Source: Egibacteraceae bacterium (GTDB taxonomy: Bacteria > Actinomycetota > Nitriliruptoria > Euzebyales > Egibacteraceae). Taken from it: 35,345 nucleotides of DNA. Under the pieces are notes generated by a model, which was not told where the DNA came from, searched no databases, and saw only the letters and a list, made by a program, of their open reading frames with translations. A program made the position numbers and the translations under genes. The stretch is from assembly GCA_040905805.1 (NCBI GenBank), contig JBBDQS010000069.1, positions 1 through 35,345 of the forward strand, in the 5' to 3' direction. Of this stretch, positions 1 to 35,345 are shown one piece after another. Each line of letters starts with the position of its first letter. Positions within the stretch are counted from its first letter, which is position 1.

Positions 1-2
1 GG

Positions 3-17
3 GGGCGTCTGACGCCC
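3..17. other. Short inverted repeat at window edge
   Basis: GGGCGT and ACGCCC are separated by CTG, giving a six-base-pair hairpin with a three-base loop. It lies beyond the end of the minus-strand sortase gene and could help end transcription there, but there is no clear T tract and the left context is cut off by the window. Confidence 0.25.
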
Positions 18-38
18 ACCGACGACGCGAAGAGGCGG

Positions 39-153
39 GGCCGGGCCAGACGCCCAGGCCAGACGCCGGGCCACACGGCCACCGTGAGGCGGGCGGTCCG
101 GCCGGGCCAGACGCCCAGGCCAGACGCCGGGCCACACGGCCACCGTGAGGCGG
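39..153. repeat. 54-bp exact direct repeat, two copies
   Basis: Positions 39-92 and 100-153 are identical over 54 bases, with a start-to-start distance of 61 bases. Each copy also contains the 9-mer CCAGACGCC twice and a small GGCC-ACAC-GGCC inverted repeat. The pair is in the gene-free stretch downstream of the sortase stop codon. It could be a remnant of replication slippage, a small intergenic repeat family or part of a larger array cut off at the left edge. Confidence 0.85.
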
Positions 154-160
154 ATCGCCT

Positions 161-985
161 TCAGGCGCCCACTCGGAGGGCTTGGCGGGTGACCGCGGCA
201 GCGGTACCGATGACACCCAGCGTCGCCAGCCCGATGGGCAGGCTGCGGCCGTCGGGTCCCGGTGTCGGCGGGGGCAAGGCGACGGATCCCTCGGCCTCCC
301 CGAGCGGCTGGTGTCCTGGTGCCTGGGTGCTGCCCTCGCTGATCTCCAGGTCTGCGAAGACGACCACGTTGTCCTCGTAGCTGCGCGCCGCAGGGTCGAA
401 CCGTCCCGCGCAGGTGACAAGGCGCAGCGTCGGCGCCTCGGTGTGCCCGTACACCGCCGTGGTGGGGAAGGCGTCCTTGGCGTGGGTCTCGACGCGGGCG
501 ACGCGGAAGTGCACGTCCGAGCCGTCGGCCCGCTGGACCGTCACCCGGTCTCCGGCGGCGGCGCCGGCAAGACCGAAGAACGCCCCGGGCCCATCGTGCG
601 AGTCGACGTGGCCGACGATGACCGCTGCGCCCGGTGCCCCGGGGATCGCGCCACCGGTCCACCACCCGGCTGTTTGCGCGTTCTCGGGGACTTCCAGGCT
701 GCCGTCGGCGTGCTTGCCCAGCGCGATCGTGTCCGCCGTGATGCCCCGCGCGGCGACGTGGACCCGGGCCGGGTCGGCCGGGAGCTGCGGCGCTGGGTCT
801 GTCCGGCCATCCGCCGAGGGCTGGGCCACGGGCGCTTCGGCGGGTGCCGATGGCGTGGCGAACCACACGGCCATGGCCACGACCGTGCCGACGATGGTGA
901 GCACGCCGGCGCATGCCACCGCCCCGCCGTGGCGTGAGCCAGGCCGGGCGGTGGAGGCCGGCTCCTGCGGCGGCGGCACGGCCAT
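161..985 (-). CDS. Class E/F-type sortase (transpeptidase)
   Basis: Membrane-anchored sortase of 274 residues that would act outside the membrane, cutting sorting signals and joining proteins to the wall or to pilin-like partners. One TM helix lies at about residues 22-43, then a Pro/Ala linker, then the sortase barrel at about 85-212. The catalytic His is His126 in VGHVDS and the catalytic Cys is Cys192 in LVTCAGRFD, as in the short actinobacterial class E/F enzymes. The third catalytic residue (Arg) is less clear: Arg201 is the nearest candidate, and the position before DNVVV is Glu. A second hydrophobic stretch (about 249-266) followed by basic residues extends the protein beyond the usual end of the fold. 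The start has no good Shine-Dalgarno site, but the stop of the upstream gene is only 6 bases away, so translation is probably coupled to the small exported protein. The exact class is uncertain. Confidence 0.85.
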   Translation of the reverse strand: MAVPPPQEPASTARPGSRHGGAVACAGVLTIVGTVVAMAVWFATPSAPAEAPVAQPSADGRTDPAPQLPADPARVHVAARGITADTIALGKHADGSLEVPENAQTAGWWTGGAIPGAPGAAVIVGHVDSHDGPGAFFGLAGAAAGDRVTVQRADGSDVHFRVARVETHAKDAFPTTAVYGHTEAPTLRLVTCAGRFDPAARSYEDNVVVFADLEISEGSTQAPGHQPLGEAEGSVALPPPTPGPDGRSLPIGLATLGVIGTAAAVTRQALRVGA

Positions 986-991
986 CAGAAG

Positions 992-1366
992 CTAGAGCGC
1001 CTGCGCCCGTACAGCGCGGCGGCGGACGGCCAGGCCCGTCGTCATGAGCGCGAGCAGCCCGGCGGCGACCGCGTGGGGGGCGCCCAGACCGTCGGTGTCA
1101 GCGGCCATGCCACCGAACCCGGCAGAGACGCCGCCGGTCGGGGGCGTCGCATCGATGACCGGGCTCTGGCCGGGAGCGGGAGCGGGAGCGGGAGCGGTGG
1201 TCGTGGGGCTCGGGTCGACGAAGCCTGGCCCCGTGGGTTGGAAGCCCTCCCCGGTGGTCGCCGCCGCCGGGCTGGCGAACCCCAGGGCGAGCGCCAGCGC
1301 GAACGCGAGCACGGTGGTGGCGAGAAGCGGCAGACGGAGCGCATGGACGGCGGTGGTATGTGTCAT
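992..1366 (-). CDS. Small exported Pro/Ala-rich surface protein
   Basis: A 124-residue protein of unknown function. I chose the ATG preceded by GGAAGGT at six bases; the frame stays open upstream but that part looks non-coding. It has a signal peptide ending near PAAA, then a Thr/Pro/Ala stretch with alternating Pro-Ala, a TPPTGG motif, a Gly-rich part, and a C-terminal hydrophobic helix followed by RRR. The hydrophobic-plus-basic tail is like that of a sortase substrate or a tail-anchored surface protein. TPPTG resembles the xPxTG core of sorting signals, but it lies about 20 residues before the helix instead of next to it. It is directly upstream of the sortase gene in the same run, so a role as the sortase's dedicated substrate is a reasonable inference but is not shown. 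Confidence 0.7.
   Translation of the reverse strand: MTHTTAVHALRLPLLATTVLAFALALALGFASPAAATTGEGFQPTGPGFVDPSPTTTAPAPAPAPGQSPVIDATPPTGGVSAGFGGMAADTDGLGAPHAVAAGLLALMTTGLAVRRRAVRAQAL
1172..1195. repeat. 6-bp tandem repeat in a surface-protein gene
   Basis: Four copies of GGGAGC (plus strand) encode the alternating Pro-Ala stretch of the small exported protein. Copy-number change by slippage would lengthen or shorten the linker without shifting the frame. Confidence 0.8.
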
Positions 1367-1473
1367 CTGATGACCTTCCGATCGGTTCGGGTTTGCGGGA
1401 CAGGGACAGCGGTTGCCAGTCGGCGCCCCGCTGCGTTGATGCTTGGTTCGAGGCGTGCGGATGACCGGATTGG

Positions 1474-1908
1474 TCAACCGGTGACGGTGACGGTGCCTTG
1501 CATGAACGGGTGCGGCGTGCAGAAGTAGCGGTATTCGCCGGGTTCGGTGAACTGCAGCGCTGCGCTGTCCCCGCGGCCGTCGAAGGTGAGGTGGAACGCG
1601 CCTGTGGGCTCGGCGTCGACCCCGGCGGTCACGGTGTGACGGGTGGCGTCGGTGTTGGTCCAGCGCACCGTGTCGCCGGCCTGCACCTCAACGGTCGGCG
1701 GGACGAAGTTGAACATGGCGAGCTCGACCTCGGCGGCGGGCTGGGCGTCGACCGGGTCGACCTCGGCGACGGCCCCGGTGTCAGCAGCCGACTCCTCGGC
1801 GGCGGGATCGTTCGTGGCGGCGGGCTCGGCGGCGTCATCCTCCCCGTTGGCACAGGCCGTACCCAGAAGGACAAGCGTCACGAGGACGCTGGTGGCGGCA
1901 ACGCGCAT
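1474..1908 (-). CDS. Cupredoxin (plastocyanin/amicyanin-like) lipoprotein
   Basis: A 144-residue exported blue-copper protein. The chosen ATG has a CCGAGAGG site about seven bases upstream; the longer open frame before it does not look coding. A lipobox (LGTAC, Cys19) follows the signal peptide, so the protein should be lipid-anchored on the outer face of the membrane. An acidic Ala/Glu/Asp linker leads to the cupredoxin fold (about 60-144). The type 1 copper ligands are visible: His91 in RHTVTAG, then Cys130, His133 and Met136 in YFCTPHPFM. The family carries single electrons between redox partners. It is followed at 107 bases by the small surface protein and sortase genes, and preceded by the four-histidine lipoprotein gene with a terminator between them. 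Confidence 0.9.
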   Translation of the reverse strand: MRVAATSVLVTLVLLGTACANGEDDAAEPAATNDPAAEESAADTGAVAEVDPVDAQPAAEVELAMFNFVPPTVEVQAGDTVRWTNTDATRHTVTAGVDAEPTGAFHLTFDGRGDSAALQFTEPGEYRYFCTPHPFMQGTVTVTG

Positions 1909-1953
1909 GATGGGACCTCTCGGGCGTGAGTTCGGTGTGGTGCGGACAAAGCG

Positions 1954-1993
1954 CCGGGGCCCACCCCCGTCGTGCACGGGAGGTGGGCCCCGG
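1954..1993 (-). terminator. Strong hairpin terminator between lipoprotein and cupredoxin genes
   Basis: CCGGGGCCCACC (1954-1965) pairs perfectly with GGTGGGCCCCGG (1982-1993), and inside it CCCGT pairs with ACGGG around a five-base loop. Read on the minus strand it follows the stop of the duplicated four-histidine lipoprotein, and a short T-containing stretch (CGCTTTGT) comes after it. It should end or attenuate transcription before the downstream cupredoxin gene. Confidence 0.8.
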
Positions 1994-2010
1994 TGTCCTG
2001 CACGGCAGCG

Positions 2011-3312
2011 CTAGCTGTTGATCGCTGCGTTCAGGGAGTCGATGGCACCGGCCAGCGTGGAGATGTGTCCCCGCAGGCCCTCGGCCACCGCATCGGCAGG
2101 CAGCTCGCCACCGGAGATGTTCTCGAAGAACGCTCCGGCGTCACCGGTGTAGCCGGCCAGGTCCTCGATGGCCTGGGCCTGGGCCTGCTGGTCGCCGCCG
2201 GCGGTCGCCACGGCGTAGTCGACGAAGAAGCCGATGTGCTGGCGCCACAGCTCCAGGAACGCTTCGCGGTTCTCGTCTCCGGCCACCTGGCCGATGCCGT
2301 CGGCGAGCTCGACGGAGTTGGCGTCGAGCGTCGCGGCAGCCGCCTCGAATGCCGGGCTGTCAGCACCCTCGGCGTAGGCGGTCTTGACCGCCAGGCCGGC
2401 GAGGTAGACGTGCTCCTGCAGCCCCGCGGTCAGACCTGAGCGCAGCTGCGAGGCCTGCGACTCGGTGTCACCGTCGGCCTCGATAGCGGTGGCGATGCCG
2501 CCGGCGAGCACGGCAGCGCCCCCCACGACGTGGTCGGCTGCACCCTTGAGCGCGTCGAACGCCCCGGCGTCGCCGGCGGCGAAACCGTCGATCGCGGCGG
2601 TCAGCGTGGCGATGTGGCCCTGCAGGCTCTGCGCGACCGCGTCGGCCGGCAGCTCGCCTCCGGTGATGCTCTCGAAGAAGGCACCGGCGTCGCCGGTGTA
2701 GCCCTCGAGGCTGTCAAGCGCCGTCTGGCGAGCCTCCTGGTCGCCGCCGGCCTGTGCCACCGCGTAGTCGACGAAGAAGCCGATGTGCTGGCGCCACAGC
2801 TCCAGGAACGCCTCACGGTTGTCGGGGCCTGCCGCAGAGCCGACCAGGTCGGCGAGCTCGACGGAGTTCTCGTCCAGTGCTGCCGCGGCGAGCTCGAACT
2901 CGCCGCTGTCCGGGCCGAAGCCGTAGGCGGTGTCGACGGCGAAGCCGGCGAGGTAGACGTGCTCCTGCAGCAGACCGGTCAGGCTGGCGCGCAGCTCGGA
3001 GGCGCCGCTGTTCGGGTCGCCCTCCATGGCGGCCGCCGTCGCGATGCCACCGGCGAGCGTCTGTGCGGCCCCCTTGACGTGGTGAGCGGCGGCCTTGGCG
3101 TCGGCGAACGGGTCGCCGGTGCTGGTGATGTCGACCGCGAACTCCGAGGGAGCCTCCGGGTCGTCGGTCTGGCCGACATCGGCGTCGTCGGGCTCTTCCA
3201 TGCCGACGTCGTCGGTGGGTGGGGCCTCGTCGTCGGTCCCGCAAGCAGCCAGGGCCAGTGCAGCGGCGGCCGCAGCCGCGAACGGTGCAGCCTTGCGGCG
3301 GAATTGTGTCAT
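2011..3312 (-). CDS. Lipoprotein with duplicated four-histidine helical domain
   Basis: A 433-residue lipoprotein. GGAGGA lies ten bases before the chosen ATG; a GTG one codon upstream is equally possible. The lipobox is LAAC (Cys24), followed by an acidic linker. The rest is two copies of one helical domain of about 175 residues at a constant 183-residue offset (549 bp). Counting from the GTG, His79, His119, His177 and His234 of copy 1 match His262, His302, His360 and His417 of copy 2, in motifs such as LQEHVYLAG, LWRQHIGFF and GHI. The domain resembles the C-terminal part of Bacillus proteins commonly labelled copper amine oxidase N-terminal-domain proteins. That label does not describe this part, so I would not call it an amine oxidase. 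Four invariant His per domain, between two cupredoxin genes, suggest metal or haem binding; this is inference. Confidence 0.85.
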   Translation of the reverse strand: MTQFRRKAAPFAAAAAAALALAACGTDDEAPPTDDVGMEEPDDADVGQTDDPEAPSEFAVDITSTGDPFADAKAAAHHVKGAAQTLAGGIATAAAMEGDPNSGASELRASLTGLLQEHVYLAGFAVDTAYGFGPDSGEFELAAAALDENSVELADLVGSAAGPDNREAFLELWRQHIGFFVDYAVAQAGGDQEARQTALDSLEGYTGDAGAFFESITGGELPADAVAQSLQGHIATLTAAIDGFAAGDAGAFDALKGAADHVVGGAAVLAGGIATAIEADGDTESQASQLRSGLTAGLQEHVYLAGLAVKTAYAEGADSPAFEAAAATLDANSVELADGIGQVAGDENREAFLELWRQHIGFFVDYAVATAGGDQQAQAQAIEDLAGYTGDAGAFFENISGGELPADAVAEGLRGHISTLAGAIDSLNAAINS

Positions 3313-3523
3313 CACGATGTTCTCCTCCGGGTTGTTTTGTCGAGCGGGCCGGTGGTTGCTGTGGGCCTTTTCCCGGCTCGCACGACGGGTTCGCCGCTGG
3401 CGGCAGTGCGGATTGGCCAGGCTCCTACCGCCTTCGGAGGACGCCCGGTCATTGCGTGGCGATCCGCTTCCGCGGAGACTCGGACGCGGCAGGCTCCGGC
3501 GACCCGCTTGTCAGGAGAACACG
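3313..3523. promoter_or_regulatory. Divergent regulatory region between two copper-protein lipoprotein genes
   Basis: 211 bases separate the starts of the four-histidine lipoprotein (minus) and the second cupredoxin (plus), so promoters for both must lie here or overlap the gene starts. Small inverted repeats are present (GCCGC-TG-GCGGC-like, and CCGC-TTCC-GCGG), but I cannot assign a -35/-10 pair with confidence. A shared operator for a copper- or redox-responsive regulator is possible. Confidence 0.5.
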
Positions 3524-3895
3524 ATGAAGAGCTCCAACCGCATGGTCCTTGTTGCAGCCGCCACGATCGTGCTTGCCGCGACGGCATGCAGCGGTGACGA
3601 CGCCGGCGAGTCCGAAAGCGGTGGCGCGGATGGCGAGACGGTGGTGGTCGAGGGCTTCGCCTTCGACCCCGAGCGGCTCGAGGTGTCCACGGGCACGACC
3701 GTCGTGTGGGAGAACGTGGACGGGGTCCGCCACACCGTGACGTCGGGGACCCCGGATGACGAGGACGGCACCTTCGACGTGGACCTGCCGGAGGCCGAAG
3801 CCAGCGGCGAGCACACGTTCACCGAGGCGGGGACCTTCGCGTACTTCTGCCAGGTCCACAACTCGATGATCGCCGAGATCGTCGTCACCGAGTAG
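3524..3895 (+). CDS. Second cupredoxin (plastocyanin-like) lipoprotein
   Basis: A 123-residue exported blue-copper protein. AGGAG lies six bases before the ATG. The signal peptide ends in the lipobox LAATAC (Cys22), so the protein is expected to be membrane-tethered. After an acidic linker the cupredoxin fold runs from about residue 38 to the end. Copper ligands are His70 in VRHTVTSG and Cys109, His112 and Met115 in YFCQVHNSM. It is a shorter relative of the cupredoxin lipoprotein on the other strand, and both flank the duplicated four-histidine lipoprotein, which is a plausible redox partner. The anti-sigma factor gene follows on the same strand after 119 bases. Confidence 0.9.
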   Translation: MKSSNRMVLVAAATIVLAATACSGDDAGESESGGADGETVVVEGFAFDPERLEVSTGTTVVWENVDGVRHTVTSGTPDDEDGTFDVDLPEAEASGEHTFTEAGTFAYFCQVHNSMIAEIVVTE

Positions 3896-4014
3896 GCGCG
3901 CACCGGAGCGGCCATCCGGACGGCTCACCTCTCCGAACCCCTCACGACAGCGGGGAGGCGTTCGCTCCCGCGACCGCCCAATCCCGACCACGAACGCCGG
4001 AAGGATGGTGCGGC

Positions 4015-4719
4015 ATGACCGACCACGCCCACGTGCTGGCCGGCGCGTACGCACTGGACGCGCTGCCCGACGACGAGCGTGCGTTCTTCAGCCGCCATCT
4101 GGCGGTGTGCCCGGCGTGCCGCGTCGACGTGGACGGGTACCTGGAGACGGCTGGGCTCCTCGCGCAGGTGGTTGCCCGCACTCCTCCCACCTCCTTGCGC
4201 ACCGGTGTGCTCGACGCCGCCGCAGGGATACGGCAGGACTCGTCGTCGTCGCCGCGGAGCGGACGCCGCGGGCTGCCCGACCGGCTTCGTCCGCAGCTCG
4301 CGGCGGTCGCCGGTCTGCTCGTCGCCGCGTTGCTCAGCCTCGGCGGGCTGTCGGTCTACCTCCACGAGACACCGCGGGACGCGGCGGCGGTGGCCATCGC
4401 CCCCGAGTTCCTTGCGGTGGCCCAGGCCGTCCCCCTGGACGCTCCCGAGGGCGTCGAGGTGACGTTCCTGCACGCCGCCGACGAGGGCTACCTGGTCGCC
4501 ACGGGACTCGACGAGCTCGGCACGGCCGGGGACTACCAGCTCTGGCTCTTCCATGACGGGGTGCCGGTCCCCGCCGGGGTGTTCGACGTGGGGGCCGAGC
4601 GCACGGCGGTGCAGGTCCAGGCACCGGTGCGCGGCGCCGAGCTGATCGCGGTGACCGCCGAGCCGGACGGGGGGCGCGCCGCACCCAGTGGGCCGGTCCT
4701 GTTCAGCGCACCGTTGTAG
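4015..4719 (+). CDS. RskA-family anti-sigma factor with zinc motif
   Basis: A 234-residue membrane protein. The ATG has GGAAGG upstream. The N-terminal cytoplasmic part has the zinc anti-sigma motif His28-x3-Cys32-x2-Cys35 (HLAVCPAC), one TM helix lies at about 95-115, and the exterior part (about 125-234) has the RskA-like beta-rich domain, including the DYQLWLFHDG-type segment. Such proteins hold an ECF sigma factor at the membrane until a signal destroys the zinc site or triggers proteolysis. The sigma gene is normally adjacent and upstream, but here the upstream gene is a cupredoxin and no sigma factor gene occurs anywhere in the window. It may act on a distant sigma factor or sense envelope redox state together with its neighbours; the latter is inference. 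Confidence 0.88.
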   Translation: MTDHAHVLAGAYALDALPDDERAFFSRHLAVCPACRVDVDGYLETAGLLAQVVARTPPTSLRTGVLDAAAGIRQDSSSSPRSGRRGLPDRLRPQLAAVAGLLVAALLSLGGLSVYLHETPRDAAAVAIAPEFLAVAQAVPLDAPEGVEVTFLHAADEGYLVATGLDELGTAGDYQLWLFHDGVPVPAGVFDVGAERTAVQVQAPVRGAELIAVTAEPDGGRAAPSGPVLFSAPL

Positions 4720-4780
4720 CGCCGGGGGCACACGGCGCGGCGGGGCGCGCGATGATCGTCACCACGGACGGCAGATGCGC

Positions 4781-4786
4781 TATATA
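4781..4786 (+). promoter_or_regulatory. Possible -10 element upstream of the small isomerase-like gene
   Basis: TATATA stands out in very GC-rich sequence about 36 bases before the ATG of the next gene and is flanked by GCGC and GGGCGC. No good -35 hexamer is seen at the usual distance, so this is only a candidate. Confidence 0.3.
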
Positions 4787-4821
4787 GGGCGCTGACCGGT
4801 AACCGTGGAATCGAGGATCTC

Positions 4822-5106
4822 ATGAAGTTCTTGGTGCTCTGGAAGCTCGAGCTGGCGCGGCTGTCCGCCGAGGTCATGCGCGCCGTGGCGCGCATGCCCG
4901 AGTACGCCGACCCGCTGATCGAGCAGGGCAAGGTCGAGGTCCGCTACCACATCGTCGGGTCCCACGGGGGCGCATGGATCTACGTGGTGGACTCCAACGA
5001 GGAGCTCGAGATCCTCCTGGCCAAGTCGCCGGTCTACAACTACGCCACGTTCGAGGTCCTGCCGCTTGCCGACATGGCGGCGTATCCCGCGCAGCTGCCC
5101 GACTAG
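4822..5106 (+). CDS. Muconolactone-isomerase-like small protein
   Basis: A 94-residue cytoplasmic protein with GAGG five bases before the ATG. The pattern of an N-terminal MKFLVLWKL strand, a central GGAWIYVVDSNEELEILL segment and a C-terminal FEVLPL strand matches the muconolactone isomerase-like (ferredoxin-like alpha/beta) family. Members with the true activity work in catechol degradation, but none of those genes is here and many relatives have unknown roles, so I assign the fold, not the reaction. Its TAG stop overlaps the stop of the convergent sensor-kinase gene inside one CTAG. Confidence 0.75.
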   Translation: MKFLVLWKLELARLSAEVMRAVARMPEYADPLIEQGKVEVRYHIVGSHGGAWIYVVDSNEELEILLAKSPVYNYATFEVLPLADMAAYPAQLPD

Positions 5107-6290
5107 GGCGGAGGACGCGGAATGGCGAGACGCACCGCCGTCCCGCGTCCGGGCCAGGACTCGAGCTCCAGCTCTGCGCCGATGAGCTCGGCGCGCTCGC
5201 GGATGCCGGCGAGGCCGTACCGGGCGATGTCGGTGTCCGCCGGGATCCTTGCGGTGTCGAAGCCGATGCCGTCGTCGGCGATCTCCACCAGCACGGTGTC
5301 GGCGTACTCGGACAGGCGCAACACGACCTGGGTCGCCTCGGCGTGCTTCGCCACGTTCTGCAGGGCTTCCTGCGCGATGCGGTAGATCGCCGTCTCGACG
5401 TGCTCGGGCAGATGGCACGGACTGGCGTCCACCTCGACGGCGAGCCCCGGCAGGTCTCGGGCGAGGCTTTCGAGGCTTGCGGCGAGCCCGAGGTCGTCCA
5501 GGACCGGTGGGCGCAGACCGGCGATGGCGAGCCGGGTCTCCTCCAGGGCCGCACCGGCCAACGTCTGGGCGGCCGCGATCTGGCCGGCGGCGAACGCCGG
5601 GTCGTGCTGGACGGCGTCGGCGGCCGCCGAGAGGTGAAACGACAGGCTGACGATGCGCTGGCTGATGCCGTCATGGATCTCCCCGGCGAGGCGACGCCGC
5701 TCGCTCTCCTGCAGCTCGACCGTGCGCTCGGCGAAGCGCTCGAGCGCCTCCTCCCGGTCCGACAGACGTCGGTGCAGGCGGGCGTTCTCGATGGCCCCGG
5801 CCATGAGCCCTGCCACGGAGCCCAGCAGCTCGACGTCGGAGGGCGTGAACTCGCGCCGGCGCCGACTGTGCACGTTCAGGACGCCGACGAGGTGGCCCGG
5901 TGCGGCGACGATGGGCACCGAGGCCATTGACGTGAACTCCTCGCCGCGCAGCGCGGGGATGTAGCGGTAGCGGGGGTCGGCCAGCTTGTCGTCGGTGATG
6001 ACCGCCGGCTTGCCGTGGGCCGCGACCCAACCGGACACGCCTTCACCGACCGCCAGCACGACCGGGGTGCTCAGCGCGTCGAACGGCGGCGTCGCGCCCC
6101 GCAGCCGCAGGGAGGTCCCGTCCTCCTCCAGCAGGTGGACGAAGCAGACGTCCGTGGCGGTGGTCTCGGTGACCAGCCGCGCCACCCCCTGCACCACGTC
6201 GTCGAGGTCGAGCCCGGCGGAGATCGTCTCGATGGCGCGCGACAGCAGGCGGGCTTCCTGTTCCGCGTCGGCCAGACCCAGCCGACCCAT
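5103..6290 (-). CDS. GAF-domain sensor histidine kinase (NarL-type partner)
   Basis: A 395-residue cytoplasmic kinase. The frame is open far upstream, but that part overlaps the response-regulator gene; the ATG two bases after the regulator's stop gives a protein beginning directly at a helical lead and GAF domain (about 13-170). A coiled helix leads to the HisKA_3 phosphoacceptor His206 in GEIHDGISQ, then the ATPase domain with the N box (EALQNVAKH, Asn312), the G1 box DDGIGFD (339-345) and GLAGIRERA. It has no TM helix, so the GAF domain must sense an internal ligand, a redox cofactor or a small molecule. Translation is coupled to the upstream response regulator, its evident phosphotransfer partner. 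The pair is divergent from phosphoribulokinase, which may be among its targets (inference). Confidence 0.92.
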   Translation of the reverse strand: MGRLGLADAEQEARLLSRAIETISAGLDLDDVVQGVARLVTETTATDVCFVHLLEEDGTSLRLRGATPPFDALSTPVVLAVGEGVSGWVAAHGKPAVITDDKLADPRYRYIPALRGEEFTSMASVPIVAAPGHLVGVLNVHSRRRREFTPSDVELLGSVAGLMAGAIENARLHRRLSDREEALERFAERTVELQESERRRLAGEIHDGISQRIVSLSFHLSAAADAVQHDPAFAAGQIAAAQTLAGAALEETRLAIAGLRPPVLDDLGLAASLESLARDLPGLAVEVDASPCHLPEHVETAIYRIAQEALQNVAKHAEATQVVLRLSEYADTVLVEIADDGIGFDTARIPADTDIARYGLAGIRERAELIGAELELESWPGRGTAVRLAIPRPPP

Positions 6291-6292
6291 CG

Positions 6293-6955
6293 CTAGTGGA
6301 ACACCCCTTCGCGCAGCGCGACCGCTGTGGCCCCGGCTCGGTCCGCCACCTCCAGCTTGCGGTAGATCGCTCGGGCGTGGCTCTTGATCGTCTCCTCGCT
6401 GACCACGAGCTTGCCCGCGATGGCCTTGTTCGACAGTCCCGCGACGAGCAGGGCGAGCACCTCGCTCTCGCGCTGGGTGAGACCGAGATGCGCACCGGGC
6501 CAGAACTCGCCGCTGTGCAGCTTGGCGGCGGACCGCGCCACCCGGCCGGCGAGGCTCGGGTCGATCACCGTCTCGCCGTCGCGTGTGCGCTCCAGCTGCT
6601 CGACGAGCTCGGCGCCCTGCACCCGTTTGAGCAGGAACCCCGCAGCCCCGAGCCGCAGGGCCTGGAAGAGGTACTGCTCGTCGTCGTAGACGGTGAGGAA
6701 CACCACCTTGCAGTCCGGGTTGCGCTGGAGGATCTCCGCGCACAGGTCGAGGCCGCTGGCCCCCTTCAACCGCACGTCGAGCAGGACGGCCTCGGGAGCC
6801 GTGGTGGTGACCAGGTCGATGGCCTCGCGGGGGTCGCTGGCCTCGCCGACCACCTCGACGCGTTCCCGGTAGGCATGAAGCATGGCTCGCAGGCCATCCA
6901 GCACCATCTGGTGGTCGTCCACGAGCACGACCCGGATCGGGTTTGGCGCCGTCAT
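6293..6955 (-). CDS. NarL/FixJ-family response regulator
   Basis: A 220-residue DNA-binding regulator. The receiver domain (about 6-122) has the acidic pair Asp13-Asp14, phospho-acceptor Asp60 in AVLLDVRL, Thr88 and Lys110. The LuxR-type helix-turn-helix (about 157-215) contains LTQRESEVLALLVAGLSNK and the recognition region SEETIKSHARAI. It is cotranscribed with the histidine kinase two bases downstream. I see no good Shine-Dalgarno site before the ATG, but the start fits the family's usual N-terminus. Phosphorylation by the partner kinase should control dimerisation and promoter binding; the shared intergenic region with phosphoribulokinase is an obvious candidate target. Confidence 0.93.
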   Translation of the reverse strand: MTAPNPIRVVLVDDHQMVLDGLRAMLHAYRERVEVVGEASDPREAIDLVTTTAPEAVLLDVRLKGASGLDLCAEILQRNPDCKVVFLTVYDDEQYLFQALRLGAAGFLLKRVQGAELVEQLERTRDGETVIDPSLAGRVARSAAKLHSGEFWPGAHLGLTQRESEVLALLVAGLSNKAIAGKLVVSEETIKSHARAIYRKLEVADRAGATAVALREGVFH

Positions 6956-7174
6956 AGGTCAAGGGTACGCCCCGCCGAGCCCCGAGGGTGAATCCCCCGA
7001 CCTTCCCCCCCGCCGGGGGGAGGTATCTCGGACTCCCGAGCAGTAGCGTCGAAAGTTGCGATTCCTGTACCTCTCGCCGAGCTTCATGCAGGGTCGCGCT
7101 CCATTTCATGAAGCCCGGGCGCTCGGGCATGATGGGCGCCCCCCATATCTGCCACGTGCGAAGAAGGAGGAGTT
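6956..7174. promoter_or_regulatory. Divergent promoter region, response regulator / phosphoribulokinase, with C/G hairpin
   Basis: 219 bases between two divergent genes. At 7001-7023 a run of C faces a run of G (CCTTCCCCCC...GGGGGGAGG), making a very stable hairpin with one bulge, and close by CTCGG...CCGAG (7027-7040) is a second short inverted repeat. Either could be an operator or a transcript structure. I could not identify -35/-10 elements with confidence. Confidence 0.5.
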
Positions 7175-8125
7175 GTGCCGGACAAGTTGATGCGGATCCA
7201 TCGCGCGACGATGGACAAGGGACCACCCCGGCCACGGCCGGTGATGTTGGCGATCGCCGGTGACTCCGCCGCGGGCAAGACCACCTTGACGCAGGGGCTC
7301 GTCGATGCCCTGGGGCCTGGTGCCAGCAGCTCGGTGTGTGTGGACGACTACCACCGCTATGACCGCCAGGAGCGCAAGGACAAGCCGTTCACGCCGCTGC
7401 ACCCCGACTGCAACTACATCGGGATCATGGAGCAGCACCTGCAGCTGATGGCGACCGGCCAGCCGATCCTGAAGCCGGTGTACGACCACACCAACGGGTC
7501 GCTCACGCGCCCCGAGCTCATCGAGCCGAACGATGCGGTGATCATCGAGGGGCTGCTACCGCTGCACACGAAGCTCGCCCGAGCCTGCTTCGACGTGAGC
7601 GTCTACCTGGACCCGCCCGAGGAGATCCGCCGGCAATGGAAGGTCAAGCGCGACACGTCCAAGCGCGGCTACGAGGCCGAGCAGGTCCTGGCCGAGCTGG
7701 AGCGGCGTGAGCCGGAGTCGGAGGCGTTCATCCGTCCCCAGCGCTCCCACGCCGACATCGTCGTGCGCTTCGGTCCCATCGAGGGCCGCGACGACCCGCC
7801 CGACACCCCGCTGTCGGCGACGGTGCTGCTGCGCCCGACGATCCGCCATCCCAAGCTGCACGAGATGATGGCCGACGTCGGCGACGGCGCGATGCACCTG
7901 AAGCTCATGCGGGACGAGGACGGCAAGCCGGTCGACGCGCTGCACATCCACGGCTACGCGCCGCCCGAGGACAGCCGCATGGTGGCCAAGGCGATCTGGG
8001 ACAGCCTCGGCACCTCCGAGCCGTTGCCCGACACGCTCGGCCAGCTCGGTCCCGGCGAACGCAGCGAACCGCTGGCCCTGACCCAGCTCATCCTGCTCTA
8101 CCACCTGCTGCGCCCCCGCGGATAG
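7175..8125 (+). CDS. prk: Phosphoribulokinase (Calvin cycle)
   Basis: A 316-residue ATP-dependent kinase that makes ribulose 1,5-bisphosphate from ribulose 5-phosphate. The GTG start sits four bases after an AAGGAGG site. The Walker A loop is GDSAAGKT (29-36), the acidic catalytic region is VDDYHRYDR (from residue 56), the substrate region PVYDHTNG is at about 101-108, and VIIEGLLPL (from 122) forms the Walker B strand. The later KVKRDTSKRGY and FIRPQRSHADIVV segments match the cyanobacterial/plant type (class II) better than the proteobacterial type. No RuBisCO or other Calvin cycle gene is in the window, so the rest of the cycle must lie elsewhere if it is present. A strong terminator follows. 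It is divergent from a two-component system that could regulate it. Confidence 0.93.
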   Translation: MPDKLMRIHRATMDKGPPRPRPVMLAIAGDSAAGKTTLTQGLVDALGPGASSSVCVDDYHRYDRQERKDKPFTPLHPDCNYIGIMEQHLQLMATGQPILKPVYDHTNGSLTRPELIEPNDAVIIEGLLPLHTKLARACFDVSVYLDPPEEIRRQWKVKRDTSKRGYEAEQVLAELERREPESEAFIRPQRSHADIVVRFGPIEGRDDPPDTPLSATVLLRPTIRHPKLHEMMADVGDGAMHLKLMRDEDGKPVDALHIHGYAPPEDSRMVAKAIWDSLGTSEPLPDTLGQLGPGERSEPLALTQLILLYHLLRPRG

Positions 8126-8139
8126 CGGCGTGCGCGCAT

Positions 8140-8177
8140 AACGGGGCAGCGGATCGCGGCGGATCCGCTGCCCCGTT
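8140..8177 (+). terminator. Strong intrinsic terminator after phosphoribulokinase
   Basis: A perfect 16-base-pair stem (8140-8155 with 8162-8177; AACGGGGCAGCGGATC and its complement) closes a six-base loop. A pyrimidine-rich CCTCTTC follows instead of a pure T tract. It begins 15 bases after the phosphoribulokinase stop codon and separates that gene from the propeller gene downstream. Confidence 0.9.
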
Positions 8178-8213
8178 CCTCTTCGTCCGGTCTTGGGAAG
8201 GGACGTATACGCC

Positions 8214-9812
8214 ATGGCCTCGTCGTCACGTAGCCCCAAAGCCGGGACGACGCGTCGGGCCCGTGGTTCCGCATCGACGAAGGGCACGCGGGGCAAGAGC
8301 CCGACCGCTGCCCGCCCGCCGGCCAAGCGGCAACGCAAGACGCGGGGTCTGCCGCTGCTGCTCGTCGGACTGGGGGTGCTCGCGGCGGCCGTGGCCATGG
8401 CGGTGTGGCCCGATACGCCGGACCCCGAGGTGGGCCCGAACGCCACCGTCAACGAGGGTGGCCCCATGTCCATCGTGGACGCGCGCAACTCGCCGGGCAT
8501 CGTGCGCAACCCCACCGACCCGGACAACCTCGTGGTCGTCCACCGCATCGACCGCCCCATGTTCGGCGCGGAGGTGCACGCCAGCCACGACGGCGGGGCC
8601 ACCTGGTCGGTGACCGAGCCGCCCCTGCCCGATGAGCTTGACCGCCCGTTCGCGCCCGACGCAGCCTTCGCGCCCGACGGCACCCTGTACGTGACCTACG
8701 TCAACCTGGTCGGCCAGGGCAACACCCCCGACAACGTCTGGATCACCCGCTCCGACGACGGCGGGCGGACCCTGCAGGACCCGCGGCCGGTGGCCGGCGA
8801 GCTCAGCTTCCAGGTGCGCCTCGCCGTCGGTCCCGCCGGTGAGCTGTACGTCACGTACGTCGACGCGACGGACGTGGCGCTGCTCCAGCTGGTGGGGGAC
8901 GCCCCGCTCGTCGCGGTGCGCTCCGACGACGCGGGCGAGACGTGGTCCGAGCCCGTCCAGGTCAGCGCCGCCGCCCGCCCCGGGGGGGGGGCGGCCACAC
9001 CGGCGGTCGACGAGGACGGCGACCTGGTGGTGCTCTACCAGGACTTCAAGGACAACGTCCGTGACTTCCAGAACCTCGAGGGCCCGCCGTGGGAGGGCCC
9101 GGCGGCGCTGGTCCTGACCCGTTCCTCCGACGGTGGCGAGACCTTCCAGGAGGGCGTCGAGTTCGAGTCGGACATGGTGCCGCCCGGGCGCTTCCTCGTC
9201 TTCCTCCCCGAGTTCCCCTCCCTCGCGCTGGCCGACGGCGGTCGGATGGCCGCGGCCTGGTCCGACGCCCGCCAGGGGGAGGAGGACGTGTTCGTCCGCC
9301 GCTCCGACGACGGGGGCCGGACGTGGACCGACGCGGCGGCGGTCAGCGACGCGCCGGCGGCGGAGCGGTTGCTGCCGACGGTTGCGCTCACCCCCGGCGG
9401 CCGGGTGGACGTGCTGTACTACGAGCGCAGCGCCGAGCGGGCGATGGACACGATGCTCGCGTACTCCACCGACGGGGGAGACTCGTTCCGGTCGCTGCGG
9501 GTCTCGTCGGAGTCCTTCGACCCGGAGACCGGCCCCGACCTCGCCGAGCACCTCGGCATCGACTTCGGCACCCGGATCGGTCTGGTCAGCGACGACCAGT
9601 CGGCGACGGGCGTCTGGACCGACAGCCGGCTGGCGGAGGACCCCGACCATGCACGGCAGGACATCTTCGCGGCGACGGTGACCCTGCCCGACGCACGCGC
9701 CGGCGCCCGGCGGCTGATCGCGGTGGGCCTGCTGGTGATGGCGCCCGGGTGCCTGCTCGTGGCCGGCGTGATCCTCCGGCGCCGGCGTCCGCGTACAAGA
9801 CGCCGGCGCTGA
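8214..9812 (+). CDS. BNR1: membrane-tethered Asp-box beta-propeller
   Basis: A 532-residue protein of the sialidase/BNR-repeat superfamily. GAAGGGA lies about ten bases before the chosen ATG. A basic N-terminal tail of 45 residues leads to a TM helix (about 46-65); the exterior propeller carries Asp-box motifs such as SHDGGATW, RSDDGGRT, RSDDAGETW, RSSDGGETF, RSDDGGRTW and STDGGDSF; a second TM helix (about 501-521) and an Arg-rich tail end the protein. It is therefore held at both ends. I see no FRIP motif, so a sialidase activity should not be assumed; many relatives are binding scaffolds. It is a clear paralogue of BNR2: both begin the fold with a VN...NSP...RIDRP/RIDTP pattern and share LPxVAxxPxGRVDV. 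A ten-G run lies inside the coding sequence. It ends seven bases from the convergent DM13 gene. Confidence 0.85.
   Translation: MASSSRSPKAGTTRRARGSASTKGTRGKSPTAARPPAKRQRKTRGLPLLLVGLGVLAAAVAMAVWPDTPDPEVGPNATVNEGGPMSIVDARNSPGIVRNPTDPDNLVVVHRIDRPMFGAEVHASHDGGATWSVTEPPLPDELDRPFAPDAAFAPDGTLYVTYVNLVGQGNTPDNVWITRSDDGGRTLQDPRPVAGELSFQVRLAVGPAGELYVTYVDATDVALLQLVGDAPLVAVRSDDAGETWSEPVQVSAAARPGGGAATPAVDEDGDLVVLYQDFKDNVRDFQNLEGPPWEGPAALVLTRSSDGGETFQEGVEFESDMVPPGRFLVFLPEFPSLALADGGRMAAAWSDARQGEEDVFVRRSDDGGRTWTDAAAVSDAPAAERLLPTVALTPGGRVDVLYYERSAERAMDTMLAYSTDGGDSFRSLRVSSESFDPETGPDLAEHLGIDFGTRIGLVSDDQSATGVWTDSRLAEDPDHARQDIFAATVTLPDARAGARRLIAVGLLVMAPGCLLVAGVILRRRRPRTRRRR
8982..8991 (+). repeat. Homopolymer of ten G inside the BNR1 gene
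   Basis: Ten consecutive G bases encode Pro-Gly-Gly-Gly in a surface turn of the propeller. The reading frame is intact with ten. One inserted or lost G would shift the frame in the middle of the protein, so the tract is a potential on/off slippage site. Confidence 0.85.
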
Positions 9813-9819
9813 GGACGCA

Positions 9820-10623
9820 TCACGGCTGCAGCGCGGCGGCGGCGTAGGCGATCTGCAGGGGCGCGCACCAGATCACGATCGAGCCGATCTGCTCTGGGTC
9901 GACGTCGTCGGGCAGCACGTAGTTCTGGGTGCCGAAGGTGGTGGTGACCACACCGAGGTCGACGTGGGGTACCTCGAAGACGTCCTCGGACGTCATGGGC
10001 TCGTCGCTCTCGCTGACCCAGACGAACAGGTCCGGGCTGGCCACGGTCTGGAAGTCGGTGAACCGCAGCGCGAGCTCGCCGTCGGGCATCCGGTAGAGCG
10101 TGGCGGTGCCCTCCCCGCTCCGCTCGACGCCGTAGAACTCCCCGGTGGCCAGGACCTCCGCCTGGTCCATGCCCTCCAGGGGAGGCTCCTCGTGGACGGT
10201 GTCGACCTGCTGCTCGATGGTGGCCTCCCAGGGGCCGGAGGCCTCGATGCCGAGCTCGATGATGCCGGTCTCGATGGAGAAGGCCTCGCCCTCGTCGGGG
10301 CACTCGGCGTCCAGCAGGGGCTCGTCGGCGTCGGTGTCCAACCCCATCTGCAGCTGCCCCTCGTCGCAGCGGTAGCGCACCCGCCACTGCAGGACGTCCT
10401 CAGGGATGGGGAACTCCTCGGTGGCCGGGCCGTCGCCCGACACCGTGAGGATCTCCTCCCAACGGGGAGCCGCCCGCTCGGGCGCGTCCTCGTCGGGCAG
10501 GGCGCGCTCCACCGTCTCGAAGGGGTCCCCCAGGGCGTCGTCGTCGGCGGTGTCGTCCCCGCACGACACCAGGGCCAACACCACCGCCATCAGGAGGGCG
10601 AGGCGGCGGGCGTGGGCGCTCAT
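9820..10623 (-). CDS. DM13-domain lipoprotein
   Basis: A 267-residue exported lipoprotein. The ATG overlaps the stop of the upstream gene as ATGA, so the two are translationally coupled; a longer in-frame start is less likely. The lipobox is ALVSC (Cys21). Residues 50-145 form an acidic region with Cys86 and Cys108 that I do not recognise. The C-terminal DM13 domain (about 157-263) is recognisable from GEFYGVERSGEGTATLYR, SPDLFVWVSES and the conserved Cys253 in IWCAPL. DM13 has been predicted to be an extracellular electron-transfer or redox domain with that Cys as the key residue. Its coupling to the PAP2/vanadium-peroxidase-like lipoprotein suggests that the two act together outside the membrane; this is inference. 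Confidence 0.87.
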   Translation of the reverse strand: MSAHARRLALLMAVVLALVSCGDDTADDDALGDPFETVERALPDEDAPERAAPRWEEILTVSGDGPATEEFPIPEDVLQWRVRYRCDEGQLQMGLDTDADEPLLDAECPDEGEAFSIETGIIELGIEASGPWEATIEQQVDTVHEEPPLEGMDQAEVLATGEFYGVERSGEGTATLYRMPDGELALRFTDFQTVASPDLFVWVSESDEPMTSEDVFEVPHVDLGVVTTTFGTQNYVLPDDVDPEQIGSIVIWCAPLQIAYAAAALQP

Positions 10624-12089
10624 CGGTCCGCCCCGTCCTGCTCGGCCCACTCGACGACCTCGGCGCCGACCGCGCGACCGAGCTTCAGCGCCTCGACGTT
10701 GTCGGGCTCGTGGTGGATGCCGCCGTACAGCCGGGAGATCGACGCCTCCTCGGCGCGCTCACGGAACAGGTCGGCACGTTCGGGGAACAGGTAGGACATG
10801 ACCATCTCCGCGGCGCCCGAGTAGGCGCCGTGGCCGGACACGTAGCCGGGGAAGATCGGCGTGTCCCGGTATGGCTCCCAGTCCGGGTCGATGCCCAGGT
10901 CGCGGATGGCGTTCTCCGGTCGCGCGCCCCAGTAGGTGTACTTGGCGTCCCACGCCGCCACGGCCGCGTCGTCCATGGCCACGTTCAGCAGCGCCAGCGC
11001 CCGCGCCGACTGGGGCAGGCTCAGCCGCTGGTCGGCCAGGAACGCCAGCACCACCTCGTTCCAGATGCCCGGCGGCAGCGCGGTGCCCTCACCGCCCTCC
11101 CAGAACCTCGCGATGGCCTTCTGCTCCTCGGTCAGGTTCTGGTCGACCTCGTAGACCTCGAGCATGGCGTCGTAGAACTCCTGGGAGTCCGGCGCCGGCG
11201 GTGGGGGCGGGCGGAACTGGTCCCCGGACTCGAGCACCCACGTCTCCCACGACCCCGCCCGCGGGCTGACCGGCACCTGCACCGACCCCGGCGGTTGCGT
11301 CCACAGCCCCTCCTCGTCCGGGCGCAGCTCCTCCCAGTTGGCCGCACCCTCGCGCGTGGTCAGGTCCTCGTCGGTCACGACATCGGCCTGCGCCCGCTCC
11401 AGCACCAGCTCACCGACCGCCCTGCCGAGCTCGAGGCCGGCCTCCGCGTCGCTCGGGAAGCTCACCCCGGCGAGCACGCGCGACTCGGCGGCCTCCTCGG
11501 CCTGCTGGTGCAGGCGCGGGGCCGGCTGCTCGGGGAAGGCGTAGGCCAGGACGGTCGAGGCTGCCCCGGCGATGGCCGCATGACCCGAGGGGTAGGAGGG
11601 ATCGGGCTCGGCCGCGGCCGGTCCCTCACCCGCGGTCTCCGGGCCGGGCCGGTCGTAGAGGTGCTTGTAGTGCCACGTCGCGACGCTGGCGTCGTACATC
11701 GCCGTGGCAACCAGCGCGTACGAGCGGGACGCCGCAACCGGGTCCTTGCTGCGCTGCGCGATGAAGTCCAGGGCCATCTCCATCCAGGGCGCCACGGCGG
11801 GCTCGACGTCCCACCGCTCCACCTGCTCGACGGCTTCGGCGTCCAGGGACGCCGTGGCGTCTGCCGCGGCGTCAGCGTCGCTCTCGGCCTCCGCGGAGCC
11901 AGGCTCGGGCGGAGGCGGCACGGCGACCTCGTCGGCGTCGGTCAACAACCAGGTCTGCCACGACCCGGCCGTGGGGTCCGGGCCTGCGCCGTCGCCCGAG
12001 GCGGTGCTCTGGGCGCAGCCGCTCAGCACGAGCGCGAGGACGATGAGCACACCGCCGGTCAAGCGGTGACACGGGTCGCGTACCAGCAC
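10620..12089 (-). CDS. Duplicated PAP2 / vanadium haloperoxidase-like lipoprotein
   Basis: A 489-residue lipoprotein. I place the start at a GTG seven bases after GAGGAG, which puts a signal peptide and lipobox (LSGC, Cys25) at the N-terminus; the upstream open frame is not convincing. The mature protein has two related halves, each opening with GSW(Q/E)TW(L/V)L. The C-terminal half has all the marks of the PAP2/vanadium haloperoxidase family: Lys383-x6-Arg390-Pro391, SGH 418-420, and SRLYGGIHHEPD with Arg453, His459 and Asp463. The N-terminal half keeps Arg147-Pro148 and SGH 168-170 but has His140 at the Lys position and Ser210 at the second catalytic His (SRVLAGVSFPSD). So probably only the C-terminal half is catalytic, as a phosphatase or peroxidase on the cell exterior. 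The substrate cannot be read from sequence. It is coupled to the DM13 lipoprotein. Confidence 0.85.
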   Translation of the reverse strand: MLVRDPCHRLTGGVLIVLALVLSGCAQSTASGDGAGPDPTAGSWQTWLLTDADEVAVPPPPEPGSAEAESDADAAADATASLDAEAVEQVERWDVEPAVAPWMEMALDFIAQRSKDPVAASRSYALVATAMYDASVATWHYKHLYDRPGPETAGEGPAAAEPDPSYPSGHAAIAGAASTVLAYAFPEQPAPRLHQQAEEAAESRVLAGVSFPSDAEAGLELGRAVGELVLERAQADVVTDEDLTTREGAANWEELRPDEEGLWTQPPGSVQVPVSPRAGSWETWVLESGDQFRPPPPPAPDSQEFYDAMLEVYEVDQNLTEEQKAIARFWEGGEGTALPPGIWNEVVLAFLADQRLSLPQSARALALLNVAMDDAAVAAWDAKYTYWGARPENAIRDLGIDPDWEPYRDTPIFPGYVSGHGAYSGAAEMVMSYLFPERADLFRERAEEASISRLYGGIHHEPDNVEALKLGRAVGAEVVEWAEQDGADR

Positions 12090-12443
12090 CGTTTCGCTCC
12101 TCAGACTTGACCGCGTGGAATCCCCCACCCTGCGAAGGCGCGGGGCGGGCCAGGCGTGCAGTATCGCGCGCTCCCGCGGGGCACGCTCGCAATCGCCGCT
12201 CATTGTTGCACACCTCACGACCGGGTCACTAGAGGCGTCGCGCACTTACGTGGAGCCCTCGCGCTTTCTAGGATGGTACGTCCGCGGGCTCCTGTCGAGG
12301 GTCTGCGGGCACCCGGCCGCTCCCGCGAGTCGATAAGAACTCGTCGTGGGCGCCACCGGGCGCAACCGGGCGCAACCGCATGAGGCGGAGGGAGGGTTCC
12401 GCAGGGCCGGTGCCGCTTCAACCCGTCCCCTTGGAGAACATCT
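12090..12443. promoter_or_regulatory. Gene-free divergent region, lipoprotein operon / zinc-finger-kelch operon
   Basis: 354 bases with no supported gene. It must hold promoters for both divergent operons. Visible structures are a small hairpin CGAGT...ACTCG (12326-12343) and two tandem copies of ACCGGGCGCA (12355-12374). I could not find a convincing -35/-10 pair on either strand. Confidence 0.5.
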
Positions 12444-13811
12444 ATGGCGACACAGACCGTCAGATGCGAACGCCACGGCGAATCGACGCGGCTGTCCTGC
12501 GTGGACTGCGGCCAGCCCCTCTGCCCGAAGTGCTCGGTGCGCACCGAGGTGGGCCTGAAGTGCGAGGCGTGCGCAAAGCCCGCGGTGGAGACGCCCTCGA
12601 CGTTTCCCCGGCGCCGCCGGCTGCCGTTGGCGCTCGGGCTGGTGGGCCTGGCGATCGTGGGGATCGCGGTCGCGCTCTTCCTGGACTCGCCCCAGGCCGG
12701 CGTCGAGCCGGTCACGGCGGAGCCGCAGGGCACCTGGTCGCCGGCGGCCGAACCCTCGTCCATCCGGGGCACGACGGTCGCATTGCCGACCGGTGACGGC
12801 GTCCTGGTCGCGGGCGGGGGAGTGGGAGCGATCCCCCTGACCGCCGGCGAGATCTACGACCCGCAGGACGAGGCGTGGACGGCGACCGGGGAGCTCGCGC
12901 AGGCTCGGCGGGGGCACCAGGGCGTCGTGCTCGACGACGGCCGCGTCCTGGTGGCGGGCGGGTTCGCCGAGGGTGAGGTCCTCGCGACGGTCGAGATCTA
13001 TGATCCCGGGACGCGGACGTGGTCGATGGCCGAGCCGATGGCAAGCCCCCGCCTCGGTCACACCCTCACGGTGCTCGACGACGGGCACGTGCTCGCGACC
13101 GGCGGGACCGGCCCGGAGGGCGCCGGCGGCGCCGGGGGCGGGCAGACCCTGCGTCCGCAGGACTCCGCGGAGGTCTACGACCCGCTCGCCGACGCCTGGC
13201 AGAGCGCCGGGTCGATGGGCGCCGCACGTTTCGAGCACACGGCGACCGAGCTCGGTGACGGCCGGGTGCTCATCGCCGGTGGGATGGGGGGCGGCGGGGA
13301 GGAGCTCGTCGCGCTGTCATCGGCGGAGCTGTACGACCCTGCCACCGACACGTTCCTCGGCACCAACGCGATGGCCGATGGGCGAGCCAACCACGCCGCC
13401 GTGGCCCTGAGTGACGGACGGGTGCTCGTCGTCGGCGGCGGGGGCGGCGAACGCGGCGACTCCTCGCTGGCGACCGTGGAGATCTTCCGCACGCGCCAGG
13501 GCAGCTGGGAGCAGGCGAGCGCGATGAGGGGCGCCCGACGCGGTGCGACCGCCACGCGCCTCGACGACGGTCGCGTGCTGGTGGTCGGTGGTGAGCTCGT
13601 GCAGGGCGGCACCAGGCGCTCGCTCGACACCGCCGAGGTCTTCGATCCCGCTGCCGACGAATGGGCGCCGGCCGGCTCCATGTCCTGCCCCCGCAGCGAG
13701 CACGCAGCCGTCCTGCTCGACGGCGGCGACGTGCTCGTGGTCGCCGGCGACGCCGCCTTCCCCGGCGAGGCGCCGGCAGCCCAGAGCTGCGTGGACCGCT
13801 ACCAACCGTGA
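12444..13811 (+). CDS. Zinc-finger / TM / kelch beta-propeller protein
   Basis: A 455-residue membrane protein, with TTGGAG upstream of the ATG. The N-terminal 45 residues form a B-box-like zinc module with Cys8, His11, Cys19, Cys22, Cys27, Cys30, Cys40 and Cys43. The same kind of module is found at the N-terminus of actinobacterial rhomboid proteases. A basic RRRR segment and a TM helix (about 60-80) follow, and residues 95-455 form about six kelch repeats with the signature GRVLVAGG...EIYDP...W. The zinc module should face the cytoplasm and the propeller the exterior (positive-inside rule). It is first in an operon with FtsH and a hydrolase bearing the same zinc module. A role in presenting or recognising membrane-protein substrates for FtsH is attractive but is inference. 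Confidence 0.87.
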   Translation: MATQTVRCERHGESTRLSCVDCGQPLCPKCSVRTEVGLKCEACAKPAVETPSTFPRRRRLPLALGLVGLAIVGIAVALFLDSPQAGVEPVTAEPQGTWSPAAEPSSIRGTTVALPTGDGVLVAGGGVGAIPLTAGEIYDPQDEAWTATGELAQARRGHQGVVLDDGRVLVAGGFAEGEVLATVEIYDPGTRTWSMAEPMASPRLGHTLTVLDDGHVLATGGTGPEGAGGAGGGQTLRPQDSAEVYDPLADAWQSAGSMGAARFEHTATELGDGRVLIAGGMGGGGEELVALSSAELYDPATDTFLGTNAMADGRANHAAVALSDGRVLVVGGGGGERGDSSLATVEIFRTRQGSWEQASAMRGARRGATATRLDDGRVLVVGGELVQGGTRRSLDTAEVFDPAADEWAPAGSMSCPRSEHAAVLLDGGDVLVVAGDAAFPGEAPAAQSCVDRYQP

Positions 13812-13815
13812 TCCA

Positions 13816-13839
13816 CGACCGCACCGACGACCGCACCGA
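13816..13839. repeat. 12-bp tandem duplication before ftsH
   Basis: CGACCGCACCGA is present twice in tandem in the 52-base gap between the kelch and FtsH genes, followed by another CGACGA. It probably reflects slippage and may affect spacing between the two cotranscribed genes. I assign no further function. Confidence 0.7.
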
Positions 13840-13863
13840 CGACGAGAAAGCAGGGACCACCCC

Positions 13864-15759
13864 ATGGCGCTGACACGAGGGAATCGTCGCAAGCCGGACG
13901 AGGACCAGAAGAAGGAGAGCGGCGAGAAGTCGGCCGACGGGCGGCGTCGAGCCTTGATCCTGTGCATCCTGGCCCTGCCGGTGCTGATCGGCTTCTACGT
14001 GGTCGTCCTGTGGTGGTCCACTCCCCGCAGCCCGGGCGAGGAGCTGCGCGTCGACGAGTTCACCACGCTGCTGCGCCAGGGGCGCGTGCACGACGCGACG
14101 ATCATGGAGACGGACAACCGCATCGTCGGCCGGTACGACGGCGGGGAGTACTGGCTGGCCTACGCGGCCGGTCGCGAGACGCTCTTCGCCCGCTTGACCA
14201 GCGCGCTGGAGGATGCCGGCGTCCCCTTCGACGTGCAGCAGCAACCGTTGAAGAACCTCGTCGTGCCGGTCACCATGCTCATGCCCGTGTTGATCCTCAT
14301 CACGGCGATCCTCATCCTGTTCCTGCTGTTCCGCGGCAGCCGGGACAACCAGATGACGTTCGGTCGCTCCCGGGGCAAACGCCAGCAGACCGGGGATTCC
14401 AAGATCACCTTCTCCGACGTGGCCGGGGTGGACGAGGCCATCGAGGAGCTGGTCGAGGTGCGCGACTACCTGTCCAACCCCGATCGGTTCCTGGCCATGG
14501 GCGCATCGGTGCCGAAGGGCATCCTGCTGACCGGACCGCCCGGGTGCGGCAAGACGCTGCTGGCACGTGCGCTGGCCGGCGAGTCGGAGGTGGCGTTCTT
14601 CTCGATCTCCGGGTCGGACTTCGTCGAGATGTTCGTCGGGGTGGGCGCGGCGCGCATCCGCGACTTCTTCAAGGTCGCCAAGGAGAACGCCCCGTGCATC
14701 GTGTTCATCGATGAGCTCGATGCGGTCGGCCGCGGACGCAGCGTGGCGTCGGCGGGCGGACAGGACGAGCGGGAGGCCACGCTGAACCAGCTGCTGGTGG
14801 AGATGGACGGGTTCGACTCCGGCTCGGGCGTCGTCGTGCTGGCGGCCACCAACCGGCCCGACATCCTCGACACGGCGCTGCTGCGGCCCGGACGCTTCGA
14901 CCGGCGGGTCGGGATCGACCGCCCGGACGTGAAGGGCCGTGAGGGCGTGCTGGCCATCCACGCGCGCGGCAAGCCGATGGGCGAGAACATCAACATCAGC
15001 GACATCGCGAAGCGCACCGCCGGCTTCTCGGGTGCCGACCTGGCCAACGTGGTGAACGAGGCGGCGCTGCTGGCCGCGCGCCACGGCAGCACCACCGTCG
15101 AGCCCAACCACTTCTCGGACGCCATCGAACGGGTCATGGCCGGCCCGGAACGCAAGTCGCGCATCCTCTCGCCCCAGGACCGTCACCGCATCGCCTACCA
15201 CGAGGCCGGCCACACGGTCGTGTCGACGGCCCTGGCCGGGACGGACCGGGTCAGCAAGGTGTCGATCGTCGCGCGCGGCCACGGCGGTGGCTTCACGTGG
15301 TTCATGCCGGATGGCGACCAGCTCACCGTCACGCGCACCCAGCTGCGTGACCGCATCGCGGCCATGCTCGGAGGGCGTGCGGCGGAGATCATCGTGACCG
15401 AAGACCCCTCGACCGGGGCGTCGAACGACCTGGAGAAGGCGGTCACGTTGGCTCGCAGAATGGTCTCGAACTTCGGGATGAGCGAGGTGATCGGACCGTT
15501 CTCCGTCAAGCCCTACATGGTCACCGACGGCAGCGCCACGTACGGCCACTCGGAACGGGTCTCCGCCGAGATCGACGCCGAGGTGCAGGCGATCCTGCGG
15601 GAGGCTGACGCCCGCGCCCAGGCCATCCTGATCGCGCAGCGCGACACCCTCGACAAGCTGGCCTACGCGCTCATGGAGGACGAGACGCTCGAGGGTGACG
15701 CCCTCGACCAGCTGCTGCTGCCCGTGACCGACGCGGTGCCCTCAGGCAGGACCGACTGA
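13864..15759 (+). CDS. ftsH: FtsH-family membrane AAA+ zinc protease (copy 1)
   Basis: A 631-residue ATP-dependent protease of the cytoplasmic membrane that extracts and degrades membrane and soluble proteins. TM helices are at about 29-51 and 132-156 with a small exterior domain between. The AAA+ module has Walker A GPPGCGKT (224-231), Walker [10 protein letters not shown] (279-287), the [10 protein letters not shown] pore-loop region and RPGRFDR. The protease domain has HEAGH (His446, Glu447, His450), and Asp522 in SNDLEKA is the expected third zinc ligand. All key residues are present. The short basic N-terminus and the sequence of the exterior domain differ clearly from copy 2 in this window. 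It sits between two genes with identical zinc-finger/TM architecture; the next gene starts two bases after its stop, so translation is coupled. Its Shine-Dalgarno site is weak. Confidence 0.95.
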
Positions 15760-15761
15760 CG

Positions 15762-17105
<1,344 letters not shown>

Positions 17106-17144
17106 GCCGGGAGCCCATCCATCTGGCGGTGCGCCGCGTCCCGT

Positions 17145-18617
17145 TCACCGGGTTGCGCGCCGCGTCCGCCCTCCATGTCGCAGGAAGGCCCCGCCCACGG
17201 CGATGATCGCTGCGCCGAGGCCCACGGCTCCCCACCGGGGTGACCAGGCTCGCCCGTGGTCCACCAGGGCAACCGCCAGGTCCTGCACATTGGTGGTGCG
17301 GTCGCCGTTGCGGGTGTCCGCCCAGAAGGCGACGCTCGACCGGCTCTGCGCCGCCACGGCGAGCTGGCTGGAGAGCACCGGGATGCCCTGATGGCTGCCC
17401 ACGCCGATGCCCGAGTCAAAGGCCCGGTCGGAGATGGTGACCGTGTCGAACGACGCGCCGCGGTCGCCCGAGGACGCGAGCACCACCTCGGCCAGGAGGT
17501 CATCGGGGTCATCGCTGCGGTCGTAGAAGACGACGTCGACCCGGCCGTCCGGTGCGACCGCCACCGCTGGCAGGAACTGCGCTCGCGGCCGCGGGGCCAC
17601 GCCGACCGGTGTGGACCACGTGGCCCCATGGTCGTCGGACCAGGCGAGGAAGACGTCACGGTCGTCGCCGCGACCGGCGTCCCAGGTGGCGTAGAACCGC
17701 CCCGTGGCGGCGTCCGCGGCGAAGGCCGGCGTGGGTGCGAACTCGACGATGACGCGCTCGGGGATCACGAGCTCGTCGGCGGCGGCGACCGCGGAGCCGA
17801 AGACCGACCCGCCATCGGTAGATGCCCAGGTGACCACCCGCCAGCGGTCGTCCTCGGGGGGGCCGCCGCGACCGTCGTGGAGCGCCTCGTAGTCCACGCG
17901 GTCGTCGCCCAGGTCGAGCGCGCCAACCAGGACGCGGTCGTCCGGCGCGATGACCACCGACGGCTGGACGACGCGCCGTCCCGGCTCGGAGACCGCCACC
18001 GGGTCCGCGAAGGTGCGCCCGCCATCTGTGGAACCCGCCACGACGATGGGATTGGGCTCGGGGGCAAAGCCCAGGGGACGGTCGACACTGGCGGCGCCGG
18101 CCTGCACCCACGTGACGAGGATCCGCCCGTCCCCGGCGGCCATGCGGGCGTGGAAGGCGGCTTCGCCGGCGATGGGCACGGGGTCCCCCTCGGGCGCCCC
18201 ATCGGCCGTGAAGGCCTGGAGCCACACGCCGAGGGGCCGGTTGTAGGTCCCGCCGGTGGCGGTGTAGAGCACGAGGAGGCGCCCCTCGTCGGTGAACGCG
18301 ACGTCGGGCCAGTAGCAGTTGGGGGCATCCGGCGGCAGGGGAAGCTCCACGGGCTGCCAGGACGTCCCGCCGTTGGCGGACCGGGCCACCGCGCACGACA
18401 TCTCGGGCGTGTCGATCCGGTTTGCCGCGGCGAGCATCCGGGGCCGCGCCGGGTCGACCGCCACCGCCGGCGAGTTGTGGGCGTTGATGCTCGGTCGATC
18501 CGCGTTCACGAACCCGTTGGCGCCCGTGCGCATCCCCGCCGTCCACGCCAGGAGGCCCACGCCCAGGACGGCGAGTCCCACCAGCACCGCTGCCAGCGCC
18601 GCCCGGTGGCGGCTCAC
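17145..18617 (-). CDS. BNR2: membrane-tethered Asp-box beta-propeller
   Basis: A 490-residue protein. The GTG start overlaps the TGA stop of the solute-binding-protein gene in a GTGA, so the two are translationally coupled; a longer open frame exists but overlaps that gene. An N-terminal TM helix lies at about 6-26 and a C-terminal one at about 462-478 with a basic tail. In between is an exterior propeller with Asp-box-type motifs SANGGTSW, STDGGRTF, STDGGSVF, SDDHGATW and SGDRGASF, some degenerate. It is closest to BNR1 in the window (shared NSP...RID.P opening and LPAVAVAPDGRVDVVFYDRS-like region). No sialidase catalytic motif is visible. Coupling to a binding lipoprotein suggests that they form one surface complex. 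Confidence 0.83.
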   Translation of the reverse strand: MSRHRAALAAVLVGLAVLGVGLLAWTAGMRTGANGFVNADRPSINAHNSPAVAVDPARPRMLAAANRIDTPEMSCAVARSANGGTSWQPVELPLPPDAPNCYWPDVAFTDEGRLLVLYTATGGTYNRPLGVWLQAFTADGAPEGDPVPIAGEAAFHARMAAGDGRILVTWVQAGAASVDRPLGFAPEPNPIVVAGSTDGGRTFADPVAVSEPGRRVVQPSVVIAPDDRVLVGALDLGDDRVDYEALHDGRGGPPEDDRWRVVTWASTDGGSVFGSAVAAADELVIPERVIVEFAPTPAFAADAATGRFYATWDAGRGDDRDVFLAWSDDHGATWSTPVGVAPRPRAQFLPAVAVAPDGRVDVVFYDRSDDPDDLLAEVVLASSGDRGASFDTVTISDRAFDSGIGVGSHQGIPVLSSQLAVAAQSRSSVAFWADTRNGDRTTNVQDLAVALVDHGRAWSPRWGAVGLGAAIIAVGGAFLRHGGRTRRATR

Positions 18618-20287
18618 ACGGTGAGCCACACGTGCTCCCAGCGCTGCGTGCCGAGCACGGCCGACGGCTCGAACCCCTGCACGCGCGGGGACAGGAGCCA
18701 GACGTTGGGCAGGGAACCCAGCGGGATCGCGACGACCTCGTCGGTGACGACCACCTCCATGAGCGCCGCCGCGTCGCGACGGGCGCTGTCGATGGAGCGG
18801 ACGGTGAAGGCCTCCTCGAAGAGGGCATCCGCAGCGTCGCCCGCACCCACGGTCCCCGAGATGGTGAGCTGTCCGCCCGGCCGGATCGAGAAGAACCGGC
18901 ACAGCGCACAGGGGTTTGCGTCGGTCTGGCCGCGCAGATCCAGGAAGAGGTCGAAGGTGCCGTCGTTCACCCGCTGGTAGCGGTCCACCGGCGCGTCGCC
19001 CTGGTCGGGGATGGCCACAGCGATGCCGACCGCGGCGAGCTGGGCGCGGACCGCTTCTGCGGCCTGAGCGAGCTCCTCGGGACGGGAGAGGACCAAGGTC
19101 ACCTCCAGGGGGCGACCGTCACGGCGGCGCAGGCCATCTCCTCCCGTAGCCCATCCGGCTTCATCCAACAACGCGCGTGCGGCGGCCGGGTCGTGGTCGG
19201 GGGCGGAGACCGCGGCGGCGGCGGCGGTGCCGAGGACCGCGGGCGGGATGAGCGTGTGGTTCGGCTCGCCGTGGTCGGGCCACGCCGCCCCGGTCAGCGC
19301 CACCCGGTCGATCGCGAGGCTGATCGCCCGCCGCACCCGGTGGTCCTGCAGGGTCGCCCAGTCGTCGCTCCCGCCCACGTTGAGCAGCAGGTAGGCCGAC
19401 CGTGCGGGCGGCGATGCCGCGACCCGGTCCCGTCCCGACACCTGCGCGAGCGTGTGGTGGGGGACGTGGCCGACCACCTGGGCCTGCCGGGTGGCCAGCA
19501 CCCGGCTGGCGTCCTGCGCCGGGCCGAAGCGAAACGTGAGGGAGTCCAGCTGGGGCGCGCCGCCCCAGTAACCGGCGTACGCCTCCACCGCCAGCTCGCT
19601 GCCCGCGGTGTACGAGCCGAAGCGAAAAGGCCCGGTGCCCGTGGGCGTGGTGGCGGGATCATCGCCGGCTCCTGCGATGGTGCCGGCGGCGCGGATCGCG
19701 GTACTCGGGTCCGCGAGCTGCTCGGGCAGGCGGAGGTTCGGCGAGGTGAGGGCGATCTCCACGGTGTGATCGTCCGCGGCGGTGACCCCACCCGGTTCCA
19801 TGCCGCGGGGCGGATGCTGACGGCGGGCAACGGACTCCAGGGTCTCCACGACGGCGCCGGCCTCGAACGCGGAGCCGTCGTGGAACGTCACCCCGGAGCG
19901 CAGCCTGAAGCGCCAGCGCGTCGGCGACACCTGCTCCCACCCCTCCGCCAGCCCGGGCCCGACCCCGAACGTGGGCGTGACCCTCGTCAGGGTCTCGAAG
20001 ATGCCGGGGTTGGGACCGTCGGTCCGCACGCCCACGTCCGGGATGGCGCGGCGTTCTCCCGCCGGCTCGTCCCCGGTCGCCGGTGAACGCCGCGGGCGCA
20101 GGAACGGGTCCGCCCCGACCGCGACCGTCAGGTCCTGGGTGTCAGCGCGTGGCAGGCTCGCTGCCGGCGAGGCGCCGTCGCCGTCGCTCGCGGGGGAGCT
20201 GCACGCCACGGCCGTCACCAGGATGGCCACCAGGATGGCTGCCGCACGGGTCGCGCTCAGCAGCAGAGCAGGGGTCGGTGGCAGCAT
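18614..20287 (-). CDS. Family 5 (oligopeptide/nickel-type) solute-binding lipoprotein
   Basis: A 557-residue exported lipoprotein of the SBP_bac_5 family. I prefer the ATG preceded by GACGAGGAGCG; an ATG eight codons upstream (ending at 20311) lacks a site. The lipobox is AVAC. Family features are FETLTRVTP, SPTRWRFRLRSGVTFHDGS, TGTGPFRFGSY, AISLAIDR and the ARALLDEAGW helix. These proteins deliver peptides, nickel complexes or other solutes to ABC importers, but no permease or ATPase genes are present here. A CxxC (CALC) lies in the second half. The coupled downstream BNR2 gene and the upstream Ig-like surface protein suggest that it may work as a surface receptor, not in transport; this is inference. 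A 27-base C/G homopolymer lies 53 bases upstream of the start. Confidence 0.88.
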   Translation of the reverse strand: MLPPTPALLLSATRAAAILVAILVTAVACSSPASDGDGASPAASLPRADTQDLTVAVGADPFLRPRRSPATGDEPAGERRAIPDVGVRTDGPNPGIFETLTRVTPTFGVGPGLAEGWEQVSPTRWRFRLRSGVTFHDGSAFEAGAVVETLESVARRQHPPRGMEPGGVTAADDHTVEIALTSPNLRLPEQLADPSTAIRAAGTIAGAGDDPATTPTGTGPFRFGSYTAGSELAVEAYAGYWGGAPQLDSLTFRFGPAQDASRVLATRQAQVVGHVPHHTLAQVSGRDRVAASPPARSAYLLLNVGGSDDWATLQDHRVRRAISLAIDRVALTGAAWPDHGEPNHTLIPPAVLGTAAAAAVSAPDHDPAAARALLDEAGWATGGDGLRRRDGRPLEVTLVLSRPEELAQAAEAVRAQLAAVGIAVAIPDQGDAPVDRYQRVNDGTFDLFLDLRGQTDANPCALCRFFSIRPGGQLTISGTVGAGDAADALFEEAFTVRSIDSARRDAAALMEVVVTDEVVAIPLGSLPNVWLLSPRVQGFEPSAVLGTQRWEHVWLTV

Positions 20288-20339
20288 CGCTCCTCGTCGC
20301 GCTCCGGACATGCAGATGCCGGGTGCCCGTCGAAGCGGG

Positions 20340-20366
20340 CCCCCCCCCCCCCCCCCCCCCCCCCCC
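20340..20366. repeat. 27-base homopolymeric C tract
   Basis: Twenty-seven consecutive C on the plus strand (G on the transcribed strand) lie between the minus-strand Ig-like protein gene and the solute-binding-protein gene. Such a tract is highly prone to slippage and could change promoter spacing or transcript structure. The exact length may also be a sequencing or assembly estimate. Confidence 0.9.
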
Positions 20367-20404
20367 GGCAGTGTGGCACGCAGCGTGCCGTGCTGCGGAT
20401 GGTG

Positions 20405-20983
20405 CTAGTCGCGACGCACCGGTGCCGTCTCCGGCTCCTCACGGCCACGCAGCTGCTTGACGAAGGCGCTGAAGCCTGCGCCGAACAGCGCCAGACCGAG
20501 GACCCCGAGGATCGCGGTCATGGCGACGATGCCGGTCGTGCTGCCGCCGTCGGCGACCGCGGGGGTCGGAGCCGCAGGCTGCACGACCGATTCGCCACCC
20601 GGGCCGAGGATCTGGAACGACGCACGGGCCGGCGTGCCGTACATGGGCTCGCCCTCCTCGTCCATCTGCGAGGCGACGATGACGTAGTACCCGGGCTGCC
20701 CGTCCGGGATCTCGAAGGTCGCCGAGACGTTACCGGCGGAGTCCGGCGTGACCGAGGCGAGCTCCTCGCCCTCCGCACCGTTCCACGTCATCACGACGGC
20801 GGGGGTCTCACCCTCCGACGGCACGGAGAACGACGACCCCGTCACCGTGATCGAGTCGCCCGCCTGGCCGGCGGCCGCGCTGAGGTTCAGCGTCGCCAGG
20901 TTCGTGCAGGCAAAGGCGGTGCCCACGACCATCGTCATGGCCACCGCGGTGGCTACCAGAAATGTTTTCGTTCGTACACCCAT
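20405..20983 (-). CDS. Ig-like surface protein A (signal-Cys, Ig-like domain, C-terminal TM)
   Basis: A 192-residue exported protein; GGAGG lies seven bases before the ATG. The signal peptide ends in AFAC with Cys26 directly after it. This is not a standard lipobox (Ala at -3, Phe at -2), yet the Cys is kept in the two paralogues in this window. Residues 30-126 form a single beta-rich Ig-like domain (GDSITVTGSSF, MTWNGAEGEELASVTPDSAG, VSATFEIPDGQPGYYVIVAS, GTPARASF). A Pro/Ala linker and a TM helix (about 150-174) with a basic cytoplasmic tail follow. The function is unknown; the domain is of the kind used to present or space other domains at the surface. It heads a run with the solute-binding lipoprotein and BNR2. 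Confidence 0.82.
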   Translation of the reverse strand: MGVRTKTFLVATAVAMTMVVGTAFACTNLATLNLSAAAGQAGDSITVTGSSFSVPSEGETPAVVMTWNGAEGEELASVTPDSAGNVSATFEIPDGQPGYYVIVASQMDEEGEPMYGTPARASFQILGPGGESVVQPAAPTPAVADGGSTTGIVAMTAILGVLGLALFGAGFSAFVKQLRGREEPETAPVRRD

Positions 20984-21535
20984 CTAGATACCTCCTTCAC
21001 CTCGAAGCGCTGCCTTGTGCTCGATTGCCCAAGGACGTTCGAAGGTGGACAGCCCCGATTCTCACACGGAACCAATGCGCACGGCAATAGGGTATTTCCA
21101 ACTACAGCAGTGAACCATCTACATGTTGGAGACATAGATGGCTACACTCACCTAGTGGCGCAGTGTTTGTGCTGGTCAGCCGGCTGCGCCATGCGCACTC
21201 GGCGGCCTGCTCCAGGGCTCAGGCCGCCGGGCCCGCCACGTTCGGAAGGATCGACGGACAGCACACCCGATGGGGGCATCCCCGCCGCCGTCCCTTCCGC
21301 GGCGGCCGGCGTGCCCGGGTCAAGCTCCCGGTCGACGGCTGGCGGCCGGTACGACGAGGGGGACCACAGAGCCCTATATGTAAAAGGCACGCATTGACGG
21401 GCGCCAGCGCGCGCGGGAGGCTCACATGCGCTCTCGCCTGCATCGTTTGGGGCAGGGGCTACATATGCGCGCGGCGCCGGTGTGTCGGAGCGTCGCGGCA
21501 CGGTCTTTGTTGCTATGGTGAGGGAGTTGGAGCCG
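20984..21535. promoter_or_regulatory. Gene-free divergent region between Ig-like proteins A and B
   Basis: 552 bases with no supported gene, containing a patch (about 20985-21180) clearly richer in A/T than the surroundings. A hairpin CCATCTA...TAGATGG (21115-21141) has a 13-base loop. It should hold promoters of both divergent transcription units. TATATG at about 21375 stands out, but I could not pair it with a -35. Confidence 0.5.
21115..21141. promoter_or_regulatory. Inverted repeat in the A/B divergent region
   Basis: CCATCTA (21115-21121) is perfectly complementary to TAGATGG (21135-21141), with TGT/ACA able to extend pairing inside the loop. In AT-richer sequence between divergent promoters this could be an operator for a dimeric regulator. 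Confidence 0.4.
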
Positions 21536-22108
21536 ATGAATCCGAAGCTGGTTCGAACGGGTCTGTTCGCTGCGGTGGCGTTGGTGGCGTTGGCCGCCAC
21601 CGCGTGGGCTTGCGTGCCCGTGGCCACGCTTGAGGCCACGCCCGGTCAGGCGTCGCCGGGTGACGAGATCACCGTCAACGGGCGCTTCTACAACGCCAAC
21701 GACGTGACACTGCATTGGGACGGTCTCGACGGGCGGGTGCTGGGCACCGTCACCCCCGAAAACCGCCTGCTGGAGGGCACAGTGCGGGTCCCGAGCGACA
21801 CGGCGCCCGGCAACTACACGCTGGTCGCCACCCAGGAGAGCGAGGACGGCTCCACCACCTGGGGGATCCCCTCGCGGGCGCTCGTGACCGTCGTGGGCGA
21901 GGGCGGGGAACCGGTCCTCGGCGCGGCTGTGGGTGCGGACGCCAGCGAGCGCGCTCCAGAGCTCATGCAGACCGAGTCCGTCGGTGCCGGCGAGTTCGTG
22001 CTCGTCGCACTCGGGATCACCGGCTTCGTCCTGTTCGCCGCGGGCGCGGCTGCGCTGATGGCCGGCCGCTCTCGACGCGCCGTGGCCGAGACGGCGACGT
22101 CCGAGTAG
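21536..22108 (+). CDS. Ig-like surface protein B (signal-Cys, Ig-like domain, C-terminal TM)
   Basis: A 190-residue paralogue of protein A. I chose the ATG with AGGGAG nine bases upstream; earlier in-frame starts add a non-signal-like segment. The signal peptide ends in AWAC with Cys26, the same position as in A. The Ig-like domain (about 30-122) shows GDEITVNGRFY, LHWDGLDGRVLGTVTPE, VRVPSDTAPGNYTLVATQ and WGIPSRALVTV, aligned motif by motif with A and C. A TM helix (about 151-176) and a basic tail follow. The gene ends 28 bases before BNR3, with which it forms an operon. Its function is unknown; a complex with the anchored propeller is the simplest inference. Confidence 0.82.
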   Translation: MNPKLVRTGLFAAVALVALAATAWACVPVATLEATPGQASPGDEITVNGRFYNANDVTLHWDGLDGRVLGTVTPENRLLEGTVRVPSDTAPGNYTLVATQESEDGSTTWGIPSRALVTVVGEGGEPVLGAAVGADASERAPELMQTESVGAGEFVLVALGITGFVLFAAGAAALMAGRSRRAVAETATSE

Positions 22109-22136
22109 AGCGCTTCACGCGCAAGGGAGAGTGCTC

Positions 22137-23768
22137 ATGAAGAAGTCCACGGTCCGCCTTGTCCTGACCGCCTTCGCGGTCGCCCTGTTCAGCCAGGGCG
22201 CCGCGACCGCGCAGGAGTCACCGACGCTCACCGAACCCGTCCACGCCACCCAAGACGACCTCGTGCCCTCGCGCACGTACTCCTCGCCCACGCTGGCCGT
22301 GGACCCGGAGAACGACCGCAACATCGTCGCGGCGTTCGTGGAGATGCGCACCCGGGTGTGCGGGATCATGCGGTCCACCGACGGTGGCCAGACCTGGACT
22401 CGGCCCGACGCCCTGCCGGCGCCGGCCTCCTACCCGTTCTGCCTCCACGGCTCGGGCGGGGTGACCCAGACCCCGATGGCGTTCGGCAGCGAGGGGATGC
22501 TCTACCTGGGGCTGGCGGGCTGGGACGAGCAGGACGGGGGGATGCGCAGCGGCAACATCAGCGTGCTCGTCAGCCGCTCGGACGACCTCGGGGAGTCCTG
22601 GCAGACGACCATCGCCCGTGACGCCCGGGGCTTCGAGGACGACGACATCGAGAACAACCGGCCGGTGTCGGCCATCGCCGTCGACACGAGCGGGGCGCAG
22701 GACACCGTGTACGTCGCGTGGCGGTCCGGCAGCTTCCCGACCACGATCCCGGCCGTGGCGGTGTCGACCGACGGCGGCGAGACCTTCTCCGACCCGATCG
22801 ACGCCAAGGCCGGGTTCTTCGACGATCCCGACAACTTCCCCGACGACGTTCCCGAGGACCAGCGGGTCGCGGAGAACGGGGGCGGCAACAACCCCTCGAT
22901 GGTCGTCGACGCCGACGGTACGGTCTACGTCCTGTGGGAGCGGCTGCTCTCCCGCGATGTCGACACCGAGGCCGAGCGCAACAGCTACGTGTCGCGCTCC
23001 ACTGACCGCGGAGAGACCTGGGAGATCTTCGAGGTCGCCCCGGAGCTGCCGAACCTCGGCACCTCGATCATGCGCTGGAGCCCGGAGGGCGGGGCCGACG
23101 GCAGCCTGCACGTCGCCTACCACGCCAAGCCCGACCAGACGCAGGGCGACGCCGACATCTACTACCAGCGCTCCACCGACGCGGGGGAGACCTGGACCGA
23201 GCCCACGCTGATCAGCGACGACGACCCCGAGGCGCTGCACTCGCAGCTGCTGCCCAACCTCGAGGTCGGCCCCGACGGCCGTCTCGAGGCGGCGTGGTGG
23301 GACTTCCGCGACAACATCGGCAACCACACCAACGACGTCTACCACGCCGTGTCGTTCGACAACGGCGAGACCTGGTCGGAGAACCGGCGCATCACCGACC
23401 AGGGGATCGACCGCAGCATCGGTCCGTGGGGCGGTGGGTTCGACATGCGCATGCCGGTCGGCATGGCGGTGAGCGACGCCCACACCATCTTCGGCTACTC
23501 GGACACCCGGCACGGGGACGAGCTCACGCAGACCCAGGACATCTACACGGCCGCGCTGCAGTACGAGCCGCTGCCGGCCACGTTCCCCCGCGTGCTGGCC
23601 TACGTGCTGGCGGCGGTCATCGGACTGCTGTTCGTCGGCTTGATCCTCGTGGCCGCCGCCTTCTTCGCTCGGCGCGCGGGCGGGGGGCCGCCGACGAAGC
23701 CGTCGCGTGGCGCACCCGAGCCCGAGAGCAAGCCGGCGCGGAGCAGCAAGCCCGCGCAGAAGGCCTGA
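22137..23768 (+). CDS. BNR3: exported Asp-box beta-propeller with C-terminal TM
   Basis: A 543-residue protein; AGGGAGA lies upstream of the ATG. A cleavable signal peptide (ending AATA) is followed by a propeller with Asp boxes RSTDGGQTW, SRSDDLGESW, STDGGETF, RSTDRGETW, RSTDAGETW and SFDNGETW, then a TM helix (about 486-510) and a cytoplasmic Pro/Lys/Ser tail. The late region (DVYHAVSFDNGETWSENRR, then an SDTRHG segment) matches BNR4 more closely than BNR1 or BNR2. No FRIP motif or sialidase active site is apparent. It is cotranscribed with Ig-like protein B and ends at a strong bidirectional terminator. Confidence 0.85.
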   Translation: MKKSTVRLVLTAFAVALFSQGAATAQESPTLTEPVHATQDDLVPSRTYSSPTLAVDPENDRNIVAAFVEMRTRVCGIMRSTDGGQTWTRPDALPAPASYPFCLHGSGGVTQTPMAFGSEGMLYLGLAGWDEQDGGMRSGNISVLVSRSDDLGESWQTTIARDARGFEDDDIENNRPVSAIAVDTSGAQDTVYVAWRSGSFPTTIPAVAVSTDGGETFSDPIDAKAGFFDDPDNFPDDVPEDQRVAENGGGNNPSMVVDADGTVYVLWERLLSRDVDTEAERNSYVSRSTDRGETWEIFEVAPELPNLGTSIMRWSPEGGADGSLHVAYHAKPDQTQGDADIYYQRSTDAGETWTEPTLISDDDPEALHSQLLPNLEVGPDGRLEAAWWDFRDNIGNHTNDVYHAVSFDNGETWSENRRITDQGIDRSIGPWGGGFDMRMPVGMAVSDAHTIFGYSDTRHGDELTQTQDIYTAALQYEPLPATFPRVLAYVLAAVIGLLFVGLILVAAAFFARRAGGGPPTKPSRGAPEPESKPARSSKPAQKA

Positions 23769-23795
23769 GCGGAGCGCCGCACACGGAGGGCCGCT

Positions 23796-23838
23796 GGGGC
23801 CCGCGCACCGATCATCACCCGATCGGCGCGCGGGCCCC
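23796..23838. terminator. Bidirectional hairpin terminator between convergent genes
   Basis: Positions 23796-23813 pair with 23821-23838 over 18 positions with a single A/C mismatch, enclosing a seven-base loop. It lies between the stops of BNR3 (plus) and the YtkA-like gene (minus) and can serve both. Confidence 0.85.
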
Positions 23839-23901
23839 ACGCACGTCGGGGGACGCCGACCACACCATCGGGGGCTCCCCACCCACGGCGCCCCGATCCG
23901 C

Positions 23902-24393
23902 TCAGTCCACGGTGAAGCGAAGGGGGGCGGACGCCGATCCCTCGGCTCCTGACACGCTGACCTGGCCGATCCAGCCCCCGCGCATCGGGAAGCGCTGCTC
24001 GCCGGTCTCGTAGTGCCCGGGGTCGACCTCCGTCGCCGTCGCGGTGATGCCTTCGTGGGCGTGGCCGTCCATGTCGGCCCGGACCTGCACGTCCGCTCCG
24101 GTGACGGGTTCGCCCTCGTGGGTCACGCGAACCGCGAAGGCGGTGCCCTCGAGGCGAGGCGGGTCGGGGTCCAGGTCGACGGTCACCTCGTAGTCGGCCC
24201 CTGCGGGATCCGCGGCGGGCTCCCGGACCTGCTCGTCGACCGGCTGCGGTTGCTCGTCTGATGCCCCCTCGTCGCCACCGCCCATCACCAGCAGGGCCCC
24301 GCCGAAGCCCGCCGCGGCGACGACCGCGACCACCGCCAGTCGCCTGCCTGTCCGTGGGGCCCGCTCGGGGGCGGCCGTGTCGGTGTCACTCAT
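23902..24393 (-). CDS. YtkA-like membrane-anchored protein
   Basis: A 163-residue protein with one N-terminal TM helix (about 19-38) and an exterior beta-sandwich of the YtkA/FixH-like family (about 67-163). Possible metal-binding residues are Met108, His111, His113, His127 and Met137 in DMDGHAHEG, DPGHYE and FPMRGGW. The family is often found with copper proteins and respiratory oxidase genes and may handle copper. The start codon overlaps the end of the multicopper oxidase gene by eight bases, so the two are coupled, and a role in supplying or shielding the oxidase's copper is a reasonable inference. Confidence 0.78.
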   Translation of the reverse strand: MSDTDTAAPERAPRTGRRLAVVAVVAAAGFGGALLVMGGGDEGASDEQPQPVDEQVREPAADPAGADYEVTVDLDPDPPRLEGTAFAVRVTHEGEPVTGADVQVRADMDGHAHEGITATATEVDPGHYETGEQRFPMRGGWIGQVSVSGAEGSASAPLRFTVD

Positions 24394-25540
24394 GGTCTCG
24401 CTCCTGCTGGTAGCGGTTGCGGTGTCCCTCGTAGGTCACGTGGCTGATCAGCCCGCCGGGGCCGACGGCGTCGTTCTGCGTGTGGTGGGGGATATGGCAG
24501 TGGAACATCCAGTCGCCGGGGCGTTCGGCGACGAACTCGACGTCGTAGCGTTCCCCGGCGCCGATCAGGACCGTGTCGGCCAGGTAGGGGGCGTCGAGCA
24601 GGGCGCCGTCCTTGGCGATGACGCGGAATCGGCGGCCGTGCAGATGCATGGGATGGGCCTGGTACCCGGCGTTGATCATCCGGATGCGGACCCGGTCGCC
24701 TTCGGTGACGACCATGTCCTCGGTCGCTGGGAAGGCCTTGCCGTTGATGGTGAACCAGTTGTACTCAGCAGGGGAGTGGCCGGCGTGGGCCGCCCCTTCC
24801 CACCCGTTGCGGCCGTCGGGCAGGCGGATCCACTCGTCGATCAACGTGACGTAGTCCCGGTCGAAGTCCGCATCGTTCTGACCGCGGATGATGAACGCCC
24901 CGCCGAGTCCCATGTCCTGCTGGCGGGCGTCGTCGAAGTGGGAGTGGTACCAGAACGTGCCGGTCGGCTGCGCCTCGAACTCGTAGACGTATCGCTCGCC
25001 GGGCTCGATCGGATCCTGGGTGACCCCGGGGACACCGTCCATCTCGTTGGGCACGTCGATGCCGTGCCAGTGGATGGTGGTCGGCGCGGGCAGCTCGTTG
25101 GTGAGCTCGATGCGGACCCGGTCGCCCTCGTCGACCCAGATCTCCGGACCGGGCACCTGCCCGTTGTAGCCCCACGCGGTCACCCACGTGTCGTCGAGCA
25201 GCTCCCAGCGGACCGCTTCCGCGGTCAGGGTGAACACCTTGACGTCGCCGTCCAGCGTGAACTCGGCGCGCTCCTGGCGGTCGGTGCGCAGGGGCAGGTC
25301 CTCAGGGTCGACGCTCGGTGGGATCTCCGTGGCCCCGCCGTGGGCGTGGTCGCCGGCGGCGTGTGCCGGGTCGACATCTGTGGCCACCGCTTGGGCCGGG
25401 TCCGCGGTGCCCCCCGGTGTGCCGGTCCTCGCGTCGCTGACCCACAGCCCCGCGCCCACGGCCAGTGCCCCGACCACGACGACCAGGACGACGAAGCTCC
25501 ACCCCCCGCCGACGACAGCCCGAGCTCGCCGCACCCCCAT
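24386..25540 (-). CDS. Two-domain multicopper oxidase, membrane-anchored
   Basis: A 384-residue exported oxidase with an N-terminal hydrophobic signal/anchor (about 14-34) and a His-rich linker (AHAAGDHAHGG). Domain 1 has HWHG (His157, His159) and HSH (His199, His201); domain 2 has HPMHLHG (His296, His299, His301) and HCHIPHH (His347, Cys348, His349, His353). These are the expected trinuclear and type 1 copper ligands. At about 380 residues the middle domain of three-domain laccases is missing. After HCHIPHH no Met is found at the axial position; Leu364 is the nearest candidate, which in other oxidases goes with high redox potential. Family members oxidise phenols, metals or cuprous ions with oxygen. 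GGAGGG lies upstream of the ATG. It is coupled to the YtkA-like gene. Confidence 0.9.
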   Translation of the reverse strand: MGVRRARAVVGGGWSFVVLVVVVGALAVGAGLWVSDARTGTPGGTADPAQAVATDVDPAHAAGDHAHGGATEIPPSVDPEDLPLRTDRQERAEFTLDGDVKVFTLTAEAVRWELLDDTWVTAWGYNGQVPGPEIWVDEGDRVRIELTNELPAPTTIHWHGIDVPNEMDGVPGVTQDPIEPGERYVYEFEAQPTGTFWYHSHFDDARQQDMGLGGAFIIRGQNDADFDRDYVTLIDEWIRLPDGRNGWEGAAHAGHSPAEYNWFTINGKAFPATEDMVVTEGDRVRIRMINAGYQAHPMHLHGRRFRVIAKDGALLDAPYLADTVLIGAGERYDVEFVAERPGDWMFHCHIPHHTQNDAVGPGGLISHVTYEGHRNRYQQERDHE

Positions 25541-25615
25541 CCCCCTAGCTCCCTCCGCGCCGACCGAGATGACGTGGAGCCAGCGTAGCGGCCGTCCGGG
25601 CCTCAGGGGTCATCG

Positions 25616-26620
25616 CTACAACGCCCGCAGCACGTCGGTGAAGGTCATCGGCGGGGCGTTCTCCGCCCGCTCCAGCGCGCGGTTGAGCAAGGCCTGGGCC
25701 TGGTTGGCGTAGCGCAGGAAGGCATCGGTGAGGTCACCGAAGGTGCCGGTGCCCCCGGCGACCCGGACGGTCTCGTCGAACAGCGCCGGGTCGTCGGTCC
25801 GCCACCCCGCCGCAGTCAGCCGCTCCAGCACGTAGCCGTAGCTGCTGAGGTTCTGGTTGAACGCCCGCTCCAGCCGGAAGGCCTTCCAGAGCCGGTCGAA
25901 CGCCACCAGCTCGCTCAGCTGGCTCGACGCCGGGTCCGCGCCCTCCCCGGTGAGCATCACCGACACGGTGCGCTGGATCAGCCGGGTGGGGGCCGCACAG
26001 ACCGTGGCGGTCTGCGCGCGTCGCAGATGACCGTGCTCCTCGGCGAACGCCACGACCTCGGCCGCCGTGGTGGGTCCCGGGCCGGCCTTGGCCACCATGT
26101 CGAAGGCCGCGGAGAACATCCCGCGACTGGCCTTGAAGATCGCGGCGATGTACGACGGCAGCTCGCCGTGCCGGCGCACCGGATCCCGTCCGCGGTGGAA
26201 CAGGACCAGCGGGATGGTGATGCCGAGCTTGCTGAGGTCGGCGAGGCCCTGCACCGTGGCGTGCTGGTCTGGCTCCTGTGCGCGGTACTGCTCGCCGAGC
26301 CACGCCAGCCCGTCGAGGATCTGCGTGGTGTCACGGCGCAGCGCCTCGTAGGCGGACGTGTTCATCGGCCCGCCATGACGCGACGGGGTGTCCCGGTACG
26401 GGCATGCGGTCGCGTCCATGGCGATCCCCGCACGCACGGCTCTCCTGATCGCCCGCTCGGGAGCCGAGTCCTCCAGCAGGAGCCGCCGGTGCTCGTCGGT
26501 CTCGTCCGTCACGGTCAGCAGCTGCTCCAGGCGCAGCCCGGGTGGTCGCCGGACGGGTTCGCCGCCGCCCGCAGAGGCGTCGGCGTCCCCGGGCGTGCCA
26601 CTGGCCTTGGGTGTGCTCAC
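25616..26620 (-). CDS. Unrecognised soluble helical protein
   Basis: 334 residues from a GTG start; I do not recognise the family. The first 30 residues are Gly/Ser/Pro-rich and probably disordered; the rest is predicted helical, without signal peptide, TM helix or obvious catalytic motif. Cys-containing segments (ATACPYRDTPSRHGG) occur at about residue 72. The gene starts ten bases after the methyltransferase stop, in the same run, so the two probably work together. The Shine-Dalgarno site is weak, and coupling to the upstream gene may drive its translation. Confidence 0.75.
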   Translation of the reverse strand: MSTPKASGTPGDADASAGGGEPVRRPPGLRLEQLLTVTDETDEHRRLLLEDSAPERAIRRAVRAGIAMDATACPYRDTPSRHGGPMNTSAYEALRRDTTQILDGLAWLGEQYRAQEPDQHATVQGLADLSKLGITIPLVLFHRGRDPVRRHGELPSYIAAIFKASRGMFSAAFDMVAKAGPGPTTAAEVVAFAEEHGHLRRAQTATVCAAPTRLIQRTVSVMLTGEGADPASSQLSELVAFDRLWKAFRLERAFNQNLSSYGYVLERLTAAGWRTDDPALFDETVRVAGGTGTFGDLTDAFLRYANQAQALLNRALERAENAPPMTFTDVLRAL

Positions 26621-26630
26621 CGTCGACAGC

Positions 26631-27494
26631 CTACGTCACCGTCCCGTCGCCGGACGGGCCCTGCGGGGTCCACGACACCACCGCGGCCGGCAGGCTGCGG
26701 ACGGGGGCACCCAGGCCGTCTCCCCGCTCGATGAGCCAGTCGTCCAGCAGGGGCCTGAGCTCGGCCCGGGCCTCGGCGGTGTCGGGGAGGCACAGGCTCC
26801 GCCGGTAGTCCTCCACCGCCTCGTCGAGATCGGGGAATCGGGCCCTGGCCGGCACCTCCACGATGTCGACGTCGGCGGTGACGCCGAGCGTGGCGAGCAC
26901 CGCCACCGCGTCCAGGTAGGTCGGTCCGGGAGCGCGCGGCTGCCCGTGGAAGTGCCGCCAGATCGGGTCGAACAGCAGGTCGGTGCTGGCTCCCGCCATG
27001 GAGATCAGGACCCTGCGCCGCACGGCGCGGTCGAGCTTGCGCAAGAACGGTGCCACGTCCTCGACGATCGGCAGGACGTACGCGCAGACGGCGACGTCCC
27101 CGACGACGTCGCCGGACTCCTCCCACGGCGCGTGCAGGGTGCGCACGTTGGTCAAGCCCGCCCGCGCGGCGTCGCGGGTCAGGACCTCCAGCATGCCGGC
27201 GCTCGGGTCGACCGCCACGACCTCGCGGGCACGGGGCGCGAGGGCCACCGTGATGCGGCCCGTCCCGGCACCCACGTCGAGCACGACCGTGCGCCGCCCG
27301 ATGTGCCGCCGCGCCCGCCGCACGAAGGGGTCGCGCTCGGCGGTGCCGGCGACCCGCTGCGCGTAGCGCTCGGCGCGGGTGTCCCAGAAGGCGGGCCCGA
27401 TCCGGTCTGCCTGGGGGGACAGGCGCTCCATCTCCGCGAACTTGGCGCGCACGAGCCGCTGCCAACGGCATGCGGGTTCCTCGGGGGTGCTCAC
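26631..27494 (-). CDS. Class I SAM-dependent methyltransferase
   Basis: A 287-residue cytoplasmic enzyme from a GTG start. Motif I is VVLDVGAGTG (70-79), with the acidic ribose-binding Asp96 in VVAVDPSAGML. Motif IV has changed to AVCAYVLP. The substrate cannot be inferred from sequence. It follows the small membrane protein by 18 bases and precedes the unrecognised helical protein by ten, so the three genes form an operon. The first codons are nearly the same as in the next gene (both encode MSTP), which I take as coincidence. Confidence 0.87.
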   Translation of the reverse strand: MSTPEEPACRWQRLVRAKFAEMERLSPQADRIGPAFWDTRAERYAQRVAGTAERDPFVRRARRHIGRRTVVLDVGAGTGRITVALAPRAREVVAVDPSAGMLEVLTRDAARAGLTNVRTLHAPWEESGDVVGDVAVCAYVLPIVEDVAPFLRKLDRAVRRRVLISMAGASTDLLFDPIWRHFHGQPRAPGPTYLDAVAVLATLGVTADVDIVEVPARARFPDLDEAVEDYRRSLCLPDTAEARAELRPLLDDWLIERGDGLGAPVRSLPAAVVSWTPQGPSGDGTVT

Positions 27495-27512
27495 TGGCGG
27501 GCGCTGGCTCCC

Positions 27513-27869
27513 CTAGTCGCGTGGTGCGGGGGAGCCCCGGCGCCACCAGCTGAAGAGGGCAACCGCCGCAGCGAGCACAGCGACGACGGCCAGCGGCAGC
27601 GGCCACGCGGACGCCGCGAGCTGCTCGCTGAGCAGCATGACGGCGACGGACAGCACGGCCACGGCGCTCAGGATGGCAGCCAGGGCAGCCAGCAGCACGC
27701 GGGATCCGCCGTCGTGCCCGTCGTCGTCACCGTCCGGGGCCGGAGCAGCGCTGTCAGGGTCAGCGCCGGACGACAGGTCACGTCCGAGGACCCAGCTCGG
27801 CTCGAGGGCCGCCTGGTGGTTTGACTCCATCAGGTCGTCACCCTGCCTGCCCTTGTCGCGGAAAGCCAC
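27513..27869 (-). CDS. Small two-TM membrane protein
   Basis: 118 residues from a GTG that has AAGGGAG five bases upstream; a longer GTG start and an internal ATG (ending at 27830) are possible but have weaker sites. A hydrophilic acidic N-terminal half of about 60 residues is followed by two hydrophobic helices and a short WWRRGSPAPRD tail. No family is recognised. It leads the methyltransferase and helical-protein genes and lies 131 bases downstream of ftsH copy 2, so it could be an FtsH adaptor or substrate; I have no direct evidence. Confidence 0.65.
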   Translation of the reverse strand: MAFRDKGRQGDDLMESNHQAALEPSWVLGRDLSSGADPDSAAPAPDGDDDGHDGGSRVLLAALAAILSAVAVLSVAVMLLSEQLAASAWPLPLAVVAVLAAAVALFSWWRRGSPAPRD

Positions 27870-28000
27870 GGTTGCTCCCTTGCCGTTGCCGGTGTCCAGT
27901 GCGCGCGCCTGCACCACGAGCGACGCCCCACGACCAAGCCCCCAGGCTAGGCACCGCGCGCGCCGCGACGCAATAGGTGTGGCGGTCCACTAGCCCACCG

Positions 28001-29977
28001 TCACCGCCGTGTGGGGCCCGTCCCCTCCGGCCGTCCCGCGGGGGCGGCCGGACCACCGGCGGCGCGAGCATCTGTCCCGTTGAGCGGCGGGGCCGGCATG
28101 CCGCTGACGGCGATGGCGACGGCGTCGGCGAACGGTTGGAGCTCGTCCTCGCGCAAGGTCTCGTTCGCGACGAGCTCCTCGACCAGCCAGTCGAGGATGT
28201 CGCGATGGGCGCGCAGGAGCTGCAGTGCGTGGTCGTACGCCTCATCGATCATCCGGCGGATCTCCCGGTCGATCAACCCGGCGACCTCCGCGGAGTAGTC
28301 GGGGATGAACGACCCGTCGTCCAGGTAGGCGCTCGACCCCGGCTGCCCGAGGGCCACCATCCCGAGCGCATCGCTCATCCCGAACTCGCAGACCATCCGC
28401 CGAGCCAGTCTGGTCGCCCGACGCAGGTCGCTGGACGGCCCACTGGTCGGCTCGCCGAGGACGAGATCCTCGGCTGCCCGGCCGCCCATTGAGACCGCCA
28501 GCTCGTGATGCATGTCGTTTTGGGCGACGACCACCTTGTCGTCGTCGGGTTGGATGCGGGTGTGGCCCAACGAGCTGCCCCGGCTGACGATGGAGATACG
28601 GCTGACGGGATCCCCCTCCGGTCGCGCGAACGCCACGAGGGCGTGCCCCCCTTCGTGGTAGGCCACCGCGCGCTTGTCCGCGGGACTGAGTCGCCGGACC
28701 CGGCCCTCGCTGCCGACCAGCACCCGGTCGACGGCCTCCTCCAGCTCCAGCAGGCCGATGGCCTCCTTGCCCCGCCGCGCGGCCAGGAGCGCTGCCTCGT
28801 TGGTCAGGCTGGCGAGGTCCGCGCCGGTGAAGCCCGTAGTCTGCACCGCGACCCGATCCAGGTCGACGGCCGGCTCGAAGCGCTTGTTGGCCGCATGCAC
28901 GCGCAAGATGTCGAGCCTGCCCGCCCGGTCCGGGCGGTCGACCACGATCTGGCGGTCGAAGCGACCGCGGCGCAGCAGCGCCTTGTCGAGCACGTCGGGG
29001 CGGTTGGTCGCCCCCATGATCACGACCCCCGTCGTGCTGGCGAAGCCGTCGATCTCCACCAGCAGTTGGTTGAGGGTCTGGTCGCGCTCGTCGTTGCCGC
29101 CGCTGCTGGCAGCACCGCCCCGTGCGCGGCCCAGCGCGTCGAGCTCGTCGATGAACAGGATGGCCGGGGCACGCTCGCGCACCTGGCGGAACAGGTCACG
29201 GATGCGTGCGGCGCCGACTCCGACGTACATCTCCACGAAGTCGGTGCCCGACATGGCGAAGAACGGAACGCCGGCCTCGCCAGCGACCGCGCGGGCGAGC
29301 AGCGTCTTGCCGGTGCCCGGGGGGCCGACCAGCAGGACGCCGTGGGGGGCTTCCGCTCCGATGGCCTCGAGCCGGGCGGGGTCCAGGAGGTAATCGCGCA
29401 CCTCCCGGATCTCGAGGATGGCCTCGTCGACGCCGGCGACGTCCGCGAACGTCACGGGCCGTTCCTCCGCACCGCGTTTGGCGGCGGCCTTCAGAAACGC
29501 GTTGTTCCCGCCTCCGGCCCTGAAGAGCACGATCGCCAGTCCGAGCCCGCAGACGAGGATCATCGTCACCACGAAGCCCGCGATCAGGTCGATGCGCCGC
29601 TTGAACGCCTGCTGGTCGATGTCCAGCGGGATGCCCTGGTCGATCGCGGTGGTGATGAATCCGCTGGCGAAGACTGGGTTCTCGCCGGGGAGGGCGACCC
29701 AGTACTGCTCGTCGTCGCGCATGAACAGGATGCGGTTGTCATGGCTCTTGAGCACCGCCGAGGTGATCTCGCGGTTCTCGGCCCACCCTTCGAACAGGCC
29801 GATGCTGGCCTCCTCACCGGCCGTCTCGGGCAGGGCGTAGTACACCAGCGCACCGCCGAGTCCGAGCAGTGTCAGCAGCGTGAGCGACAGGAGGATCTTG
29901 GCCAGGCGGTACGGCTGGCGGTCCTTCGGGTCCTTCGTCTTTTCGGGCTTCCGCTTGCGCTGCTGCGACTGGGTCAC
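28001..29977 (-). CDS. ftsH: FtsH-family membrane AAA+ zinc protease (copy 2)
   Basis: A 658-residue ATP-dependent membrane protease from a GTG start five bases after AGGAG. A very basic N-terminus precedes TM helices at about 27-48 and 130-152, with an exterior domain between. The AAA+ module has Walker A GPPGTGKT (218-225), Walker [10 protein letters not shown] and RRGRFDR. The zinc site is HEGGH (His441, Glu442, His445) instead of the usual HEAGH, with Asp517 as the third ligand; it should be active. The C-terminus is a disordered Ala/Gly/Pro extension. It shares the fold but is clearly diverged from copy 1, 13 kb away, so this is an old duplication or separate acquisition and not a recent copy. 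Neighbours differ: this copy leads a run of membrane, methyltransferase and copper genes. Confidence 0.95.
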
Positions 29978-30168
29978 CGCTGCTCCTACGGTTGTGGCGA
30001 TGCGAGTTCGCGCGGTGGGCTCGACGGCCCACCAAACGGCCGCGGAGGACCGGCCGACAGGCCACCGGCGCCCCTGGCAATCCTAGCCCCCGTGGCTCGT
30101 GCGGGTGCGTGGATCACGCACCCGCTGGTGGTCGGGCACCCCGGGAAAGCCCGCCTGGGGAACATGCG

Positions 30169-30204
30169 ACGGCCCGACCGGAGGCGAACCTCCGGTCGGG
30201 CCGT
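30169..30204 (-). terminator. Strong terminator with UUCG tetraloop
   Basis: A perfect 16-base-pair stem (30169-30184 with 30189-30204) closes a four-base loop that reads TTCG on the minus strand, an unusually stable tetraloop. It begins 17 bases after the stop of the minus-strand Ig-like protein C gene. Confidence 0.9.
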
Positions 30205-30221
30205 ATGCTGCGTGAGCCGCG

Positions 30222-31373
30222 CTAGACCTTGATCTTGGCCTTCGCGCGTTGCCGGACTTCCGTGACCAACGCTGCACCTGACGCGGTGAGCAGACCAGCT
30301 GCCAACAGCATCAGCGGCAGGAGGGCCCACGGTGTGGTCCCTTGCCCCCCGTCGAACGGGGTGCTCTCACCGACGTCGCTCGAGAACGGAGCAGCGTCGA
30401 CGACCGACGGGTCGGCCGGCTCGATCGGAGCCGTGACCGCCGCGGCGGGTGCCGCATCGGTCGTGATCCCCGCACCGGCGAGCAGTGCACGCTCTGCGGT
30501 GCTGGGCGCGTACGCCGTTGCTGCAACGCCGACGAGCTCGCCCTCAGGGGCAGGCTCGCTCAGCGGTGCCACTCCGGCCGGCGTCGACGGTGTCGACGTG
30601 GTCGACGTGGTCGCAGGGGACCCCGTCGTGTTGGTCAGCGCTGCGGGGACCGGCGTGGTGGTGACCGGTGCCACCGCTGTGGGCGCTGGCGTCTGGGTCT
30701 CCGCCGCCGGCGCAGCAGGTGCTGGCGCAGCGGGTGCTGGCGCAGCAGGGGTCTCGCTGACCGGCGGTGCCACCGGGGCTGCGACCGGCTGGTTCGCGGG
30801 CGGAGCCTCTTGGGTCGGCGCCTCCTCGAACGGTGCTGGCGGTGTGACCGGTTGCGTCGGAGCAGCGGGCTCCTCGATCGCCTCCGGCTGGGAGCCGGCA
30901 GTCGGTTCCGCAGGTTCCGCAGGTTCCGCAGGTTCCGCGGGCTCCTCGACGGCGTCGACGGCGTCAACAGGAGCCGGCGAAACAGCGAAGTTGGCGCTCC
31001 TCGCACTGAACTGGGCGGCCCGCGCCGAGATGGAGTAGGCACCAGCCGGTGTGCCGGCAGGAACCGTGACGCTGACCGCGAACTGGCCGTTCGCGTCGGC
31101 GACCGTGCTGGCGAGGACCTGACCGCCTGAGCCATTCCAGTGCACGGTCACGGTGTCGCCGGCGTAGAAGGAGGTGCCGATGACGTTCACGACACCGCCC
31201 GCCGGGACGCTAGACGGGCTCGTGGAGATACTCGCGCTGGGCGAACACGCGAAGGCCGGTGCCGCAAGGATCAACCCAATAACCATCAGCGCACCGCCGC
31301 CGATGACCAGGTACCGGATGGTCCTGGTCGGAAGGCGGGCGCTGCTTGCTGGTAGTGCTTGGCGTACTTCCAT
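30222..31373 (-). CDS. Ig-like surface protein C with long Pro/Ala/Thr linker
   Basis: 383 residues, the longest member of the family formed with proteins A and B. A GAGGGGG site lies five bases before the chosen ATG. The signal peptide ends in AFAC (Cys43), as in A and B. The Ig-like domain (about 45-140) shows VPAGGVVNVIGTSFY, VHWNGSGGQVLAS, VTVPAGTPAGAYSI and ARSANFAV. A low-complexity stretch of about 200 residues (PAE repeats, then Ala/Pro/Thr) acts as a stalk, and a TM helix with a basic tail (RQRAKAKIKV) anchors the protein. So the Ig-like domain would be held far out from the membrane, through or beyond the wall. The gene is divergent from BNR4. Confidence 0.82.
   Translation of the reverse strand: MEVRQALPASSARLPTRTIRYLVIGGGALMVIGLILAAPAFACSPSASISTSPSSVPAGGVVNVIGTSFYAGDTVTVHWNGSGGQVLASTVADANGQFAVSVTVPAGTPAGAYSISARAAQFSARSANFAVSPAPVDAVDAVEEPAEPAEPAEPAEPTAGSQPEAIEEPAAPTQPVTPPAPFEEAPTQEAPPANQPVAAPVAPPVSETPAAPAPAAPAPAAPAAETQTPAPTAVAPVTTTPVPAALTNTTGSPATTSTTSTPSTPAGVAPLSEPAPEGELVGVAATAYAPSTAERALLAGAGITTDAAPAAAVTAPIEPADPSVVDAAPFSSDVGESTPFDGGQGTTPWALLPLMLLAAGLLTASGAALVTEVRQRAKAKIKV
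30904..30939. repeat. 9-bp tandem repeat in protein C stalk
   Basis: Four tandem copies of GGTTCCGCA (the last ending in CG) encode Pro-Ala-Glu repeats in the stalk of Ig-like protein C. Slippage would change stalk length in frame. A 15-base Ala/Pro-encoding repeat is also visible at about 30719-30755. Confidence 0.85.
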
Positions 31374-31822
31374 CCAAGCCCCCTCTTTCTTATGTGGTCG
31401 TTCGGGCACAGCGAACCACTGTGCCTATGTGAACAATTTATCCGGCTTCAACCCGCCGGCGCAAGGCCCGTGGTGGCGCGGCCAGTCCGTTCGGCTTCAC
31501 CCCAAACCGATGATAACGGATCAAAGCCACGAGTGATGAGGGGCAAATCCCTCGGCAGGCGACGAACCGCATGCTGGCGAGCGGGGTCGGCGCCCCGCAC
31601 GCGACCCAATCTGTGCGCGGGGCGCACGCCACCACGCCCCCGCAGCCTCCGACATACCGACGCCCTGCCCGAACGCGTGCGGCTGGTCCGGGTCAGCCGG
31701 GGCCCCGAGAGGGTCGCGGGTTTTCGCGAAATCGTGGGTCAACGGTGCGGTAAATGTCATAGACAGCTATGTGCTGATTTCAACTTGGCGGGCCCGAGCC
31801 GCACGACATTAGGGGAAAGGGC
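31374..31822. promoter_or_regulatory. Gene-free region upstream of protein C
   Basis: About 450 bases without a supported gene, part of the 731-base gap between protein C and BNR4. Base composition is more A/T-rich at 31380-31530. It must contain the protein C promoter. GATAAATTGTT on the minus strand (about 31434-31444) resembles a -10 element, but I found no matching -35. Confidence 0.4.
31405..31425 (-). promoter_or_regulatory. Hairpin in the leader of protein C
   Basis: GGCACAG (31405-31411) pairs perfectly with CTGTGCC (31419-31425) around a seven-base loop, about 31-51 bases upstream of the protein C start. It could be an operator or a leader-RNA structure. Protein A also has an inverted repeat upstream, at a greater distance and with a different sequence. 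Confidence 0.4.
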
Positions 31823-31852
31823 TTGACGGATACCTCGGGGGAGCCGTACAGT
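31823..31852 (+). promoter_or_regulatory. Sigma-70-type promoter for BNR4
   Basis: TTGACG (31823-31828) and TACAGT (31847-31852) are separated by 18 bases and match the consensus at five of six and four of six positions. Transcription would start near 31860, leaving an untranslated leader of about 245 bases before the BNR4 start. Confidence 0.55.
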
Positions 31853-31859
31853 CCATCGC

Positions 31860-32104
31860 GCAGAAGTGGGATTCAACCTCGTTGCCATGCTCGTGGCGTC
31901 GAAGCCTTGACCGTCGTGGGCCCGGTGACGGGGGAGAGAAGCGGGCAATGCTGCGGCACAGTCCGCCGCGACTGTGTCGCAAATGTCTGGTCACGAGCAG
32001 CGCGAGCCCCGGAAGCGCGATGCGCTGTCGGGTGGTTTTTGCTGTGTTGGGCAGCTGCAGCGCACCAAATCGATACATTCCATAATGCTAGAAGGAGATG
32101 TCGC
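31860..32104 (+). ncRNA. Candidate structured 5' leader of BNR4
   Basis: About 245 bases between the predicted promoter and the BNR4 ATG. The centre has an 11-base-pair stem (31953-31963 with 31970-31980, one G-U pair) with loop CGCCGC. Further on, CAGCGC (31998-32003) can pair with GCGCTG (32022-32027), with five T at 32036-32040, as in a weak attenuator. The Shine-Dalgarno AAGGAG is at 32092-32097. The segment around 31939-31975 has some likeness to the core of cobalamin riboswitches, but I cannot identify the rest of that fold and do not claim it. Confidence 0.35.
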
Positions 32105-35100
32105 ATGCAAGAGATACATCGTGGGCTGCCCCTCGGGCGGGCCATCTGGCCGCGTGCCACCATGGCGGCGGTGCTGGCCCTGCTCATGGGGCTGGCCCTG
32201 CTGGCCACACCCACCGGTGCACAGGAGCCTTCCCAGGTCGAGCCGGCGCAGTCGGTCGCGCCTGAGCTCGCGGATGTGACCGTCAGCCCCAACCAACCGG
32301 TGGCACCGGTCAACCCCCCGCCGGGCGAGGAAGCCCCCGGGCGGCTCGCCGGCGGGCTCCGGGTGAACCCCGAGGACCCCGAGCACTGGGTCGCATTCAC
32401 CTGGAACGCGCACGTCGAGGCCGGCGACGCCTGCGAGCTGCACGTCTCGCGCGACGGCGGGGAGACCTGGAGCACCACCAACGACTTCCCCGCGCCGCCC
32501 GACTTCGGCACCGAGCCGCCCGCCTCCGAGGCCCGTGGGTTCTGCTCGAACGAGCGCGGTTCCGGCCGTCACAGCAGCCACGGCTCGATCGCGTTCGGCG
32601 AGGGCGGCACCGTCTACACCGCGTTCCTGGGCATACGTGAGGGCGCCGCCGGCACGTCGCTGCTGCTGGCCCGCTCGGACGACGGTGGCGACACCATCAC
32701 CTCCGTGGAGGAGGGCATCGTCGGCGGGGTCGCCGGTCCCGTGGACGAGGACACCGGGCTCATCAACCCGCAGCACCCGTCGTTCAACTTCCCGCGCGTA
32801 GCCGTGGACCCCGGCGCCGGCGAGGGTGGCGAGGACCTGGTGTACGTGCAGGCCCGCGGCAGCATCGCCCACCCCACCGAGAACACCTGGACCACCAACA
32901 ACATCGCGATGGCCGTCTCTGATGACGGGGGCGACACCTGGTCCCACCCGCTGGCGGTCAACCGGACCGACCAGCAGGCGGCCGACGACCCCGCTGACTT
33001 CAACGGCAGCCTCCAGGGCCAGATCGTCATCGGCAGCGACGGCACCGCCTACACCGTCTGGCAGTCCGGCGGCCGCCTGATCCGCGTCGGTTGGACCGAC
33101 GATCAAGGCGCGACCTGGGAGGTCGCCGACGTGGTGGACACCCCGGGCGACAGCTACCCGCGGCTAGCGATCAACCCGAACAACGACAACCTCCACATCT
33201 CCTTCGCCTTGGAGCCGGAGCCACCCGCAGTTGAGGCGGCCACCGACGTCCAGCCCCAGGACCACTGGTTCGACCCGGGTGCCGGGATGTACCACACCAC
33301 CTCGAGTGACGCGGGGCAGACCTGGAGCTCGCCCAACAGGGTCGATGACAACCTTCCCCCCGACAGCGGCGTGACCGAGCACCAGCGGCGCCACCCCAAC
33401 ATCGGGGTCTCCTCCAGCGGGCGGGTCGATATCGTCTGGATGGACCGCCGGCACTGGATCGAGGGCCGCACGCCCCTGATCGAGCGGGGCGGAGCGGAGC
33501 GCCCAGTCGAGCGCTACATCTGTGAGGACAGCCACTGGTCGTGCAGCATCGCGCGCACCCGTGACATCTACCACGCGTTCTCCACCGATGATGGGGAGAG
33601 CTTCTCCACCAACGTGCGCCTGACGGACTACTCGAACAACGACGACCAGGGCTGGGAGCAGCAGCAAGGCGCGTTCTGGCACCACGGCATGGGCCTCGAC
33701 CACGCCGGCGACGACATGGTGGCGGTGTGGCACGACAGCCGCCGTGGCAAGGCGTTGCCCGGGACGTTCAAATTCTCATTCGTACCGTCCCCGATTGCGT
33801 TCCGCGCTGCGGAGAACGAGGACCTGTTCTTCACGCGTGTCCGCTACGACGATGACCCCGACGGACTGCCGCTGGTGGAGACCTTGCCCGAGGACAACGC
33901 CGTGGACGTGTCGGTCGCACTGAGCCAGGACATCGGCTACCCCGGCGGTGGGCAGTCCCGAGGCACGGACCGCACGGGCCCGATCATGGCTACCAGCCCG
34001 CACGCCCAGGCAGTGGTCGTCAACGAGGGCGACTGGGCATCCGCGCTGGTCGGCAGCGTGCTCGCCCGTCGCTACATGGGTCCGGTGCTCGCCACCCCGG
34101 CGAACGCGCTGCCCGCGGTGGTCTCCGACGAGATCGACCGCATGGAGCTGCACCGGCGTGAAGAGGCACCACGTCCCCTCCCAGATGGCACCGATACCAG
34201 TGACATGGTGGACCAGGCTGGGCTGACCGGGGTCTTCATCCTCGGCGCCGCCGACGACGTCAGTGCCGGGATCGAGACCGACATCGCGGCGCGGGGCCCA
34301 CTGGGCACCGACGTCGAGCGCTTCTCGCAGGAGCCGGCAGAGATGGCCGCCGAGGTGGCTCTCCACCTCGACCCCCGACTGACCGCGGCGGAGGGTGAGC
34401 CGCCCGGGCCCGCATTCGACGCCGTGGTGATCGTGAACCCTGAAGACTCCGACAGCGCAGGTGTCGCGGCGCTGGCAGCCGGAAAGCTGTTGCCGGTCCT
34501 GTTCGTGAACCCCGACTCGATCCCGCAGGACACCGAGGACGCCCTGGACGCCCTGGACATCGACCGCACCATCGTGGTCGGTGACACCGACGCCATCAGC
34601 GACGCGGTCCTTGGCGACCTGCCGGGCGCCAACCGGCTGACCGGTGCCGACGCGTACGAGCTGTCGGAGGACATCGTGGAGGAGGGCCACGACCGCGGCC
34701 TTCCGGCCAACATCGTCTACGTCGTGGACGATGCCATGCACGCCGCGCTGGCTGGGTCGTCGGTCGCACGCGCCGGTGGGATGCTGGTGCGGGCACCTGA
34801 CGCGCACCCGCAGGACGCGATGGACACCATGGAGACCGCCGGGTTGGAGGACCACGTCGACCGGATCATCCGCTTCGGCGCCGACGTGCTGGCGCCGGTG
34901 TGGCCAGACGGCGCGGAGCTGACCGCGACGGACATCACCCAGACCAGCGTGACGTTGTCGTGGCCGTCAGCAAGCGACGACACCGCGGTGGCCGGCTACC
35001 ACCTGTTCCAAGACGGGACGGTCATCGCTGACATCGAGGGATCGCCGGTGCCGACCAGCCACACGGTCACCGGCCTGACGCCGGGGACCTCCTATACCTT

Positions 35101-35345
35101 CACGGTGGAGGCACACGACGCGGAGAGCAACGAGTCCGGGGACGGACCCTCGACGACCGCGACCACCCTCGAGGTCACGCCGGACCCCGACCCGGACCCA
35201 GACCCCGACCCCGACCCCGACGCGCAGGCGTGTGACCCCGCCCTGGTGCCCGACTCGCCGTTCACCGACATCGCCGGCAACACCCACGAGGACAACATCG
35301 CCTGCATCGTGTGGTTCGGGCTGACCCAGGGCACCACCCCCACCA
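32105..35345 (+). CDS. BNR4: large modular surface protein, Asp-box propeller with CWB2-like, FN3 and SLH-like modules (partial)
   Basis: An open frame of 1,080 codons running off the right edge. AAGGAG lies seven bases before the ATG. The signal peptide ends near TGAQ (about 39). The Asp-box propeller spans about 85-580 with boxes such as SRDGGETW, RSDDGGDT, SDDGGDTW, TDDQGATW, SSDAGQTW and STDDGESF. Residues 590-930 resemble the putative cell-wall-binding repeat 2 family (AVVVNEGDWASALVGS, PVLATPANALP, IVVGDTDAISDAV, NRLTGADAYELS). An FN3 domain (about 938-1025) and an Asp-Pro repeat linker (1027-1040) follow. The last visible residues (SPFTDIAGNTHEDNIACIVWFGLTQGT) look like the start of an S-layer-homology domain. 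It should be bound to wall polymers, unlike the TM-anchored BNR1-3. Paralogy is closest to BNR3. Confidence 0.88.
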   Translation, partial: MQEIHRGLPLGRAIWPRATMAAVLALLMGLALLATPTGAQEPSQVEPAQSVAPELADVTVSPNQPVAPVNPPPGEEAPGRLAGGLRVNPEDPEHWVAFTWNAHVEAGDACELHVSRDGGETWSTTNDFPAPPDFGTEPPASEARGFCSNERGSGRHSSHGSIAFGEGGTVYTAFLGIREGAAGTSLLLARSDDGGDTITSVEEGIVGGVAGPVDEDTGLINPQHPSFNFPRVAVDPGAGEGGEDLVYVQARGSIAHPTENTWTTNNIAMAVSDDGGDTWSHPLAVNRTDQQAADDPADFNGSLQGQIVIGSDGTAYTVWQSGGRLIRVGWTDDQGATWEVADVVDTPGDSYPRLAINPNNDNLHISFALEPEPPAVEAATDVQPQDHWFDPGAGMYHTTSSDAGQTWSSPNRVDDNLPPDSGVTEHQRRHPNIGVSSSGRVDIVWMDRRHWIEGRTPLIERGGAERPVERYICEDSHWSCSIARTRDIYHAFSTDDGESFSTNVRLTDYSNNDDQGWEQQQGAFWHHGMGLDHAGDDMVAVWHDSRRGKALPGTFKFSFVPSPIAFRAAENEDLFFTRVRYDDDPDGLPLVETLPEDNAVDVSVALSQDIGYPGGGQSRGTDRTGPIMATSPHAQAVVVNEGDWASALVGSVLARRYMGPVLATPANALPAVVSDEIDRMELHRREEAPRPLPDGTDTSDMVDQAGLTGVFILGAADDVSAGIETDIAARGPLGTDVERFSQEPAEMAAEVALHLDPRLTAAEGEPPGPAFDAVVIVNPEDSDSAGVAALAAGKLLPVLFVNPDSIPQDTEDALDALDIDRTIVVGDTDAISDAVLGDLPGANRLTGADAYELSEDIVEEGHDRGLPANIVYVVDDAMHAALAGSSVARAGGMLVRAPDAHPQDAMDTMETAGLEDHVDRIIRFGADVLAPVWPDGAELTATDITQTSVTLSWPSASDDTAVAGYHLFQDGTVIADIEGSPVPTSHTVTGLTPGTSYTFTVEAHDAESNESGDGPSTTATTLEVTPDPDPDPDPDPDPDAQACDPALVPDSPFTDIAGNTHEDNIACIVWFGLTQGTTPT
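35182..35221. repeat. Asp-Pro coding repeat (GACCCC/GACCCG)
   Basis: About six to seven tandem GACCC(C/G/A) hexamers encode an Asp-Pro linker between the FN3 and SLH-like modules of BNR4. Changes in copy number keep the frame and alter linker length. Confidence 0.85.

Follow-up and report, generated by a model that had tools for sequence, protein, structure and literature searches.

A lipoprotein with a tandem four-histidine repeat, probably an undescribed metal-binding partner of a neighbouring cupredoxin

The stretch of DNA that we analysed (hereafter the window, 35,345 nucleotides) encodes a lipoprotein with a tandem four-histidine repeat which, judging from its sequence and gene neighbourhood, probably serves a neighbouring cupredoxin as an undescribed metal-binding partner. 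In its full form, our reading is that of a surface-located helical repeat protein that would have two four-His metal sites, with copper the likeliest metal, and would be partnered with the adjacent cupredoxin, and we give it a probability of roughly 45%. Profile comparisons further indicate that the four-His proteins are part of a wider, unnamed superfamily.

Genomic context of the four-histidine gene

The features of the window that matter here are the following.

161..985 (-): class F sortase (NCBIfam NF033748, E 2e-50, above cut-off)
992..1366 (-): small secreted protein with the motif PTGGVSAGFGG, a hydrophobic stretch and an RRR end (by motif; weak match to NCBIfam GVDTG_CTERM, E 0.031)
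1474..1908 (-): cupredoxin lipoprotein 1, downstream of the four-His gene on the same strand (Pfam Copper-bind, E 4e-15; amicyanin-like)
2011..3312 (-): predicted tandem four-His helical lipoprotein, 433 residues from an ATG at 3312, stop included in the coordinates (open frame, internal repeat, AlphaFold2)
2026..2445 (-): repeat unit B, with His301, Asn332, His359 and His416 (profile alignment)
2491..2994 (-): repeat unit A in the stand-alone order, with His118, Asn149, His176, His233 and His261 (profile alignment)
3034..3111 (-): N-terminal helix, residues 68-93, with His78, equivalent to the final helix of the stand-alone unit (AlphaFold2 and profile alignment)
3238..3312 (-): lipoprotein signal peptide with lipobox LAAC (sequence)
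3524..3895 (+): cupredoxin lipoprotein 2, divergent (Pfam Copper-bind, E 8e-8)
4015..4719 (+): RskA-type anti-sigma factor (Pfam RskA_C, E 7e-17; NCBIfam NF052375, E 7e-42)

A first-pass annotation of this DNA, made from the letters alone, had placed the gene between two cupredoxin genes and proposed that all three products are lipoproteins. The two Copper-bind matches bear out the first point, and lipobox-type N-termini seen on inspection (LAAC, GTAC and ATAC for the four-His protein and the two cupredoxins) agree with the second. Only five Copper-bind matches are present in the 3.6-Mb genome of the window, and two of the five flank the four-His gene, an arrangement that chance would rarely give.

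Further along the window, no sigma factor gene was seen adjoining the RskA-type anti-sigma gene, beyond which lie a MIase-like gene and a two-component pair. A PAP2-superfamily protein weakly similar to vanadium chloroperoxidase is encoded at 10620-12245 (-).

The internal repeat and its permuted order

When the four-His protein is compared with itself, two copies of 183 residues align without gaps and are identical at 125 positions (68%). The histidine pairs 78/261, 118/301, 176/359 and 233/416 are each spaced by exactly 183 residues, as the first-pass annotation had noticed, and a ninth histidine, His77, is not conserved. The accompanying claim that the residues flanking the histidines vary is wrong, given the overall identity of the copies; EHVYLAG and FLELWRQHIGFFVDYAVA, for example, have the same letters in both. 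With two copies this similar, the repeat on its own says little about the histidines, and homologues had to decide.

Elsewhere, the stand-alone unit runs from helix 2 to the helix that carries the fourth His, at its end; this order, helices 2-6 and then the fourth-His helix, is that of the single-domain and Planococcus proteins described below. In the window protein, as in its closer relatives, the fourth-His helix comes first and is absent at the end; relative to the stand-alone order, the window protein is thus circularly permuted. From this permuted order, the fourth His of unit B is probably supplied by the N-terminal helix.

Homologues and misleading labels

A species-level collection yielded homologues on 24 contigs. 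Among 101 related genomes, 35 gave a match (some of the weakest span the signal peptide only), and a stricter limit applied to 396 Actinomycetota genomes gave 29. At one locus (L032, G050), the four-His gene has three or more repeat units, of which two are almost the same. Searches of phages and viral contigs gave no relative of the four-His protein.

Plasmid records contributed tandem homologues from Planococcus (Bacillota), annotated as "copper amine oxidase". Two of these in RefSeq, WP_065524945.1 and WP_232336900.1, share with the window protein the tandem four-His units (36-38% identity over about 88% of the query), and one of them likewise adjoins a cupredoxin gene. They differ in that their units end with the fourth-His helix, whereas those of the window protein begin with it, and in that they carry a C-terminal MPxTGxGG sorting signal and hydrophobic tail. 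Through Planococcus we also found secreted single-domain relatives in Priestia, Niallia, Cytobacillus, Paenibacillus, Nocardioides, Methylocystis and Bradyrhizobium, that is, in Bacillota, Actinomycetota and Pseudomonadota. In these the four His and the Asn follow one another as in the tandem units, but there is only one copy of the unit, and no cupredoxin in the stretches fetched. A seed of just three sequences (the window protein and Planococcus) already matches the single-domain proteins with E values from 7e-22 to 3e-7 among 4859 frames, and we therefore regard tandem and single-domain proteins as truly homologous. The profile match is significant across the whole unit.

Neither profile nor sequence searches placed the window protein in any Pfam, NCBIfam or PDB sequence family. 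The best PDB sequence match, a BMC-H fusion, covered 43 columns with an E value of 0.0059 and was not convincing, and scattered sub-threshold Pfam matches, different from one family member to the next, were discarded. The suspicion raised at first reading that the usual label of such sequences, copper amine oxidase (Cu_amine_oxidN1), does not fit was justified: no Pfam or NCBIfam amine-oxidase profile matches the window protein or its Planococcus relatives. Two of the single-domain relatives are annotated as "glycosyltransferase", which no profile supports, and the others as hypothetical. In the literature searched, we found no link between the labels of this family and cupredoxins, RskA or sortase.

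Conservation of the histidines and the asparagine

The homologues gave a clear answer on the histidines, whose conservation had been proposed as a check on the first reading. A profile alignment of 142 repeat units drawn from three phyla (Actinomycetota, Bacillota and Pseudomonadota) shows the four His conserved at 99, 92, 94 and 87% and one Asn at 99%, each at a fixed column, and all four His are present in 98 of the 117 complete units. The second, third and fourth His tend to be lost together in a unit (Fisher p at most 0.003, 50% clustering). When counted on the tree, this co-loss comes down to three independent pairs and is not significant, and because the independent events are few we do not use it as proof.

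Predicted structure and candidate ligands

AlphaFold2, run with 22 aligned sequences, gave a confident model of 12 helices (pLDDT 92.9, pTM 0.90), and a single unit was modelled as six helices (pLDDT 84.7). The helical domain suggested by the first-pass annotation thus holds in so far as the model is all-helical, but the repeat unit has six helices and is not a simple four-helix bundle. Foldseek searches of the PDB produced no more than noise: a best E value of 0.88 for the single unit, with TM-scores of at most 0.40 among the matches listed, and for the full-length model a best E value of 0.015 with a TM-score of 0.15. A ferritin-like or DUF2935 assignment was also rejected, the window protein having no such profile or fold match and one relative reaching E 0.047, below the cut-off.

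The His and Asn lie near mid-helix, at 0.38-0.52 of helix length, and random placement would be equally central for the five residues of one unit in about 5 of 100,000 cases. Three of the four His face the core: those of helices 2, 4 and 6 are 24-47 degrees off the hydrophobic moment, and the fourth is 87-97 degrees off the core direction. Mid-helix and mostly core-facing histidines fit a shared central layer, as a common site would require, although such a layer need not imply bonding distance. This indirect geometry favours the first-pass annotation over its refuting case of distant, exposed histidines.

Histidines from different helices at one level of a helical core also recall bis-His haem bundles. 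The protein could accordingly be imagined as an extracytoplasmic carrier that holds haem b on its four His, in bis-His pairs, and exchanges electrons with the cupredoxin, cupredoxins being electron carriers. We consider this unlikely, as the window protein matches no cytochrome or haem-bundle profile or solved fold, no haem-related gene was seen at the locus, and the protein has no CXXCH motif, the single cysteine in its 433 residues being that of the lipobox. A c-type cytochrome was rejected for the last reason.

Copper is known to be held in helical bundles by the copper storage proteins (Csp), which have many cysteines, and by other helical copper proteins. A helical bundle holding copper is what we propose for the four-His protein as well, but the cysteine-lined four-helix bundle of Csp contrasts with the lone lipobox Cys, and in the absence of any profile or fold match we do not place the protein among the Csp.

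Association with cupredoxins across loci

In the tandem family, 44 of 68 loci, Planococcus included, have a cupredoxin gene near the four-His gene, and some of the loci without one are cut by contig ends. The neighbouring cupredoxin sequences have visible His/Cys/His/Met copper ligands; proximity of the genes need not mean that their products touch. None of seven single-domain relatives has a cupredoxin within the stretches fetched, which implies that the domain can act without one.

The sites might instead hold a redox-inactive metal such as zinc, or be di-iron or other di-metal sites for storage or sensing, the link to cupredoxins then reflecting shared regulation only. Zinc would suit four-His sites, and genes for RskA-type anti-sigma and ECF-like sigma factors are often found nearby. 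Against this stand the strength of the cupredoxin association, which persists with the cupredoxin gene upstream, downstream or divergent, and the absence of ferritin- or hemerythrin-type carboxylates from the most conserved columns, save for one Asp kept at 85% among units; we thus judge this explanation improbable.

We favour a copper site that works with the cupredoxin. The gene product would be a membrane-anchored extracytoplasmic protein of two six-helix repeat units, in each of which four His and an Asn contributed by separate helices would converge in a central core layer to hold a metal ion, copper being the likeliest. The adjacent cupredoxin would be its direct partner, to which it would hand on copper or an electron on the outer side of the membrane.

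Two other observations were made at these loci. The Planococcus versutus cupredoxin WP_049694956.1 (L072:5116-5628 (-)) matches the Copper-bind profile with its two halves exchanged and is apparently a circularly permuted cupredoxin. At L009, L010, L012, L013, L017, L018, L020, L021, L025 and L077, the cupredoxin/four-His pair is accompanied by small hydrophobic proteins that fall into two clusters and have conserved His and a "GPIPNMYEP" or "EAPYMG" motif; they have no confident Pfam match and are probably membrane proteins.

A branch linked to class F sortases

At ten loci a class F sortase gene lies near the four-His gene; two are from Planococcus lenghuensis and eight are actinobacterial (L036, L038, L043, L046, L047, L048, L049 and L069). 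All eight actinobacterial proteins have the motif [LM]PxGGxxTGxGG 4-7 residues from their end and no hydrophobic tail, and five of the eight have an N-terminal lipobox. The tailless motif may be an unusual sorting signal, in which case the lipid anchor would replace the membrane helix. Both P. lenghuensis proteins, as well as the cupredoxin-linked P. versutus protein, end in MPxTGxGG, then a hydrophobic stretch, then basic residues. From these C-termini and the gene linkage, we infer that the sortase-linked four-His proteins are candidate substrates of class F sortases, enzymes with physiological roles that the literature describes as unknown (PMC13251363).

The window four-His protein has no sorting tail, and the one in its neighbourhood belongs to the small protein encoded between the sortase and cupredoxin genes. 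Small secreted proteins with PxGGVxAGxGG, a hydrophobic stretch and a basic tail occur at 992-1366 (-) in the window and at L002, L026 and L027; those of the window and L002 adjoin a class F sortase. The window protein of this kind is, by its motif, a probable class F sortase substrate. At the other class F sortase loci of the window genome, no protein with the motif was present in the stretch fetched.

In another explanation, the four-His proteins would be surface spacers or adhesive repeats whose buried His and Asn hydrogen-bond the helices together and bind no metal. The sorting-like C-termini of this branch are as in surface proteins, and its first unit often lacks three of the His and is still recognisable. 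We find this still harder to credit than haem or zinc, since His conservation across three phyla exceeds that of most core positions and the link to cupredoxins would be left unexplained.

Implications

Taken together with the metal-binding reading, a broader proposal can be made more tentatively: that these proteins form an undescribed metalloprotein superfamily with a fold unmatched in the PDB, built of six-helix units with a central four-His/Asn site and, in three phyla or more, either secreted or anchored at the surface, of which the tandem form would work with cupredoxins and a second branch would be displayed by class F sortases. The family is extracytoplasmic and widespread, yet it has no curated model and its labels, "copper amine oxidase" and "glycosyltransferase", mislead. 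The sortase-linked branch supplies concrete substrate candidates for class F sortases, which would gain a candidate substrate class if the superfamily reading is true. If the family binds copper or haem, then Actinomycetota and Planococcus would have a new surface partner for their small copper proteins.
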